A stretch of 64,000 nt of DNA, from contig JANSXA010000007.1 of NCBI GenBank assembly GCA_024743175.1, positions 124,001-188,000 of the forward strand, read 5' to 3'. The translations under genes and the position numbers were made by a program. The notes below the pieces were generated by a model. It was not told the origin of the DNA, did no database searches, and saw only the letters and a list, made by a program, of their open reading frames with translations. This document shows, piece by piece, positions 1-64,000 of this stretch (its first letter is position 1; the number at the start of each line of letters is the position of its first letter). The stretch is from Pseudomonadaceae bacterium (GTDB lineage Bacteria; Pseudomonadota; Gammaproteobacteria; Pseudomonadales; Azotimanducaceae).

Positions 1-1
1 A

Positions 2-223
2 ACTTATTACGCCCGAGGCTACGATGCAGGTAGTGAACCCAATGATGAGTGGTGCGCAAACATTCCAGGACCAACCTGCGGCGGTGCCGGTGCTTCTCCA
101 GAAGAAGACGGTGAAGGATTTGTGCACGTTGCCAGCGGTATTCAGGGCATTGGCGATCTGCCTTCTGCAACGTACGACTGGCGAAACCCCGTAGCCAAAG
201 TTGTGATCCGCCGGGTTAAATAA
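2..223 (+). CDS. Spondin-domain protein, C-terminal part (5' end outside window)
   Basis: An open frame enters from the left edge and ends at TAA 221-223, leaving 73 residues. The fragment contains EGFVHVASGIQGIGDL and YDWRNPVAKVVIRR, the signature end of bacterial spondin_N-type secreted proteins; the paired Cys of WCANIPGPTCGG also fit. Such proteins are usually exported, and their role in bacteria is not well defined. The signal peptide and the start lie outside the window, so the full length cannot be judged. Family assignment is from recognised motifs and is fairly secure; function is not. Confidence 0.7.
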   Translation, partial: TYYARGYDAGSEPNDEWCANIPGPTCGGAGASPEEDGEGFVHVASGIQGIGDLPSATYDWRNPVAKVVIRRVK

Positions 224-653
224 CCCCTTCACATGACACCGGCGGATGAGGTGCAGCGTATCTTTGACGAGCAATGATCCAGCCGCGGCTGAGCTGCTGA
301 GACCAAAAGGCTATCCACTGGTTACGATCACCGAAACAGGTGTACAAACAACCAACAACTTATATGAGAACGATGAGCCACGGCGTAGTGCACGTAATGG
401 ATCCCGATGGCATCTTCCGCGAACTGGTTGGCGCGATCAGACCACGTGGCCCTATTCCTCAGCCAGAACACTGCCTGGCATTGGGAATCAAAATGCCGCC
501 GGCAGAGTCTTTGTAAAAAGCGCTCTAAACAGCGCTCGCGCACCAGTGAGCACGCGTTGCGAACAGCGCTGCTGCAGTTACCGCAAGCACAGCGGAATTA
601 CCGTACCCGCGACCTGATCGCCAGCAGTATTTTCTTCTCAGTTTGTCCTTGCC
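224..653. other. Gene-poor interval, possibly decayed coding DNA
   Basis: No convincing gene was found in these 430 bases. One short plus-strand frame (about 358-514) reads SHGVVHVMDPDGIFREL, vaguely like the C-terminal part of a thioredoxin-fold (SCO-like) protein, but it lacks a start, a complete domain and the metal-binding motifs. Overlapping short frames on both strands have no recognisable domain. It may be the remains of a gene lost between the spondin gene and the TonB receptor. Confidence 0.3.
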
Positions 654-2732
654 CTACCAGTTCATAGTAAGCGTCAGACCCACCTGCCGCGGCTCACCCA
701 ACTGTGTGAACAGCCGATCGGTGTAACCATCGCGCGGATCATTACCAAAGAAAAACCCGCGCACAAAATAATCTTCGTCACCCAGGTTACGCGCCCACAG
801 CCTGGCCTGCCAGGCTGTCGCTGAATAAGTCAGGCTGGCGTTAACCAGCTCAAAGGCTTTAGAGCGCTCAGCATGACTGGCGGAAAAGAAAAACTCGTCT
901 TTGCCCTCTACCTCGATACGCGCCGACCAGCGCTCACTCACATCCCACTGCAGACCGGCAAAAAACTGATAACTGGGTGCATGCGCCTGTTCACGTCCAT
1001 CAAGGTCGTTGCCGTTCTGGTCGATGTAGTCGCTATATTCGGAGTCGAGCAGACCCACATTGGCAAACGCCGTGAGCTGTTCTGTTATCTGTATAGCTGC
1101 TTCAAGTTCCAGCCCCTGATTAAAACCATCAGCAGCGTTGCCTGTGTAAACAATGAACTCCTCAGCGCCAGGTTGCCCTGCAATAGGCACCGTTCGAGAC
1201 GTTGAAATCTGCACATCACTGCGTTGCATGTGGAACAGTGCTGCACGCACTTCGAGCCTGTTCTGCCAGAGCTTCGCTTTGTACCCCAGCTCCACGTTCC
1301 ACAAATCTTCGGGATCGAACTCACGGAACGCCGCACTTAAAGAACCATCAAGATTAAAGCCGCCGGCCTTGTAACCCTGGGTGATGGAACTATAAAGAAG
1401 TCCGCCTTGGTCCAGCGCGTACTCAAGCACCACCCGCCCACCAAGCAGGTCATCATTTGGAGAATAAGACAATCCGGTAATGTCGTCATACTCCGATTTA
1501 TGTTTTTCGTAGCGGGCTCCTAGCGAAAGGCGCCATCGGGTGTTCAATTGCCGGCCGACTTCACTGTAAACAGCGTAACGATTGACATCATAGTCACTGC
1601 TGAAACGACCCGCGGCAAAGGTGTAATCCCGATCCAGTTCAACAGCCTGATCCAGCAGATATACGCCCACCACCCAATCCCAGGCACCCCCACCAAAACC
1701 CTGGCCCGGCTGAGACAACCAGCGCAGATCAACCGTTCCCGTTTGCCGTGAGCGCTGATAGCGGTCAGTTGAGGTATACCCGATAGGGTCAAAACCCGTG
1801 AAGGTCCAGTCTTCGTCGTAACCGTAGTCGATATCGCTGTCCGCAAAGCTCAGCAGTCCTTCAAAGGCAACGCTGGCAGACAGATCCGCAGCCAGAGACA
1901 GGGCTGCATAGGTGGTTTGTTGCTGGTCCTGCCCGGGCTGATCAGACAGGGTGGTACGATCATTGTCTAACGAAAAAGCATCGTAACCATTGTCTACATC
2001 AATACGTCCCAGCGAAAGCGTCCACAGCGCCGCGTCAGCCTGCCAGGTAAATTTACCTCGGTAGGTCGATTCATCCCGATTACTGGTATCGTCTTTGTTG
2101 AGGAAGTCATTCTGCATAAACCCATCGTCCTGATAGCGCTGCACGCTGATGCGATAACCGCCCTGTGATGCCATCGGCCCTGAGACAACCGCGCCAATCC
2201 CCAGCGCATCATAATCGCCAGCATCCAGCTGCAGCAGGGCACTGTGTTCCGGCGTCGGTGACGGGGTCACCACATTAATCAGTCCAGCTAGAGCATTTGC
2301 GCCATACAACGTGCCTTGTGGTCCGCGCAGCACTTCCACCTGGGCAACATCAAACAACGTTGCCGCAGTACCGAGTCCGCTTAAATCAACACCATCCACC
2401 AGAAGTCCAACAGAAGAGTTGAGCGGATCGGAAAACTGACTGCGCTCACCCACACCGCGGATTTGAATAAATCGAGCACGTGATGCGCCGCTGGCAAAAT
2501 TGACGTTGGGAATCTGTGCCAGCACTTCTTCGAGATGCTGCACTGTTGTGCCGTCTTTGTTGGGCTCCACCACCGAGGCGCTCGCTGCGGTATCCAGGAC
2601 GGTGCGATCACGAAATTCTGCGGTGACAACAATCTCTTCCATGCGCTGCCCATTGGCGTTTTCTGCCGCAGCAACATGAACAGCAAAACAGCAGGAAGTG
2701 AGTAAGAGCAAAAAAATAGAGCTGAAACGCAT
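654..2732 (-). CDS. TonB-dependent outer-membrane receptor, likely for thiamine or a precursor
   Basis: A 692-residue outer-membrane receptor that would bind its ligand at the cell surface and import it with energy from TonB-ExbBD. It has a signal peptide (residues 1 to about 23, ending AAA), a TonB-box-like segment MEEIVVTAEFRD (about 31-42), a plug domain with VEVLRGPQGTLYG (about 131-143), and a long beta-barrel ending in NW rather than the commoner terminal Phe. The length is normal for the family. The ligand is inferred from the TPP riboswitch in its leader (2783-2870, same strand); TPP-riboswitch-controlled TonB receptors are an established class of predicted thiamine receptors. It seems monocistronic, since nothing follows on the same strand. 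Confidence 0.88.
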   Translation of the reverse strand: MRFSSIFLLLLTSCCFAVHVAAAENANGQRMEEIVVTAEFRDRTVLDTAASASVVEPNKDGTTVQHLEEVLAQIPNVNFASGASRARFIQIRGVGERSQFSDPLNSSVGLLVDGVDLSGLGTAATLFDVAQVEVLRGPQGTLYGANALAGLINVVTPSPTPEHSALLQLDAGDYDALGIGAVVSGPMASQGGYRISVQRYQDDGFMQNDFLNKDDTSNRDESTYRGKFTWQADAALWTLSLGRIDVDNGYDAFSLDNDRTTLSDQPGQDQQQTTYAALSLAADLSASVAFEGLLSFADSDIDYGYDEDWTFTGFDPIGYTSTDRYQRSRQTGTVDLRWLSQPGQGFGGGAWDWVVGVYLLDQAVELDRDYTFAAGRFSSDYDVNRYAVYSEVGRQLNTRWRLSLGARYEKHKSEYDDITGLSYSPNDDLLGGRVVLEYALDQGGLLYSSITQGYKAGGFNLDGSLSAAFREFDPEDLWNVELGYKAKLWQNRLEVRAALFHMQRSDVQISTSRTVPIAGQPGAEEFIVYTGNAADGFNQGLELEAAIQITEQLTAFANVGLLDSEYSDYIDQNGNDLDGREQAHAPSYQFFAGLQWDVSERWSARIEVEGKDEFFFSASHAERSKAFELVNASLTYSATAWQARLWARNLGDEDYFVRGFFFGNDPRDGYTDRLFTQLGEPRQVGLTLTMNW

Positions 2733-2782
2733 GGCACGGACTCCTTAAACAAAAAAACAGCCTAAGGTGTGCATCTAAACGC

Positions 2783-2870
2783 CTATTCCTACGCCGGTTT
2801 TAACCGGATCAGGTTCGAAGGGTCCACCACTTGGTGTCTCAGGCTTTTTTGCCACCCCTTAGGATGTAGG
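2783..2870 (-). promoter_or_regulatory. TPP riboswitch (THI element)
   Basis: Read on the minus strand, this leader contains AAGGGGTG, then GCCTGAGA, then ACCCTTCGAACCTGATC, then GGTTAAAACCGGCGTAGG. These conserved blocks occur in order in the thiamine-pyrophosphate aptamer, including the CTGAGA bulge and the CTGATCCGGTTAAAACCGGCGTAGG-type three-way junction arm. It sits 50 to 140 bases upstream of the receptor ATG at 2732. TPP binding normally lowers expression. No clear intrinsic terminator is visible between aptamer and ATG, so control may act on translation initiation. Confidence 0.93.
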
Positions 2871-2993
2871 CATTAAGCCCAAACTAAGTTGCGCTGTCGA
2901 GCGACATTCAGTTTAGGTTCAACAAAGTTACCGTAGATTCAAACGCTCAAGGGCAGTGGTAAGTGCCCGCCAGGACTAGGGAAAGTTACTAAT

Positions 2994-3614
2994 ATGCAGG
3001 AATATCAAACACTTATACAAGTCATCGCCCTGACCATGGGTGCCGCCTGGGCCAGTGGTATTAACCTTTACGCGACCATCGCGATCCTCGGTCTGGCCGG
3101 TAACAGTGGCTATATCGACCTGCCGGAAACACTGGCCGTGGTGCAGGACCCAATGGTCATCATCGCAGCCGGGTTCATGTATTGCGTGGAGTTTTTTGCA
3201 GACAAAACACCGGGCCTGGATACGGGCTGGGATGCCATTCATACGTTTATTCGAATACCTGCCGGGGCGATGCTGGCTGCCGGTGCTGTGGGGGACGTGA
3301 CCCCCGCACTGGCGGTTGCAGCAGGACTTGTCGGCGGTACGGTAACCGCTGCTACGCATGCCACCAAGGCGGGTACACGGGTGCTGATCAACACCTCGCC
3401 GGAACCATTCAGCAACTGGGGAGCCTCTCTAGCCGGCGACCTGGCCGTATTTGCTGGTCTCTGGGCAGCATTGAGCCATCCGGTACTGTTTCTGATTGCG
3501 TTTGTGCTGTTTCTTGGCTTGATGATATGGCTGTTGCCGAAGCTGATGCGAGGTATCGCGGCTGTGGGTCGTAAGGTCGGCAGCTGGTTCAAACCGGCGC
3601 CGGCATCAGGCTGA
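2994..3614 (+). CDS. DUF4126 family inner-membrane protein
   Basis: A 206-residue, highly hydrophobic protein with several predicted membrane segments (about 8-32, 52-68, 82-118, 138-180). The stretch THATKAGTRVLINTSPEPFSN is the hallmark of DUF4126, found in many proteobacteria with no assigned function. The ATG at 2994 follows AGGGAAAG at a good distance. It is divergent from the thiamine-receptor gene, with the riboswitch leader between them. No operon partner is evident: the next gene begins about 110 bases on and encodes a cell-wall enzyme. Family call is strong; the role is unknown. Confidence 0.85.
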   Translation: MQEYQTLIQVIALTMGAAWASGINLYATIAILGLAGNSGYIDLPETLAVVQDPMVIIAAGFMYCVEFFADKTPGLDTGWDAIHTFIRIPAGAMLAAGAVGDVTPALAVAAGLVGGTVTAATHATKAGTRVLINTSPEPFSNWGASLAGDLAVFAGLWAALSHPVLFLIAFVLFLGLMIWLLPKLMRGIAAVGRKVGSWFKPAPASG

Positions 3615-3722
3615 AGTGGCTAAAAGATTCATCACTTTTCCATAATCTCTTTTGTAAAAAAGAAACCGAGTTTGCTGGCACAGTGATAGGCTTGTCAGCA
3701 TGCTCACGGACACCCTCTGACC

Positions 3723-6026
3723 TTGGCCGCTCGAAAAAAGACAGTCAGCAAAAAAAACACCGCTAAGCCTGCCAGATCACGCTGGTTGAAACCCCTTCTT
3801 AAACTGGGTTTCTACAGCAGTCTGCTATTTGGGCTGGCGCTGGTGGGCTACCTGATTTACGTCGACCGGACCATCACCAAAACTTTTGAAGGTCGCCGCT
3901 GGTCGGTACCCGCACAGGTGTTTGCGCAGCCACTGGAACTCTATGCGGGCGCGCGTTTGAGCCGTGCAGAATTGACCATTGAACTGGAACGCCTCGGTTA
4001 TAAACGGCATGCCAACCTGCCACATCCCGGTACATTCAAATCGCCTGGCAACGAACTGCAGATTTATCTCCGCAGTTTCGCGTTCATGGAACGACACCGG
4101 GACGCACAACGTATTTCCGTGGCCTTTGCAGGCAAACGCATCACGCAAATCAGCGGTGAAAACGGCGCCATACCCCTTTTAAGATTAGACCCGGCAACAA
4201 TTGGCAGCTTCTTCCCCAGCCACGGCGAGGACCGCATCATTCTGTCGCCAGAACAGGTGCCGCCACTGTTATCTGAAGGCTTGAAAGCAGTTGAAGACCG
4301 CAACTTTGATCAACATGCCGGTTTCAGCATCCGTGGCATTATTCGCGCTTTAATGGTGAATTTGCGGGCTGGCGAGCGCCAACAAGGCGGCAGCACCTTA
4401 ACCCAGCAGCTGGTGAAAAGTTATTTTCTGGACAACCGGCGAACCATCGAGCGCAAGCTTAAAGAAGTTGCCATGGCAATTATTCTCGATGCCCGCTTTT
4501 CCAAGGAAGACCTGTTAACCGCTTACATCAACGAAATATTCCTCGGGCAAAACGGCAGTCGCGCGGTACATGGATTCGGCCTGGGTGCACAGTTCTACTT
4601 TAACAAACCGTTAGCCGAGCTTGAAAGTGATGAGATCGCAACGATGATTGCCATCATCCGCGGCCCTTCTTTCTACAATCCATTTCGCCACCCCGAACGC
4701 GCGCTTGAACGACGCAATCGTATTCTAGCTACCTTCGAAAATGATGGCTTGATAGATACAGAACAGCTTACCGTCGCGCTGGGTCAGCCACTGGGTGTTG
4801 TCGCCAGCCCAACCAGCGGCGGTGCTTATTATCCAGCGTTCATGGATCAGGTACGTACCGAGCTTAAAGATCATTACGATCCCGAGGCACTGTCCTCAGC
4901 GGGTCTGCGTATTTTCACCACCATAAAACCCCGTCAGCAGGAGGCAGTACAACGGACGGTCAGCCATACGCTGAATCAGATTGAAAGCGACCGCAACGTT
5001 GAAGCGGGCACCCTGCAGGCAGCGGCGGTAGTGGCAGACAGCCAGACCGGTGAGATACATGCGCTTGTGGGTGGGCGTAAAGGCCGGGTAGATGGATTTA
5101 ATCGCGCACTTAATGCGGAGCGATCAGTGGGCTCACTGATCAAACCGGTGATTTACCTCACCGCCATTGAGTCCGGCATGCACCTGGGCACCCTGATAAA
5201 AGACGAACCAATAACCATTCAACCCGAGTTCGGAGACGTCTGGGAGCCGAAGAATTTCAACGGCGAATACACCGGCGAGTTGCCAATGATCCGGGCACTG
5301 GCGGAATCGTCTAATCTGGCCACCGTTCATCTGGGTATGCAGGTCGGTCTGCCGCTTATCGCGCAGCGCTTCAAACATCTGATCGGCCATGAACCGAAAA
5401 ACAAGTACCCTTCCTTTCTGTTGGGTGCAGAGGCGCTGTCTCCACTGGCCATGCTTGAACTGTATGGGAACTTTGCCTCCGGCGGTTTTCGCACTCCGCC
5501 CAAAGCGGTTATCGCCGTGTTAGACGAACGTGGGCAGGCCTTGACCCATCACCCGTTTGAGCTGGAACAGACAATCGAATCCCGCCATGCCGCAACCATC
5601 AACCGAGCCCTGGAAATTGCCATGGCTAAAGGTACGGGCAGAACTTCGCCTTTTGCCCGACGTGGCGTTGCCGGCAAAACCGGCACCTCTAACGACAACC
5701 GCGACAGCTGGTTTGCGGGATTTGATAACAGTCATGTCTCTGTCGTATGGGTAGGTCGCGACGATAACGCGGTGACCGGGCTAACCGGCTCATCTGGCGC
5801 TCTGCGGGTATGGAACGGGATTGCCCGTCAGGACGGTATCGACCCGCTCACGCACGCACCGAGCGCAGAGCTGGTTGACATAGAATTCAGCAGCGGCTTA
5901 CGTGCAAACGCCGACTGTGCTGACGTGGTTAATGTGCCGATACCTGATTTTGAGAACCTGCAGACAAAGCCCGGTTGCCGCGTCAATTCCGGCAGCGGGT
6001 TGCGACGCTGGTTTGGCAGTCAATAA
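3723..6026 (+). CDS. mrcB: Penicillin-binding protein 1B (bifunctional peptidoglycan synthase)
   Basis: A 767-residue class A PBP that polymerises lipid II and cross-links the strands in the periplasm. Order: basic cytoplasmic tail, one membrane anchor (about 25-47), UB2H-like region (LpoB-binding in known PBP1B), GT51 transglycosylase with VEDRNF (Glu191) and GGSTLTQQLVKSYF, and transpeptidase with SLIK (Ser471 to Lys474), SSN and KTGT (652-655). All key residues are present. The best start is TTG at 3723; no strong ribosome-binding site is seen, so the start is uncertain. The last 57 bp recur at 11512-11568, and a diverged copy of the preceding 52 bp recurs with them, implying insertion of about 5.5 kb between this gene and its former neighbour, the TPR lipoprotein gene at 11585. 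Confidence 0.95.
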   Translation: MAARKKTVSKKNTAKPARSRWLKPLLKLGFYSSLLFGLALVGYLIYVDRTITKTFEGRRWSVPAQVFAQPLELYAGARLSRAELTIELERLGYKRHANLPHPGTFKSPGNELQIYLRSFAFMERHRDAQRISVAFAGKRITQISGENGAIPLLRLDPATIGSFFPSHGEDRIILSPEQVPPLLSEGLKAVEDRNFDQHAGFSIRGIIRALMVNLRAGERQQGGSTLTQQLVKSYFLDNRRTIERKLKEVAMAIILDARFSKEDLLTAYINEIFLGQNGSRAVHGFGLGAQFYFNKPLAELESDEIATMIAIIRGPSFYNPFRHPERALERRNRILATFENDGLIDTEQLTVALGQPLGVVASPTSGGAYYPAFMDQVRTELKDHYDPEALSSAGLRIFTTIKPRQQEAVQRTVSHTLNQIESDRNVEAGTLQAAAVVADSQTGEIHALVGGRKGRVDGFNRALNAERSVGSLIKPVIYLTAIESGMHLGTLIKDEPITIQPEFGDVWEPKNFNGEYTGELPMIRALAESSNLATVHLGMQVGLPLIAQRFKHLIGHEPKNKYPSFLLGAEALSPLAMLELYGNFASGGFRTPPKAVIAVLDERGQALTHHPFELEQTIESRHAATINRALEIAMAKGTGRTSPFARRGVAGKTGTSNDNRDSWFAGFDNSHVSVVWVGRDDNAVTGLTGSSGALRVWNGIARQDGIDPLTHAPSAELVDIEFSSGLRANADCADVVNVPIPDFENLQTKPGCRVNSGSGLRRWFGSQ

Positions 6027-6039
6027 CTACCTATCATTA
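5983..6039 (+). repeat. Direct repeat copy 1 (mrcB 3' end; candidate attL)
   Basis: This 57-bp stretch covers the last codons of mrcB, its stop and 13 bp beyond. It matches 11512-11568 at 56 of 57 positions, the only difference being T6001 versus G11530 (Leu versus Trp codon). The 52 bp to the left (5931-5982 versus 11460-11511) match at only 33 of 52 by my count, with the same reading register. Identity stops abruptly at 6039/6040, where an IS3-type orfA fragment begins. The pattern fits an attachment site or recombination point at the 3' end of a housekeeping gene. Confidence 0.85.
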
Positions 6040-6144
6040 CGCGATCCTGCACTGCTCACGACATAGACCCGCAACCTTAACGCCTTCTTCGTTCTGCTTG
6101 AGAATCGCCAGAATCTGGCCGTTCATGTAGCGAGACTTTTTCAC
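6034..6144 (-). pseudogene. IS3-family transposase OrfA, N-terminal fragment
   Basis: On the minus strand from GTG at 6144 the frame reads KKSRYMNGQILAILKQNEEG and then VKVAGLCREQ, closely matching the helix-turn-helix start of IS3-family OrfA proteins (usual pattern MKKSRFTEEQI...LKQAEAGVPVxELCREHG). It goes out of family after LCRE and stops (TAA TGA) where the mrcB repeat begins, so only about 35 codons survive. No OrfB, DDE domain or terminal inverted repeat was found nearby. It marks a rearrangement at the left edge of the 6-11.5 kb island. Confidence 0.75.
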
Positions 6145-6463
6145 TGAGTACGCCAGAGTTCAGTTTGAAATAACCCTCTACTTCTCATCCCAAATTTTTT
6201 GGCCTCGATTCACCAGCGGTTTGAGAATTCTCACCCCGGCAGAAGGTGATCAGACAGGTCGGCACAGACGCTTCCCGTTTAAGGCCGAAAGGCAGCCAAC
6301 TGGTATTGGATCGGACGAACTGTTGTTTCGTCTGATGAGTTACCTGTCGCTGCTCAGCGACCGCAGGAACGCATCACGTGAACCTTTGTCTTAAGATCTG
6401 GCTGAATACCCTGCGTCCGGTCGTTATCACCGCGAGTGCTCGCATTATCGTCAATCTGCCACG
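6145..6463. other. Non-coding interval at left end of island
   Basis: About 320 bases between the orfA fragment and the stop of the membrane-protein gene at 6464. Short plus-strand frames are interrupted and match nothing I recognise. The segment next to 6145 should hold the upstream end of the IS fragment, but I could not identify a typical terminal inverted repeat. No tRNA or integrase remnant is visible. Confidence 0.4.
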
Positions 6464-8248
6464 CTAGCTCAGTGGCTCTTCGCCGCTTGCCTCCTGAATT
6501 CGATCACGATCAACGGGGGGGTGTTTTGCACCATCGTCATGTCCCAGCTGAGCACGTGTCTGCTGATTAACCTGGAAAATGCGTGAAGCGGCATCCAGGT
6601 CTTTTTCGTTGTTAATACTGGCAATGGCTTCACGCTGTTGCATGAATTTCCGCAGGTCGGTGATGATTGCATCAAGGTCATCATTTGCTTTGTGCATCTC
6701 CAGGACATATCGAGCCAGTTCAAGGTTCAGTGCACCACTGGCTGCAAACGTCGAGGTTATGGCGCGGGTAGCAATGACCCAGGGGGTCATGGAAGATCGA
6801 ACGACGACGTTTTCAGAGCGAGTGCTGTCGTAGATGCTGGTGCCGGTTGAAAGTTTTGAGGCCGTGTAGGTACCCCGGCATTGGAAATAAACCAGCAGAG
6901 ATTCGAATTGCATCTCCGCCCAGAAAGCGTGACTGAAATTACTCAGGATGCGTGTGAATATAGCCAGCATGCTCAATGTGACAACCGTTGAAATCAGCGG
7001 CCCTGGATTTGCCTGTCCAGTCGATTCGATCATTGCTCCTACAACGTCGGGCAGATTAAACAATATCAGCCCCAGCCCCAGCGCCAGGGCAGCGGCTGCA
7101 CAGGTTGCTGCGATTCGTCCAGAATGAAACAACCCCGAATACACCATGTTGTGAAAAACCGGCTGCGTTTCCTGTAACAGCTCTCCATCAAAGTCACCTT
7201 TATCATCGCTACCTTGCTCAAATAATTTAGCTTCGAAGCCGCGATAAACGCGGTTAGGTGCTTCTTTGTAGCGGCGATTCGCCATGACAATATTTTCTAG
7301 GTTAATAAATACTTCCTGGGGATGAATAGACTCCTGCCAGTTTTCTCGATATTCCGCCACTTCCACCACCGGGTTGGTAAGCTTTGAGCGACCCGCCAGC
7401 AGTACCAGGAAAATTGCAGAAGCAAAGCTCGCCAGCGCAACTGCGATAAACAGATGCTGAGTGCTTGAAAAAGGTAGCGCGGGTAAAGCCAGCACACTGT
7501 TGTGGAAAAGCCCCAGCATTACGGGTAGCGCAACAGCACCGCTAATCCACAGAGTCAGGGTCAGCGGCCCGGGCATTTTGAGGCGGCTTTCATTTAACAG
7601 GCGCGAGAGTGGCGGGCTGGCTTGAGCCCAGATCACAAGCAGATAGATGAGCAGTAAAACGGCCATCCAGTCCATGATCGGAGTTTGGGTGACATTGGTG
7701 ATTCCCGTTGCGCCGGAAAACCAGGCAAGCGCAAAGCTCAGAATGGCGATAACGGTCTGAGCAACTGCTCGCGCTAAACGCTGGGCCAGATTACGGTAAG
7801 CGTAAGGTAGATATAAAAGCTTGGGAAACAGGGAATGGACCAGACGGGAGAACCACTCCCGCGGTTCTTCAAAACTGATGTTCTGACGACCTTGCAACAT
7901 TTGCTCTAATTGTTGCGCGGTGTACACCGTCTCAATATCTTCTTTCGCTCGCTGACTTTTTTCAACGTTGGTGGCCAGATTGGCAGGAACACTGCGACCG
8001 ACAAAAAAGCGGAATACCTGAAACGAGCCCGCGCCGATGCGTTGCAAGCCCCAGCCAATCAGCAGCACACCACATAAACCTGTTGTGGCTCCGATTTCCC
8101 AGCCATTGCCGGCGGTTTGTGCCTGCACCTCCAGCAGCAGGACAACCCCAAGCACAAACAGCGGTAGCCCGCTTGCAACACGAATTCCTCCTTCTATTCT
8201 GAATGGATTGGTAATTCCAAGATCAATCGAGCCGTAATCAAATGCCAC
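6464..8248 (-). CDS. Polytopic membrane protein of unknown family
   Basis: A 594-residue protein that I do not recognise. Hydrophobic segments lie at about 28-42, 55-68, 163-185, 193-210, 228-250, 262-285, 390-412 and 425-445, so it is probably an inner-membrane protein with large soluble loops. The first loop (about 85-150) is charged, and the C-terminal 120 residues are soluble with charged helices (EMHKANDDLDAIITDLRKFM). No catalytic motif stands out. It is last in a minus-strand set with 8294-8950 and 8972-9259 and lies within the island between the mrcB repeats. Co-transcription suggests the three form one envelope function, but this is inference only. Confidence 0.7.
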   Translation of the reverse strand: MAFDYGSIDLGITNPFRIEGGIRVASGLPLFVLGVVLLLEVQAQTAGNGWEIGATTGLCGVLLIGWGLQRIGAGSFQVFRFFVGRSVPANLATNVEKSQRAKEDIETVYTAQQLEQMLQGRQNISFEEPREWFSRLVHSLFPKLLYLPYAYRNLAQRLARAVAQTVIAILSFALAWFSGATGITNVTQTPIMDWMAVLLLIYLLVIWAQASPPLSRLLNESRLKMPGPLTLTLWISGAVALPVMLGLFHNSVLALPALPFSSTQHLFIAVALASFASAIFLVLLAGRSKLTNPVVEVAEYRENWQESIHPQEVFINLENIVMANRRYKEAPNRVYRGFEAKLFEQGSDDKGDFDGELLQETQPVFHNMVYSGLFHSGRIAATCAAAALALGLGLILFNLPDVVGAMIESTGQANPGPLISTVVTLSMLAIFTRILSNFSHAFWAEMQFESLLVYFQCRGTYTASKLSTGTSIYDSTRSENVVVRSSMTPWVIATRAITSTFAASGALNLELARYVLEMHKANDDLDAIITDLRKFMQQREAIASINNEKDLDAASRIFQVNQQTRAQLGHDDGAKHPPVDRDRIQEASGEEPLS

Positions 8249-8293
8249 TTTGAACCTCCCTACTTGAGTTTGTCCGTGTTTTCATAAGCACCG

Positions 8294-8950
8294 CTATGCG
8301 TGCAGCTGATTGGGTTGCGGATCAGCAGCCAGTGTTTGCACCGCCTGTTTAAATTTTGCGTCTGAACGCACTCGACTGGCTCTTAACGCCGCCACTATGG
8401 AACCCACCAGCCACATCAACAGGCCGCCTATGGCGGCGCCAAAACCGCCGATAAACAGTGATTCGCCGAAGCCTTTGTCATCACTGAAAAAAGCCATCGA
8501 GAAGAACAGCAGACCCAGCAGCGCTACCACCAGCCCGCTGCTGAACCTGGGAAACATCACCTGACGCAGATATTTATTGTGGGTATAGGTGTTGCGGGTG
8601 TTGTGATTAAACACCTGGAAGTATTTTCCATATTCCGATTTGCCAGGGATCGCGAGGAAAAACGTCAAGTGCTGGCCTGGCTGGCAGGGTACGAGAAAAT
8701 CTACAGTTTGAATCAGATGCTCAATGCCCTCTTCATCGCGCAGGTAGATGTCCTGGTAGTTTGTGGTTGTTGAGGATATCGAGCCGGAAACCGGGGCGTT
8801 GTAGCCTGAGGTGCCGTAGCTGCCTCCACCACTGATTGAGCCGTTAACCTCAGTTTCGCTGCGGGTATCATTGCCGGCAACAATGCCGCTGCGACTTCGC
8901 ACCTCATAGGATATTCCCAGGGTTCTGTTGGCAGTGATCAGTTTAGACAT
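8294..8950 (-). CDS. Membrane protein with Gly/Ser-rich N-terminal region, unknown function
   Basis: A 218-residue protein. The N-terminal half is polar, with a low-complexity Gly/Ser/Thr stretch (about 35-65, VNGSISGGGSYGTSG) and a beta-rich segment (YLRDEEGIEHLIQTVDFLVP). Two membrane segments follow (about 140-156 and 165-190) and then a short basic tail. No signal peptide is present, so the N-terminal half is probably cytoplasmic. I know no family for it. It lies 45 bases upstream of the 594-residue membrane protein and 21 bases downstream of a lipoprotein gene, all on the minus strand, and is probably in one operon. Confidence 0.65.
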   Translation of the reverse strand: MSKLITANRTLGISYEVRSRSGIVAGNDTRSETEVNGSISGGGSYGTSGYNAPVSGSISSTTTNYQDIYLRDEEGIEHLIQTVDFLVPCQPGQHLTFFLAIPGKSEYGKYFQVFNHNTRNTYTHNKYLRQVMFPRFSSGLVVALLGLLFFSMAFFSDDKGFGESLFIGGFGAAIGGLLMWLVGSIVAALRASRVRSDAKFKQAVQTLAADPQPNQLHA

Positions 8951-8971
8951 TGGATTCTCCTGATGGTTGTT

Positions 8972-9259
8972 TCAGCTGGGTTGGGGCCTCAAGATCTGGC
9001 CCATGGGGCCAATCAGCATGTTGTCTTGTTTGGCCAGTACCACAGTGCCTTGCGGGCTGGTGACAATGATGTTGTTGCCGTGAGTGGTGTAGTCCGCTGC
9101 TACCGTGACTTCCAGCACGGTGATATAAACCTTGTCGTTGGCGCGGAAGTCGTAAGCAGTGGTGCCTAATTCATCTGTGTAAACACCGCTCAAGCCCTGA
9201 GAACAAGAGCTCAAACTCAAAAACGTGAGGAAAACTATGGCTTTTGCTGGAGCTTGCAT
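8972..9259 (-). CDS. Small lipoprotein, unknown function
   Basis: A 95-residue protein with a short hydrophobic leader and a lipobox-like LSSC at residues 16-19, so it is predicted to be lipid-anchored in the envelope. The mature part is beta-rich (GVYTDELGTTAYDF, VYITVLEVTVAADY, TSPQGTVVLAKQDN) and resembles small single-domain beta proteins that read as paired 'value/default' strands. It is first in the minus-strand three-gene set and divergent from the XRE/TPR regulator at 9399. No family assigned. Confidence 0.65.
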   Translation of the reverse strand: MQAPAKAIVFLTFLSLSSCSQGLSGVYTDELGTTAYDFRANDKVYITVLEVTVAADYTTHGNNIIVTSPQGTVVLAKQDNMLIGPMGQILRPQPS

Positions 9260-9322
9260 ATGGGCTGACCAGACAGATGATTCCGGCCCAGCATCATGTT
9301 CTGCTGGCTTATTTGCAGCTGC

Positions 9323-9379
9323 AGATAGCGTCAGATAGCGCTAGTTAGGTTGAAATAACGGCAAATCTGGTTAAATCTG
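9323..9379. promoter_or_regulatory. Two 10-bp-spaced direct repeats in divergent promoter region
   Basis: AGATAGCG occurs at 9323-9330 and 9333-9340, and AAATCTG at 9363-9369 and 9373-9379. Each pair has a 10-bp period, so both copies would lie on the same DNA face. They sit between the minus-strand lipoprotein start (9259) and the regulator start (9399). They are candidate binding sites for the HTH of that regulator or for polymerase-proximal control; the evidence is only their spacing and location. Confidence 0.3.
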
Positions 9380-9398
9380 TGCCTGCACAGGAGAATTA

Positions 9399-11498
9399 AT
9401 GAGCGTGACCTCATCGCATACATCACCTCAACGGCGCAGAGGTGTGCAGGCCTCCCGAAGTAAACTTTCGGAAGCTCTGACCGCTGCAGGTCATAAAACT
9501 CAGGCGGCTTTGGCTGACCACATTGCTGATCTCGAAGGGCTTGAGAACGCTCCCAGAGATATGGTTAACCGCGCTTTCCGTGAGTTACCGGTGGAACCCA
9601 CCTCGCTGGAACGTATTGCCCGGGCACTCAATGTGCCTGCCCATACCTTATATAAAAGTTCAGACGAACCGGACCGGGACGCTCAAGGCACCTCCCGGAG
9701 ATTGCAGTTTGCAGTGCCTGGCAAATTTCGCGGCATTAGCTGGCTGGCTGTTCTGGGAGTGCTGTCGGTGGCGCTCTGGCAATGGTGGCCTGAGTTGGCA
9801 CCACAACCGATGGTGGATACCGGTAATGAGGCGTTAATGCTGGGTCTCGGTAACCCGCATATTGTTGTCATGCCCGTGACCAACCAACATGGTGATACCA
9901 ACCTGGCCGATAAGCTGACGAGTGCACTGCGTGCCAGTCTGGCAACGCATTATCAGGTAGCCAGCGCAACCGCGACCGCAACCCTGCAGGAGGTGAATGT
10001 TCAGGAGGTGGCAAGCCGTTTGCGCTCAGATATTGTTGTGGAGGGGGAAGTTGTCAGCACCGGTTTCAAGAACGGTCCTGGGCGATTGTCCGGTGTGCGG
10101 TTTTTTGCACTCATTGATGGTGTTCGGCAGCAGTTCTGGGCAGAAAGCTTCCCTACAGTTGCACTGGGTGGACTGCTGTCGGGGATTGTAGACAGGACAA
10201 CGATAGCGCTTGCCAGGGCATACAATCCTGGGCACGCTGATCTTCCCCACTTCCCATTAGCACCGGTGCAGGATGATTATCTTGCTGGTGAAGCCCTGTT
10301 AGATGCGCCTTCCAATGAGCTTAACCTCAAACGCGCGCAAACGCGTTTTGAAGCGGCATTACGTCAGGATAGTAACTATGCTCTGGCCCATGCGGGTCTA
10401 TGCCAGGCATTGTTGGAAGAGCATTGGATGTTCGAAGAAGATCGCATGCTGCAGGATGCTTCCCGAGCCTGCGGGCAGGCGTTGCTGCTGAATCCCGAAC
10501 ATCCTGTGGTTGCCTCTGCCCATGCCCACTTTCTAACCCGCACAGGACGTAAAGAAGACGGGCTCACCCTGTACAGGAAAATCACTGAGAACCATCCACT
10601 GGATGCGTCAGCCTGGACCGGGCTGGCAGCCAGCTTACTGGATTATTATCGTCAGACAGGCAAGGAAGCTGACCTGACCGCAGCAAAATCAGCAGCCAGG
10701 CAAGCGGCTGACACAGATCCATTTGTGTGGAAACCATTGTTTAATCTGGCCACCATGCAGTGGTTTTCAGGCGATGTCGCGGCGGCAATAGAAGTCAGCG
10801 AAGAAGCGCTTAGAAGAGACGAAAACGAATACGTGCTGGCTAATCTGGGTACGTTCTACATGTGCAGGGGTGATTTTGAGCAGGCCCGCACAAGCTACAC
10901 CAGAGCTCGGGAGCTGGCACCTGGCTCATACGTGGGTGACGAATTTCTCGGTATGGCTCATTATTTTTTAGGTGAATACGAAGTAGCGGCGCGATTGCGC
11001 CGACGTGCAATTGATGCCATTGGTGATGGCGCGCCGGAAGTGCATGAAATGTGGGGGCAGTTAGGGGATGCTTATCGTCATAGCGGCGCAATCGAGGCTG
11101 CGATAGATGCTTATCAGCGTGCTGCAGAAATTGCGGAACGAGATTTTCTGCGCGGCGCGCGCCCCTCCGCTGACAACGCTGCACGCGCCTACTACTACCT
11201 GGTACTGCATGAGCTTGACCCGCAAAGGGTTCCCGATGCGACATTAGCCCAGGTGTTAGCCAGCCTTGATGAAATTTCCAGCGATATCAACGAAGCAACT
11301 GCACATCGCCGTATGGCACAGATCTGGGTGCTACGCAAAGCATGGGGAAAAGCCGCAGATGCCGTTGAGCGGGCAACCAGCAAATGTGCCGGATATGGCA
11401 TGTTGCCGGACTTTCAGGTGTTGGGATTACAAACAACCAGTCGCGTTGAGAAAATGGTGAACGCGCAGATTTCCGACTACGAATATCTGCAGCCATAA
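9399..11498 (+). CDS. Membrane-anchored XRE-like HTH regulator with TolB-like and TPR domains
   Basis: A 699-residue protein starting at ATG 9399 behind CAGGAGAA. Residues about 18-90 form an XRE-like helix-turn-helix (KLSEALTAAGHKTQAALADH ... LERIARALNVPAHTLYKS). One membrane span (about 112-128) is followed by a periplasmic domain like the N-terminal TolB/FlgO-type fold seen in CadC-like regulators (IVVMPVTNQHGDTNLADKL), then TPR repeats (about 300-600). It could sense an envelope signal and control the divergent genes 6464-9259. Its last dozen residues (NAQISDYEYLQP) align in register with the PBP1B tail (NVPIPDFENLQT), so its C-terminus appears to have been captured from an mrcB 3' end. 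Confidence 0.75.
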   Translation: MSVTSSHTSPQRRRGVQASRSKLSEALTAAGHKTQAALADHIADLEGLENAPRDMVNRAFRELPVEPTSLERIARALNVPAHTLYKSSDEPDRDAQGTSRRLQFAVPGKFRGISWLAVLGVLSVALWQWWPELAPQPMVDTGNEALMLGLGNPHIVVMPVTNQHGDTNLADKLTSALRASLATHYQVASATATATLQEVNVQEVASRLRSDIVVEGEVVSTGFKNGPGRLSGVRFFALIDGVRQQFWAESFPTVALGGLLSGIVDRTTIALARAYNPGHADLPHFPLAPVQDDYLAGEALLDAPSNELNLKRAQTRFEAALRQDSNYALAHAGLCQALLEEHWMFEEDRMLQDASRACGQALLLNPEHPVVASAHAHFLTRTGRKEDGLTLYRKITENHPLDASAWTGLAASLLDYYRQTGKEADLTAAKSAARQAADTDPFVWKPLFNLATMQWFSGDVAAAIEVSEEALRRDENEYVLANLGTFYMCRGDFEQARTSYTRARELAPGSYVGDEFLGMAHYFLGEYEVAARLRRRAIDAIGDGAPEVHEMWGQLGDAYRHSGAIEAAIDAYQRAAEIAERDFLRGARPSADNAARAYYYLVLHELDPQRVPDATLAQVLASLDEISSDINEATAHRRMAQIWVLRKAWGKAADAVERATSKCAGYGMLPDFQVLGLQTTSRVEKMVNAQISDYEYLQP

Positions 11499-11568
11499 CC
11501 AGGTTGCCAAATCAATTCCGGCAGCGGGTGGCGACGCTGGTTTGGCAGTCAATAACTACCTATCATTA
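11460..11568 (+). pseudogene. mrcB 3'-end remnant containing direct repeat copy 2 (candidate attR)
   Basis: In the phase of mrcB this segment reads NAQISDYEYLQP, a stop, then PGCQINSGSGW and RRWFGSQ with a stop at 11553-11555, parallel to the true PBP1B tail. Bases 11512-11568 match 5983-6039 at 56 of 57 positions; 11460-11511 match 5931-5982 at only 33 of 52. It lies 29 bases before the TPR lipoprotein gene, the probable ancestral position of the mrcB end. The upstream part overlaps the end of the regulator gene. Confidence 0.8.
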
Positions 11569-11584
11569 ACGGCTCCTACGCAGC

Positions 11585-12115
11585 ATGATCATAGCGAGTC
11601 CAGTGATTGTAATCCGCACGCCTCATCAATCCTTTTTGCCAACCCTACTCGCACTTGTGCTGCTGGTGTGGTCATCCGGATGCGCCACGCCACCCATTAC
11701 TCCGCCGGTGATTGAAGAAGCAGGCACCGCGCCGATTGAACGTGAGGTTGTAGAGCCAGATACGGCTGCAACACAGGCCACACCAGACACCTCAGCTGCA
11801 ACCATTGCACTCCTGGCTCAAGCCCAGGCTGCACTGTCAGACGATGCGCCGCAAACCGCCATTACCTATCTGGAACGTGCGGTACGCATCGATCCGCGCA
11901 ACCCGCAGCTCTGGATAGAGCTCAGCGCAGCTCACCTGGCAGATAACAATCTCGCCGCTGCCAACCAGCATATACGCAAGGCTATTGCCCTGGCTGGAAA
12001 CGACCCTGCGCAGAGCCGCTCTGCATGGCTACAAATGGCTGATATCCGCGAAGCAGAGGGCAATCGCCGCGAGGCTGACGCCATCCGGCGGCGTTTTAGC
12101 GCGGTGCGTGGATAA
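11585..12115 (+). CDS. TPR-repeat lipoprotein
   Basis: A 176-residue envelope protein with a long leader whose hydrophobic core (about 17-31) ends in the lipobox WSSGC (Cys at about 33). A Pro/Thr-rich linker follows, then TPR-like helices (about 75-170: AQAALSDDAPQTAITYLERA, DPRNPQLWIELSAAHLADNN). Small TPR lipoproteins next to mrcB are common in gammaproteobacteria. In this window the two genes are separated by the 5.5-kb island, with a mrcB tail fragment directly upstream. A role in PBP1B-dependent wall synthesis is plausible by context only. Confidence 0.75.
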   Translation: MIIASPVIVIRTPHQSFLPTLLALVLLVWSSGCATPPITPPVIEEAGTAPIEREVVEPDTAATQATPDTSAATIALLAQAQAALSDDAPQTAITYLERAVRIDPRNPQLWIELSAAHLADNNLAAANQHIRKAIALAGNDPAQSRSAWLQMADIREAEGNRREADAIRRRFSAVRG

Positions 12116-12267
12116 ACCCAGCTGACAGCAGCTAGTTCTCAAAGCTGCTCTTTTCCGACGGCCGCAGATGAACTGGCTTCAAAAGCGGCAAACTATTTCC
12201 CCCTCTACACCGACTTAAATCTCAGCCAATCCTTATGGCCTATGGGATCACCTAAAAAGAGATAATA

Positions 12268-13569
12268 ATGAGCCCCCAGAACTCAGCCCAAAATCGCCCC
12301 CCATCCGGTGCAAACATGGATCGGGTGATCGCCAGAAAGTCATTTTTTACACAACCGTGGGTAAAGTGGGTTGCCATTATTCTTGTCGGGATAGCGTTTG
12401 CTGCATTTTTCCTCGCAAACTACAACGGGCAGTCCTTCGCCATCGAAGGCAGCCGCATCACCGTAGCGCCGGTGGTTGCTGACCAATTCGAAGACTACAT
12501 CCCCATACGCGGCCGAGTGACCCCCCTTAAAACTGTTTTTCTCGATGTTATCGAAGGTGGCCAGGTCCAGGAACGACTCGTTGAAGACGGCGCAAGTGTT
12601 ACAGCAGGCCAGCTCCTTGTGACTTTGAACAACACTTCCCTGCAACTCGATGTCACACGCAATGAGGCGATGGTCACCGAGCAGTTGAACAACATGCGCA
12701 CAATCGAACTGCAACTGGAGCAAAACCGTTTGCAGCACAAACGCGCTCTGGTTGAGATGGACTATCAGATTCAAAGACTGCAGCGTCAGGTTGAACGACT
12801 ATCGAACCTCGACCAGGCAGGGGTCGCCGCCAAAAGTCAATTAGAGGATAGCCAGGACGAACTGGAATACTACCGCAAGCGACGAGAAGTCACTCTCGAG
12901 AGCCAGGAAACTGATGCCAAACTGCAGGAAACCCAGCTCAAATTTCTCCGCCAGTCTGCGCAGCAGTTAGAAGGGAACTTGCGTCTGGCTCGAACAAACC
13001 TCGATGCCCTGAACGTACGCGCACCGGTATCGGGGAAACTCTCAGGATTCAATATTGAGGTCGGGCAAAGCATTCAACGCGGAGGGCGCCTGGGTCAAAT
13101 AGACGACCCGGATGACTTCAAGTTGCGCGCCTCCGTCGATGAGTTTTACCTCAGTCGTGTAGATATTGGTTTGCAGGTGCGTTACGACCGGGATGACGAA
13201 TATTTCTTAACTGTGCAGAAAATATATCCACAGGTGCAGGATGGACAGTTTGAACTGGACCTCCACTTCGACGGTGAGCAGCCACAAGATATCAAACGCG
13301 GTCAGACTCTACAGGCTCGCCTGACCCTTGGCGATGCAACCGAAGCTCTGATAATCCCAAACGGAACTTTCTTTCAGGATACCGGTGGCAACTGGATATT
13401 TGTTTTATCTGACGACGCCAGTGAAGCCCATCGACGCAACGTCCGCCTTGGTCGTCGCAACACCAAATACATCGAAATACTGGACGGCTTAGCCGTGGGA
13501 GAGCGTGTCATTACCAGCGCCTACTCCAGTTTTAAAGAGATGGACCATCTCATTATCCAAGAGGACTGA
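12268..13569 (+). CDS. HlyD/MacA-type periplasmic adaptor subunit
   Basis: A 433-residue membrane-fusion protein with one N-terminal membrane segment (about 34-51), lipoyl-like half-motifs around residues 85-120 (VQERLVEDGASVTAGQLLVT), a long coiled-coil hairpin (about 125-245), the second lipoyl half (NVRAPVSGKLSGFNIEVGQS) and a beta-barrel end. It would bridge an inner-membrane exporter to an outer-membrane channel. It is first in a tight operon with the ATPase (3-bp gap) and permease (adjacent). No TolC gene is in the window, so the outer-membrane partner must be elsewhere. Substrate unknown. Confidence 0.88.
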   Translation: MSPQNSAQNRPPSGANMDRVIARKSFFTQPWVKWVAIILVGIAFAAFFLANYNGQSFAIEGSRITVAPVVADQFEDYIPIRGRVTPLKTVFLDVIEGGQVQERLVEDGASVTAGQLLVTLNNTSLQLDVTRNEAMVTEQLNNMRTIELQLEQNRLQHKRALVEMDYQIQRLQRQVERLSNLDQAGVAAKSQLEDSQDELEYYRKRREVTLESQETDAKLQETQLKFLRQSAQQLEGNLRLARTNLDALNVRAPVSGKLSGFNIEVGQSIQRGGRLGQIDDPDDFKLRASVDEFYLSRVDIGLQVRYDRDDEYFLTVQKIYPQVQDGQFELDLHFDGEQPQDIKRGQTLQARLTLGDATEALIIPNGTFFQDTGGNWIFVLSDDASEAHRRNVRLGRRNTKYIEILDGLAVGERVITSAYSSFKEMDHLIIQED

Positions 13570-13572
13570 CCT

Positions 13573-14265
13573 ATGCTGAGCCTGAAAGATCTTTCCAAAT
13601 TCTATCGCACAGAAGACATTGAGACCGTCGCTCTGGATAACATCAACGTAGAGATTGCGGATGGTGAGTTTGTAGCCATCATGGGGCCTTCCGGATGTGG
13701 TAAATCAACGCTGCTGAATATCATCGGCATGCTGGATAGCCCATCACAAGGTCAGTACATATTCAAAGGTCAGGACATATCCGGGGAGAGCGAGTCCTCA
13801 TTGGCGCAGATTCGAAAAACCAACATAGGTTTTATTTTCCAGTCTTTTAACCTGATTGATGAACTGACCGTCGAAGAGAACGTCGAACTTGCGTTGTTAT
13901 ATCACGACCTGCCGAGCAGCGAACGTCGTGAAAAGACCGCCTGGATCATGGATAAAGTGGGGATCTCCCACCGCGCTAAACATCGACCAAGTCAGTTATC
14001 AGGGGGCCAACAACAGAGAGTCGCGGTAGCACGCGCCATTGTTGGCGGCCAGTCGTTGATACTTGCCGATGAGCCAACGGGCAACCTGGATAGTCAACAC
14101 GGCCAGGAAGTCATGGATATGTTGGTCTCTCTCAACGAAGAAGGCAGCACCATCATCATGGTGACGCACAGCCCCGTGCATGCACAGATAGCAAAACGCA
14201 GTATTAACCTGTTCGATGGTCAGGTTGTCGAGGGCGATCAGGTCAACGCGGTGCTCGGAGGCTAA
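13573..14265 (+). CDS. ABC transporter ATP-binding protein (MacB/LolD type)
   Basis: A 230-residue nucleotide-binding protein with Walker [10 protein letters not shown] (38-46), Q-loop FIFQSFNL, signature [14 protein letters not shown], Walker B LILADEP and switch His in VTHS. These are the hallmarks of the MacB/LolD/FtsE subgroup, which powers conformational change in FtsX-like permeases rather than classic transport. It starts 3 bp after the adaptor gene and its stop abuts the permease ATG, so it is clearly the ATPase of that system. Confidence 0.95.
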
Positions 14266-16686
14266 ATGCTCAGCAACTATATTCTTATCGCCTGGCGTCA
14301 GCTCGCCAAGAACAAGCTTTATGCAACTATCAACATCATTGGTCTGGCTGTTGGCTTGATCGTCTATGTACTGGGCTCAAGCATTGTAGATTATGAAGAA
14401 AGCTATGATCTGTTCTGGGAGAACAGCGAGCGCATTTTCACCGTTGGTTCCCTTTTTGGCCCATCCGCCAATATCGGCGTCTCCGAAACTGATGGCATCT
14501 ACACTGCATTCGCACCGTTCATAAAAACGGAGATTGACGATATCGAAGCCGTGGCCCGTACCGTCGGTCGCGAGTTTCTTGTCAGCATCAATGACGATCA
14601 CTACTACCAACGGATACAGTTTGCTGACCCGGAGTTTCTACAGATTTTCGACTTTGACTATCTGGAAGGCGATCCCTCGGCGCTCACCAACCCACAGGGT
14701 GTGCTTCTGACAGCCGATGCTAAAAAGAAGTTTTTCGGCAGTGAGCCTGCTCTGGGTAAAACCCTGAAGCTGGATCACAACGTTGAGTTACATGTGAGCG
14801 CTGTTGTTGAAAATTTACCTAAACACACACACCTTTCCGGGTCCATTACATCGAGTGGCGCATTCGAAGTGGTCGCCCCCTTGGACGCGTTGAACCAAGC
14901 CATCGACTATGACCTTGCAGGCAACTTCAATAATCTTTCTTCCGGAGACAACACTTACATTCTGGTTGCGCAGGGGCGAGACAGGAATTGGTTACAAAGT
15001 GCGATGGACGGAATTTTTCAGAGGCACTACCCGGACCCTGATCAGGATTTCATAGCCGGCTTGAAAGTTCGCGAGTTGGTTAAAATGAATACGGTCATAT
15101 GGGACGCTGTGGGTTTACCGGTGATGGACTCTGTTCGTTTACTGGCCTTACTGGTCCTTATTGTGGCCATTGTGAACTACACCAACCTTGCGACCGCACA
15201 ATCTCTGGGACGCATACGCGAGATCGGTATGCGCAAGACAATGGGCGCAACCCGGGCACAGCTGGTTGGCCAGTTTCTGATTGAAGGGCTGGGGGTTGTG
15301 CTTATCAGCATGTGTATCTGTATCCTGGCTTTGACTGTGCTGGTACCCTTTTTCAATGATGCGTGGGACAAAGCACTGAGCTTTGACTTACTGACCACAG
15401 CACCCTGGCTACTAACCACGACTCTTCTGGTCGGCCTGGCTGCGGGTGTGTATCCAGCTGTTCTGATCACCCGCACTTCTCCAATCGAAGCCTTGCGTGC
15501 GGGAGCCAGCAGCGGTGCCAGCGGAGGTCATTTCAGAACTGGAATGCTGATCCTGCAGTTCGCCATTTCCATATTCATGCTGGCCATGGTTGCCGTTGTA
15601 TTTCTGCAGAACAAGCGCGTCGAGGAATCCGCGGAAATCTATCCTAAATCACAAATCCTGACCCTCTCTCGTCTGCGGATCGAGGCAATACAGGCCCGTC
15701 TGGATACGCTGCGCAATGAAGTTCTGCAGATTCCGGGCGTTGAAGAAATGACTTACGCCAGCCAGTTGCCTTTCGAACAGAGCAACTCAGGATTCAGCGC
15801 TACCCGGCAACCCGGCAACAAAGAGGCTTCAATGTTGCTTAATCAGATCTGGGTCGATGGGCATTTCTTTAAAACGTTAGATATTCCCATCATCGCTGGT
15901 CGAACCCTGAATGACGCCATTTCCGCAGACACCGTCGGTGAGAGCATTGCCAATGTAGTAGTCAATGAGCTGGCACTTAACAAGCTGGGTATTTCTTCTC
16001 CCGGAGAGGCACTTGGAGAACAATTCTTCGACTATTCTGATGACGGCGAGGGCCTGACATATACAATCGTTGGCGTCGTTCCTGATCAGAATTTCCAGGG
16101 TTTTCACAACGAAATCAAGCCGTTGGTGTTCAAAATGCGGCCGTCAAATTTTTCGAGTGGCGCTATTCGCGTGAAATCAGCAGATACGGCTGGTGTGCGA
16201 GCTCAGGTGGAAGCAGTATGGGTACGTTTAGTGCCGGACTATCCCGTCCAGGCCGGTTACCTCGAGGACGAATTCCAGGACACGTACAGCGTTTATCGTA
16301 ACATCGCCAGTATTCTGGGCGGCTTTGCTCTGATGGCCATGTTGCTCAGCCTCATGGGATTGTTTGGACTTGCTGCTTTCATGGCCGCAAGTCGGACCAA
16401 GGAAATTGGCATCCGCAAAGTGATGGGGGCCTCGTCGGTACAAATTACCCGATTGCTCATCTGGCGGTTTTCAAAACCGGTGATGTGGGCGTTACTGATC
16501 GCTTTACCATTGTCTTATCTGGCGGCAAATCAGTTCCTGCTCTTTTTTGCAGATCGCATTAACATTGTTGAGGTTGTGGTCCTCTGCTCCGGAGTTATTG
16601 CTGTCCTCGTCTCCTGGTTTGTTGTAGGTATTCACGCCGCCCGCATTGCCAAAGCTAATCCAATAGTCGCATTACGCTACGAATAG
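14266..16686 (+). CDS. ABC transporter permease with two FtsX/MacB halves
   Basis: An 806-residue permease made of two MacB-like halves. Each has a periplasmic MacB_PCD-like region (about 40-280 and 450-670) and a group of membrane segments. The first half starts with NYILIAWRQLAKNKLYATIN, typical of the family, and later contains REIGMRKTMGATRAQLV; the second has the matching KEIGIRKVMGASSVQIT. Eight membrane segments in all are expected. With the adaptor and ATPase it forms a three-gene exporter or mechanotransmission complex. The convergent LuxR-type two-component genes next door may or may not control it. Confidence 0.92.
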   Translation: MLSNYILIAWRQLAKNKLYATINIIGLAVGLIVYVLGSSIVDYEESYDLFWENSERIFTVGSLFGPSANIGVSETDGIYTAFAPFIKTEIDDIEAVARTVGREFLVSINDDHYYQRIQFADPEFLQIFDFDYLEGDPSALTNPQGVLLTADAKKKFFGSEPALGKTLKLDHNVELHVSAVVENLPKHTHLSGSITSSGAFEVVAPLDALNQAIDYDLAGNFNNLSSGDNTYILVAQGRDRNWLQSAMDGIFQRHYPDPDQDFIAGLKVRELVKMNTVIWDAVGLPVMDSVRLLALLVLIVAIVNYTNLATAQSLGRIREIGMRKTMGATRAQLVGQFLIEGLGVVLISMCICILALTVLVPFFNDAWDKALSFDLLTTAPWLLTTTLLVGLAAGVYPAVLITRTSPIEALRAGASSGASGGHFRTGMLILQFAISIFMLAMVAVVFLQNKRVEESAEIYPKSQILTLSRLRIEAIQARLDTLRNEVLQIPGVEEMTYASQLPFEQSNSGFSATRQPGNKEASMLLNQIWVDGHFFKTLDIPIIAGRTLNDAISADTVGESIANVVVNELALNKLGISSPGEALGEQFFDYSDDGEGLTYTIVGVVPDQNFQGFHNEIKPLVFKMRPSNFSSGAIRVKSADTAGVRAQVEAVWVRLVPDYPVQAGYLEDEFQDTYSVYRNIASILGGFALMAMLLSLMGLFGLAAFMAASRTKEIGIRKVMGASSVQITRLLIWRFSKPVMWALLIALPLSYLAANQFLLFFADRINIVEVVVLCSGVIAVLVSWFVVGIHAARIAKANPIVALRYE

Positions 16687-16717
16687 GGCGTGGGCTCGGG
16701 GTGGTCCTGAGAGCATG

Positions 16718-17392
16718 TTACAAAGACTGGTCGCCGATCAAACCACGCCGTCTTGCTTCAAGGGTCGCTTCAGCGCGTGATGATACCTGCAGCTTACGAT
16801 AGATAGTTTTGACATAACCGGCAGCAGTGTTAGGGCTGATCTCGAGCAGGTCAGCCACTTTTTTCACGGTAAAACCCTTAGCCAGCAAGGCCAGCACGTC
16901 CTGTTCTCGTTCTGTCAAAGATGCTTCCGGTACTTCCGGCGCGGCACGATGAAAATGATCTAACACGCGTCGTGCAATCTTCGGCGACAAGGCCGGACGC
17001 CCTTCGATAATACCCGCTAACATCGTTACCACACTGGCCTGGGGCTCATCCTTTAAAAGGTAGCCCTGGGCACCTGCACGTAAAGCTGCAAACACGTGCG
17101 CATCGTCCTCAAACACGGTCGTGACAACAATGGTACACGCATCCCGGTGTACACTGAGGCGTTCAATGAGACGCAGACCCGAGCCATCAGGTAACTGCAG
17201 ATCAACAATGGCCAGCCAAGGTACCTGTCGATCGAGTTCACTCAGCGCACTTTCCAGCGTGGGACATTGCGCCAGCTCAACACCTGGAAAGGCAGCCGTA
17301 ACAGCTGCGGATAACCACGCCCTGGCGTCTTCATGGTCCTCAAGTATCAGTGCAAGCCCAGGTGAATTCATCTTGTCATTGTAACCAGACAT
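16718..17392 (-). CDS. LuxR/NarL-family response regulator
   Basis: A 224-residue regulator with an N-terminal receiver (acidic ED at 18-19, phospho-acceptor Asp64 in IVDLQLPDG, Lys in LLKDEP) and a C-terminal LuxR HTH (LTEREQDVLALLAKGFTVKK, about 160-215). It starts 10 bp after the histidine kinase gene on the same strand and must be its partner. A second in-frame ATG at codon 8 (MNSPGL) is possible. Likely targets are nearby promoters; the perfect palindrome at 24981 upstream of the autotransporter is one candidate. Confidence 0.93.
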   Translation of the reverse strand: MSGYNDKMNSPGLALILEDHEDARAWLSAAVTAAFPGVELAQCPTLESALSELDRQVPWLAIVDLQLPDGSGLRLIERLSVHRDACTIVVTTVFEDDAHVFAALRAGAQGYLLKDEPQASVVTMLAGIIEGRPALSPKIARRVLDHFHRAAPEVPEASLTEREQDVLALLAKGFTVKKVADLLEISPNTAAGYVKTIYRKLQVSSRAEATLEARRRGLIGDQSL

Positions 17393-17402
17393 ACTGTTAA
17401 CC

Positions 17403-19241
17403 CTACCCCCTGTTCAGGTGGTACTCGATGGTCACACGACAACCGGCTGAATCGCTTTGCCACTGGATATTGGCACCAATTTTTGCTGCTCTTCGCTCAA
17501 GACCAACGATACCTGCCCCTTGCGTTCGCGATGTCTGCATCTCAAAACCCCGACCATCATCTACAATCCTCAGGGTGAGTCGGTCAGCGGTGCAAGTCAT
17601 CTGCAGTTCCATGCGTGTCGCCACAGCATGAGTGATCACGTTACTGATCAGTTCACGCACCATACGCGTGAGATGAAAGGCGATTTCATTGCCCAATTGT
17701 GTATCAACTTTACACAGTTGTTCACACTCAATGTCCAACCCTGCCTCACCGGCTCTGGATTCCGCTTCATGCTGCCATTCGGCAAACAGTTCCTGGATAG
17801 AGGTCTCTCCGCTACCCGATCGGGCAACAATCGCACGCAGTTCACGCAACGTCTGACGTGCTGCATTCGCGTCTTCGGGATGTTTGGCACGGTACACCAT
17901 AGACAACGGTCGCGCGCCGATATCGTCATGCAGATCCTGATAAATCCGCTCGCGCTCAGCACCTGCAACCCGCTCAGCTTCAAGCTGACGCTGGGTCTCA
18001 TATGAGGCGGACAGCTCGCCGGTCACTGCCTGCACACGCGCTTCCCAGTAGCTGTTCTGACGACCCACCCGCCACGTGAGGTAGACAATAACCGCCAGCA
18101 AGACCGCCGGGGCACCCAGATTGAACATCAGAAAATTATTGATCCATAAATCATCCGCTCTGCCTGACAGGAGCATAAGGTCGTGCAAGCTCACGCCCAA
18201 CAAAACAAATAACATCGCGCAATGCAACAACGCCTCAGGGTTTCTGGTTTTAAAAAAGCGACGAAGGCTGAAGATGGCCAGGTATAATCCCACTATATTG
18301 GTGCCTAAGTGGAAATAGTTGGCCGAGCGGGAGATCTGATCAATCGACAGCGTCCAGTAATATCCATTTGCCGCTAAGGCGTAGCCAAGTATCACAGCCT
18401 CAACCCATCTGCGGCGCACGCCCAATTGCCGATGCACAAACATCACCAGAAACACTAAGAAGAGCTCAATACTCCCATGGAGCAGGCGCAACCAGTAGAT
18501 GTTCGCAAATGGCAGATCACCAACAAATGGATTCAGGCTGTAAAGGCACCAGCATAGACAGGCCGCGGCGAAATAACCGAATGCGCTGTTACGACGATCT
18601 ACTGCCCACAATGCCAGTGCTATCATCGCGATCAATAACGTGAGCACAAACAGATAACGACTGAGATCGACCTGCCAGAAATGGCGCTCCTGATACGGTT
18701 CTACAAAAGCAGCCAACGGGCCGATTCCGATCGGCAGCAGATGACCATAGCCGGGAAAAGCACGTAGATGCACATACACATGGTTTTCCCCAGCTTGCCA
18801 GGCAGAAGCTGGTATCTGAGCCAGCAACGGGCGATGCAGGTTGCGGGTTACCGGAGTCTCAAAGGACCCGCCGTCGACCAACATGTCCTGGTTGAAAAAA
18901 ATACGCGCATTCATGCTGTAGCGCCACAGATAGACACCCCACGAGACCGCTTCCGAGGGTGGGCTTACGGTGAAGCGATACCAGGCGCGGTCCACACCAC
19001 CACGGTTATCGAGGGACCAGATATCGGGTAGCTCTATTGGCTGCCAGTGAGCCTGGTCCGTCGGTGGCGTGAGGCTGTTGGAAAAACTGATGTGACCCTC
19101 ATACACCACACGCGGGTCTTCCCACTTCAGTTCGAAAGTGGGTGACGCTCCGTCTTCTGCGTTGGCTGTAGAGATCCAGCAAACACAGACCCAGGCCAGA
19201 ACATAGCCTAGATGCCAGGCAGGCAGTTTCATAACTCTCAT
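17403..19241 (-). CDS. 7TMR-DISM-type sensor histidine kinase
   Basis: A 612-residue membrane kinase: signal peptide (ending about residue 28), a periplasmic carbohydrate-binding-like 7TMR-DISM extracellular domain (about 40-185), seven membrane segments (about 190-390), a short coiled coil and a HisKA_3/HATPase_c core. The dimerisation motif is YQDLHDDIGA (His at about 430), with N-box RELISNVITHA and G-box DDGRGFEM, as in kinases that pair with NarL-type regulators. The signal is unknown. It lies just downstream of the autotransporter gene on the same strand, but the 62-bp gap does not prove a shared transcript. Confidence 0.9.
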   Translation of the reverse strand: MRVMKLPAWHLGYVLAWVCVCWISTANAEDGASPTFELKWEDPRVVYEGHISFSNSLTPPTDQAHWQPIELPDIWSLDNRGGVDRAWYRFTVSPPSEAVSWGVYLWRYSMNARIFFNQDMLVDGGSFETPVTRNLHRPLLAQIPASAWQAGENHVYVHLRAFPGYGHLLPIGIGPLAAFVEPYQERHFWQVDLSRYLFVLTLLIAMIALALWAVDRRNSAFGYFAAACLCWCLYSLNPFVGDLPFANIYWLRLLHGSIELFLVFLVMFVHRQLGVRRRWVEAVILGYALAANGYYWTLSIDQISRSANYFHLGTNIVGLYLAIFSLRRFFKTRNPEALLHCAMLFVLLGVSLHDLMLLSGRADDLWINNFLMFNLGAPAVLLAVIVYLTWRVGRQNSYWEARVQAVTGELSASYETQRQLEAERVAGAERERIYQDLHDDIGARPLSMVYRAKHPEDANAARQTLRELRAIVARSGSGETSIQELFAEWQHEAESRAGEAGLDIECEQLCKVDTQLGNEIAFHLTRMVRELISNVITHAVATRMELQMTCTADRLTLRIVDDGRGFEMQTSRTQGAGIVGLERRAAKIGANIQWQSDSAGCRVTIEYHLNRG

Positions 19242-19303
19242 GTAGTCAGCACGTTAACCGTGTTTGAACTAGTGTCCAGCACATGCCATGACAGATTCAA
19301 TAC

Positions 19304-22300
19304 TTACAAGGGAAAGTACACACCTATATTGCCTGCATGATCGGTGAATCCACTGGCGTAATTGCCCTGATACTCAATGAAGAAACGACCACTGCCCAGT
19401 GCTGTATGCAAACCAACGCCCAGGAACGCCATACTCCGTGGCGTTCTCGCCCCACGTACCGACACTACAGCGCCACTGATCCCGGCAAGCCTGGCACGCG
19501 CGCGATCTGTGTTGTAGTCCAGGTTGTAGCGCCATCCCAGCTGCACTCGCGGCTGCCAGGCTGCAGTACCACCACTCACCAGCATCCCCAGTTCGCTGAA
19601 CAAACCTTCATACTGATCACTCAGCACATCCAGCGCGAAGGGGCCACCCTGTTCAGTAAACCCCTCCCTTTCAATCTGCACATAGGACAGGCCAATTGTG
19701 GGATGCATCCGAATCTGCTTACTGTTCCATAGCGCAGGCAGTGTGGCACCAACATATCCAGTCCAGCTGTCAATATCATAGTCGCCGTTTAGTCGAGCCG
19801 TTGTACCGCCAACAGACTGTGTTCGCGTGCTCTCCATTTCGCCACTGGTACGGGAAACATAACCGTGTAGCGCAGCCTTTTCAGCCCGGTATCCACCGTA
19901 CACGCCAAATGTCAGACCATCGTATTCCTGTTGGGCGGAAATGTTGTCCAGGTTCTGGTCGGCTGAAGCCTGGCCGATGAAGGCACCAACAAACGCTTTA
20001 CCAGATTCGCCCAGAGGCAGGTCGCCACCGAATACTGCTCCGGTCAGATCACCCTCTACATCGTCCGTACCGCGGCTGCTGCTGCCATCCAGTCTGCTGC
20101 TGCTATCCAGCGCACCTAACCACAAGCCACGGTCACGTTCGCCACGGGCATGCATCTGCGCCATAAACAGGTTTTGCATGGCAAAGCTCTGCTGATAGCC
20201 CAGCATTTCAGGTGCACCACTGAACAGTTCGGGGTGCAGTTGTTCTGCAGCGCTGGAAAAGGCTGCAGTCGACAGAGCTGCAAGATTGCTGATCGGGGTA
20301 AGCCGGTCGTCATTGTCCAACTGGTTGCCTAGCAACAGAGAATTCAGATAGCCCGCCATCTCAGCCTGATTACCGCTGAGTGCTGACAGAATTTCATCAT
20401 CGATGCCGAACTGAGCATTCAACATCAGGCTGAACACACCACCCACATTCAGGAGGTCGACGTTGAAACGTAACCCCGAAGGGGCATTGGTGAAACTGAT
20501 CAAAGATGCAAGGTCCGCATTGCCAAGGTCCAGCGACTCGGTCAGCAGGAACTCGAAACCATCTCCTGTACGCGGCCGAAACAGTTCATCAATGCTATCT
20601 GTGGGATCCGGATCAATCAGCGTGATCTCAATAACACCACCTGGGGCAATTGTAGTGGTGCCGGTCACAACCAGTTGATCATAGTCCAGGCCCGGACGTG
20701 TTCCACCCAGCTCAATGGAGAGAATACCAGAATGAACCAGATCGCCGTCGATGGTGCCCGTGCCGGGAGAAGCGCCGATATCGAGGGTACCTTCGTTTTC
20801 CAATGCACCGTCCAGCTGAAGCAAACCACCGTTCAAACGAAAGAACCCCGAATTGTTCATTGAAGATGCAAGCAGCAGAGTGCCACGATTGAGATCCATC
20901 GAGCCGCTGTTCACAATCTGTTCGGGTATTTCTGCTGTACCTACAACCCGAGTAATGTCCTGCAGAATAAGGGTGCCTTCATTGACCAGTTGACCTGGCG
21001 TTTCAAACAGGCCGAAAAAACGCGTAGCTTCGCCGGTCAGTGATACCTCAGCTTCACTCGCGATACCAGCCAGGGTGAAGTCTGGAAACGTCGCCTGCGC
21101 GTCATGTAAAGTCCATTCGCCCTGCAGCAGCAACCTATCAGAGATGTTTAAAAATAACTGATCTACATCCGCAAAAGTGAGTTCAGCACCAGGCAACATT
21201 TCCACTTCACTGGCGGACAAACTGGAACTTTCATCGAATTCGAGTGTTGCGTTAATGGTCAGCGTGCCGTTTGATCCGAATGAAGTATTTACAAGATCGG
21301 TATCTGCAAGGATTTGCACATCCGAACGCCCAGAAGTCCGCACATTTGTAAACGTAGTCGGCGCTACAATCTCAAGCATAGCCTCATCATTCTCACCCCC
21401 CTCACCTCGAATGAATGAATCCACTAAAAGAGCGCCCTGCAACAGACGAATATGGCCATTGTTTAGAATACTTAAACCTGAAACCTCTGCACTAATCTCA
21501 GTTAACCCGCCCTCGTCGTTACGGAGCGAAAGAAAAAAGCTGTCAGCTGGAATAGAAGCGGTTTGAGGCTGATCCACTATCAACCGGCCCAGGTTCTCAA
21601 AATAGAATACTTCAGCACGGTCACTAGCGCCGACAGTAATTGTACCCGTGACATTGTTGTAAACCTGCACGGCGACGGAAGCAAAACGACTGTCTTCAAC
21701 AGAAGGAAACAGGGGATCTAAGTCAAAAGACATCGCGCCACTGTTCAGAATAGTAAACGTCGGTATGACGCCGTCGACCCGGTTCATAGACAGCCTGCCA
21801 CTTAAATCGGCGGAGCTTTCTACCTCGTTGGCAAAAGTGCTCCCGCTCAATACTGACAACGTCCCATCCGCCGGAAGGGTAAATGTACCCGTATCTTGCG
21901 TTACATCGGCCAGGCTAAGGGGTAGTCGTCCATTCTGCAGGATGACAGAATCGAGCGTTAGATCCTGGGCGGTCATATCTCCAAGGTTCAGGACCTCAAG
22001 CGAGGATCTGATACCCCGCGGGAAACCAGAACCGATGTTGCGCCCTTCGAGCACGGCGTTCTCGATATTTGTTGCGACGTCGAGCGTCAGCACGGTTGGT
22101 TCCGCACCCATACTATTCAGGCGTAAATCCTCAGTGAGCGCCAGTAGACCGTCACCTGCTATTTCACTATCCGCTGTAACCTGGATTCCACTTTCGCTCA
22201 GCACCAGCGTCGCATTATCTGCAATGTTGATTTCCGCATCATTGAATTCGCCGCCGGCCACCGTCAATTCACCCGCGGTGACCTCTACGTTCCTGGCTTG

Positions 22301-24928
22301 AATACTGAGGTCAGAGATACGCGCCTCGCCCTCGCCCACTTTGCGGATGGAACCACCGGTCAGGTTGAGTCTGCCACCGATCAGTTCAGCATTGTCACCC
22401 AATTCTAGAGCACCCTCCTCGCCAAAATCGGCAGAAGCCTGCGCCTCGATGGCAACCGTGCTGGTAACCGCAACGGTACCGTCGCCACCCAGCTCAACAT
22501 CACGCCAGAATGTCGCGGTATCGGTATTGATGAATGACAGTGTTGCTCCTGCATCTACGCTGAAACCTCCCGTCAGATCGGTGATACCGGAGAAATTCAA
22601 TACACCGCCTGAGATCAGCCCCATGCCCCCATTGTGACGATAATTGGCAGCGATTTCGGCTGTTCCTGGACCAGCTTTGGTCAGGCTGCCAGCATTTTCT
22701 ACAACAAACAGTTCAGCATGGGTAGGAGAGCGACCTAAAAGCCCACCGGTAAAACTCAAAGATCCCCCGGCCTCAACATTGATGTATCCGTTATCGCCGA
22801 TCAGCACTTCACCACCATCAAGACTCAGATCACCAAATTCCCCCACGACAACCGGCACATTCAACAGAGCTGTTGTGTCAAAATCGATCACCAGGCGGCC
22901 ACTCTGGGTTGAACTGCCAGCGATCAGAAGTTCACCGGCACCGTTGATATCACCCGCATGCCAGATACCGTTGGCGCCACTTAATGTCAGCCCGTCGGAA
23001 ATATTCAAGTCTGCTGCGAGCATCAGGTTTTCTATCTCTGATGCTCCACTGAGCGTCAACGCGCGCTGAACATCCAGCGAGCCACTCGCCAGGATTGAAA
23101 AGATGTCTACTGGCTGCGCATCTATGAGCACATCAGCACCATTGATAAACACCCGGTCCATCGCTTCCGAGCCTGGCAGACGATTCGCATTTTCGCCGTT
23201 CACACGATCCTGCCAGTTGGTCGACGCACATCCATCATGCCAGTTGCTAGACCCACAACTGCCGCTCCAGAGAAAGTCTTCCACTACAAAAACCTGCTGG
23301 CGACTACTGAAGACACCGCTGCTGCTGTCGTCGAATATCAAACCAAATGCAGCGACAGTATTGTTGCTGAGCCCGCTGGGACGACCGGAACTGGTGCCGC
23401 CCGACAAAAACTCGATACGTGAAATTGTTTTCAGTCCGCTTTCTGTTTGGATGCTGGCGCCAACCAGTGCCAGCGTGTCGAGTCGACCGTTGTCATAGAG
23501 AAATAAACCTTCCTGAGTAGGCGAACTGACCCCAGCGATCACCTGTGCGGTGAATGCCACGGCACCCATGTCATTGATTGCCAGCTGGTTGGGGTAGTTA
23601 CCGGCGGAAAAAAAGGACAGGCCATCTACACTGTCTGCAGAATTAACTATCTGTTCCAGCGTCTCTCCACTGGTCTGAAAGACACGGTTAAATCCTTCGG
23701 TATCTATATCGTATGTGAACAAACCCAGGGTGGAGCGACTATTAGCTGACTGTCCTGCATTGGCGAAAAACGCCACCTGGCCTTGATTGTTGAGTTGTGG
23801 GGTCCCGAGACGTGTGATGAAATGCGTATTGCCAGTGCCGTCATCTGACAGCCATTGCTCGTCAAAGTACAGAGCTGCCGAATCTCCCCGTACCATGACA
23901 CTGTAATCGCTGCCATCTGAAGTTACGGTGAAAATACCATCATAGTCACCCCCACCACTTCTGCCGCCTGTCAGGTAGGGTAACGGCGCAAACGTTTCCT
24001 GCAATCGGGCGCTGAACACAGTGTCACCACGACTGCTGTAGCTGACGTTACCAAAAGTATGGTTACTGACATTAGCGTAGACTGCCCCCAGAGCACCGTC
24101 TGAATCTGGTGCACTATCGCCTTCCCGAGCAATGGTCTCAAAGCCATTGTTAATTTCCCGGATCAGACGTTCATCATTACTCGCGTCGATGCCATCGCCG
24201 CTCACCAGTGCCGTTAGAGCAAGCTGCTGGAAACTGTTTATTGCCAGCAGGTCGGCTTCCACCGGCGTCAGAAAGCTCAGATAAGTTTCACCGGCATCCG
24301 GTGCGGCCATGCCGGTTTGCAAAACCACATCGGTGCTGTTCAGGCCTCGAAAAACAGCATCGCCGACGATTGTTGCCCCTGCGTCAGCGCGGATTTGTGC
24401 AGTAAACGCATAGGTACCCGTCGGACTCACGACCAGTGGTGTCGTGGAATCAATACTGATAAACGTGCCAGCGTCGAAGGTGTCTGGCCCTGGAATGACA
24501 CTTAACCCACCCGAACCGCCTCGACCCAGAGCCAGGATGCCTGTGCCGAATTCATCAAATATTTCAATCGGGCCATACATACCCCCATTGTCGCTGAGCG
24601 GTAAAGTCGGAAAGCGATCAAGAGTGCTGACGCGAATATTGGAGAAACTCCCTTCTTCGGAACCGACCCGCAGAAACGCGTCAACAGGCGATCCTTCTGC
24701 TGGGTATATGAGACCACGATAGATAAACGATCCGGGTTCTGTCATTGCTATGACACCAATCTGGTCGTTGCTATTGATGCTCGGTGTTTGGAAATCAGCG
24801 AAGTCCGTACCGGACTCAACAACAGTCTCCGCCTCACAGACCGTTTCCGAAGGTTCGTCTACAGTACACTCAGCGTGTAGTTGTGGGGATAACAGTAAAG
24901 CAGACGCAATCAGCAGCAGGTTTCGCAT
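19304..24928 (-). CDS. Giant type V autotransporter (1874 residues)
   Basis: An 1874-residue secreted protein. The signal peptide ends LHA-E (about residue 19). Residues 30-550 hold repeated strands of the NxxGxxAF kind (NNQGQVAFFANA, NDMGAVAFTAQV), known from choice-of-anchor tandem-repeat proteins. Residues about 560-1560 form a parallel beta-helix-like passenger with many GxLxxxGxL turns, and the last 270 or so residues are an autotransporter beta-barrel. It would export its own passenger to the cell surface, for adhesion or another surface task. No protease or lipase motif was seen. A 16-bp perfect palindrome lies 53 bp upstream of its start. A two-component pair follows downstream on the same strand. 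Confidence 0.88.
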   Translation of the reverse strand: MRNLLLIASALLLSPQLHAECTVDEPSETVCEAETVVESGTDFADFQTPSINSNDQIGVIAMTEPGSFIYRGLIYPAEGSPVDAFLRVGSEEGSFSNIRVSTLDRFPTLPLSDNGGMYGPIEIFDEFGTGILALGRGGSGGLSVIPGPDTFDAGTFISIDSTTPLVVSPTGTYAFTAQIRADAGATIVGDAVFRGLNSTDVVLQTGMAAPDAGETYLSFLTPVEADLLAINSFQQLALTALVSGDGIDASNDERLIREINNGFETIAREGDSAPDSDGALGAVYANVSNHTFGNVSYSSRGDTVFSARLQETFAPLPYLTGGRSGGGDYDGIFTVTSDGSDYSVMVRGDSAALYFDEQWLSDDGTGNTHFITRLGTPQLNNQGQVAFFANAGQSANSRSTLGLFTYDIDTEGFNRVFQTSGETLEQIVNSADSVDGLSFFSAGNYPNQLAINDMGAVAFTAQVIAGVSSPTQEGLFLYDNGRLDTLALVGASIQTESGLKTISRIEFLSGGTSSGRPSGLSNNTVAAFGLIFDDSSSGVFSSRQQVFVVEDFLWSGSCGSSNWHDGCASTNWQDRVNGENANRLPGSEAMDRVFINGADVLIDAQPVDIFSILASGSLDVQRALTLSGASEIENLMLAADLNISDGLTLSGANGIWHAGDINGAGELLIAGSSTQSGRLVIDFDTTALLNVPVVVGEFGDLSLDGGEVLIGDNGYINVEAGGSLSFTGGLLGRSPTHAELFVVENAGSLTKAGPGTAEIAANYRHNGGMGLISGGVLNFSGITDLTGGFSVDAGATLSFINTDTATFWRDVELGGDGTVAVTSTVAIEAQASADFGEEGALELGDNAELIGGRLNLTGGSIRKVGEGEARISDLSIQARNVEVTAGELTVAGGEFNDAEINIADNATLVLSESGIQVTADSEIAGDGLLALTEDLRLNSMGAEPTVLTLDVATNIENAVLEGRNIGSGFPRGIRSSLEVLNLGDMTAQDLTLDSVILQNGRLPLSLADVTQDTGTFTLPADGTLSVLSGSTFANEVESSADLSGRLSMNRVDGVIPTFTILNSGAMSFDLDPLFPSVEDSRFASVAVQVYNNVTGTITVGASDRAEVFYFENLGRLIVDQPQTASIPADSFFLSLRNDEGGLTEISAEVSGLSILNNGHIRLLQGALLVDSFIRGEGGENDEAMLEIVAPTTFTNVRTSGRSDVQILADTDLVNTSFGSNGTLTINATLEFDESSSLSASEVEMLPGAELTFADVDQLFLNISDRLLLQGEWTLHDAQATFPDFTLAGIASEAEVSLTGEATRFFGLFETPGQLVNEGTLILQDITRVVGTAEIPEQIVNSGSMDLNRGTLLLASSMNNSGFFRLNGGLLQLDGALENEGTLDIGASPGTGTIDGDLVHSGILSIELGGTRPGLDYDQLVVTGTTTIAPGGVIEITLIDPDPTDSIDELFRPRTGDGFEFLLTESLDLGNADLASLISFTNAPSGLRFNVDLLNVGGVFSLMLNAQFGIDDEILSALSGNQAEMAGYLNSLLLGNQLDNDDRLTPISNLAALSTAAFSSAAEQLHPELFSGAPEMLGYQQSFAMQNLFMAQMHARGERDRGLWLGALDSSSRLDGSSSRGTDDVEGDLTGAVFGGDLPLGESGKAFVGAFIGQASADQNLDNISAQQEYDGLTFGVYGGYRAEKAALHGYVSRTSGEMESTRTQSVGGTTARLNGDYDIDSWTGYVGATLPALWNSKQIRMHPTIGLSYVQIEREGFTEQGGPFALDVLSDQYEGLFSELGMLVSGGTAAWQPRVQLGWRYNLDYNTDRARARLAGISGAVVSVRGARTPRSMAFLGVGLHTALGSGRFFIEYQGNYASGFTDHAGNIGVYFPL

Positions 24929-24980
24929 GGCAATTCCTTATTTTGCCCGTCAGTCTGCCTCAGCCCTGGGCTCTTAGCGT

Positions 24981-24996
24981 CCCCCTATATAGGGGG
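24981..24996. promoter_or_regulatory. Perfect 16-bp palindrome upstream of autotransporter gene
   Basis: CCCCCTATATAGGGGG is a perfect inverted repeat with no spacer, 53 bp upstream of the autotransporter ATG (24928, minus) and about 100 bp upstream of the divergent ATG at 25094. Dimeric regulators, including NarL/LuxR-type ones, bind such sites. Its position suits an operator. The binder is unknown; the LuxR-type regulator encoded at 16718 is one guess. Confidence 0.45.
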
Positions 24997-25093
24997 TAAG
25001 CGTCTATCTGTTCAGGATCTTGCTATCATCTGATTGTAGAGTGGGTACCTCCTGTGAGATTGCTCACTGGGAAGCAAATTGCGAGAGATAAGT

Positions 25094-25612
25094 ATGACAA
25101 GACTGTTCCTGAAGACTGGCTGCATTGTCTTAGCGTTGATAGTTCAACAGGCGCACGCCGAAGTTGTCAGCTCCAGCGCAGATCACTTTCATTTGAAGCT
25201 CAAAGCTGAATCCAGGCATTCCTCGTTCGAGCTATGGAATCGCCTGATCGATCCTGCACAATGGTGGCACTCTGATCATACCTATTCCGGAAACGCCAAC
25301 AATCTCACCCTGGACTTGCAGGCAGGTGGATTGTGGCGCGAAAATCTGCGGAAAGGATCAGTCGCTCACGGCCGTGTTCTGTTCGTCGATGCTCCCCGAC
25401 TTCTCAGGTTGGAAGCGCCTTTCGGCCCACTGCAGTCCCTGGCAGTAAAAACTGTTTGGACCATAACAGTAACACCTAAAGGCTCGGGTTCAGAAGTCAC
25501 ATTCGAGTTTCTCGCGAACGGAACAGCGCACAGCAACCTGGACCAACTGGCGTCTGCAGTACTACAGGTAAAGACACAAGCCCTCCAGCAACTGATTGCC
25601 ACGGCAGATTGA
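25094..25612 (+). CDS. Exported SRPBCC (START/Bet v1-like) protein
   Basis: A 172-residue protein starting at ATG 25094, preceded by GAGAGATAA; an upstream TTG at 25079 in frame is less likely. A signal peptide ends at about residue 23 (QAHA-E). The remainder resembles the AHSA1/SRPBCC hydrophobic-ligand fold: SSFELWNRLIDPAQWW, then GGLWRENLRKGSV, VLFVDAPRLLRLEAPFGPLQ, and a C-terminal helix. Such proteins bind lipids or small hydrophobic molecules; the ligand here is unknown. It is divergent from the autotransporter. Confidence 0.75.
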   Translation: MTRLFLKTGCIVLALIVQQAHAEVVSSSADHFHLKLKAESRHSSFELWNRLIDPAQWWHSDHTYSGNANNLTLDLQAGGLWRENLRKGSVAHGRVLFVDAPRLLRLEAPFGPLQSLAVKTVWTITVTPKGSGSEVTFEFLANGTAHSNLDQLASAVLQVKTQALQQLIATAD

Positions 25613-25632
25613 AGACCTGTTAAACCTTCCGG

Positions 25633-25833
25633 TCATGAAACCGAATCAACCTTAGAGACCAGTGCTTTTGCAGTCTCTTCGGCTAACTGTTTATCAGGTT
25701 CTGTATCCATATATTGAGTAACGCCAAAGGTTTCGTGCCGGCAATGCACACAATACCTTTCTTCAGCTCCGTCATTCGCCGGGCCTGCCCACCACCAATA
25801 TTTTTTGTCAGCAACATTTATTGTGCCTTCCAT
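25633..25833 (-). CDS. Small Cys-pair protein downstream of katG
   Basis: A 66-residue protein with YCVHCRHE (Cys pair CxxC at about 28-31), enough for a small zinc or redox site but with only one pair. An AGGAG ribosome-binding site precedes the ATG at 25833. It begins 20 bp after the katG stop on the same strand and is probably co-transcribed, which hints at an oxidative-stress role. I know no family name for it. Confidence 0.65.
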   Translation of the reverse strand: MEGTINVADKKYWWWAGPANDGAEERYCVHCRHETFGVTQYMDTEPDKQLAEETAKALVSKVDSVS

Positions 25834-25853
25834 AACTTAAAACTCCTTCTGCT

Positions 25854-28082
25854 TTAGCTATTGATTTCGTAACGATCTAACATCATTACTTTGTTCCACA
25901 CTTTCACAAAATCGTGAATAAACCGCTCTTGTGCATCTTCTGCGGCGTAGACCTCAGCAATCGCTCTGAGCTGAGCGTTCGAACCGAACACAAGATCGCA
26001 TCGCGTGGCCGAGTACTTCCGTTCGCCACTTTGTCTGTCATTAAGCGCGAACAAGCCAGCTTCTTTGTCGGTTTCTTTCCATTCAAATTCCATGCTGGTG
26101 AGGTTTCGAAAAAAGTCGTTGCTTAACGTTTCAGCACGATCCGTAAGCATGCCGTGCTTTGACCCATCGTAATTGGTCTCAAAACATCGCAATCCACCGA
26201 CAAGCACCACCCATTGTGGCGCCGTCAAGGCCAGAAGCGATGCTTTATCTAAAAACAGTTGCTCCATAGAGACGTTTTCGAATTGAACATCACTGTTCAC
26301 GTAATTTCGAAATCCATCAGACACTGGCTGTAGATAATTAGTGCCTTCAATCTCAGTCTGCTCTTCCAAGGCGTCCATTCGCCCAGGAGTAAACGGAACG
26401 CTGATTTTCACGTCGATACGCTCAGCAGCCTTCTCCAGAGCCGCGCATCCGCCTAGTACAATGAGGTCTGCCAACGAGACTTTTTTGCGGTCAAACGAAT
26501 CCTGAACTTTTTCCAGCGCAGCAAGCACTCTGGCAAGCTGCTCAGGTCGATTTACCTCCCAATCTTTCATCGGTGCCAGTCGAATTCGCGCACCGTTTGC
26601 ACCGCCGCGTTTGTCGGACACACGGAACGAGGATGCAGAAGCCCAGGCAGTCGACACCAGTTCGGAGAGGGTTAAGCCGCTGTCCAGAATCATTGTCTTG
26701 AGCGTACTGATGTCGGCGCTGTCTATCAGATCATGGTCTACAGCTGGTATAGGATCCTGCCAGAGCAGATCTTCCTTCGGTATTTCAGGTCCGAGGTAGC
26801 GCGATTTCGGCCCCATATCGCGATGGGTCAACTTAAACCAGGCCCGCGCAAAGGCGTCCGAGAAATAACTGAAATCATCAAGAAACTTCTCACATATGGC
26901 GTGATAGGAAGGATCAATTTTCAATGCGATGTCAGTTGTCATCATCATCAACGAATGTTCAACGCCATCTTTGTGAGCATCAGGCGTCTTGGGTGCACTG
27001 TCATCAACTGGCGTCCACTGGATTGCGCCCTGGGGACCTTCAATTTTCTTCCACTCGTAAGCGAACAGATTGATCAGGTAATCGTTGTCCCATTTGGTCG
27101 GCTCAGGTGTCCATGACCCCTCAATGCCATTTGTCATCGTATATTCGGCATAACCTGAACCTTCAGAGTTCATCCAACCCAACCCCATGGCTTCAATCGG
27201 CGCGCCGTCCGGTGCGGGACCTACTTTGTCTGCTGGAGCCCCCCCGTGGCTTTTGCCAAACGCGTGCCCGCCTGCAATCAGGGCAACGGTTTCCTCATCA
27301 TTCATAGCCATTCGCGCAAAGCTCTCACGGATGTCGCGAGCGGCGGCGACCGGGTCGCCATCCTGATTGGGCCCTTCAGGGTGAACATAAATCAGCGACT
27401 GGTGGGTGGCACCCAGGGGGTTTTCCAGGTCGTAATACTCTTCATCAACGGATCCTTTCCAGCGCTTGTCGCGGGTGACCATGGTTGTTTCCGACCCCCA
27501 GTAAGTAGAGCGGTCGGGTTCCCAGGCATCTATTCTTCCGCCTGCAAAACCGAAGGTTTTCAAGCCCATCGATTCGAGAGCGCAGTTCCCGGTAAGAATC
27601 ATGAGATCGCCCCAGGACAACGCAGCGCCATACTTCTGTTTGATCGGCCACAACAATCTTCGTGACTTATCAATATTGCCGTTGTCTTCCCATGAGTTTG
27701 TCGGTGCAAACCGCTGCATGGCTTGACCCGCACCACCGCGCCCGTCTGCTATTCGGTACGTTCCTGCAGCGTGCCAGGCCATGCGAACCATCTGCGGCCC
27801 GTAATGACCGTAATCCGACGGCCACCAGGATACTGTCGACTCGAGCAACGCTTTGATTTCACCCTTGACCTTATCCAGGTCAAGCTTGGCAAACGCTTGC
27901 GCGTAATCGAAATCAGCACCCAGAGGGTTCGCTTCTGCCGGATCCTGGTGTAACAGCTCAACCGCTAACCGCTCCGGCCACCAATCGTCCAGCGTCGGAC
28001 CAGAACCGATCGCACCACCAACTCTCGTACCGCGAAACGGGCACGCACCTTGAGTTGCTTCTTTTAAGTTAGTGTTGTCCAT
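25854..28082 (-). CDS. katG: Catalase-peroxidase
   Basis: A 742-residue bifunctional haem enzyme that breaks down hydrogen peroxide (catalase) and oxidises organic donors (peroxidase). It has the two-domain KatG structure. The distal pocket motif [13 protein letters not shown] (about 97-110) holds the catalytic Arg, Trp and His; [15 protein letters not shown] supplies the crosslink Tyr and [10 protein letters not shown] the crosslink Met; [10 protein letters not shown] holds the proximal His. The second, degenerate domain is complete. The ATG follows GAAGGAGAC. No OxyR gene is nearby, so regulation cannot be read from the context. Confidence 0.97.
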
Positions 28083-28168
28083 TTACGTCATGTCTCCTTC
28101 TGGCATCTGTAAAAACTGCACTGAGCCCGATTTTTCGAACTGCAGCCGCATAAGTGTCTCGAGTTTGA

Positions 28169-28414
28169 ATGAATTGCAAAAATTGCAGCGATGAAGGTAA
28201 AACTTGCAAAAAAACCTGCTTCATCGGGGGCAGCATCTACCTGATTTCCGCGCCAGGCGGGGTAACTGCATCAACCATCACCTCTGATGCAGCAATATTT
28301 GTACCAGGACAGGATATTCTGCTGGAAGAGGTAATGCCTGTCGCACCCAACCCCTACTTCCGAGCACCCGCAGAAAGTGCGCTACTATTGGGGTCGCTTA
28401 GGATTAAAAGATAA
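28169..28414 (+). CDS. Small Cys-rich protein, unknown
   Basis: An 81-residue frame starting MNCKNCSDEGKTCKKTC, with four Cys within 17 residues (3, 6, 13, 17), followed by a short hydrophobic stretch and an acidic/Pro segment. The Cys spacing could bind a metal. There is no clear ribosome-binding site, but its TAA overlaps the ATG of the next gene by one base (TAATG), which supports translation. It is divergent from katG. No family recognised; it may also be a leader-type frame. Confidence 0.45.
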   Translation: MNCKNCSDEGKTCKKTCFIGGSIYLISAPGGVTASTITSDAAIFVPGQDILLEEVMPVAPNPYFRAPAESALLLGSLRIKR

Positions 28415-28806
28415 TGAAATCTAAACTGATGTACTGGTTTGCCGCAGGTCTTTCTTTGCTGGGGCTTCTGGCTCATGAGGTGCTTGGCGCGCCAATGGTG
28501 TTACTGCCTCTGCTCACAACTGATCTTCCCGAAGAGGTGATCTGGTTACACAATTTTTCCTGGCATGTTGGAAGCATCGCAGTGGTAGCAATGATTGCCC
28601 TGTTTGTTCAAGCGGCGCGTAAGCCTGGAAGTATTTTCGTGGCCTGGACTGCAATCGCGATGAGCATTGGGTTTGCGACACTCGGCGTTGGTCTTGCCAT
28701 CTTCGGCAGTGCTGTGCTGTGGGCTACGCCTGCGCCTTATGTGTGGAGTGTGATTGCGGTTGTGGGTGCAACAGGCTTGGGTTTCGAGTATCGAAGTTCA
28801 TCTTGA
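28414..28806 (+). CDS. Small inner-membrane protein with four predicted spans
   Basis: A 130-residue hydrophobic protein with spans at about 7-26, 45-65, 74-96 and 102-122. There is a His/Trp/Asn-rich bend between the first two (IWLHNFSWHVG). No known motif is present. The start overlaps the preceding small Cys-rich frame (TAATG), suggesting a two-gene unit divergent from katG. Function unknown. Confidence 0.65.
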   Translation: MKSKLMYWFAAGLSLLGLLAHEVLGAPMVLLPLLTTDLPEEVIWLHNFSWHVGSIAVVAMIALFVQAARKPGSIFVAWTAIAMSIGFATLGVGLAIFGSAVLWATPAPYVWSVIAVVGATGLGFEYRSSS

Positions 28807-28812
28807 CCTGGT

Positions 28813-28836
28813 ACTATTGTTGCACTGCACAATAGT
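28813..28836. promoter_or_regulatory. Inverted repeat between membrane protein and GNAT genes
   Basis: ACTATTGT (28813-28820) and ACAATAGT (28829-28836) are perfect 8-bp inverted arms around an 8-base loop. It lies 7 bases past the stop of the upstream gene and 27 bases before the next ATG. No U-tract follows, so an intrinsic terminator is unlikely; an operator for the GNAT gene or a transcript-end hairpin is possible. Confidence 0.3.
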
Positions 28837-28862
28837 TAGGCCACTCTAAACAGTGCCCGTTT

Positions 28863-29477
28863 ATGCCAGAGATGAACCCCTCTCCTACACAGTACGAAGT
28901 TATCCGGGACGGTCGTCTTGTACACCTCGCTTTTATCGGCCCCGGGGATCGTGCTGACTTACTTACCGGTTTTGAGGGGTTATCGTCTCAATCCCGGTAT
29001 CTGCGATTTTTCTCTTCCATGCCGGAGTTACCTGATTTCATAACAAACGGGTTATTGCGCACAGACGCGTCTAACCATGTGGCTATTGGTGCCCGCCTGG
29101 TGGATACGAACGGCAAGGTGGAGCCACCAATCATCGGGGTCGCGAGGTATTTTCGCTCTTCCGATTCAATGAGTATTGCCGAGCCAGCAATAGCCGTTGT
29201 AGATGAATATCATCACATGGGCCTCGGCAAGCTCTTACTGAGGAGACTCTCTCGCATTGCCAGGCTAAATGGGGTTACACACTTCCGAGCACCTGTGTTG
29301 AGCGAGAATAAGCAGATCAAAGCGATTCTACGCTCTGCATCTGCCGAGATTGTTGAGCAGGACGGCGCCGTTATGACTTATGATGTCGACATACGTAAAT
29401 CCGCAAAAGCGCCCCGAGGTGTGCTAACACGCCTGCTTAGCGTCATGCTTGACACCAACAACGTTAAAACACCTTGA
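28863..29477 (+). CDS. GNAT-family N-acetyltransferase
   Basis: A 204-residue protein with the GNAT core: AIAVVDEYHHMGLGKLLLRR carries motif A, the acetyl-CoA pyrophosphate-binding loop (HHMGLGK). The N-terminal part (GLSSQSRYLRFFSSMP) is like that of stand-alone GNAT proteins fused elsewhere to acyl-CoA synthetases. It would transfer an acetyl or acyl group from CoA to an amine; the acceptor cannot be read from sequence. The C-terminal 20 residues are basic and hydrophobic. Confidence 0.85.
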   Translation: MPEMNPSPTQYEVIRDGRLVHLAFIGPGDRADLLTGFEGLSSQSRYLRFFSSMPELPDFITNGLLRTDASNHVAIGARLVDTNGKVEPPIIGVARYFRSSDSMSIAEPAIAVVDEYHHMGLGKLLLRRLSRIARLNGVTHFRAPVLSENKQIKAILRSASAEIVEQDGAVMTYDVDIRKSAKAPRGVLTRLLSVMLDTNNVKTP

Positions 29478-29525
29478 ATCAGCCGTTAGGAATGACACAC
29501 TCCCGATTCTCAAGCAACAGCAACT

Positions 29526-29786
29526 ATGAAAAAAATCAAAAATGAAGCGGCTCTATTCAAAGCTGCAATTGATGCCGGCACAAAATATGGCGAAAGCAGA
29601 GGTGTTGTTGAGTTCGAAAAAAGCGACACGCTGAACGAAAAAGCGCTATTCATTTATCGGCTTTTGGTTCACGACAAAGTGCTGGTCCCGTTACCAGAAG
29701 AACAGGTTTCACAGAAGGCCATCCGCCATCGATTAGTGTTGTGGCATATGCGCCAGCTACCAGAAAACGATCCACTCCTGCAATAA
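29526..29786 (+). CDS. DUF5062 family protein
   Basis: An 86-residue soluble protein matching the DUF5062 pattern known from Vibrio and other marine gammaproteobacteria: KNEAALFKAAIDAGTKYGES near the start, FIYRLLVHDKVLVPLPEEQ in the middle and RQLPENDPLLQ at the end. Function unknown. It lies 27 bp upstream of the GST-like gene on the same strand and may be co-transcribed with it. Confidence 0.8.
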   Translation: MKKIKNEAALFKAAIDAGTKYGESRGVVEFEKSDTLNEKALFIYRLLVHDKVLVPLPEEQVSQKAIRHRLVLWHMRQLPENDPLLQ

Positions 29787-29813
29787 ACATTCAGAACAAT
29801 AAAGGAACAAGCA

Positions 29814-30650
29814 ATGTCGGATAACAAACAAACATCAAGAGACAGCAACACTCCTGCAAACCCCGAGTTCATTTCGCTGGAAGAAGCAGCTGCAATGACC
29901 ACCGGAACCAGAGTGACCTTCATCCCCGGCATTCCCGCGCTCTATGCTGAAGCCTTGAAGAACATCTGTTTTGTTAAAGGTATACCGCTGATCCGAGCAT
30001 TGCATCCGATGATGGGTGTAGACAAAGACACGGGAGAAGACCGGCAGGCAATGCTTTACGAACTCACCCGTCAGACAAGTCTGCCCACTATGTTCCATAA
30101 TGATGAGCGCCCGAGGAATGTCTGGATTGAACAACTCGCGTTAGCAGAACAAATTGGCGCAACAGACAGCCCCAAGTTGCTTCCCGACGACTTTGAACTT
30201 CGCGCTGACGTTTTTGGTCTTTGTGCTGTTGTCCTGGCCGAAGATGGGTTCATCTGGAACATGAGAATTCTTGGCGATAGTCCACTGGGACGGAAATATG
30301 GTTACAGTGAAGAGGCGAGCGCTGCAGCATTGGGGAAAATGGTAGAGGTGATCGGCCTGCTTGATCGTCGCCTTGCTGCGCAGGAAGAGCTGGGGTCCCG
30401 TTATCTTGTGGGTAACGCTGTCAGCGCTGCGGATATCTATTGGGCAACCATGAGTATCAGCGTCGTCCCCGCCCCACCTGAGATCATGCCAGTGACTGAG
30501 CAGAATAAAGGGATGCTGAAATACTTCGCAATGAACTCAGAGATTCCAGCAATTGCCAGCGCACTCACACCGAGGATCGAGGCACACCAGCGGTTCATTC
30601 TGACCACTCACTGCGAAACACCTGCGGTTCTGGGCGGCAACCTGTTATGA
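29814..30650 (+). CDS. Glutathione S-transferase-like protein
   Basis: A 278-residue protein. A thioredoxin-like N-terminal half (about 35-110: ALKNICFVKGIPLIRALHP, QTSLPTMFHNDERPRNVW) carries the cis-Pro of SLPTMF, and an all-helical C-terminal half has SRYLVGNAVSAADIYWA, the common GST C-domain motif. It is longer than a typical GST because of an N-terminal polar extension. It may be a non-catalytic or atypical member; the active Ser/Cys is unclear. Ribosome-binding site AAAGGAAC is present. Confidence 0.75.
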   Translation: MSDNKQTSRDSNTPANPEFISLEEAAAMTTGTRVTFIPGIPALYAEALKNICFVKGIPLIRALHPMMGVDKDTGEDRQAMLYELTRQTSLPTMFHNDERPRNVWIEQLALAEQIGATDSPKLLPDDFELRADVFGLCAVVLAEDGFIWNMRILGDSPLGRKYGYSEEASAAALGKMVEVIGLLDRRLAAQEELGSRYLVGNAVSAADIYWATMSISVVPAPPEIMPVTEQNKGMLKYFAMNSEIPAIASALTPRIEAHQRFILTTHCETPAVLGGNLL

Positions 30651-30727
30651 AATGCGCCTGATTTAAGGCACCAACGGTGGTTTGCTGACCAGCGGCAAGG
30701 TGACCGCCGGTACCGCCGTGCAATCTG

Positions 30728-30898
30728 CTAGATATCTACCATGGCTGCCAGCCTGATCTGCCAACTGTCCACGGCTTCGCGAGCTGCTGCAGACTCAAGG
30801 AACAGTCGATCAAAGCGGCGACGCGCAGCACCATGCAGTGTGCCAAGGACATATTCTGCCGCCAGTCTGTCGAGCAGTTCAGGGCGTTCGTAGTTCAT
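30728..30898 (-). pseudogene. Anti-sigma factor, truncated N-terminal stub
   Basis: Starting at the ATG overlapping the sigma gene stop (ATGA), the frame gives 56 residues, including RPELLDRLAAEYVLGTLHGA and REAVDSWQIRLAAM. This is the conserved N-terminal sigma-binding region of RskA/ChrR-like anti-sigma factors that follow ECF sigma genes. Full-length members have a further membrane and periplasmic part of about 150 or more residues, absent here. The frame ends at the point where unrelated sequence begins, so the gene has been cut by a deletion. Confidence 0.75.
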
Positions 30899-31375
30899 GA
30901 CTCTAAACACCCTTTCAGGGCGGTGAGACCCCGACGTACTCTACTCTTGATGGTGCCCACCGGCACTGCAAAGCGCTCGGCTATTTCACTGTGGGACAGT
31001 CTCTGAAAGAAAGCCGCAAAGATACTCTGACGCTGGCCGCCCTCAAGGGCTTCGAGGCATTCACGCAGGCGATCAGGTGAAGACGTGGGTTCACTGCGCC
31101 ATTCACTTTCCAACGCGCCGATCTGTTCGCCGGTTGCGCTGACGGGCGCTTTACCGCGCAATACATCAATCGCTCAATGCGGGCCAGGGCCACCATCCAG
31201 GCAATGGCATCACCTCGAGGGGCGGTGTAGGCGGCGGCAGCGTGCCAGACTTTGAGATAAACATCCTGCAACACATCTTCAGCCTGGGTGGAGTTACCAA
31301 GCATTCGCAGGGCAACGCTGTAGAGTCGTGGGCTGGTTTGTTCGTAGAGCGCGCGAAAGGCGCCACGATTGTGCA
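30895..31375 (-). pseudogene. ECF sigma factor, frameshifted and fused to upstream gene
   Basis: Region 2 is readable in one frame (RGAFRALYEQTSPRLYSVAL, QAEDVLQDVYLKVWHA) and region 4 in another (RQSIFAAFFQRLSHSEIAER, VGTIKSRVRRGL). The switch is at about 31176-31181: the sequence reads ARIERLMYC where relatives have a pattern like ARHRAIDVLR, restored by inserting one base. The N-terminus is joined directly to the DUF4331 frame, so the start codon is lost. The protein cannot be made intact unless this is a sequencing error. Confidence 0.8.
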
Positions 31376-31781
31376 GCACTGAGGTGACCGAAGTGCCATC
31401 AATGTCCAGACTCAGCACTTCACCCGCAGGCAGATCATTAGAGAAATCAAAACGAAAGGTCAGGTCTTCGTTTGCGTCACCATCGTTGTCGATGGAAATT
31501 TCGTAGACGGCATCGGCATCCAGTGGGAAGTAGTTCGGCCCACCGTAGGCAGCCTGAACCGGAATGTAGTTGGCGATGAAGGTGACGTAATCTTCGCGTC
31601 CCGGCTCATAGCTCTTGAACATGTAGAAATCTGTCGCATCCACCTGCGGCAGTTTGGTTATAAAGGGTGCTTCGCGGTGACTGGAAGCACCCGCTGTACC
31701 CGCAATCAGTACCACTGCTGCGGCAAGTACGCCGCTCAGCTACTGATTTGCTTTCCCCCGAAAGGTGGGTTTGGTCTGCAT
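31376..31781 (-). pseudogene. DUF4331 protein, N-terminal remnant with early amber codon
   Basis: From ATG 31781 (good site AGGAGTAACGA) the frame reads MQTKPTFRGKANQ, a TAG at 31740-31742, and then continues in frame as LSGVLAAAVVLIAGTAGAS, an obvious signal peptide, and SSHREAPFITKLPQVDATDF, the start of DUF4331 proteins. Only about 130 of several hundred residues remain before the frame runs into ECF sigma sequence at about 31370. In related loci the sigma/anti-sigma pair is found beside a DUF4331 gene, so an internal deletion is likely. Confidence 0.8.
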
Positions 31782-31954
31782 TCGTTACTCCTGGTTTTTT
31801 TCGTTGAGTACACACTTGTACGAACGAATAGCCGGAGTGGATGCAATAGATTGTCTTACAATCGCATTGGAAGCGAATCTGCAGGGGTCTTTACCGTCGC
31901 GCGGGAAGACGAGAACCAAGAAATATCTTCAAACCCTGCAAATGCGCTTAAGGC

Positions 31955-32335
31955 TCAGTAGTTGTGGTTGTAGGTTGTAGACCCTCCCCTTGTACATCCG
32001 TTCATGTCGTATGCCATCTGTGCATCTTCAAGCTCGCTGCGAAGCTCCGCTAGCCGATCATCGTTCTGGCTCTGAAAGTGGTCCTTAACCACGCTGTTGG
32101 CCATTTCCCACTCGGATGTGGAGAGGGGCTGGTGAATCTTCTCGTATTGCCGCTGTTGTGCTGCCATCCGAGAAGCGTGACGCCGGTAATCGTCGAACGA
32201 TTCTTTGGCAATCCGAACGTTAAAAGCCAAGTCCTCGCAATCCGCACTGCCACGGCCGTCATAAGGGGCAGCATATGCAGTACAAGTGCCAAGCACCAAA
32301 GCTGCCAGTGAAGTAATTTGAATCAATCTATGCAT
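31955..32335 (-). CDS. Small exported protein, unknown
   Basis: A 126-residue protein with a clean signal peptide (residues 1 to about 22, ending AYA-A). The mature part is predicted helical and charged (RIAKESFDDYRRHASRMAAQ), with two Cys (about 33 and 114) that could form a disulfide. It ends in NHNY. No family is recognised. It is divergent from the LuxR-like gene at 32493; the sequence between holds a 14-bp palindrome. Confidence 0.65.
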   Translation of the reverse strand: MHRLIQITSLAALVLGTCTAYAAPYDGRGSADCEDLAFNVRIAKESFDDYRRHASRMAAQQRQYEKIHQPLSTSEWEMANSVVKDHFQSQNDDRLAELRSELEDAQMAYDMNGCTRGGSTTYNHNY

Positions 32336-32405
32336 GACAAGAGCTCCTATACCTCTTTATTGTTAGAACAGCTCGATTATGCTGCAGTGTCGCAAGCCAT
32401 TTCTT

Positions 32406-32419
32406 CACCCAATTGGGTG
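32406..32419. promoter_or_regulatory. 14-bp perfect palindrome upstream of LuxR-like gene
   Basis: CACCCAATTGGGTG is a perfect inverted repeat located 74 bp before the LuxR-like ATG (32493) and 71 bp upstream of the divergent start at 32335. LuxR-family proteins bind palindromes of about this size, so autoregulation is possible. A second, imperfect palindrome TTCGAATCGATCGAA follows at about 32429-32443. Confidence 0.35.
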
Positions 32420-32492
32420 GCCTTGATCTTCGAATCGATCGAACGACTATGCTATGTTTTCGCCAAGAGGGTAGATACGAGATGTGTAAAAG

Positions 32493-33615
32493 ATGCCGTC
32501 TGACGCGATACTCATTGATGCTATAGATGGTTTATACCAAGTGATCGACGACCCAGCACAGTGGCTGCCATGGGTCAAACGCGTTAGTGACTCAGTGCGC
32601 GCAGACGGCGGCAACATTGCATTGGTCGACTTAGATAAACCGTCTCGCAGTTGGATGGTTCAGAACTACACAACCGAAGAACAACTACGAAACTACTTTA
32701 ACAATTACGTTTTTGACGACTATCAGAAGCAGGCGCTGGATAAACTGCCTACGGGAAAGGTCTATCACACGCACTCGTTTTCCCAGGCATGGCAAGAACG
32801 TTATCTGGACAGTCGGTACTATCAGGAATTTGCATCTGCTACCTGCATGCGCGTGTCTCTGGGAAGCTACGTCCATCGCGATCAACATTCGGCAGTATCC
32901 ACCGGTTTTCACCGCTATGACCTGAAGCAACCATTTAGTGACGATGCAGCAGCCTTCATTGAAAAGCTCCACCCTCATATCGAACGCGTCCTGAAATTTA
33001 CTGAGTACGAACTGTTTCTCGAATCCACCTTGTCGGCCGTAGAACCGGAAACACACCAAGGATTGTTCCTGTTGGATAGAAATGGACGGGTAGTTTTCGC
33101 GAACTCAGCAGCTTGCGCAATCGAAGCGTCCGGCTTTCTTAAGGTTAAGAATCAGCATCTGTCAGCGCAGGAAGCGAAAAGCAATCAGGCGCTGCAAAAG
33201 TACATCAGCGAAAGTTTATCAATGCCACCACAGAACATGCATCACAGAGACAGGGTGGTGCCTGTCGCTCGAGGGCCTGAGCTTGCGCCTTTAACCGCAA
33301 TTATCAGTCCGCACCTCAAAAAAAAACTCAGTATCAAATCAGTTACCCGAACCCATCGCCCTGATTGTAAAAATTATCGATCCAAATTTGACTAAAGACG
33401 GAAATTTCAAGGTTCTCAGCCATGTCTACGGATGTACGGCCAGAGAGATTGAAATTGCCAGTGCCCTTGTAAAAGGCAAAACGCTTAGAAATATTTCCGA
33501 TTTAATGGGAATCCGTTACGAAACGGTACGCAGCCACACCAAGTCACTTATGGGCAAACTCAATGTGCGTACACAAAATCAACTGTTGCTGCTGCTTGGT
33601 CAGATTGGCAGCTGA
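32493..33615 (+). pseudogene. LuxR-family regulator interrupted by frameshift at A9 run
   Basis: The N-terminal 300 residues (from ATG 32493) read as a LuxR-type sensory part with a PAS-like segment (GLFLLDRNGRVVFANSAACA). The HTH lies in a different frame (CTAREIEIASALVKGKTLRN, RYETVRSHTKSLMGKL, ending 33615). The frames meet in a run of nine A at 33318-33326; with eight A the protein reads on smoothly as PIALIVKIIDPNLTKDGNF into the HTH. This is either a fresh loss, a sequencing error in a homopolymer, or slippage-based on/off switching. The rest is intact, which argues the change is recent. Confidence 0.75.
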
Positions 33616-33659
33616 AACAAAAGAGCACGCGTTGTTATGCATAGAAAAAATTCGCGCAT

Positions 33660-34112
33660 CTAACGATTCGACCGCGCTCTACGCTGCATCCGCTGAAACG
33701 CACGCGAGCGCTCTTCCGGAGAGAGATTTCTGAATCTCTTTCTCAATCGCTCTTTGCGTTCGGGCGAAAGCTGATTAAATCTCGACAGCCCTTTGCGCAT
33801 CTGACGACGTTGTTCCGGCGATAGCTGACTAAAAGCCTGCCAGCGCTGTAGCAACTGCTCGCGTTGACTTAAATCCAACGATTGCCATTTTCGAAACCGT
33901 TTTTGCATCTGCTGACGCTGTTCACCGTCCATCGAGAGCCATCGATCCGACCCTAACACCAGGCGGTCTTTGCGCGTTTCGGGTAACGCTTCCCAGCTAT
34001 CCTGATAAGCACCAAGTACACGCTGCTGGTCGTTTGACAATTCATCCCACGCAACCGCCCAGCCTAAGTGGCTACTCGTTAACAGAATCATGGAGAGGAG
34101 CAGTTTTTTCAT
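33660..34112 (-). CDS. DUF3106 family periplasmic protein
   Basis: A 150-residue protein with a signal peptide (about 1-19) and repeated short helical units of the LSPEQRRQ type (QLSPEQRRQMRKGLSRFNQL, LSPERKERLRKRFRNLSPEE), the DUF3106 hallmark. Very rich in Arg and Gln. It is last in a four-gene operon with the sigma factor (34708), the DUF3619-like gene and a small exported protein; the ATG overlaps the preceding stop (ATGA). Function unknown; by context it belongs to the envelope-stress or sigma regulon. Confidence 0.85.
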   Translation of the reverse strand: MKKLLLSMILLTSSHLGWAVAWDELSNDQQRVLGAYQDSWEALPETRKDRLVLGSDRWLSMDGEQRQQMQKRFRKWQSLDLSQREQLLQRWQAFSQLSPEQRRQMRKGLSRFNQLSPERKERLRKRFRNLSPEERSRAFQRMQRRARSNR

Positions 34113-34372
34113 TTCAGATTCTCCGCGGGCCGTACATGCCCTTCACTTGATACTTCTTCGCCGTTATCCGCATCAGCAGATTTTTCTAACTCTTCAATTT
34201 CTTGAGCAAACAGCTCAGTTGCATCCAGTAGCTGACCATCTACTTCGACCATCGCACCCAAATACTCAAGGAAGGACATATCCACTGACATTAACTCGTC
34301 TTCAGCCTGAAGCTGTTCTGACCAACAAAGCCAGGCGAGTCCCAGCAGACAACTAACCTTGATAAGGTTCAT
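34109..34372 (-). CDS. Small exported acidic protein in sigma operon
   Basis: I place the start at the internal ATG at 34372 (MNLIKVSCLLGLAWLC), giving a signal peptide directly at the N-terminus; the frame could begin at 34414 but would bury it. The product is 87 residues: leader (about 1-23), then an acidic helical part (LFAQEIEELEKSADADNGEE). It overlaps both neighbours, by 20 bp upstream and 4 bp downstream. No known family. It sits between the DUF3619-like and DUF3106 genes. Confidence 0.6.
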   Translation of the reverse strand: MNLIKVSCLLGLAWLCWSEQLQAEDELMSVDMSFLEYLGAMVEVDGQLLDATELFAQEIEELEKSADADNGEEVSSEGHVRPAENLK

Positions 34373-34715
34373 CGTCCATCTCTCGCTCTGTAAGCATCCA
34401 GGCCACAAATTCAAGTTCCTCTAACAACTCTGCTTCCTGCGCTGCTGCCATTTCGATATCGTCCATAACCGGCAGAACCTCCACCGGGTCTGCAACGAAA
34501 ACAACCCATGCAAAAACGGCTGCGCTCAGTCCGCCAGCACCCCAGGCCGGCCAGAACACCCAGGACCTTACGGGTTCTGATGCCGCCTGCAGAGCCTGAC
34601 CTCTAGCACTGCGAAGACGTGCCTGAGTACTTTGCGCAATCGCCTGCTCGTGAGATCGTAATTGCTCACCAGCGCGTTGCGCCCATTGTTGATCTTCGTC
34701 GTTCAGCTCACTCAT
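34353..34715 (-). CDS. DUF3619-like membrane protein (possible anti-sigma partner)
   Basis: A 120-residue protein when started at the ATG at 34715, which overlaps the sigma stop by 8 bp. It has a charged helical N-terminal half (EDQQWAQRAGEQLRSHEQAI, STQARLRSARGQAL), one membrane span (about 55-77) and an acidic C-terminal end. The order sigma factor, then this gene, then DUF3106 is a recurrent arrangement in gammaproteobacteria, and such proteins are proposed to act on the sigma factor; that role is not shown by sequence here. Confidence 0.65.
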   Translation of the reverse strand: MSELNDEDQQWAQRAGEQLRSHEQAIAQSTQARLRSARGQALQAASEPVRSWVFWPAWGAGGLSAAVFAWVVFVADPVEVLPVMDDIEMAAAQEAELLEELEFVAWMLTEREMDDEPYQG

Positions 34716-35259
34716 CATCTTCACCTTGTAAGGCTTCACCTAACTTTTCCCGCAGTGCGTGAACTGCACGAGAGTAATGGGTCTTAACGGAGCCTTCAGA
34801 ACAATTCATACTTTTTGCAGTGTTTTTCACATCCATTCCCTCCCACGCTCGCAATAAAAATGCCTGCTGTTGGCGAACGGGTAACAGTGCCACCGCTTCC
34901 AGAAGCAACCTGGTGTCGCTGTCCAGTTCCTGAATGAATTCCGGATTGTGTTGCGCAGGACCAGCAACTTGCTCTAACTCATCCTGTCCGGAACTCTCAC
35001 CAAACCCAAACCAGCCGAATAGCCCAGCGCGCCGACTATTTGAGCGATGAAAGTCCGTAATGCGATTATTGAGTACACGATAAAATATCGGCGCCCACTC
35101 GCTACTGTTTTTTTCACTGTACTTCCTCGCCAACGTGAACATGGCATCCTGCACAATGTCTAACGCATCGTCAGCGTTTTTGACGGAAACGACGGCCATA
35201 CCGAAGGCGCGCTTTTCCACGCTCGCCAGGAACTGACTGAAATTATCTGGATTGGCCAT
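34708..35259 (-). CDS. RNA polymerase sigma factor, ECF type
   Basis: A 183-residue sigma-70 protein with region 2 (NADDALDIVQDAMFTLARKY) and region 4 (LLPVRQQQAFLLRAWEGMDV, NCSEGSVKTHYSRAVHALRE). The length fits ECF sigma factors. The linker is longer than usual because of SNSRRAGLFGWFGFGE. It leads a tight operon of four overlapping genes ending with DUF3106. A nested inverted repeat lies 14-52 bp upstream of its start codon and may regulate it. Confidence 0.9.
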   Translation of the reverse strand: MANPDNFSQFLASVEKRAFGMAVVSVKNADDALDIVQDAMFTLARKYSEKNSSEWAPIFYRVLNNRITDFHRSNSRRAGLFGWFGFGESSGQDELEQVAGPAQHNPEFIQELDSDTRLLLEAVALLPVRQQQAFLLRAWEGMDVKNTAKSMNCSEGSVKTHYSRAVHALREKLGEALQGEDDE

Positions 35260-35272
35260 CTCCTGAGCATAG

Positions 35273-35311
35273 CCAACGTGACCTGACCGGTCAGGGTCCA
35301 GATCACGTTGG
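35273..35311. promoter_or_regulatory. Nested inverted repeats upstream of ECF sigma gene
   Basis: CCAACGTGA (35273-35281) pairs with TCACGTTGG (35303-35311), and the space holds the perfect palindrome CCTGACCGGTCAGG (35282-35295). It lies just upstream of the sigma start (35259, minus). It may be an operator with two dyads or a structured leader RNA. No T-run follows on the minus strand, so a terminator is unlikely. Confidence 0.5.
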
Positions 35312-35346
35312 TTGACTGGAGAAATACGAATCGCTCTACTGCCGAC

Positions 35347-35673
35347 CTAGTGTCTTCGATTTACCCGGTTACCTTTACGATCCAGGCGATGGTCTATTCG
35401 GCTGCCTTTGCGATCCAGACGATGATCGACGCGATCACCTTTGCGATCAAGCCGGTTGCCAAAGCGCTCTTTGCCGTTGGCATCAGCTCTTTCGGAGGCT
35501 ATATCCAAACGATTGTTCACCCGATCACCACGTTGATCGAGACGGTTTTCTATGCGGTCGCCTTTCTTATCAAGCCTGTTTTCAATCCGATCGCCCGTAT
35601 CCGCACTGGCCTGTGCCGATAAAAAAGTCACTGATGCTGCAAGAACGATGCTTTTTATAACAAGATGATTCAT
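35347..35673 (-). CDS. Exported protein with 11-residue repeats (GDRxxxRLDxK)
   Basis: A 108-residue protein: signal peptide (about 1-24, ending ASA-D), then at least five tandem units with consensus G-D-R-[IV]-x-[NH]-R-L-D-x-[KR], for example GDRIENRLDKK and GDRVDHRLDRK. One longer spacer unit (IASERADANGKERFG) interrupts them. The repeat gives an alternating acidic/basic surface, probably helical. I know no function. It sits next to the sigma/DUF3106 operon on the same strand but with its own upstream space. Confidence 0.75.
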   Translation of the reverse strand: MNHLVIKSIVLAASVTFLSAQASADTGDRIENRLDKKGDRIENRLDQRGDRVNNRLDIASERADANGKERFGNRLDRKGDRVDHRLDRKGSRIDHRLDRKGNRVNRRH

Positions 35674-35796
35674 ATCTAACCTACTTCTGTTGATGATCGT
35701 ATTGTTATTAACGTGCGAACCAGGATTTGGTTGACATGAAAATCAAAAATTTATCGCCATTTATGGCTAAAACGGACCTGAGCGCTGCGCAAAACA

Positions 35797-36471
35797 CTAA
35801 ATTGGCACAACCAGATTAATCACCTGATGGATTAACTCTTCCTCTTCAAACTGCTCAAAGTCTGGATGGTCGGCGCTCAGCAGAGGGTTTATCAGCAGCA
35901 GCGCCGCGCCCATCGGAACAGCGTTTGTAAACAGAGAGACTATCGGCAGCGGTACATCTGAGAGTCTGCCCTGCCGCTGGCTGGCTTGCACTGCATCACT
36001 CACCGAAGCACTGAACTCGAGCATCGCCTCAGTCAGGTCATCATCGGCAAAACGGGCCACATCGGGATGCAACAGCGTGCGAAAGAGCGCGCGGTTGCGT
36101 AAAGCCCAGCGCATGAAGCCCCGACCCATTGCATTCAGTCGTACGTTTGGATTGTCACTTGCAGTTGCATCAGCTGCCTTCAGGGTGGCGTCTCTGAGCT
36201 GCATCCAACCCCCGGTTGCGATCGCTGACAAGAGCGATGCTTTGTTCTTGAAATGCCGGTTAGGTGCGGCATGAGAAACACCCAGATCCTTAGCGATACC
36301 ACGCAAACTAAGTGCATCCAAACCCTGCTCGTCGATTATTTCTACAGCTCGTTGCAGTATGTCACTGCTCAAGTTGCCGTGATGGTAGGCATTCTGAATC
36401 TGCTGATTGCTCACTGGGGTTTTTTCACTAAAGTTGACAGCGCCTACATCTTCGCATAAGTTACGCACCAA
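35797..36471 (-). CDS. TetR-family transcriptional regulator
   Basis: A 224-residue repressor-type protein. The HTH is at about 30-85 (DALSLRGIAKDLGVSHAAPN, RHFKNKASLLSAI), with a WHG-type C-terminal ligand domain (about 100-224). A short N-terminal extension before NAYHHGNLSSDIL suggests the start could be slightly downstream. It is divergent from a small membrane protein and a fatty-acid desaturase, with a 15-bp perfect palindrome 7 bp upstream of its start, so it probably represses both directions, as TetR proteins that control lipid genes often do. Confidence 0.9.
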   Translation of the reverse strand: MVRNLCEDVGAVNFSEKTPVSNQQIQNAYHHGNLSSDILQRAVEIIDEQGLDALSLRGIAKDLGVSHAAPNRHFKNKASLLSAIATGGWMQLRDATLKAADATASDNPNVRLNAMGRGFMRWALRNRALFRTLLHPDVARFADDDLTEAMLEFSASVSDAVQASQRQGRLSDVPLPIVSLFTNAVPMGAALLLINPLLSADHPDFEQFEEEELIHQVINLVVPI

Positions 36472-36477
36472 ACATAA

Positions 36478-36492
36478 GTAGACGACGTCTAC
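36478..36492. promoter_or_regulatory. TetR operator candidate
   Basis: GTAGACGACGTCTAC is a perfect inverted repeat (7 + 1 + 7) in the 42-bp space between the divergent TetR (start 36471) and desaturase-operon (36514) genes. Size, symmetry and position are typical for TetR operators. Confidence 0.65.
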
Positions 36493-36513
36493 ATTAGTTC
36501 AGAGGTATCGATT

Positions 36514-36708
36514 GTGCAACAGGTCATCAAGTTTCTCTTCTCTCCCCTGGCTTTTGCGGTGGGCTTTCTGTGGCCTCTTTTTTCGCAGATCCTGTTGGCA
36601 TCACAGACGGTCGAGAGCAATGGGCTCGCCATCAGCATTGGTGCGGTCGTCGCCATCGGCTGGGGTTTAATGGCACAAGTGAGGGGGAGCTGGATATGGA
36701 TCAAGTAA
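36514..36708 (+). CDS. Small membrane protein upstream of desaturase
   Basis: A 64-residue frame from a GTG at 36514, with two hydrophobic stretches (about 6-27 and 37-53) and no known motif. It lies in the 5' part of the desaturase operon and its end overlaps the desaturase start by 13 bp, implying coupled translation. Its start is uncertain and it may be no more than a leader frame. Confidence 0.5.
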   Translation: MQQVIKFLFSPLAFAVGFLWPLFSQILLASQTVESNGLAISIGAVVAIGWGLMAQVRGSWIWIK

Positions 36709-37577
36709 CCCACCAGCAGGACATCAACACCCTGAGCGACGCGCAAATTGACGTGATAGAGCGCCAGATCGCGAACAAATATATGCGCATCGTGCCCTGG
36801 GGTGCGGTGGCCTGGGGTATCGGCAATTGCCTGGTCTTTTTCTCTCTGTTTCCACTCGTCATGATGGACCTGCTACCGCTCTGGCTGGCCTCTCCCATCG
36901 CAACCATCTCCATCGCTTTGTCATATCTGCCATCCCACGAAGCACAGCACAATATTATCGCTGGACGTGGCAAACCGCTTCGCTGGCTGAACGAACTCGT
37001 TGGGCACATGTCAACATTACCCCTTGTTCTGCCTTATCGTGTTCTGCGTGCGACGCACATGGAGCACCACGCGCACACTAACGACTCGGAGCTGGACCCT
37101 GACTTCGGCGTGCATGCACCATCGGACAAAGATTTTCTTATCAAAACAATTCGCGACCGACTGACAGGCTCTGAGCGCGATGATTCTTATGGCAGAACCC
37201 TGGATCGAATTGGACAAAGCGCACTGATGTTGGATGCATTAATCTACAACACCATATATCTGATCATCCTTTTTACGTTGGCGTGGTCCGGATATGCATT
37301 GGAAGCTGCACTGCTGTGGTGGCTGCCCAAGCATATCGCTATGACCTACATCAGCTACTATTTATCATGGGCACCACACCACCCTGCTGAAGAACAAGGC
37401 CGGTATAGAGATACCAGAGCATTTAAGAGCAAGCTGGGCAACGCCTTATCCATGGGTATGCAGTACCACATTATTCATCACCTTTACCCGCGCATTCCGC
37501 TGGCTAAAACGCCTGCTGCTTATCGCGAAATGAAGCCCATTCTCGAGCGTAAAGGCTGTGATCTTGGCGCGCTTTAG
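36696..37577 (+). CDS. Membrane fatty-acid desaturase
   Basis: I start the gene at ATG 36696, behind GAGGGGGAGC, rather than the longer frame upstream. The 293-residue product has the three His boxes of membrane di-iron desaturases: HEAQHN, HMEHHAH and the last group HHLYPRIP, plus WAPHHPAEE. Membrane segments flank the boxes. It would introduce a double bond or hydroxyl into a lipid acyl chain, using an electron donor not encoded here. Control by the divergent TetR regulator is likely. Confidence 0.88.
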   Translation: MDQVTHQQDINTLSDAQIDVIERQIANKYMRIVPWGAVAWGIGNCLVFFSLFPLVMMDLLPLWLASPIATISIALSYLPSHEAQHNIIAGRGKPLRWLNELVGHMSTLPLVLPYRVLRATHMEHHAHTNDSELDPDFGVHAPSDKDFLIKTIRDRLTGSERDDSYGRTLDRIGQSALMLDALIYNTIYLIILFTLAWSGYALEAALLWWLPKHIAMTYISYYLSWAPHHPAEEQGRYRDTRAFKSKLGNALSMGMQYHIIHHLYPRIPLAKTPAAYREMKPILERKGCDLGAL

Positions 37578-37635
37578 ATCCACATGAGCATCTCGCCAAC
37601 TACCTTGGGAAGAACAGGAGAAGGAAACCCCGGGC

Positions 37636-38841
37636 TCATTTAAGCAATTCAATCCAGTGCACAACTTCTACGTCGTGACCTGCAGCCAGATGGGTCTGAC
37701 AACCCACATTCGCCGTAGCTACCAGTTCAGGAGCCCCAGCCATCAGGGCATCCCACTTGTTTGTTTTCAACTGATCAGACATCTGCGGCTGCAGAATCGA
37801 GTAAGTGCCTGCAGAACCACAACACAAATGGCTATCCGGAACCGGCGTGAGCTTATAACCTGCTTTCTGTAGAAGCCTGCTGACAACATCATCCAGTTTC
37901 TGTCCATGCTGCAGCGTGCAGGGTGAATGCCAGGCTACTCTATCTACTGACCGGGCCCTGGCCCAGTTAACTTCCAGGCTGTCCAGAAACTCACTGACAT
38001 CTAACACTTTTGCGGCGATGGTCGCCGCGCGCTGAGCATAAGTTGAGTCGTGAGCCAGCAGGCGAGCATAATCTTTGAACGTTACTCCACAACCCGAAGC
38101 GCTTGACAGAATCGCATCGCAGGATTGGGCCAGCTCGAAAAGCGCATCAACATTATGCCGCATACGATTCAGAGCCTGGTTTTCATCACCAAGGTGTAAA
38201 TCCAGCGAACCACAGCAACCTTCGTCAGGAGCGGCAGAAACATTAATATCGTGATCCTGTAGCAGTTGGGCCAGTGCAATATTGGTTTGTGGTGTACTGA
38301 CTTGTTGGGCACAGCCGTTGAGCAAAATGACACTGAGAGAATGATCATTGTCAGCGGTCTTCAGTGCGCGCCAGGCTTTGCCAACTTTTGTCGGGATGTT
38401 CTTCGCCAGATTTTTCGGTACCAGAACCCGAAACAATTTGCCAATCCGAGCCATTCGCCGCAACCGCCCCGCATCTGGTATCAGCCACTGCAGAAACTGT
38501 CGCGTGAGCCCTGCCAGGCCACTGCGTTTTACGCCGAGGGTATTCCTGGTGATTTCTGCTAACTCGCCGTAAGCGACGCCAGACGGGCAGGTGGTTTCAC
38601 ACGCACGACAGGTCAGACAACGGTCCAGGTGGAAGGTGGTTCGTTCTGTGTTTTCACCCGTTTCCAGTAACTCACGCATCAGATAAATGCGTCCGCGTGG
38701 CCCATCCAATTCGTCGCCGGTAATCTGGTAAGTTGGACAGGTTGCATTACAGAAGCCGCAATGTACGCAGCTACGCAGAATTTCGTTCGCGCGTCTGCCA
38801 TCATCTGTCGCCAGGAGCTTGACAGGTAGATCAGTCTGCAT
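37636..38841 (-). CDS. glcF: Glycolate oxidase iron-sulfur subunit
   Basis: Starts at ATG 38841 (MQTDLPVKLLATDDGRRANE), overlapping the glcE stop by 11 bp; a longer frame exists but the extra 31 residues are not family-like. The 401-residue protein has two 4Fe-4S motifs (CVHCGFCNATCP and CLTCRACETTCP, about 25-85) and later CCG motifs (GCCGSLD, LCCGSAGTYS). It passes electrons from the flavin of GlcD/GlcE to the quinone pool while glycolate is oxidised to glyoxylate. Confidence 0.93.
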   Translation of the reverse strand: MQTDLPVKLLATDDGRRANEILRSCVHCGFCNATCPTYQITGDELDGPRGRIYLMRELLETGENTERTTFHLDRCLTCRACETTCPSGVAYGELAEITRNTLGVKRSGLAGLTRQFLQWLIPDAGRLRRMARIGKLFRVLVPKNLAKNIPTKVGKAWRALKTADNDHSLSVILLNGCAQQVSTPQTNIALAQLLQDHDINVSAAPDEGCCGSLDLHLGDENQALNRMRHNVDALFELAQSCDAILSSASGCGVTFKDYARLLAHDSTYAQRAATIAAKVLDVSEFLDSLEVNWARARSVDRVAWHSPCTLQHGQKLDDVVSRLLQKAGYKLTPVPDSHLCCGSAGTYSILQPQMSDQLKTNKWDALMAGAPELVATANVGCQTHLAAGHDVEVVHWIELLK

Positions 38842-39901
38842 GGGTAATCCCACGTTCCATTGGCGACAGAAACAGGCCATGGGGATCAAAGGCCTGTTTG
38901 ATCGCCAGCATGTACTTTCCAGGTGTCTCATCAACAGTCTGCGGCTCGCCTTTCACGTGCGCCCAGCCACCCACTTCGCTGGCATAGGCCTGCACCCTGG
39001 CACTGTCGTTGTGCCACCACCAACGCTGTCCACCAGCCCATTCCATCGCAAAATTCTGCACATCATAGTGTTCAGGAAGCGGTGCACCTGGCGGTGTGAT
39101 TACACGCCAGAGCTTGTGCCCGGTTCTATCGGGTCCGCCACTATAGGTCGCCTTAAAAAATTTGTGATCATGATCGCTGATCTGTCTCCAGATCTGATCA
39201 GAGAGCCTTCGATGCCCGCCCAGATCGGAGATTTTCTGCTCTACAGCTTGCGCCGAGCCGGACAATCTCAGGAAAAGCTGATTATTATTCCACCAGACAG
39301 CATTAAGTGGAGTGTAGCTGCGCGCCAGGTTCCGACAATATTCATTTGCCGCAGCTGCGTCCATTTCAAAAGACAGTGTCGCAGTAGATTGCGCCATAGG
39401 CTGAACACGCAGACTTGCCTCCAGCAGAACGCCCAGTGCTCCCCAGGAGCCTGCCGCAAGTCGCGAAACATCATATCCGGCGACGTTCTTCATAACACGA
39501 CCACCAAAATTCAGAACCTCACCCAGGCCATTGCACAACTTGACACCCAGCACGGCATCCCGTGTCGAGCCGCCCCAGGGTCGAGCCGGCCCTGATAATC
39601 CCGAGGCCACCATTCCTCCAACTGTGCCAGAGCCAAAAAACTGCGGTGGCTCAAACGCCAGATGTTGATTGTGCTGTGCGAGAACAGACACAATTTCCTT
39701 CACGGGCGTACCGCATCTGGCGGTAATCACAAGCTCAGCCGGGTCATAAGCGACTATTCCCACGTGCTCGGTTGTGACCAGCAGCTGCCCACCACTGCCG
39801 GGCAGCCATTGCCGTTTACTGCCGGTACCGGCTGTTCTCAACTGTATGTGTTCAGATTGTGCAGTTTGCACTGCGTCTACCAGGCGCGGGCTGATGTCCA
39901 T
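38831..39901 (-). CDS. glcE: Glycolate oxidase FAD-binding subunit
   Basis: A 356-residue FAD_binding_4 protein. It has GTVGGMVASGLSGPARPWGG, the short FAD-binding loop of GlcE (about 97-116), and RVMKNVAGYDVSRLAAGSWG. It is middle in the glcDEF operon: its ATG overlaps the glcD stop (ATGA at 39901) and its stop overlaps glcF. It lacks the long C-terminal part of GlcD, as expected for GlcE. Confidence 0.93.
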   Translation of the reverse strand: MDISPRLVDAVQTAQSEHIQLRTAGTGSKRQWLPGSGGQLLVTTEHVGIVAYDPAELVITARCGTPVKEIVSVLAQHNQHLAFEPPQFFGSGTVGGMVASGLSGPARPWGGSTRDAVLGVKLCNGLGEVLNFGGRVMKNVAGYDVSRLAAGSWGALGVLLEASLRVQPMAQSTATLSFEMDAAAANEYCRNLARSYTPLNAVWWNNNQLFLRLSGSAQAVEQKISDLGGHRRLSDQIWRQISDHDHKFFKATYSGGPDRTGHKLWRVITPPGAPLPEHYDVQNFAMEWAGGQRWWWHNDSARVQAYASEVGGWAHVKGEPQTVDETPGKYMLAIKQAFDPHGLFLSPMERGITHAD

Positions 39902-41379
39902 TAAAAACGTTCAATCTCAGGAAACGGCAGTTCCCCATGTCGTACATGCATACCACCCAGCTCGCCGCAGCGGGTAAGCGTGGGTATGCCTTTATCCGGA
40001 TTCAGAAGGTTGTCCGGGTCCCAGGCGAGTTTCAGGCGCTGAAACTGTTCTATTTCCATGCTGTTGAACTGCACGCACATCTGATTAAGCTTCTCGACGC
40101 CAACTCCATGTTCGCCCGTCACGGTGCCGCCCACTGCCACGCACAGCTCAAGAATTTTCCCTCCCATCTCTTCTGTCGCGGCAAGCTGCCCTGGGACATT
40201 GGAGTCAAAAAGAATCAACGGATGCAGATTGCCGTCGCCAGCATGAAATACATTCGCCACCGGCAGATTGTACTCTGCGGATAACTGGTTTATTTTGTCT
40301 AACACTTCTGACAAGCGGTGTCGCGGGATGGTGCCATCCATACAGTAGTAATCCGGTGCAAGACGGCCAACGGCGGGAAAAGCGGACTTACGGCCTTTCC
40401 ACAATCGCGCTTGCGCGGAGCTATCCGTGGCAATATCTATACTGGTTGCACCCGCATTATCAACAATACGCGAGACCATCCCTGCCAGGCTGTCAATTTC
40501 TTCGCCTGCACCATCCAGTTCTATGATCAGAATCGCCGCGGCATCCTGTGGATAACCCGCATGGGCAAATTGTTCTGCGGCCTGAACCGCAAGTTGATCC
40601 ATCATTTCCATGCCGGCAGGAATGATGCCTTCAGAAATGATGTCTGCAACGGCCTGACCCGCTTCATTCACGGAATCAAATGCAGTCAGCATAACTACTA
40701 CTGCGGGCGGTTTCGGCAATAAAGCGACGGTAACTTCAGTCACAATACCCAGCATACCCTCCGAACCGCACATAACTGCCAACAAATCTAATCCGGGGCT
40801 ATCCAGAAGCGGACCGCCCAGCTCAAGCACTTCACCGGCAATCGTCACTACTCTCACACCGCGCAGATTGTGCACCGTGAGACCGTATTTCAAACAGTGG
40901 ACGCCACCAGAATTCTCTGCCACATTGCCGCCAATGCTGCAGGCAATCTGCGAAGAAGGATCCGGCGCATAATATAGACCGTGCGGCTCAGCGGCCTGAC
41001 TTATGGCCAGATTACGCACCCCAGGCTGTAATCGGGCCGTGCAGTTCTGCACGTCGATATCGAGGATCTTATTCATCTTGGACAAGCCCAACACCACACC
41101 AGAGCGCATGGGTCGGGCACCACCAGATAGACCGGTGCCTGCACCACGCGGCACGACCGGCACTTTGTGGGTATGGCAGATCTGCAGAATTTTCTGCACC
41201 TGGGCTTCAGTCTCGGGTAAGGCAACCACCCAGGGCTGCTCACGAATAGCGGTAAGCCCGTCGCACTCGTAGGGTTTTAAACCGGCTGCATCGGTGATGA
41301 GCCCGTCATCCGGGAGAAGGGTGCGCAGTTGATCAATAACTGCCTGGGGTTTGTCTGCGGCCATGTTCATGGCCGCCAT
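39901..41379 (-). CDS. glcD: Glycolate oxidase catalytic subunit
   Basis: A 492-residue flavoprotein of the GlcD/D-lactate dehydrogenase family: PRGAGTGLSGGARP, GGNVAENSGGVHCLKYGLT and GSEGMLGIVTEVTV are FAD-binding signatures, and FHAGDGNLHP and GEHGVGVEK are in the C-terminal half. It oxidises glycolate, a major phytoplankton exudate in seawater. First gene of the operon. A second in-frame ATG four codons in (MNMAAD) is also possible. Confidence 0.94.
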   Translation of the reverse strand: MAAMNMAADKPQAVIDQLRTLLPDDGLITDAAGLKPYECDGLTAIREQPWVVALPETEAQVQKILQICHTHKVPVVPRGAGTGLSGGARPMRSGVVLGLSKMNKILDIDVQNCTARLQPGVRNLAISQAAEPHGLYYAPDPSSQIACSIGGNVAENSGGVHCLKYGLTVHNLRGVRVVTIAGEVLELGGPLLDSPGLDLLAVMCGSEGMLGIVTEVTVALLPKPPAVVVMLTAFDSVNEAGQAVADIISEGIIPAGMEMMDQLAVQAAEQFAHAGYPQDAAAILIIELDGAGEEIDSLAGMVSRIVDNAGATSIDIATDSSAQARLWKGRKSAFPAVGRLAPDYYCMDGTIPRHRLSEVLDKINQLSAEYNLPVANVFHAGDGNLHPLILFDSNVPGQLAATEEMGGKILELCVAVGGTVTGEHGVGVEKLNQMCVQFNSMEIEQFQRLKLAWDPDNLLNPDKGIPTLTRCGELGGMHVRHGELPFPEIERF

Positions 41380-41408
41380 TATGCCCGAAAAAGATTATGC
41401 GTCAGCGT

Positions 41409-42167
41409 TTAGAAGTGGAAGTTAATTGCCGCATATGGCCCGTTCACATCGATCTTTGCCTGATCAACTTCGTCAAACGCATCCAGCTCAATCTGAACCG
41501 CACGGTAGCCCGCTTCAAGACCCAGACCGACACTGGATTCGTAACCAATTTTTGCATCAAAGCCGATCAGGGTATTGTCGTCATAGCTGATCCCCTGCGC
41601 CTGGGCGCCGACCCACACACCGGTGAAAGGCAGATCAGCACGAACTGCTGCGTAAAGCATAGGCACAACTTCATCAAAATCTGCGCTGGCCTGCTCAGAC
41701 AGGCTGGTCACCTCAATAGATCCCTCAACCAGGCTGATGGCCAGGCCCAGGTCCAGAGACACGACGTTATCCAGCAGTTCGTAATACAAGACCGCATCTG
41801 TCTGGGTCAGGTCAACTGTCGTGTTCACGGCTTCTGAAAGGTTGAAAACGTTGCCGTTGAATTCAATGGTGCGCGAAAGTGTGCTATTAGCATCCACATC
41901 AAGGGTGTAATACTGCGCCCGCACATTGGGAAGCACAGGCACGCCATGTTCAAACGCCGCGTACAGAACGACACTGTCATCATCGTCAAGACCAAGATCG
42001 TCTTCGATGTCGACGTTAGATATACCTGAACGCACATCACCACTGTAGCCCTGCTGCCACGTACCCGCACCGGCATAAACCCCGAACAGCGTATCTGCTT
42101 GAACCGGCGCGGCGCTTGCCAGGCTGAGTGCCAGCACACTCGCTGCCACTGCTTTTGCATGAATCAT
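41409..42167 (-). CDS. TIGR04219-type outer-membrane beta-barrel protein
   Basis: I start at the ATG 42167 (MIHAKAVAASVLALSLASAA), which places the signal peptide at the N-terminus; cleavage after VQA-D. The 252-residue product has alternating strands throughout and a C-terminal Phe (INFHF), typical of outer-membrane barrels. YAGAGTWQQGYSGDV and the run of Asp in EDDLGLDDDDS are like the TIGR04219 family. The function of the family is unknown. Confidence 0.78.
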   Translation of the reverse strand: MIHAKAVAASVLALSLASAAPVQADTLFGVYAGAGTWQQGYSGDVRSGISNVDIEDDLGLDDDDSVVLYAAFEHGVPVLPNVRAQYYTLDVDANSTLSRTIEFNGNVFNLSEAVNTTVDLTQTDAVLYYELLDNVVSLDLGLAISLVEGSIEVTSLSEQASADFDEVVPMLYAAVRADLPFTGVWVGAQAQGISYDDNTLIGFDAKIGYESSVGLGLEAGYRAVQIELDAFDEVDQAKIDVNGPYAAINFHF

Positions 42168-42290
42168 GTTCTCACCCTGCTTTAGCATCAAAAATTTTAT
42201 ACCGGAATTCTAAGGCGGAATTATCTGATCGTTGTGAACCAGTCCACAGCTGGCATCTACATGCGACTGGCTTTAGGCTAGCTGTGACTT

Positions 42291-42791
42291 ATGCACGTTA
42301 GGCGGGAGCGGACAACTGTGAGCATCGACGACAAATTCAAGACCCTGGGACTGCAGCTGCCAGCACCTATGCAGACTGCCAACTTACCTTTCGACTTATA
42401 CAGACTGGATGGACAGATACTCTATCTATCCGGCCACGTTCCTACCGAATCCGATGGCAGCATGGCTAAGGTACTGGGTAAAGTTGGCGCCGAGGTCACC
42501 CCGGAACAGGCCTATGAAGCAGCTCGCAAGGTCACCCTGGGAATGTTTGCAAGTATTGTAGCTGCGGTGGGTAGCCTTGATCGCGTCGAAGCCTGGCTGA
42601 AAGTGTTTGGCATGGTTAATGTGGCACCTGGTTTTAAAACCATACCACCCGTCATTAATGGTTGTTCCGACCTCATCCTGGAGGTGTTTGGCGCAGACGT
42701 GGGCGCGCACACCCGGTCTGCCGTGGGCATGGCGGAATTACCTTTTGGCGTGCCCGTTGAAATAGAAGCGCAGCTTAAAATCAGACTCTGA
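42291..42791 (+). CDS. RidA/YjgF family protein
   Basis: A 166-residue member of the RidA superfamily (about 45-165: ILYLSGHVPTESDGSMAKVL, DRVEAWLKVFGMVNVAPGF, RSAVGMAELPFGVPVEIEAQ). RidA enzymes hydrolyse reactive enamines and imines. The key Arg in this protein is in HTRSAVGMAELP. A GTG at 42318 (VSIDDKF) is a plausible alternative start and would remove nine residues. It is 41 bp upstream of the DUF3089 gene. Confidence 0.85.
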   Translation: MHVRRERTTVSIDDKFKTLGLQLPAPMQTANLPFDLYRLDGQILYLSGHVPTESDGSMAKVLGKVGAEVTPEQAYEAARKVTLGMFASIVAAVGSLDRVEAWLKVFGMVNVAPGFKTIPPVINGCSDLILEVFGADVGAHTRSAVGMAELPFGVPVEIEAQLKIRL

Positions 42792-42832
42792 AGCCCCGCA
42801 AAATCAACTAGGGAATCAGCACAGGAACCGCA

Positions 42833-43876
42833 ATGAAAAAATTTCTTTTAGGTATAGCTGGCGTATTGGCGCTACTGGCTGTTCTATTCTATGTCTTCCA
42901 GGATGAAGTAGGCTTCGGCCTGATGCGAATGGCGCTTGCGCCCGATCAGAGTTTTGCAGCAGACACCCGCCATACACCGCCGGACTACAGCCAGGCGTTA
43001 CACTGGGCCGCACTGCCGCAGCGGGATGATGACGCTGACGTTTCTCCTCTGGGTTTTGATCTGGACAATCAAAACGCTGCACCTGTTGATGTGTTTTTCA
43101 TACACCCAACCACTTATTACAAACCAGATTACTGGAATCAGCCGCTGGATGACGCTGACGCTAACACGTTCACCGACACACAAGTGCTACGCAATCAGGC
43201 CAGTGTGTTCAACAGCTGCTGTAAGATTTATGCACCCAGGTATCGCCAGGCAACCCTCTATGCCTTTATGGACGATGGCGATGACGGCGAGGCAGCCATC
43301 GACTTTGCCTATACAGATGTACGCAAGGCGTTTGAATACTACCTGCAGAACTACAACGACGGGCGTCCGTTTATTATCGCCGGTCACAGTCAGGGTGGTA
43401 AACATGCCGACACACTGCTCAAAGAAATAAACGGTACGCCGCCGATGCAACAGCTTGTTGCCGCGTATCCGGTTGGATTTTTCTTTGATGGTGAAGGCAG
43501 CATACCTGTGTGTGAATATGCCACCCAAACTGGCTGTCAGGTTACCTGGAACTCGGTTGCACCAGACGCGCCTACGTTTTCCGATACCAGCGATGCCATC
43601 TGCGTAAATCCACTTAACTGGTCAGCTGACGGCCAATACGCAGACTTCAGCGAAAATCAGGGTGCGGTAAGTTTTGCCGCGGACGGCGAGGTTGAGCCTG
43701 GCATTGCCGACGCCCAGTGTGTGAATGGCCTGTTACACGTGACTGAGGTGAAGTCAGATAATTACTCTACCGAGATGTTTGGAGAAGGTAACTACCATGT
43801 CTATGATTTCAGCTTCTTCCACATGAACATCCGCAATAATGCGATGGCGCGAGTTCAGGCCTTTACAACACCCTGA
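42833..43876 (+). CDS. DUF3089 alpha/beta-hydrolase-like protein
   Basis: A 347-residue protein with a single N-terminal membrane segment (about 3-20) and a DUF3089 region. FIHPTTYY is the typical first motif, and IIAGHSQGGKHADTLL carries the nucleophile Ser in GHSQG; later Asp and His (for example DFSFFHMNIR) could complete the triad. Likely an envelope esterase or lipase-like enzyme, substrate unknown. Confidence 0.85.
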   Translation: MKKFLLGIAGVLALLAVLFYVFQDEVGFGLMRMALAPDQSFAADTRHTPPDYSQALHWAALPQRDDDADVSPLGFDLDNQNAAPVDVFFIHPTTYYKPDYWNQPLDDADANTFTDTQVLRNQASVFNSCCKIYAPRYRQATLYAFMDDGDDGEAAIDFAYTDVRKAFEYYLQNYNDGRPFIIAGHSQGGKHADTLLKEINGTPPMQQLVAAYPVGFFFDGEGSIPVCEYATQTGCQVTWNSVAPDAPTFSDTSDAICVNPLNWSADGQYADFSENQGAVSFAADGEVEPGIADAQCVNGLLHVTEVKSDNYSTEMFGEGNYHVYDFSFFHMNIRNNAMARVQAFTTP

Positions 43877-43905
43877 ACTCAACACTATACCTCTACCTGA
43901 CGCAT

Positions 43906-44841
43906 TCAGGAATATTGTCTGGACATCTGTTCCAGACTTGCAAAAAACTGCTGCTTCACTTCCGCTATGACTTCAGCAACCGGGCGCACGCTGTCAATTC
44001 TACCGGCCACCTGGCCAGTTAAAGCGATACTTGCTTCCATATCGCCACCAAAATAAAGATCTGTGGCTTTACCAAATTCAGTCATGGCGTTGGTGTCGTT
44101 TTCAAATTCCAGCCGGGTGGTTTTTTCAGTTCGCAAAGCGCGCAATGCAGGCGAGTGGGCACGATTCAGGAAAACCGTATCGGTCTCTTTCGCATTAACA
44201 ATCGCTTTTTTCCAGTTGTCATGCACTGGTGATTCAGCCGCAGACACCATCCGCGTACCCATCTGAATACCTTCCGCACCCAGCGCAAAAGCTGCATGCA
44301 TCGACGCACCATCCAGAAACCCACCCGCTGCAATGATCGGTACATCAACTTTTGATCGTATCAGCGGCAACAGAACCATAGTGGATACATCGCGTGGATT
44401 CTTAAAACCACCGCCTTCGCTACCTTCCACAACAAGACCATCAACGCCAGCGTCTACTGCCTTCAGCGCCGCATCGAGACTTGGTACGACGTGAAACACC
44501 GTAAGACCGGCATCTTTCAACTCTTTGGTATAACGCTCCGGGTTTCCAGCTGAAGTGGTGACAAACTTGACACCCTGGTCAATTACAAACTGAACAATAT
44601 TCGGGTCGCGAACAAACGCCTGAGCGATGTTTACACCAAATGGCTTGTCCGTCAGATCACGCATTTTGAGAATTTCTTCACGCACTGCATCCAGTTCCCC
44701 TGAGGATGTTTCAATGATACCCAGCGCGCCCGCATTGGAAACGGCGGAAGCTAGCTGGGAGCGCGCAATCCAGCCCATGGGTGCCTGTACCAGCGGAATG
44801 TCTACGCCGAGCATCTCGGTGATTCTGTTTTTGAACGGCAT
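43906..44841 (-). CDS. Nitronate monooxygenase-family flavoprotein
   Basis: A 311-residue TIM-barrel FMN enzyme: PLVQAPMGWIARSQLASAVS is the N-terminal FMN site, VEGSEGGGFKNPRDVSTMVL and IAAGGFLDGASMHAAFALGA the phosphate-binding region, and GIQMGTRMVSAAESPVHDNW follows. The family includes nitronate monooxygenases and enoyl-ACP-reductase-like proteins, so the exact substrate is open. It is 25 bp downstream of the amidohydrolase start region on the opposite side of a hairpin. Confidence 0.85.
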   Translation of the reverse strand: MPFKNRITEMLGVDIPLVQAPMGWIARSQLASAVSNAGALGIIETSSGELDAVREEILKMRDLTDKPFGVNIAQAFVRDPNIVQFVIDQGVKFVTTSAGNPERYTKELKDAGLTVFHVVPSLDAALKAVDAGVDGLVVEGSEGGGFKNPRDVSTMVLLPLIRSKVDVPIIAAGGFLDGASMHAAFALGAEGIQMGTRMVSAAESPVHDNWKKAIVNAKETDTVFLNRAHSPALRALRTEKTTRLEFENDTNAMTEFGKATDLYFGGDMEASIALTGQVAGRIDSVRPVAEVIAEVKQQFFASLEQMSRQYS

Positions 44842-44865
44842 CTGCCCTCTCCGAATTAAAAGTTA

Positions 44866-44888
44866 CAGCCGGTCAGTCTAACCGGCTG
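44866..44888 (-). terminator. Possible terminator hairpin after amidohydrolase gene
   Basis: CAGCCGGT (44866-44873) and ACCGGCTG (44881-44888) form an 8-bp stem with a 7-base loop, overlapping the stop of the amidohydrolase gene. On the minus strand the downstream sequence is TAACTTTTAATT, a weak U-rich tail. It may end or attenuate transcription before the nitronate monooxygenase gene. Confidence 0.4.
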
Positions 44889-46692
44889 CATAGACTAATT
44901 CACCATTCACCCAGGTTTGTAGAATGGCAATGTTGCTTAATGCATCAGGCTCAACCTGCAACGGATTCTGATCAAGCACAATGAAATCAGCAAACTTACC
45001 CACCTCAAGGCTGCCCACCTCATGGTCGCTGTGACACTGCCAGGCAGCATCAATGGTCATGGCACGCAGTGCAGCCGCGGTGGAAATACACTCATGGGGA
45101 GACAGCTTTTCGTCCGACTTCCACATGTTGCGAGTTACCGCGTTTTCTATACAACGCAGCGGATTCATCTCGGTAACGGGGTCATCTGAGTGAATGGTCC
45201 AGCGAATACCTTTGGCTTCACAGGTACCGGTGCGGTCAAGTAAGGAGGCCTTCTCCAGGCCAAATACATCCTGCACAAACGCCTGCCCCCAGAAATAAAC
45301 GTGGCCTATCAGAAAACTCGGAGACAAACCAAGCTCTGCCATACGTTCAATCTGTTCATCGTGAAGAATACTACAGTGCTCAATGCGACAGCGCTGGGTA
45401 TCAGCCCGTAGACCTTTTGCCGCCGCGGCCTCGAACGCATCGAGCACGTTATCAATCGCAGCATCGCCATTGGCATGAACACAAACCGCCCAGCCATCCG
45501 CTAAGCGCTGCTCTACCGCAGCAAAAAGTTCTTCGCGTTCGATATAGGCAATACCGGTTTCCTCAGAATTCAGGAAAGGATCACGCTGCAAACCCGTGCG
45601 CCCCTGGTTAGAGCCGTCGCTGACAATCTTCCAACCCGTGTTGCGCAGCCATTCATCACCTTCACCCCAGCAGCAACCGGCTTCGTCCCAGCGCTCGGCA
45701 ACGGCTTGCGCCAGTGAGTAGCGGAAGCGTACCGTCATGCGGTTGCTGTCGCGCAGGGCCTGATAAAGGTCCAGCTCTTTTGCGCCCTGGAACAGTCCTG
45801 TGCCCTGATCACACAAGCCAGTAATCCCCAGGGTGTTGGCGTGAGCAAACACATCCAGACAGGCCTGCGCCAGATCAGCAGTTTTTGTCTGCGGATTATG
45901 GCGCGCTACCAGCGCCATGGCCGGCCCCGCCTTAAGCACACCATTGGGTTCGCCGTTTTCATCACGACCTATCTCAGCACCTGCGGGATCAGGTGTGGTG
46001 GCCGTGACACCCGCCAGCTGCAGTGCAACAGAGTTACAGTAAGCCAGATGCAGGGACGCGTTGTAGATGAAAATGGGGTGATCTGTGCTGACCTCATCAA
46101 GCAGATCTACGGTCAGATAGTCAGGACCTTCCTGTAGCGACGGATCAAACTGCCGTCCAACCAACCACTCTCCAGCTGGGGTGTTTCTACTTTTTTTCTG
46201 CAGATGAGCTAACGCGTCCTGGGCACGTGGGAATCTGAACGGACCGACGTTTTCAAAACTGTGCAGCATCGCCAGCGGCGCGAGATGCATATGCGGGTCG
46301 ATGAAACCCGGCAGGATGGTTTTGTTACCGGCAGAATATTTTTGTTCAGCCAGAGCTTGCGCAGGCGCATCTTTTTCTGCACCGACCCACCGAATCCTGC
46401 CATCTACTACCCACATGGCATCCGCCTCCGGCTGATCGGGGTTCATGGTTTGAATCCTGGCCTGGGTGACAAAAACAGAGTTTTCCAGCGCGGCAGTTCG
46501 TTTCGTTAAGTGTTTGGCCTGATCAGCAAGATCAACGCCACTGAGGCTGAGTAACTCGCTGAAGACATTAGCGCAACAGGGACACGCAAACGGGTCAGCA
46601 GAATGGTGTGCCGGTATCGAAGGCGAGTACCAGTCATCTATGGAAATTTCATTCGACGTTACGTGGCTGTCATCAAACATGGCAGGTACCAT
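44878..46692 (-). CDS. YtcJ-like metal-dependent amidohydrolase
   Basis: A 604-residue protein of the amidohydrolase superfamily (YtcJ branch): GFIDPHMHLAPLA supplies the first metal ligands, then VCVHANGDAAIDNVLDAFEA, RIEHCSILHDEQIERM and TIHSDDPVTEMNP (Asp). An unusual N-terminal leader (about 30-55, PFACPCCANVFSELL) has three Cys, perhaps a metal site, and is not part of the catalytic domain. A start at codon 5 (MFDDSH) is possible. Substrate unknown; amides or carbamates are typical. Confidence 0.82.
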   Translation of the reverse strand: MVPAMFDDSHVTSNEISIDDWYSPSIPAHHSADPFACPCCANVFSELLSLSGVDLADQAKHLTKRTAALENSVFVTQARIQTMNPDQPEADAMWVVDGRIRWVGAEKDAPAQALAEQKYSAGNKTILPGFIDPHMHLAPLAMLHSFENVGPFRFPRAQDALAHLQKKSRNTPAGEWLVGRQFDPSLQEGPDYLTVDLLDEVSTDHPIFIYNASLHLAYCNSVALQLAGVTATTPDPAGAEIGRDENGEPNGVLKAGPAMALVARHNPQTKTADLAQACLDVFAHANTLGITGLCDQGTGLFQGAKELDLYQALRDSNRMTVRFRYSLAQAVAERWDEAGCCWGEGDEWLRNTGWKIVSDGSNQGRTGLQRDPFLNSEETGIAYIEREELFAAVEQRLADGWAVCVHANGDAAIDNVLDAFEAAAAKGLRADTQRCRIEHCSILHDEQIERMAELGLSPSFLIGHVYFWGQAFVQDVFGLEKASLLDRTGTCEAKGIRWTIHSDDPVTEMNPLRCIENAVTRNMWKSDEKLSPHECISTAAALRAMTIDAAWQCHSDHEVGSLEVGKFADFIVLDQNPLQVEPDALSNIAILQTWVNGELVYAAG

Positions 46693-46718
46693 TGGTTAAA
46701 GCATAGAGGAGTCTAACA

Positions 46719-47831
46719 ATGACCCAGGGCACAGACTACGACATCGCAATCATCGGTGCAGGTGCGGCTGGGTTGTCTGTAGCTTACTTTCTCAGCGAGG
46801 ACGCCCGAGTGGTGGTCCTTGAGGCGGAGTCACAGCCCGCTTATCACAGCTCCGGGCGTTCTGCTGCGATGTACATTGAGGGTTACGAAAATCAGGTTGT
46901 ACGCCACCTGACTCAGAGCGGGAAAAACTTCTTTTTTGCTCCACCGGCCGAGTTCAGTGATACCCCTCTGGTTACACAGGCTGGCGGATTAACTGTGTCA
47001 GGCCCAGCGGAGGCACCCAAACTCGAACGGTATCTGAATACCTGGCAGCCGCATTGTCCGGAGCTGCAACCCATCAGTGTGACGCAAGCAAGGGACATCA
47101 TTCCGATCCTGCGAACAACGTGGCTCAGTGCCGCTGCATACGATCCCAGCTGGCACAACATAGATGTCCACGCTCTGTTACAGGGCTATCAGCGCGGTAT
47201 CCGGCAGAACGGCGGCGAGGTGATAACAGATTTTCGCACGGACAATATCGAGAGAGCCGGAAAACACTGGCATATGCGATGCGCAGACAGACAGGTAAGC
47301 GCACCTATCCTCATCAACGCCGCTGGCGCCTGGGCAAACCATATTGCCGAGCTTGCCCGAATTGACACCTTACCGCTGACCCCTTTGCGCAGAACTGCAG
47401 CCATTGTCCCGGCACCGGCAAACTGTCGGGACTGGCCACTGCTCCACACCATCAGCGAAAACCTCTATTTCAAGCCGGAAAGTCCTGGCCTGATGGTTTG
47501 CCCACAGGACGAAACACCAAGCCCCGCGATGGACGCGTACGCTCATGAGATCGATATTGCACAGGCACTGGATACGTTTGCTCAGGTCGCAGATTTTGAT
47601 GTGAAAACGGTGACGCACAGCTGGGCGGGGTTGCGCACTTTCACTCCGGACAGATTCCCCGTGGTTGGATTTGATAAGCAGAATAACGGCTTTTTCTGGC
47701 TGGCAGGACAAGGCGGATTTGGCATTCAAACCTCCCCGGGACTGGCCCGGTTAGCCGCGGATCTGGTGAAACACGAATCTCCGCAGGATGAGGTGAACAT
47801 TGTCCAGCAGATATCAGTGAATCGGTTTTAA
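46719..47831 (+). CDS. FAD-dependent oxidoreductase (DAO family)
   Basis: A 370-residue flavoprotein. The Rossmann motif IAIIGAGAAGLSVAYFL is at the N-terminus (about 9-25), LINAAGAWANHIAEL in the middle and GFFWLAGQGGFGIQTSPGLA near the C-terminus, as in D-amino-acid or sarcosine oxidase-like enzymes. An AGAGGAG site precedes the ATG at 46719. It is divergent from the amidohydrolase gene. The substrate is probably an amino acid or amine; it cannot be narrowed further. Confidence 0.87.
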   Translation: MTQGTDYDIAIIGAGAAGLSVAYFLSEDARVVVLEAESQPAYHSSGRSAAMYIEGYENQVVRHLTQSGKNFFFAPPAEFSDTPLVTQAGGLTVSGPAEAPKLERYLNTWQPHCPELQPISVTQARDIIPILRTTWLSAAAYDPSWHNIDVHALLQGYQRGIRQNGGEVITDFRTDNIERAGKHWHMRCADRQVSAPILINAAGAWANHIAELARIDTLPLTPLRRTAAIVPAPANCRDWPLLHTISENLYFKPESPGLMVCPQDETPSPAMDAYAHEIDIAQALDTFAQVADFDVKTVTHSWAGLRTFTPDRFPVVGFDKQNNGFFWLAGQGGFGIQTSPGLARLAADLVKHESPQDEVNIVQQISVNRF

Positions 47832-47914
47832 CTTGCGTAAGCTCGAGGGTGCATACGAAACCATCGAAGATCGGGTATGCTCTGGTTTCAACGCGGAGGA
47901 ATTGGGAACAGAAC

Positions 47915-48169
47915 ATGAAAATCAATGTTGAAGTAGACGTCACGCCGGAAGAGCTCAGACGATTTATGGGGCTGCCGGACGTACACGAACTGCAACAAGG
48001 TATGCTCGAACAATTTACCCAACGACTGCAGTCTTCGGCTGAACAACGTGACGAGTTTATCCAGGGAATGTTCAAGAACGCCATGGGTCCCTGGCAGGCA
48101 TTTTCAAACGTCATGAACAGCGCCGGCAAATCAACCAAAAGCAGTGGCAAGAGCAACACGGACAAATAG
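47915..48169 (+). CDS. DUF6489 family protein
   Basis: Started at ATG 47915 (MKINVEVDVTPEELRRFMGL) behind an AGGAATTGGGAA site; a longer frame starts at 47849 but the extra residues are not conserved. The 84-residue protein matches the DUF6489 pattern (VTPEELRRFMGLPDV, then a helical C-terminal half rich in Gln and Met). Function unknown; a short acidic helix with a Lys/Ser tail (KSTKSSGKSNTDK). Confidence 0.75.
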   Translation: MKINVEVDVTPEELRRFMGLPDVHELQQGMLEQFTQRLQSSAEQRDEFIQGMFKNAMGPWQAFSNVMNSAGKSTKSSGKSNTDK

Positions 48170-48184
48170 GCCAGGAGCAGAAAA

Positions 48185-48553
48185 ATGAGTGAATTAGATC
48201 CACGTCCCAACAACTCTGAGCTTGAGGTAAGACGCTGGGCGGCGGCTACCCATATCGCCGCCATAGCCGGCTATCTCATCCCGTTTGGTAACATCATTGG
48301 CCCTTTACTGGTCTGGCAGCTAAAAAAGGAAGACGGACAGCTTATTGATGACCAGGGCAAAGAGTCTGTTAACTTTCAGATCACCGTGTCCATCGCCATG
48401 CTGATCTCTGCAGCGCTGACGCTGATTCTTATCGGCTTCCTACTGATCTTTGTTGTTGGTCTGGGCGCGCTTGTTCTTGTGGTGATTGCAGCCATCAAAG
48501 CCAACGATGGCGAAGCTTACCGCTATCCGCTGACCTTGAGATTGATCAAATAA
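48185..48553 (+). CDS. DUF4870 family membrane protein
   Basis: A 122-residue protein with three membrane segments (about 22-45, 67-90, 92-108). The motif LVWQLKKEDGQLIDDQGKES followed by VNFQITVSI identifies DUF4870 (Tic20-like). Function is unknown in bacteria. It lies 15 bp after the DUF6489 gene on the same strand, with AGGAGCAG as the ribosome-binding site, and probably shares its transcript. Confidence 0.88.
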   Translation: MSELDPRPNNSELEVRRWAAATHIAAIAGYLIPFGNIIGPLLVWQLKKEDGQLIDDQGKESVNFQITVSIAMLISAALTLILIGFLLIFVVGLGALVLVVIAAIKANDGEAYRYPLTLRLIK

Positions 48554-48564
48554 ACCTCGCCTGC

Positions 48565-49704
48565 TCACTGTGATTCACGCTGCGGCCGCACAAGTGCGGC
48601 AGCAGCAACTAACAGTACGGCGGCCAGAAGGCTGGCCATGGCAAAATTTCCACTGGCATCAGCCATACGACCTGAGACTGCTGGGCCCAGCAATTGACCC
48701 AGGGAGAACGCAACCGTCATTGCACTCACAGCAAACGCAACTCTAGTTGGTGCAGCCGCTCGAGCTGCGCTCAAGCCCAATGCAGTGATCGCGCCGAACG
48801 TACCGCCTAACAATATACAGGCCAACAGCAACCCCGGATAACTGCCACTGAGTCCAGCCAGAACGACACCCACTGCTTCAACCAGATAGGCCAGCTTCAG
48901 GGTATTCAACAATCCAAAACGATTGGCGACCCATTGCCAGAGATAAACTGATGGGACAAACGCTAAACCAACCGCTGTCCAGACACTGCGTACATCTATG
49001 CCCGGAGTATCGAGCCGCTGGGCCATAGCAACGACAAAGGTCGCCGCGACAACATAGCCGAAACCAAAAAAGCCGTAGCCGATAATCAGCCGCCACAGCG
49101 TCCAGTCAAAGTCGAGACTGAAACTTTGCCGTGGCCCTGCAGGAATCGGCTGAAACTGATGTTTTCCAATCAGAAACCAGGCTATGGCTATCAGGCCTGC
49201 AGATAATGCACCCAGTCGAGCCCACTGGGTGCTGACGTCACCACCACCGTATACCGAAAGCATACAGATCAGAATGCCCAAACCGACGCCGGCAAAATGC
49301 ACGTTACCAAATCTTTCCTGGCGCTCGCTGGCGAGTACAAACATCAGGTGAGTGGTCACTGCTACCAGACAGAAAGCACTGGCCACACCACTTAGAAACC
49401 TGACGCCCAGCCACACATTGAAACTGTTTGCTTCTGCACCCAGGTAGGTGGTAACGGCACTGGCCATCAGGGCTGCGGCGAGCCAGATGCGGATGTTCCG
49501 CGACGCAGTGATGGTGGGAGCGAGTATTGCGCCAACCAGATAACCGATAAAGTTAGCACTGGCCAGGTCGCCCGCTGTAGCAAAGCTCCAGTTATATTGA
49601 GCCACCATTTCGGGTAACAGCGGGGTATAGGCAAAACGGCCAATACCCATTGCACTGGCCATAACCAGAGTAGCGCTGATCACCCAGCGGCTGGCAGAAC
49701 TCAA
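48565..49704 (-). CDS. YbfB/YjiJ-family MFS transporter
   Basis: A 379-residue protein with 12 predicted membrane segments. GIGRFAYTPLLPEMVAQYNW (about 21-40) is the distinctive start of the YbfB/YjiJ family. The start is TTG at 49704, directly after the TAA of the acyl-CoA ligase gene and preceded by a G-rich stretch (GGCGGGG), so the two genes are tightly coupled on the minus strand. The substrate is unknown. Confidence 0.83.
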   Translation of the reverse strand: MSSASRWVISATLVMASAMGIGRFAYTPLLPEMVAQYNWSFATAGDLASANFIGYLVGAILAPTITASRNIRIWLAAALMASAVTTYLGAEANSFNVWLGVRFLSGVASAFCLVAVTTHLMFVLASERQERFGNVHFAGVGLGILICMLSVYGGGDVSTQWARLGALSAGLIAIAWFLIGKHQFQPIPAGPRQSFSLDFDWTLWRLIIGYGFFGFGYVVAATFVVAMAQRLDTPGIDVRSVWTAVGLAFVPSVYLWQWVANRFGLLNTLKLAYLVEAVGVVLAGLSGSYPGLLLACILLGGTFGAITALGLSAARAAAPTRVAFAVSAMTVAFSLGQLLGPAVSGRMADASGNFAMASLLAAVLLVAAAALVRPQRESQ

Positions 49705-51360
49705 TTACCCCGCCGATTCGTTGCGCAGATCAGGCAATTGATAGCCCCTGGCATCAAGGTCCGCGCGCACGACTTTCTTGTCCATCTTACCCGTCGATGT
49801 CAGCGGGATGGAATCTACAAACAGGACATCATCCGGCAGCTGCCACTTCGCAAAGGCAGTTGCACAGTGTTCCAGTACAGTTTCAGCGCTGACTTCTTTT
49901 CCTGGTTCTAGAATTACCAGTGCCACCGGCCGCTCATCCCATTTGGGGTGCGGATGTGCGACAACACAGGCCTGAGCAATCCCGTCCAGGGCAACAATAT
50001 GGTTTTCCAGATCAACTGACGATATCCATTCACCGCCACTTTTCACCAGGTCTTTGGAACGATCACTGATAATGAGATACTCTTCCGGATCAATCTTGCC
50101 GACATCTCCAGTGATCAACCATCCGTCATGAAATTTTTCCGGCTGAGGGTTGTTGTAGTATTCCGAGCAGATCCATGGTCCGCGAATGAGAATTTCACCC
50201 ACTGTTTCGCCATCATGCGGCAGCGGATTGAACTCTTCGTCAAATATTTCCAATTCGATACCTGGCATCAGCTGACCCGCCTTGGCAACGTTGGCAAACT
50301 GCTAATCCTCACTGATAGATAACTGAGAACGCTTCATTACCCGGCGCGACAAAGTCGCCAACGGTGAGGTTTCAGTCATACCCCAGCCCTGAATCATCTC
50401 CACACCCAACTCATCCCAATACCAGCGAATGAGCGACGACGGAGGCGCGCTACCCCCACAGGTTAAACGGGACAGATTGGATAAGTCGTACTTGCCCGGG
50501 CTGCCTTGATAAAGGCCTCTGATTCCCTGCCAGATAGTGGGCACACCTGCAGAAACAGTCACGCCTTCTGATTCGATCAGCTCTAACAACCGTTTCGGAT
50601 CCATGAAACGGTGTGGCATGACCTGTTTGCAGCCCAGCATCAGCGCTGACCAGGGCAAACCCCAGCCCATAGCATGGAACATAGGCACGATGCCCAGCAG
50701 GGCATCGGTTGCAGACAGGTTCATTGAGTCAGTCATACACTGAGCCATAGTGTGCAGATACTGCGAGCGGTGCTCGTACTCAACACCTTTCGGATGACCG
50801 GTGGTGCCGCTGGTGTAACATAGACCCAGCGGGGAATTCTCATCAATGCTGGGCCAATCATAATCTGTTGGTTTGCCGGCAATGAAGTCTTCGTAGTCAA
50901 CCGGGTTCGGCAGGTCTGTCTGCCAGCCTTCAAACCCTTCTTCAGTGGCAACAACCACCCGTTCCACTGATGGCATACGATCCTTCAGCACTTCCAGGAG
51001 AGGCAGGGCATCAGCATCAACAATGATTAATTTATCCTGGGCATGATCAATGATGTATTCCAGATCTTTGTCCGATAGACGGATATTGAGGGTATGCAAC
51101 ACCGCACCCATTCCTGCGCAAGCATGATAAGCCTCAAGGTGACGGGAACCATTCCACATGAATGTGCCCACCCGATCTCCTACCTGAACACCAGCATCTT
51201 TCAGAGCATGAGCCAGCTGATGGGCGCGATTGCGGGTCTCAAGATAGGTCTGCCGGCGCACCCCATTCTCTGTCGCTGTCACAATCTCTTCATTAGGTGC
51301 AACCTTTGCGCCACGGTCTAAAATCGTGTGCATCAGTAAGGGCGTATGTTGCATGGCCAT
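49705..51360 (-). pseudogene. Fatty-acyl-CoA ligase interrupted by an in-frame amber codon
   Basis: The true start is ATG 51360 (MAMQHTPLLMHT), behind GGGAGAA. The N-terminal 352 residues carry LCYTSGTTGHPKGVEYEH (AMP-binding loop) and GWGMTETSPLA. A TAG at 50302-50304 interrupts the frame after SISED; the same frame then continues as QFANVAKAGQLMPGIELEIF with GWLITGDVGKIDPEEYLII and TGKMDKKVV, the normal C-terminal domain. Only this one lesion is seen in 551 codons, so the loss is recent, or the stop is sequencing error or read through. Intact, it would activate medium- or long-chain fatty acids with CoA. Confidence 0.85.
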
Positions 51361-51438
51361 TGTAGAATTCTCCCACTTTCTAAAATTTTGCAGCCCAAGC
51401 TTAGCATGGGCCGAGGACGTATTTTGCCAGACAAAACA

Positions 51439-51891
51439 ATGATAGAAGAGGCCAATGAACACATGCTCAACATTCCTCATTCCCGCGCCCTGGGTATGGA
51501 ATTTGTTGCCCAGGGTGTGGATGAGTGTGAGCTGTTGATTCGCTACAGTGACCACCTTGTCGGCGACCCGGACCGGGGTGTTATTCATGGCGGCGCAATC
51601 ACCGCCCTGCTTGATAATGCAGCAGGCATGGTGGCCCGCCCACCTGAAATGCCACGTGAACAGGCCGCCATCGCCACACTTGATCTGCGCATCGACTATA
51701 TGGGTCCGGCAAAACCCGGTCTGGATGTGCACGCTCGCGCGCACTGTTTTAAACGCACCACCAACATTGCTTTTGTCCGAGCGATTGCCTTTGTGACTTC
51801 ACCGGATGATCCCATCGCCACGTGTACCGCAACCTTCATGCTGGGTACCCGAACCACTCCCTTTATCGCAAACCAGACGGAGCCAACATGA
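51439..51891 (+). CDS. PaaI-type hotdog thioesterase 1
   Basis: From ATG 51439 (MIEEANEHMLNIPHSRALGM), 150 residues with the hotdog fold: HGGAITALLDNAAGMVA carries the catalytic-type Gly-Gly-rich helix, and DLRIDYMGPAKPGLDVHARA the long strand pair. It would hydrolyse acyl-CoA thioesters. The frame extends upstream but without a good start; that 5' part overlaps the divergent ligase promoter. It overlaps the next thioesterase by 4 bp (ATGA). Confidence 0.85.
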   Translation: MIEEANEHMLNIPHSRALGMEFVAQGVDECELLIRYSDHLVGDPDRGVIHGGAITALLDNAAGMVARPPEMPREQAAIATLDLRIDYMGPAKPGLDVHARAHCFKRTTNIAFVRAIAFVTSPDDPIATCTATFMLGTRTTPFIANQTEPT

Positions 51892-52349
51892 AAATCCTGC
51901 AGAGCTTACGTGACCAGGGTCGCGGCCAGGATCTGGGGGCGGTACTGGCACACATACCTTACGCAGAGTTTCTTGGTCTGCAGGTCAGCCAGCAGGGCCA
52001 GGAAGTGATCACCGTGCTGCCTTTCGCCGAGCATCTGATTGGTAACATTACCCTGCCAGCTTTGCATGGTGGCGCCGTAGGTGCCATGTTGGAGATGACT
52101 GCAGTGCTACAGCTGATTTACGACACAGAGTGTGAGCGGCTGCCAAAAACCATAGACGTGTCCATCGACTATCTTCGATCCGCCCGAGCAACCACAACCT
52201 ACGGTCGAGCCATTGTCACACGGCGTGGTCGGCGGGTGGCCAATGTGCGGGTTGAGCTTTGGCAGGAGTCCAGAGACAAGCCTGTAGCGGCCGGACATGG
52301 GCACTTCCTGTTATCACCCCTGGAGGAGTCAGCAGAACAACCGACCTAA
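51888..52349 (+). CDS. PaaI-type hotdog thioesterase 2
   Basis: From ATG 51888 (MKILQSLRDQG), overlapping the previous stop by 4 bp. The 153-residue product has the same fold as its neighbour: LHGGAVGAMLEMTAVLQLIY and TIDVSIDYLRSARATTTYGR. The two thioesterases are clearly paralogous in arrangement though diverged in sequence and may act together, possibly as a heteromer. Together with the divergent acyl-CoA ligase, they suggest acyl-CoA turnover. Confidence 0.85.
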   Translation: MKILQSLRDQGRGQDLGAVLAHIPYAEFLGLQVSQQGQEVITVLPFAEHLIGNITLPALHGGAVGAMLEMTAVLQLIYDTECERLPKTIDVSIDYLRSARATTTYGRAIVTRRGRRVANVRVELWQESRDKPVAAGHGHFLLSPLEESAEQPT

Positions 52350-53416
52350 AACCGCGTGCCCAGCAGAATCTGAAAGACAACGTCAGATGCGCTTTCATTC
52401 TTCAGGTCTTCAATAATGGCAAGGTCCAGCCACAGTCGTTCTGTTAAACCAAAGCGGCCGCCAATAGTGCCCAGTACACCACCATCAGCTACCAGCGGGT
52501 TACCGCTTTCAATAACTTCTGAGTGGGCATCAAGTTGGGCCAGAAACTCAATCCTCGGGTGCAGTGGTATCTGCAAACCTACGTGCCCAAAACCCAGCCA
52601 GGTGACCTGCTCCCGGGGCAGTAATTTGCCTTCGCCCAGATAACTCACGCCGCCTGACAGCGTCAGACGCACATCAAGCAACGCTGAAACCAGGTCAATC
52701 TCGTATTCTCCCCATAGCGACACGTCCATCGCTTCCGAACCAGACAGATCTTCAACCTTTCCGGTTGGAAATTTCACCTGTGAACGCAAAGCAAATGCCT
52801 GCCCCGGTTTATCCAACAGTTGCAGACCAACAAAACCACGAACATCACCATAAGATTTCACGCTGTCGGAGAAATCCGCGTAAACAACACCTTCGGAACT
52901 GATGAAGTAATCGAGGCGCCCACGTGAAGCAAGCGAACGTTCACCGTCCGGCAGCCCGAACAGCTCATGGAATTCGTCCACTACGCCATCAAATGCGCCG
53001 CCGGTATGTGCCATATACGGTAGTTCAACACCCCACTCCCAACGCTCACCGATACCGCCACGAATGCGCAGGCTGGACAGCGCAGATTCACCATCAAAAA
53101 AGGCAAACGTCTCTGCACGTCTGTCGCTCTGAAAGTTATTCGCTGCTTCGATATTAAGGGACATCTCAAGGGTGTCACGCAAAGTGCGTGCGCCGACCAC
53201 GCGAGGAATGCCATACAGCTGCACAACCGGACTGACATTGCGGACTCGCAGTGGTCCGTGCAGGTATGAGTGAAGTGCAGCTGTTGTCAGGCCAGCACTT
53301 TCGATTTTATCCGCTTGAAGCAGCGGATCTGCCTGCTCCTGCGCAGTCGTTTGACCGGCACAAACCAGGCTGAACAGACAGACCAGTCTGATCCGCCAGC
53401 ACACTGTAAATCCCAT
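52346..53416 (-). CDS. DUF3187 outer-membrane-type protein
   Basis: I start the gene at the ATG 53416 (MGFTVCWRIRLVCLFSLVCA) so that the signal peptide is N-terminal (cleavage near TTAQ-E); upstream in-frame ATGs exist at 53443 and 53515. The 356-residue product is beta-rich with paired Gly/aromatic strands and a terminal Phe (LLGTRF), typical of the DUF3187 family (RNFSPVVQLYG-like patterns: VRNVSPVVQLYGIPRVVGAR). Presumed outer-membrane barrel, function unknown. Its stop overlaps the thioesterase stop by 4 bp on the other strand. Confidence 0.8.
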   Translation of the reverse strand: MGFTVCWRIRLVCLFSLVCAGQTTAQEQADPLLQADKIESAGLTTAALHSYLHGPLRVRNVSPVVQLYGIPRVVGARTLRDTLEMSLNIEAANNFQSDRRAETFAFFDGESALSSLRIRGGIGERWEWGVELPYMAHTGGAFDGVVDEFHELFGLPDGERSLASRGRLDYFISSEGVVYADFSDSVKSYGDVRGFVGLQLLDKPGQAFALRSQVKFPTGKVEDLSGSEAMDVSLWGEYEIDLVSALLDVRLTLSGGVSYLGEGKLLPREQVTWLGFGHVGLQIPLHPRIEFLAQLDAHSEVIESGNPLVADGGVLGTIGGRFGLTERLWLDLAIIEDLKNESASDVVFQILLGTRF

Positions 53417-53464
53417 GTACACATTCTGTCCCGTTAAGATCATTATTTTATAACAGACAGTGAT

Positions 53465-53480
53465 GACAACACCTGTTGTC
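53465..53480. promoter_or_regulatory. Palindrome in DUF3187/amidohydrolase divergent promoter
   Basis: GACAACACCTGTTGTC: two perfect 7-bp arms around CC. It lies 49 bp upstream of the DUF3187 start (53416) and 100 bp upstream of the amidohydrolase start (53580). The GACAA/TTGTC arms are reminiscent of GntR-family operators, but no such regulator gene is nearby. Confidence 0.35.
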
Positions 53481-53579
53481 CTGCGCACACTTGGACGCGG
53501 GAAAGCCTGAATCACGCGAACTGATTCACACTTCCAGCTGCGCTAGACTCGGAAGCTCAGACAAACCGGGGAGAAACGC

Positions 53580-54572
53580 ATGACCGAACTTGATCAATGG
53601 CTGTCACAAGTCAGCGAAGACATCATTGAACCGGAGAGGCCTATTGTAGATCCACACCACCATCTCTGGCATCAGCCAAACTGGACCTATGAACTGGACC
53701 AGCTTTGGAGCGACACGGACAGCGGTCACAACATCACACATACCGTATACCTGGAATGTGGTTCCAGCTATTTAAGTGAAGGACCCGAGCATCTGCGTTG
53801 CGTGGGAGAGACAAGCTATGTCGCTGCGATTGCAGAAGCTTCAAAACAGGATTCCGCACGCGCGACTATCGCCGCCATAGTCGCGCGGGCAGACCTGGAT
53901 GGCCCTCACCTCGACGAGGTTCTAGACGCTCACGAAAAAGCCGGAAAAGGACTGTTTCGCGGTATCCGCCATGCGGGCGCGCGGGACCCACACCCGGAAG
54001 ATCTCGCCATAGCCGGGCGCGCACCCGATGGCTTGTATCAGAAAGAAGCCTTCATCAAAGGTGTACAACGGCTTGGTGAACGTGGCCTCAGTTACGACAC
54101 CTGGCACTACCATCACCAGAATCAATCGTTCTGTGAACTGGCAAAAGCTGCACCGGAAACGCCAATGATACTGGACCACTTTGGCACACCGTTAGGTGTA
54201 GGCATTTATGCAGATCAGCGAGAAGCCATTTTCGAACAGTGGCAACAGGACATCGCTGATATTGCACAGTGCCCGAACGTGGTGGCGAAACTGGGCGGCC
54301 TGGCCATGCCAGACAACGGATTCGGCTGGAACCAGCGCGCCACGCCACCCACGTCGGATGAGTTTGTTGACGCCCAGGCACGCTACTACCATCACACCAT
54401 CAGCTGTTTTGGTGCTGATCGATGTATGTTTGAATCCAACTTTCCGGTTGATCGCCTGTCTATCAGCTACCACGTATTGTGGAACGGACTGAAAAAGATC
54501 GCCAGCAGTTATAGTGCAAGCGAGCAGGAATCAATGTTTCGGGGCACGGCAAAACGTATCTACAGGCTATGA
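53580..54572 (+). CDS. Amidohydrolase family protein (TIM-barrel hydrolase)
   Basis: A 330-residue enzyme of the Amidohydro_2 group: IVDPHHHLWHQPNW near the N-terminus supplies the first metal His pair, MILDHFGTPLGVGIYADQ the next, and RCMFESNFPVD the last Asp. Members hydrolyse lactones or decarboxylate acids; the substrate here is not clear. It starts behind GGGGAGAAACGC. It converges on the VIT/VWA gene, with 6 bp overlap of the stops. Confidence 0.85.
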   Translation: MTELDQWLSQVSEDIIEPERPIVDPHHHLWHQPNWTYELDQLWSDTDSGHNITHTVYLECGSSYLSEGPEHLRCVGETSYVAAIAEASKQDSARATIAAIVARADLDGPHLDEVLDAHEKAGKGLFRGIRHAGARDPHPEDLAIAGRAPDGLYQKEAFIKGVQRLGERGLSYDTWHYHHQNQSFCELAKAAPETPMILDHFGTPLGVGIYADQREAIFEQWQQDIADIAQCPNVVAKLGGLAMPDNGFGWNQRATPPTSDEFVDAQARYYHHTISCFGADRCMFESNFPVDRLSISYHVLWNGLKKIASSYSASEQESMFRGTAKRIYRL

Positions 54573-56651
54573 GACCGCCTTTTTGTAACGGCGCATGAAG
54601 TTGAATCCCCCTATCGCTAGCAGGGCTGCCAGCAGGCTGATCACCATGCCGGGTTCAGGTGCGCCATACCCGGTCATGGGTGCGGGAGAGTAAGCCAGCT
54701 GGGAAACTCCAGCAACTTTGGGTAACGCCACATCTCCGTCAGGGTTACGCTCGGGGTCAGCATTGTAAACACGCCGGGATACAGCAACAAACGAAGTCCA
54801 ACGGCTGGCCAGAGCATAACGCAATCCGAGATCAGTAACAGATATCTGCAACTGTTCATTGGTTTGTTTTTCGCTGCGCCGGGAACTGGGTGCAATAAAC
54901 TCATGCATCAGAGCAGCAAGTTTGGTCCGGGCCCAGACCCGACGCACCGCGGGTCGCTGAGCCGTATCTGACAGCTCAACGGATGTTTGCACCTGCGCCC
55001 GATGTTGCCGGCTGCGGCCAGCGATAGTTACGTTTCCCGATCCAGCCTGCGTGTATCGTCCCGTGACACGGATTGTGTCACCCAGATATAGATCCGGCAG
55101 TTTCGCGGGGACCAGCTCTGTTACCCGCAGATCTCCCCAATCGATTTCAAGGTCCGTCAGCACTGGTGTCTGCAACCGCTCAACCAGCTTGCTTACCACA
55201 CCATGCATGTGCTCAGCACTATTTGTCGGATCGAAATAGCGGGTGAATCCATGACCTACGCGACCAAGCTCATCCAGCAGATACCGATTCACACCCGTGC
55301 CAACGCCAAACGCGAACAAGCGTGCATCTCCACGCAGCTTTTCAACCAGGCCCAACACTGAATGTTCGTTGCCGATGTACCCATCTGTTAGAAAAACAAC
55401 GTTGCGGATACGCTCACCTTCAACCGGAACGGCGAGCGCCTGACGAATGCCGGATTTCATTTCGGTACCGCCGGAACCGCGTAAACGGCTGACATACTGC
55501 AGGCCATACGCCACATTCTCCGGGGTGGCTGGCATGGCTCTATTTGAAAACTCCGAGGCGGCGTCACTGAAACGAATGATTCGGAAACTGTCATCAGGGC
55601 GCAAAGACCGCAGAGCCTGACTCATGAAGCGTTTGCTGGCATCAAGGGGCAGGCCTTCCATGGAACCGGAGCAATCCAGCAGAAACACCATTTCCCTGGA
55701 CAGGACCTGATCCTGGGCAATCACCTCAGGCGGTTCGATCAGCAAACTGAAGTAGCCACCCTCCTCTGGTTGCCAGTGTGACAACAATCCCGCAGACGTT
55801 TCAACGCCGGCAAGCTGATAGCGCAAAACAAAGTCTTTGTTGTCCAGCACACGCCCCTGCTGCAGGGTTATATCCGCCTGAGTCGAAGAGACGTCACGAA
55901 TCGCCAGCGGATGGGTATCACTGTGCAGCGCATGTATTGTCGCTGGCGCTTCCAGATTTATCTGTATAGCGACGCGTTCTGAGGTAAACGTCGAGGGTAA
56001 ATCTATACCCGCTGTGGGCGGTGCATCAGGCAACTTCTCCAGAGTCCACTGCCCGGCATCAGGCGTAGCACCCGAGGTTCCAACGGGAAAAACCTCTGGT
56101 GCTACACCGGCCCCGGCAGGCTGATATCGCGGACCCACAACTAAAGGCACAACCAGTTCGTAAGCACCATCCACTTTCGGCACAATATGAGAATAGGCAA
56201 TTTCAATTTCAATTGATTGGCCCGGCATCAGATTCGCAACCCGTTGAGTAAACATGTTGGGTCTGTGCTGTTCCAGTAGAGCGGCAGACTTACCTGCGCT
56301 TTGTGCAGCCTTGAATGTTGCCTGTGCTGCCTTCTTCTCCTGAATCTGCGCAACAATGACCTCATCCCCGACCCGCAACGTCATTGCGTGAACTGCCGCA
56401 TTTTTCTGCAGAGGAAACAGATAGCGTGCGTTTAAAGGCTGCGTGAAATGATTATGGAATTGCTGCTTCAGCACCACATTCACCACATCACCGAAGACCT
56501 CTACCTGATAGTCGCTGTGCAACGCGCTCAACGCCACTTTCCTGGCTCCGCCAGGCGCCTCAAGGGTGCCTTCAACAGATCCCGCAATGTCGGCATACAC
56601 CGGCAGCGTGATATGTAGACACAGATAAAAACAGATCAGCCTGAAACTCAT
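54567..56651 (-). CDS. VIT/VWA surface protein with PEP-CTERM tail (exosortase target)
   Basis: A 694-residue protein with a signal peptide (about 1-20, ending VYA-D), a VIT domain (about 25-170, QQFHNHFTQPLNARYLFPLQ), a vWA domain with the MIDAS motif DCSGS (Asp326), and a PEP-CTERM-like sorting tail: PEP at 665-667, a hydrophobic stretch to 685 and RR at 687-688. Domain order matches the 'marine proteobacterial sortase target' family, whose members normally end in an LPXTG-like signal. Here the tail is of the exosortase type and the gene lies 10 bp downstream of an exosortase gene, so the exosortase is its likely processing enzyme. Role: probably metal-dependent adhesion at the cell surface. 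Confidence 0.88.
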   Translation of the reverse strand: MSFRLICFYLCLHITLPVYADIAGSVEGTLEAPGGARKVALSALHSDYQVEVFGDVVNVVLKQQFHNHFTQPLNARYLFPLQKNAAVHAMTLRVGDEVIVAQIQEKKAAQATFKAAQSAGKSAALLEQHRPNMFTQRVANLMPGQSIEIEIAYSHIVPKVDGAYELVVPLVVGPRYQPAGAGVAPEVFPVGTSGATPDAGQWTLEKLPDAPPTAGIDLPSTFTSERVAIQINLEAPATIHALHSDTHPLAIRDVSSTQADITLQQGRVLDNKDFVLRYQLAGVETSAGLLSHWQPEEGGYFSLLIEPPEVIAQDQVLSREMVFLLDCSGSMEGLPLDASKRFMSQALRSLRPDDSFRIIRFSDAASEFSNRAMPATPENVAYGLQYVSRLRGSGGTEMKSGIRQALAVPVEGERIRNVVFLTDGYIGNEHSVLGLVEKLRGDARLFAFGVGTGVNRYLLDELGRVGHGFTRYFDPTNSAEHMHGVVSKLVERLQTPVLTDLEIDWGDLRVTELVPAKLPDLYLGDTIRVTGRYTQAGSGNVTIAGRSRQHRAQVQTSVELSDTAQRPAVRRVWARTKLAALMHEFIAPSSRRSEKQTNEQLQISVTDLGLRYALASRWTSFVAVSRRVYNADPERNPDGDVALPKVAGVSQLAYSPAPMTGYGAPEPGMVISLLAALLAIGGFNFMRRYKKAVS

Positions 56652-56661
56652 GACTTGTTCC

Positions 56662-58179
56662 TTATAAAGTTACTGAATTAGCGGGTTGCAGAGACATCGA
56701 ACGGGAAATGACTGCTTCGAACTCAGCCACCTGGCCTGCGGTGATCGCTGCGTCCTCAGGTACGATCCGTTGCACCATGGTCCAGGTTTCACGCGGATTA
56801 CGAGCCCAGTGCCAGATCACCTCAGCGATACTGAGCGCCTGCTGTCCGGAAGCAGATCGATACGTGACGTTAACGATATAGCTCTGACTTTTTCTAACTG
56901 CATCGTTACTCTGCAGATCATTGGCAACTGCGCGATAAACGGTTGCACCCTGTGCATGGTCCACGCCCTGCAGTTGCACGTCGTATCCCATCGCGCGCAA
57001 ACAGATTGTTGGATCATGAAGATGGCGCAACGGCGACGCCGTGGAAACCAGCAACAGTCCAAATGGTCCATAACTGGCGCGTGCAGCGCTGCCGCCGTAG
57101 CGTGTGAAATAGCTGTTCTCTAAGGTGCTCAATGGTGCGCTGTTGCGTAAAAATCCAGCCGCAACCCGGGGCATTTCCGGGGGAGGAAGGGATGGGGATT
57201 TGTCCACGGGTTGCGGTTGGATCGCGCCAATTGACAGCGCGAAGACTAAAAACAGGAGAGCAAACACAGCAGGCCTGCGCGTCAGCAAGCGAGTAAAACA
57301 GGATTGTCTTGTGCATTGCTGTTCGGTCACGGGACAAAGACGCGCGAACACCACCACAACACCACTGGTCAGCGCGACCACAAAAACGCCCAGCAAAGTA
57401 TGCGGTAAAGGTGCCATGACGGAAAAACCCAGTATTTCCTGGTGTGCAATACCAGCAGCCAGCAGTGCGACACGTACCGCATTAAAAAGTAAAGCGCTGG
57501 ACAAAGACACAACCACACTGGCTGCACCCCACCTGAAAGCGGGGCGCACGAGGCTGTTAATCAGGCAGGTCACCAGCAAGGCGGTAGACAACAGTTGCGC
57601 GCCAGAACACGGCAGATCCACCATCACATCCCGGCCCGCAATCTGCAGCCGTACGCCTGAGCAGACAAGGTCATCGTAAAATGGACCAAGTAAAGTGCAG
57701 GCAATATCTGCAGACAACTGCTGCATGCCATAACCCAACAAACGCTGAACAATTGGCTCTATCGGCAGAGAGAAGCAGAACAATCCAGCCAGCCAGAAAG
57801 CGGATACCGCGCGTTGACGCAAAGGCAGGTGGCAAAGAGTCGCCAGAGCATACACATCCACAGCCAGCAGCAGGGCACCTACTACATTGACGTCGAGCAA
57901 TTGAGACAGCAGACGAATGACCGCAGTACCCAGTAATAAACCGTAAGTGCGGCCGACATCAGGCGCCTGAGTTGTTATTAGTGAACTCCCAGACCAGAGA
58001 GCCAACCCCAGCACCAGCAGGCAAGCGATCCATCCCACACCTTCGTAACCTGCGCTGTACCAGGTGCCTGTCAACCAGAGAAGGGGTTCATAAGCCAGCA
58101 CCATGGTACCGGCCAGGAGGGCCAGATTGGTCCAACAGAAGGTATAAGCTGGACGGACAATTCGATCTGCGATTAACAT
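56662..58179 (-). CDS. Exosortase with C-terminal EpsI-like region
   Basis: A 505-residue protein. The N-terminal 290 residues form a multi-span membrane domain with the exosortase catalytic triad: Cys191 in DLPCSGAQ, Arg236 in FNAVRVALL and His260 in PLPHTLLGV. The C-terminal 200 residues are soluble and contain HDPTICLRAMGYDV, like the EpsI proteins that accompany exosortases, here apparently in one chain. It would recognise PEP-CTERM tails, cleave them and attach the protein to an envelope partner. The next gene encodes a target with that tail, and the divergent two-component genes complete the locus. I cannot assign a catalogued Xrt subtype. Confidence 0.88.
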   Translation of the reverse strand: MLIADRIVRPAYTFCWTNLALLAGTMVLAYEPLLWLTGTWYSAGYEGVGWIACLLVLGLALWSGSSLITTQAPDVGRTYGLLLGTAVIRLLSQLLDVNVVGALLLAVDVYALATLCHLPLRQRAVSAFWLAGLFCFSLPIEPIVQRLLGYGMQQLSADIACTLLGPFYDDLVCSGVRLQIAGRDVMVDLPCSGAQLLSTALLVTCLINSLVRPAFRWGAASVVVSLSSALLFNAVRVALLAAGIAHQEILGFSVMAPLPHTLLGVFVVALTSGVVVVFARLCPVTEQQCTRQSCFTRLLTRRPAVFALLFLVFALSIGAIQPQPVDKSPSLPPPEMPRVAAGFLRNSAPLSTLENSYFTRYGGSAARASYGPFGLLLVSTASPLRHLHDPTICLRAMGYDVQLQGVDHAQGATVYRAVANDLQSNDAVRKSQSYIVNVTYRSASGQQALSIAEVIWHWARNPRETWTMVQRIVPEDAAITAGQVAEFEAVISRSMSLQPANSVTL

Positions 58180-58200
58180 GCAGACAGGATCGCAGACCCA

Positions 58201-58283
58201 TGTGCATAATCACCGTTGCTGGTGCGTCAAAATCACCCGTTTATGTGCAAAGTCCGCACAGATTTGTGCAAAAAATGTGCAAA
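58201..58283. promoter_or_regulatory. Phased TGTGCA repeats, candidate response-regulator sites
   Basis: TGTGCA occurs at 58201, 58244, 58265 and 58276; three of the four continue as TGTGCAA. The intervals are 43, 21 and 11 bp, close to whole helical turns. OmpR-family regulators bind direct repeats with 11-bp periods. The sites lie between the exosortase start (58179) and the regulator start (58332), so both operons could be controlled from here. Confidence 0.5.
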
Positions 58284-58331
58284 CGAATAATCCAGGTACT
58301 ACAGCCGCTAAAAGCCTGCGTACAATAGGGT

Positions 58332-59021
58332 ATGCAGACCATATTAGTTGTCGACGATGACCCTCATATCCGTGAAGTAGTTTGTTTTGCACTACAGCAG
58401 GCTGGCTATAACACACAAACTGCCAACGACGGGGTCGACGCGCTCGCCAAGCACGCCCGCCACAACCCTGATCTGATTATCCTTGATATTCTGATGCCGG
58501 AGCTTGATGGCTTGCAGGTTTGTCGCGCGCTGCGCGAGATATCACCGGTGCCGATCGTGCTGCTGTCTTCCAGAGACGAGGAAGTAGACAGAATTATGGG
58601 GCTGGAGATGGGTGCCGACGATTATGTGGGCAAACCTTTCAGTCCACGAGAGCTGGTCGCCCGGGTGAAAGCAAACCTCAGAAGAACCAACGAACTGGAT
58701 CATAGTGATGAGCATCATCACGTGATTACCTGTGGTGACTTTCATATAGATACCGAAACCTTCCAGGCCTCCTGGCAGCACACCGTGTTGAATCTGACGC
58801 AAACTGAGTTTGCGCTTCTACGCACCCTGGCTGGCCGGCCGGAAAAGGTATTCAGTCGCGACGCCCTGATGCAGGGGGCCTATGACATTCGTCGGGTGGT
58901 CAGTGGCCGGACCATCGACAGTCACATACGACGCTTACGCGAAAAGCTCACCGATGCCGGCGCACCGGGCATTGCTACCGTGCACGGTATTGGTTACCGC
59001 CTGCTGTATCAGAGCGTATGA
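58332..59021 (+). CDS. OmpR-family response regulator
   Basis: A 229-residue regulator: receiver with DDD near the N-terminus, phospho-acceptor Asp52 in IILDILMPE, Lys in GKPFSP, and a C-terminal winged helix (TEFALLRTLAGRPEKVFSRD, GRTIDSHIRRLREKL). It is paired with the kinase that follows (ATGA overlap) and divergent from the exosortase operon. By analogy with the dedicated sortase systems of marine proteobacteria, it probably controls the exosortase and target genes. Confidence 0.93.
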   Translation: MQTILVVDDDPHIREVVCFALQQAGYNTQTANDGVDALAKHARHNPDLIILDILMPELDGLQVCRALREISPVPIVLLSSRDEEVDRIMGLEMGADDYVGKPFSPRELVARVKANLRRTNELDHSDEHHHVITCGDFHIDTETFQASWQHTVLNLTQTEFALLRTLAGRPEKVFSRDALMQGAYDIRRVVSGRTIDSHIRRLREKLTDAGAPGIATVHGIGYRLLYQSV

Positions 59022-60616
59022 AACGTCAGTGGCCCACCATTTCACTGCGTAGCGTGCTGATCGGGGTGAATCTGGTGGTTCTGATTCTGCCATTGGCCGG
59101 CATTCAGCTGATGCGTTTATACGAAAGTGCTCTGGTGCGCCAGACCGAGTCTGCGCTGATCGCACAGGGCGCGTTTGTAGCTGCTTTGTACCGATCTATC
59201 GTGGCTGAGCAAGGTACACAGGACTGGCTGGCAATGAGCCGCGAAGTCAACCTCAGCGACGCACAGAAGGAAAACCGTTGGGTGCCCTATTTACCTTCAC
59301 TGGATCTGGCCACTTCAGATATTCTGCCGCCCTTTCCTGATGGTGTTGCGGGGGTTACACCCCGTCCGTTGATCAAAGAAATTCGCCAGCGGATGCTGCC
59401 GGTACTCAAAGATGCTCAGTTGGTGACCCTTGCCGGCATCCGGGTTGTCGATCCCTGGGGCACCATTGTGGCCAGCACTGGCACTGATGTCGGCGCAAAC
59501 ATCGCACAAACTGAGGAACTCGCCGGCGCCCTTTCAGGCAGGGCGATCAGTCGCCTGCGCAGTAAAAGCGAGCTGGTTGAAGTGTCCACACTCGATTCAA
59601 TCAGCCGCACAAGTACGGTCCGGGTTTTTGTAGCACAACCGATCATTCTGCACGGACGCCTGATCGGTGCTGTAGTGCTATCAAGAACACCACCCAATAT
59701 CGTACAGGCGCTGTATGCCAAGCGTTGGCTGTTGATGCAGGGTTTTGCCATGCTGCTGGCCCTGGTTGTGTTTATGTCCTGGGTGACCTTTCGCATGATC
59801 GCAAGGCCCGTTTCCAAACTGGCTGCGGAAGCCCAGGCTATTGCTGGTGGGGACATCAGCGCCAGCGATGCAAAGAAACGGCTGCAGAGACACGTCCCGC
59901 GCACTAAAGAAATTGCCAATCTCCATGCTGCCATTACCGATATGGCGGAGCGTCTGGAAGAACGAACGGCCTATCTGCGTGAATTCTCCCGTCATGTCTC
60001 ACACGAATTCAAAACACCACTGGCCAGCATCCGCGGCGCCATCGAAGTGCTGCAGGATCATGCAACAACCATGACAAATGACCAACAACAACGGTTTCTG
60101 ACTAATGTCAGAGCTGATGCTGACCGTCTGGCACGGCTAACCCAGCGATTGAGCGAACTGACTCACGCCGAAATGAGTGACCGCAAGCGCAGCCGTGTAT
60201 CACTGCACGGTACCGTCGCTGAAGTCTGCAGTCGCTTCACCAGCAAGGTATCTATTGACCTCAGCGCCGTTGATAGGGATCTCCAGGTCTGGGGTGATGC
60301 CGCCAGCATTGATGCCGGCCTGGAAACTCTGATTGAAAACGCCATCGCCCACGGCGCCAGCGATATCAAGTTATCAACCCATTGGGACAAACAGACAACA
60401 AAACTGTTCATCCAGGACAATGGCAGCGGTGTTACTCCAGCTAATCGCGGCAAAATCTTCACGCCGTTTTTCACCACCCGCCGCGAAACAGGCGGCACAG
60501 GCCTCGGTTTGAGTATCGCTCGCGCCTTGCTGCATCAGATAAACGCGGAACTGGACATCGTCAACGAGAATGGCCCAACAACCTTTGTCATTATTTTTCC
60601 TTCCCGGATAGACTAA
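59018..60616 (+). CDS. Sensor histidine kinase
   Basis: A 532-residue membrane kinase with two spans (about 9-28 and 236-255), a periplasmic sensor domain of about 200 residues between them, a HAMP domain (RPVSKLAAEAQAIAGGDISA), HisKA with SRHVSHEFKTPLAS (His329), N-box LETLIENAIAHG, and GTGLGLSIARALL. The ATG overlaps the regulator stop. The sensor domain is not recognised; presumably it detects an envelope or surface signal relevant to the VIT/VWA protein. Confidence 0.92.
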   Translation: MKRQWPTISLRSVLIGVNLVVLILPLAGIQLMRLYESALVRQTESALIAQGAFVAALYRSIVAEQGTQDWLAMSREVNLSDAQKENRWVPYLPSLDLATSDILPPFPDGVAGVTPRPLIKEIRQRMLPVLKDAQLVTLAGIRVVDPWGTIVASTGTDVGANIAQTEELAGALSGRAISRLRSKSELVEVSTLDSISRTSTVRVFVAQPIILHGRLIGAVVLSRTPPNIVQALYAKRWLLMQGFAMLLALVVFMSWVTFRMIARPVSKLAAEAQAIAGGDISASDAKKRLQRHVPRTKEIANLHAAITDMAERLEERTAYLREFSRHVSHEFKTPLASIRGAIEVLQDHATTMTNDQQQRFLTNVRADADRLARLTQRLSELTHAEMSDRKRSRVSLHGTVAEVCSRFTSKVSIDLSAVDRDLQVWGDAASIDAGLETLIENAIAHGASDIKLSTHWDKQTTKLFIQDNGSGVTPANRGKIFTPFFTTRRETGGTGLGLSIARALLHQINAELDIVNENGPTTFVIIFPSRID

Positions 60617-60648
60617 CCCCTCGATCGCAAACAACCTGGGGTTTAAAG

Positions 60649-61302
60649 ATGTTAACCGTTCTCGGCCGTCGCAATTCCGCAAACGTGCAAAAGGTGATGT
60701 GGGCCCTGGGCGAGTTATCCTTGCAGTATGTGCGTGACGATGTTGGCGGTTCGTTCGGCTATCCGGATGATTATCCGAACCCAAACAAAGTTGTCCCGAC
60801 CCTGATGGATGATCAGCAGATTGTCTGGGAATCCAATGCCTGTGTGCGCTACCTGGCGAGAACTTATGGCCAGGGCACGTTATGGCCAGATGATGATGCC
60901 TGCCTTACTGAAGCTGATATCTGGATGGAGTGGCAGCGCAGCGATATTTCCTTCGCATTTTTTCCATTGTTTCAGATGCTGGTGCGGGGCTTACCAGCAA
61001 CACCGGAAGAGATCAGTAAAAAGGTTGTCGCCTGCGGGCGCTGGTTTGCGCAACTCGATCAGCAGTTAGCTGGCAGGCAGTTTATCTGCGGGGATCAGCT
61101 GACGATGGCGGATATTGTGAACGGAGCCATGGCTTACCGCTACTTCACGCTGCCTATAGAGCGGCCCGAGCTTCCCGATATGCAAAGCTGGTATCAGCGT
61201 TTGTGCGAACGACCCGCCTATCAGAAGCACGTTATGATCGAATACGGCAGCAATCTTGAACAATGGAATACGCACGAGGCTGCTAATGCCAACATCCAGT
61301 GA
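60649..61302 (+). CDS. Glutathione S-transferase
   Basis: A 217-residue canonical GST: thioredoxin-like half (LGRRNSANVQKVMWALGELS with the Ser/Asn active-site area, VVPTLMDDQQIVWESNACVR with the cis-Pro and Glu-Ser glutathione site) and a helical half with FICGDQLTMADIVNG. It would conjugate or reduce with glutathione. The MFS transporter gene begins within its 3' end, which may mean co-expression. Confidence 0.92.
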   Translation: MLTVLGRRNSANVQKVMWALGELSLQYVRDDVGGSFGYPDDYPNPNKVVPTLMDDQQIVWESNACVRYLARTYGQGTLWPDDDACLTEADIWMEWQRSDISFAFFPLFQMLVRGLPATPEEISKKVVACGRWFAQLDQQLAGRQFICGDQLTMADIVNGAMAYRYFTLPIERPELPDMQSWYQRLCERPAYQKHVMIEYGSNLEQWNTHEAANANIQ

Positions 61303-62584
61303 GGGCAAACAGACGTTTTTCTATGGCTGGGTGATTGTCGCAATCTGCATGTTACTGGGCTTTCTCGGTACCGGATTTTATTCCTACTCCCGCGGCATTT
61401 TCCTGCCCAGCCTGGCTGAGGCATTATCTGAGGGCAGCCGTTTCGAGATTTCCCTGGGATTTTCCTGGGCAGCTATTGTCGGCGCAGCAGTTTCTCCGAT
61501 TCTGGGCCGGTTTCTTGATAAGAATTCTCCCCGCCTGGTCATCATGATCGGCATCTGCGTCGTTGCCACATCCTATGTCTTTTTATCCAATGCTCAATCG
61601 TTATGGCAGTTCTACCTGATTGTCGGATTGGGTTTTGGCATCGGTATGAGTTGCATGGGTGGCATGGCATGGCATCGCAGCGTCATATTCTGGTTTGATC
61701 ACTGGCGCGGCAGGGCCATAGCCTTCGCAGTCATGGGTGCATCTCTGGCAGGCATCATGATGCCACCGCTGGTCACCGCTTTAGTCGACAGCTACGGCTG
61801 GCGCGTGGGGTACAACATTTTTGCCGTGTCCACAGCGGTGACCTTGCTGCCTATTGTTTACTTCTTTATGAAAGATCGGCCAGGAGATATTGGTGAGGTA
61901 CGTGATGGTCATGTTTATGCCGCCAAACATCAGCATGAACAGATTGAGCTGCCCAGCGACAGTATTGTGTGGACCTGGCAGGGATTACTGAAGACACCCG
62001 CTTTCTGGAGTATTGGTTTGATATTCGGCTCCATGGTTTGCGTATTCACGGCAGTCATGTTGCACCTGTTTGGTCATCTGCTGGACCTGGGATTAACCAC
62101 CGACGATGCAGCTCTGGTGTTATCCGCAACCGCCCTGTTTGCAGCCCTGGGCAAACCTGTGGTTGGCTTTCTTTCAGATTTTCTCGGTGCGAGAATCACC
62201 ATCTGGATTGCACTGATCAGTCAGGCTCTGGCTTTACTGATGTTTACCCAGGCAGATACCTTTGCTCTGTGTCTGGTTGCTGCAATGATGTATGGCTTCG
62301 GCTATTCCGGAATGTCTCCGCTGCGCACCTTCGCAGTTTCAACCTCAGTGGGCAGCACGTCTTTTGCCTTAGCAACCGGCGTGCTGCGTTGGGTGGAGCT
62401 ACCTTTTATTCTGTCAGCTTCACCGTTGGCCGGTTTTATCTACGATGCAACCGGCACCTATAACGGTGCGTTTTTCATTCTGGCAGGGCTGATGCTGGTG
62501 GCCTGTATAGGCCCGTTTTTTATCAAAGTAGGTGGTGCAGCAGAACGCAAGGCGTTAGCTGCGGGCAAGACCAGAACAGCTTAA
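61286..62584 (+). CDS. MFS transporter
   Basis: Start chosen at ATG 61286 (MPTSSEGKQTFFYGW), inside the end of the GST gene; an upstream frame starts at 61256. The 432-residue protein has 12 predicted spans, and FLDKNSPRLVIMIGI between the second and third spans is a motif-A-like loop. The pattern FFYGWVIVAICMLLGFLGTG is common in OFA/monocarboxylate-type transporters. Substrate unknown; carboxylates are a reasonable guess. Confidence 0.85.
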   Translation: MPTSSEGKQTFFYGWVIVAICMLLGFLGTGFYSYSRGIFLPSLAEALSEGSRFEISLGFSWAAIVGAAVSPILGRFLDKNSPRLVIMIGICVVATSYVFLSNAQSLWQFYLIVGLGFGIGMSCMGGMAWHRSVIFWFDHWRGRAIAFAVMGASLAGIMMPPLVTALVDSYGWRVGYNIFAVSTAVTLLPIVYFFMKDRPGDIGEVRDGHVYAAKHQHEQIELPSDSIVWTWQGLLKTPAFWSIGLIFGSMVCVFTAVMLHLFGHLLDLGLTTDDAALVLSATALFAALGKPVVGFLSDFLGARITIWIALISQALALLMFTQADTFALCLVAAMMYGFGYSGMSPLRTFAVSTSVGSTSFALATGVLRWVELPFILSASPLAGFIYDATGTYNGAFFILAGLMLVACIGPFFIKVGGAAERKALAAGKTRTA

Positions 62585-63336
62585 TCCGCAGCAGTTTCAG
62601 ATTCCGTTTTTCCTGCTTTCACGATCAGCTGTACTTCGATACACAAACCCGGCAACCATTCACCCAGCTTTCTATTGAAGCGGTACCACCAGTGGTGGTT
62701 TTCCAGCCTGCGTAACAAGCCGCCGGAAACAATGCGAAAACCGCGGACCTCAATCTCTTCAAACTGTGTCGCAAGGTCACGCCGAATGGACTTCAACGAG
62801 TATGTTTGAATGTGCTCAGACCGCCCGAGTCCAAAACGTTTCACCTGCCAGCGACGCAGTTTGGCGATAGGTTCCGGAAAGATCGGCACTCCAACAATAA
62901 ACAGGCCGTCTGGTTTCAGTACACGCTGGACGTTGTCCAATACCACCTGTGGATGATTCAGGTGTTCCAGAAGCTGCTCGCAGACGACTATGTCCAGTGA
63001 GTTATCAGGAAAATCCAGGTCCTGCTCCGCATCACCCTGGCGAATTTCCCAGGGGTTACCGGCGTAAACCTCATCTTTACGCAGCGGGTCGATATCCACG
63101 CCAATCATCTCAAATCGATCCGCGATGCCTGCAGCTTTGACATACAGAAACGTGCGCCCGAAGCCAGCGCCGATATCCAGCAGGCGGAACTTCTGCTCGG
63201 GATCTTTGTTAACCAGCCAATCTGTTAACGTTTCAGCAAGGGCAGGATAGCGGGCAAGCCGCAATCGATAGAGCACCTTTGCGGGCTCCACACCATAAGC
63301 CCAGACGTCTTTGCCGGGACGAAATTGTACAAACAA
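62581..63336 (-). CDS. Class I SAM-dependent methyltransferase
   Basis: A 251-residue protein with LLDIGAGFGRTFLY (motif I, SAM binding), MIGVDIDPL, RQGDAEQDLDFPDNSLDIVV and LKPDGLFIVGVPIF. The C-terminal part (about 150-251) is basic and resembles that of methyltransferases acting on polysaccharide or lipid precursors, but the substrate is open. It converges on the MFS gene with 4 bp overlap. Confidence 0.88.
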   Translation of the reverse strand: MFVQFRPGKDVWAYGVEPAKVLYRLRLARYPALAETLTDWLVNKDPEQKFRLLDIGAGFGRTFLYVKAAGIADRFEMIGVDIDPLRKDEVYAGNPWEIRQGDAEQDLDFPDNSLDIVVCEQLLEHLNHPQVVLDNVQRVLKPDGLFIVGVPIFPEPIAKLRRWQVKRFGLGRSEHIQTYSLKSIRRDLATQFEEIEVRGFRIVSGGLLRRLENHHWWYRFNRKLGEWLPGLCIEVQLIVKAGKTESETAAD

Positions 63337-63441
63337 GCTTTATCCACCGGGGCAGAAGAGTTGAGGTGGCAGGATTCTAAATCATAGTGGACGTTAAAGC
63401 AGCTGCCAGCCGGTACTGTTCCAGCTCATGCAATGGCTGTC

Positions 63442-64000
63442 TCAGTGCTTTGGCAGGTCGTTCTCACCAGTGGTCTGGTTGCGACCATTGGCTTTGGAGG
63501 CATACAGGCAGGCATCCGCACGTTCAACAAAATCAGAAAGTTTTTCACCGGACACGTATTTAGCAACACCCAGGGAAATCGTGACTTTATCGATGGTTTC
63601 GTCTTTGTCGTTTTTAATACGCTGCGCTTCAATGATCGAGCGGATGCTGTCAGCCAGCATCATCGCGCCATCCAGAGGTGTATTAGGCAGCAGGATGGCA
63701 AACTCTTCACCACCATATCTGGCGAGCATATCGCGCCCTTTCACACACTGTTCCATTTCCTGGGCGACAAAGCGCAGCACCTGGTCGCCGACAAGGTGAC
63801 CGTGGGTGTCATTGAATATTTTGAAATGATCTATATCGCAGAGAATAAGACTTAACGGCGCTCCGCTGACCTCCACCTCTTTGACCATTTTCTTCAGGGA
63901 CTCATCAAATGCACGACGATTGGCTACTCGTGTTAATGCATCTGTGCGTGAGTCTTTGCTGAGACGTTCCACCTGAGCACGAAGTTCGGTCAACTCTGAT
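63442..64000 (-). CDS. Diguanylate cyclase, C-terminal GGDEF part (5' end outside window)
   Basis: About 186 residues are visible; the frame stays open through 64000, so the N-terminal sensory part lies outside. The GGDEF domain is complete: DALTRVANRRAFDESL, LCDIDHFKIFNDTHGHLVGD, and the active-site motif GGEEF in ARYGGEEFAILLPN. It should make cyclic di-GMP from two GTP. An RxxD inhibitory site is not obvious upstream of GGEEF. The part before GGDEF (RAQVERLSKDSRTD) suggests a coiled coil linker. Confidence 0.92.
   Translation of the reverse strand, partial: SELTELRAQVERLSKDSRTDALTRVANRRAFDESLKKMVKEVEVSGAPLSLILCDIDHFKIFNDTHGHLVGDQVLRFVAQEMEQCVKGRDMLARYGGEEFAILLPNTPLDGAMMLADSIRSIIEAQRIKNDKDETIDKVTISLGVAKYVSGEKLSDFVERADACLYASKANGRNQTTGENDLPKH

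What the first reader, a model, noticed from the sequence alone, without database searches (positions are those of the whole stretch)
54567..60616. Two-component-linked exosortase with a single VIT/VWA target: exosortase in place of the dedicated sortase
Seen: an exosortase (Cys191, Arg236, His260), a VIT/VWA protein 10 bp downstream with a PEP tail at 665-667, and a divergent OmpR-type regulator/kinase pair. Known: marine proteobacteria have 'dedicated single-target sortase' loci with a sortase, a VIT/VWA target with LPXTG-like tail and a two-component pair. Inference: here the processing enzyme and the sorting signal have been replaced together, while target and regulation are kept. I cannot rule out that it is an already catalogued exosortase subtype.
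Basis: partly seen in the sequence, partly recalled or inferred. Interest (0 to 1): 0.82.

Follow-up and report, generated by a model that had tools for sequence, protein, structure and literature searches.

The report
Exosortase with one dedicated, regulated target
This is a four-gene module in which a membrane enzyme (exosortase T) most likely processes a single adhesin-like protein encoded next to it, under a two-component switch that probably works through an unusual conserved DNA repeat; the enzyme type was already catalogued, but I found no description of the switch and its DNA site.

Summary
Observation confirmed; enzyme already catalogued: exosortase T (NF033770, 465.9 bits, cutoff 250), with Cys191, Arg236 and His260 invariant in 25 sequences. 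A VIT/VWA gene follows XrtT in 26 of 26 loci. VIT/VWA proteins with LPXTG, GlyGly or PEP tails were published in 2011.

"Target and regulation kept, enzyme replaced" is not supported. The two-component pair matches the sortase-linked models poorly (170 of 335.7, 108 of 612.2 bits); XrtT-linked targets, regulators and kinases group apart from nearly all sortase-linked ones. A deep sister relation is not excluded.

New: the same two-component clade accompanies a different, XrtQ-like exosortase with a different VIT target. Between regulator and operon lies YTGCAC-N5-YTGCAC, exact in 17 of 26 XrtT and 2 of 2 XrtQ-like loci (shuffle mean 0.002 of 28); 13 of those 17 have a third site 21 bp on. Of six exact pairs in the window's genome, only this one is outside long reading frames and has a third site. 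I infer a dedicated circuit.

The parts
56662..58179 (-). xrtT: exosortase T, exosortase domain (about residues 25-280; triad C191, R236, H260) fused to a C-terminal domain (about 345-475) with invariant R385, H386, H388, P390, C393
   Evidence: NF033770 465.9 bits vs cutoff 250; PF09721; invariant columns in 25 sequences; AlphaFold2 mean pLDDT 83.3
54567..56651 (-). the target: signal peptide-like N-terminus (by eye), VIT domain, VWA domain with intact MIDAS (D326-x-S328-x-S330, T396, D423; motif recalled), PEP tail 665-667, C-terminal helix, basic end
   Evidence: PF08487, PF13768; TIGR03788 473.5 bits, below its cutoff 551.65; alignment of 21; model matches inter-alpha-inhibitor heavy chain 1, TM-score 0.61/0.70
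58332..59021 (+). OmpR/CreB-type response regulator of the exosortase-linked clade
   Evidence: clade with 10 other XrtT-linked and 2 XrtQ-like-linked regulators, support 99/98
59018..60616 (+). sensor histidine kinase, 532 aa, same clade
   Evidence: clade with 10 other XrtT-linked kinases and 1 XrtQ-like-linked one, support 100/99
58245..58282 (-). predicted operator: TTGCAC-N5-TTGCAC-N15-TTGCAC, 49 bp before the regulator start and at -66 to -103 from the xrtT start

Best explanation
A dedicated sorting module. The kinase senses an unknown envelope signal and phosphorylates its regulator; the regulator binds the YTGCAC direct-repeat array (steps of 11 and then usually 21 bp, so on one face of the helix) and switches on the xrtT-target operon and perhaps its own. 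The target is exported, held in the inner membrane by its C-terminal helix, and XrtT cuts at or near the PEP motif through Cys191, releasing the ITIH-like VIT/VWA protein or moving it to an unknown acceptor at the cell surface. Shown here: gene linkage, conserved catalytic and MIDAS residues, conserved tail, the two-component clade, the conserved DNA array and its singular place in the genome. Inferred: binding of this regulator to the array, direction of regulation, cleavage, acceptor, adhesive role.
For: XrtT score and triad. VIT/VWA sequence directly 3' of XrtT in 26 of 26 loci, window plus 25 named. PEP tail in 20 of 22 complete C-termini. One PEP-CTERM over cutoff in the genome and one VIT protein. 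A pair of this two-component family next to xrtT or just after the target in 11 of 26 XrtT loci; in two more, its regulator (L058) or both genes (G068, same locus as L045) lie about 7 and 9 kb away. Same clade at the XrtQ-like loci: two regulators and one kinase on the trees. YTGCAC-N5-YTGCAC exact in 19 of 28 upstream regions (17 of 26 XrtT, 2 of 2 XrtQ-like), shuffle mean 0.002, operon strand only; 0 hits in 598,497 bases of 41 control loci (about 10 kb counted twice). Exact triple array at XrtT loci only among 233 loci held, 13 of 26 distinct ones. The layout equals the published CreB/BlrA tag TTCAC-N6-TTCAC, and CreB and CreC are among the best model matches of this pair.
Against: No binding, cleavage or expression data exist here. 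13 of 26 XrtT loci show no pair of this clade in the DNA held (many contigs end early; the 28.8-kb contig of G199, same locus as L050, lacks it), yet several of them keep the array, so the regulator there is assumed, not seen. Two loci (L040, L041) have no recognisable array and two (L046, L048) only one with two mismatches. The XrtQ-like loci lack the third site at 21 bp. L059's target has lost PE although its XrtT keeps the triad. A second exosortase is present in the window's genome and in the other six genomes tested, and G038 has two other PEP-CTERM hits over cutoff, so exclusive processing by XrtT rests on tails and linkage.
Confidence: 0.72

Rival explanations
1. One reading: a marine-type dedicated sortase system in which the sortase and the LPXTG-like signal were replaced together by exosortase and PEP, while target and two-component regulation were inherited.
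For: Same target family by TIGR03788 (473.5 bits); a divergent OmpR-type pair also in 13 of 20 sortase loci fetched; the regulator tree joins the two clades at 97/70; the genome keeps an orphan pair close to the sortase-linked one at C7 (TIGR03785 463.6, TIGR03787 244.7). AU does not reject XrtT plus sortase targets as one clade (p 0.071).
Against: Regulator and kinase are separate, well supported clades from nearly all sortase-linked ones (the sortase locus L161 has a CreB-like pair instead); sortase-linked kinases have 676-726 aa in 12 of 13 cases, XrtT-linked ones 532-572 aa in 9 of 11 (626 and 633 in two with uncertain starts); no array in the 20 sortase loci; targets form two separate clades; gene order differs.
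Confidence: 0.12
2. The YTGCAC array belongs to another transcription factor, and the linked two-component pair acts elsewhere.
For: The exact pair is kept at loci where no two-component pair is adjacent (L045, L047, L050, L054, L055, L057, L058, L060).
Against: The pair of repeats is found at XrtT loci and at the XrtQ-like loci that share the two-component clade with them; in the window's genome the other five exact pairs lie inside long reading frames, unlike a global site; in G068 both genes, and in L058 the regulator, are present 7-9 kb away.
Confidence: 0.13
3. XrtT is not dedicated: it processes further proteins whose tails are not recognised by TIGR02595 or PF07589.
For: Tails vary (PEA in L043, no PE in L059); PF07589 misses the target itself; the XrtE neighbour protein has a VPEL-type tail without a model match.
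Against: Exactly one over-cutoff PEP-CTERM in the genome, at the neighbouring gene; linkage 26 of 26.
Confidence: 0.15

Closest known systems
Exosortase T (NCBIfam NF033770)
   Same: Full-length match, nearly twice the cutoff
   Different: Nothing in sequence. I could not read NCBI's family text, so I do not know whether the VIT/VWA partner is noted there. No paper describing XrtT, its two-component pair or the array turned up (0 papers; 2; 25 of 193 shown; 12 of 77 shown; 10 of 428 shown); listings only.
Proteobacterial dedicated sortase system (TIGR03784, 03785, 03787, 03788)
   Same: VIT/VWA target next to its enzyme; divergent OmpR-type pair in 13 of 20 loci fetched
   Different: Exosortase instead of sortase, PEP instead of LPxTx-like tail, different two-component clade, different gene order, no array
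VIT/VWA protein with PEP-CTERM and exosortase in Verrucomicrobium spinosum (PMC3237569, 2011; passages and section 12 read)
   Same: VIT/VWA family with a PEP tail and a cognate exosortase; also GlyGly and LPXTG tails in the same family
   Different: The parts read give no two-component link or operator
CreBC two-component system and its TTCAC-N6-TTCAC tag (PMC4689548; passages read)
   Same: CreB and CreC models are among the best matches; box of two 5-bp half-sites 11 bp apart
   Different: Half-site TGCAC, mostly a third site 21 bp on; both CreB and CreC cutoffs missed; no creD-like gene seen beside it
XrtQ (NF012182) and XrtN/VIT (TIGR04476, TIGR04477) systems
   Same: Exosortase next to a VIT-domain target; the XrtQ-like loci of G301 and G159 share this two-component clade and the repeat pair
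   Different: Exosortase type, target architecture and a separate gene for the C-terminal domain differ

Membership tests
Exosortase T (NF033770) | score over the curated cutoff of 250 bits | tested here: met
   465.9 bits, positions 2-471 of 472
Exosortase T (NF033770) | Cys/Arg/His catalytic triad of exosortases (recalled, not from a call) | tested here: met
   C191, R236, H260 invariant in 25 of 25 aligned, L040 not aligned
Dedicated class GN sortase system | class GN sortase (TIGR03784) at the locus | tested here: not met
   The genome's only match is on contig C9, 84.5 bits vs 158.25
Dedicated class GN sortase system | target over TIGR03788 cutoff with LPxTx-like tail | tested here: not met
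   473.5 vs 551.65, PEP tail
Dedicated class GN sortase system | TIGR03787 regulator and TIGR03785 kinase | tested here: not met
   170.2 vs 335.7 and 107.7 vs 612.2, neither the top match; a real sortase-linked pair (L151) also misses both cutoffs, 239.7 and 529.8, but has them as top match
PEP-CTERM sorting domain (TIGR02595) | score over cutoff 16 at the C-terminus | tested here: inconclusive
   15.7 bits in hmmscan, 20.3 bits in the genome search; PEP in 20 of 22 complete C-termini
CreBC | curated cutoffs for CreB (273) and CreC (356) | tested here: not met
   234.6 and 158.7 bits
EpsI-like (PF11984; that this is EpsI is recalled) C-terminal domain of XrtT | match to PF11984 | tested here: inconclusive
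   1 of 25 members, E 0.0021; no PDB fold match at E<=0.001 for the whole model
Exosortase function | cleavage of the target tail | not testable with these tools
   needs experiment

The most novel reading that the evidence does not exclude
A two-component system with its own operator code (YTGCAC-N5-YTGCAC, mostly followed by N15-YTGCAC) is specific for exosortase/VIT pairs: it stays the same while the exosortase type (XrtT or XrtQ-like), the fusion state of its C-terminal domain and the architecture of the VIT target change. Regulation, not enzyme or target, would then be the constant core of this sorting module, and the array could be used to find unknown exosortase targets.
Probability: 0.55. 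Interest if true: 0.65.

Novelty: new variant of a known kind. Interest (0 to 1): 0.5.

Why it matters
Species with PEP-CTERM proteins often have twenty or more (passage in PMC3237569), which makes exosortase chemistry hard to assay. Here one enzyme seems to have one target with a recognisable soluble fold and a probable switch with a readable DNA site, so induction, cleavage site and acceptor could be tested in one strain. The array also offers a way to predict targets and inducing conditions, and it shows that sortase-linked and exosortase-linked VIT/VWA proteins mostly have different regulators.

Tried and rejected
Rejected: frame break of the exosortase in G159; the same two frames are separate in G301 as well. 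Rejected: viral contigs as a source (48 stretches matched a pattern, 0 relatives). No further conserved neighbour of XrtT: of the 12 largest clusters printed, judged by position, all were shadow frames over the known genes or shared by close relatives. Not fruitful: PDB fold search with XrtT (best E 0.28) and sequence search in PDB. Papers: no paper held has both 'exosortase' and 'XrtT'; 2 papers hold at least two of six XrtN/O/Q/VIT terms, neither shown to treat them (listing). Limits of counts: L040 has both XrtT and target in broken frames, and L060's target frame starts late; L037, L048 and L057 targets are cut by the contig end; these five still count in the 26 of 26. One search did not scan the 60 shorter loci L062-L121; one search did (triple array only). 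Upstream regions start from nominal start codons set by the tblastn match. Rows dropped: VIT tree leaves out L040, L057 and L129 as too short, and the XrtN-type VIT proteins of G159 and G301, which the VIT profile does not reach; regulator tree has 14 of 20 sortase loci fetched (L143, L144, L154, L155, L160 have no regulator of useful score near, L156's lies about 6 kb away); kinase tree has 13 of 20 and leaves out L188, whose kinase is in two frames. L058 and G068 regulators were judged by profile score (401.9 and 391.0), not put on the tree. Alignment A2 has 25 of 26 XrtT (L040 out), A3 has 21 of 26 targets (L040, L048, L054, L057, L061 out). L045, L050 and L059 are the same loci as those of G068, G199 and G038 and are counted once.

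Full report
What is there. The exosortase is exosortase T: NF033770 at 465.9 bits against a cutoff of 250, next best XrtO at 62. So it is a catalogued subtype. The two-component pair is best matched by BaeR (239.7), CreB (234.6) and CreC (158.7) models, all below their cutoffs, and matches the sortase-dedicated models poorly.

Distribution. In an even sample of 369 genomes of the same class, 4 have XrtT over the cutoff, the window's genome included, 47 have a class GN sortase over cutoff (56 at E 1e-10) and 50 a TIGR03788 target over cutoff. By my comparison of the lists, all 50 of the latter are among the 56; none of the other three XrtT genomes is, and the window's own match (84.5 bits) is far below the cutoff and not next to a VIT gene. 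With 4 XrtT genomes this separation is not statistically meaningful. The named genome collection gave 25 further XrtT loci, most titled as Gammaproteobacteria (Competibacteraceae, Methylococcales, Thiotrichales, Nevskiales and others), four as Alphaproteobacteria or their families.

The module. In all 26 loci (window plus 25) VIT/VWA coding sequence follows on the same strand, in some cut by the contig end or in a broken frame. 20 of 22 complete target C-termini have P-E-P before a final hydrophobic stretch. The catalytic triad is invariant in the 25 aligned, the MIDAS residues in the 21 targets aligned. The target's model matches inter-alpha-inhibitor heavy chain 1, and its profile matches PARP4 and ITIH chains. 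A pair of the same two-component family is next to xrtT or just after the target in 11 of 26 loci; in L058 its regulator and in G068 both genes lie 7-9 kb away. I saw no further conserved gene.

One target. TIGR02595 finds one PEP-CTERM protein in the 4.72-Mb genome, this one; PF08487 finds one VIT protein, this one. PF07589 does not reach the target and gives one sub-cutoff hit elsewhere; of the other XrtT genomes, G068 and G199 have no PF07589 hit over cutoff, G038 has two. Each of seven genomes tested has two exosortase matches. In the window's genome the second is an XrtE/protease type (TIGR04162 254.7 bits) beside a small VPEL-tailed protein, and the one sortase has an LPDTA-tailed neighbour. 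Each enzyme thus seems to have its own neighbour target; that is inference from linkage and tails.

Was a sortase replaced? Trees say that XrtT targets (24 rows, 100/100) and sortase targets (20 rows, 100/97) are separate groups, and that the one XrtQ target lies apart from both. Regulators of XrtT loci form a clade with those of two XrtQ-like loci (99/98), kinases with that of one XrtQ-like locus (100/99), apart from the sortase-linked ones; the pair of sortase locus L161 is CreB-like and belongs to neither group. The AU tests leave deep sister relations open. The genome also holds an orphan pair of the sortase type on contig C7 with neither sortase nor VIT gene in the 18 kb read. I conclude that VIT/VWA proteins were most likely taken up by several sorting enzymes with different regulators; the variety of tails was already noted in PMC3237569 (section 12).

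The shared switch. In G301 and G159 the same two-component clade stands before a different operon: a VIT protein of the XrtN type (TIGR04477 118 and 105 bits, cutoff 250) with a PEP tail, an XrtQ-like exosortase (147 and 139 bits, cutoff 270), and a separate gene matching the C-terminal domain of XrtT (34 bits each). So the regulator family is constant while enzyme type and target architecture differ. G311 has a true XrtQ beside a VIT/VWA PEP protein, but with a CreB-like pair of another clade and no repeat pair at the locus.

The operator. The 152-bp divergent region of the window holds TTGCAC-N5-TTGCAC-N15-TTGCAC (58245-58282). Across 28 upstream regions (26 XrtT, 2 XrtQ-like), 19 have the exact pair on the operon's strand, none on the other. 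The spacing scan (0-39) peaks at 5 (19 loci), 15/16 (15 and 5), 26 (13) and 37/38 (5 and 4); all other spacings give 0-2. 500 rounds of dinucleotide shuffles gave a mean of 0.002 loci and a maximum of 1. Of the other nine XrtT regions, five have the pair with one mismatch, two with two mismatches (weak evidence) and two none. 41 control loci, 598,497 bases with about 10 kb counted twice, including the 20 sortase loci, have no exact pair. In the window's genome the exact pair occurs six times, against two for the reversed control pattern; the other five lie inside long reading frames and lack a third site. The exact triple array occurs at XrtT loci only, 13 of 26 distinct ones, among 233 loci held; the XrtQ-like loci lack it. 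With one mismatch allowed the pair alone is not unusual in the window (5 found, 2.77 expected), so the claim rests on exact pairs, spacing and conservation. The layout matches the CreB/BlrA tag TTCAC-N6-TTCAC (PMC4689548, passages). By eye, the regulator's C-terminal region resembles CreB's. Binding itself is inference.

Verdict. Observation confirmed; enzyme known; the 'regulation kept' inference not supported; a conserved two-component and operator pair is the new part.

Noticed in passing
L035:1706-3349 (-) and 3426-3761 (-), genome contig C9: Second exosortase of the window's genome: XrtE fused to a CAAX-type protease (TIGR04162 254.7 bits), next to a 111-aa protein with a VPEL-type C-terminal tail that no NCBIfam model hits.
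   Followed up: partly
L036:7886-8626 (+) and 8757-9326 (+), genome contig C9: The only sortase match of this Gram-negative genome fits no class model over cutoff (class D 91.8, class GN 83.8 bits) and is followed by a 189-aa protein with an LPDTA tail (TIGR01167 17.4 bits, cutoff 15.9): a third small enzyme/target dyad.
   Followed up: partly
L190:6310-9287 (-), genome contig C7: Orphan regulator/kinase pair closest to the sortase-dedicated type (TIGR03787 244.7, TIGR03785 463.6 bits, both below cutoff) with no sortase or VIT gene in the 18 kb read.
   Followed up: partly
L128:5068-10226 (+), G311: XrtQ (319 bits) directly after a VIT/VWA protein with PEP tail, with a CreB-like pair upstream: an independent exosortase/VIT pairing.
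   Followed up: yes
L187:7075-13417, G301: XrtQ-like exosortase, separate C-terminal-domain gene, XrtN-type VIT PEP protein and the same two-component clade; the same genome also has a class GN sortase with its own VIT/VWA target (L143).
   Followed up: yes
L222:189-205, L227:1501-1517, L229:1501-1517 (G038); L215, L221 (G159): Further exact TGCAC pairs, some upstream of frames (weakly macroglobulin-like, SIMPL, weakly amidase-like, transglycosylase): possible small regulon in those genomes, without a third site.
   Followed up: no
L131-L138; L122, L123, L126: VIT/VWA proteins with Gly-rich tails that by eye resemble GlyGly-CTERM (L131-L138), and others ending in OmpA-like (L123) or AgmX-like (L126 over, L122 under cutoff) domains: the family's C-terminal anchors vary widely.
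   Followed up: partly
L059 (same locus as G038): An XrtT target that lost the PE of PEP (AAPAAGP) although its XrtT keeps the triad.
   Followed up: no
L051, L053, L056, L061: XrtT loci in records titled Alphaproteobacteria, Azospirillaceae and Devosia; in the target tree L061 groups with the window's clade and L051 and L056 with Methylococcales, suggesting transfer or misbinning.
   Followed up: no
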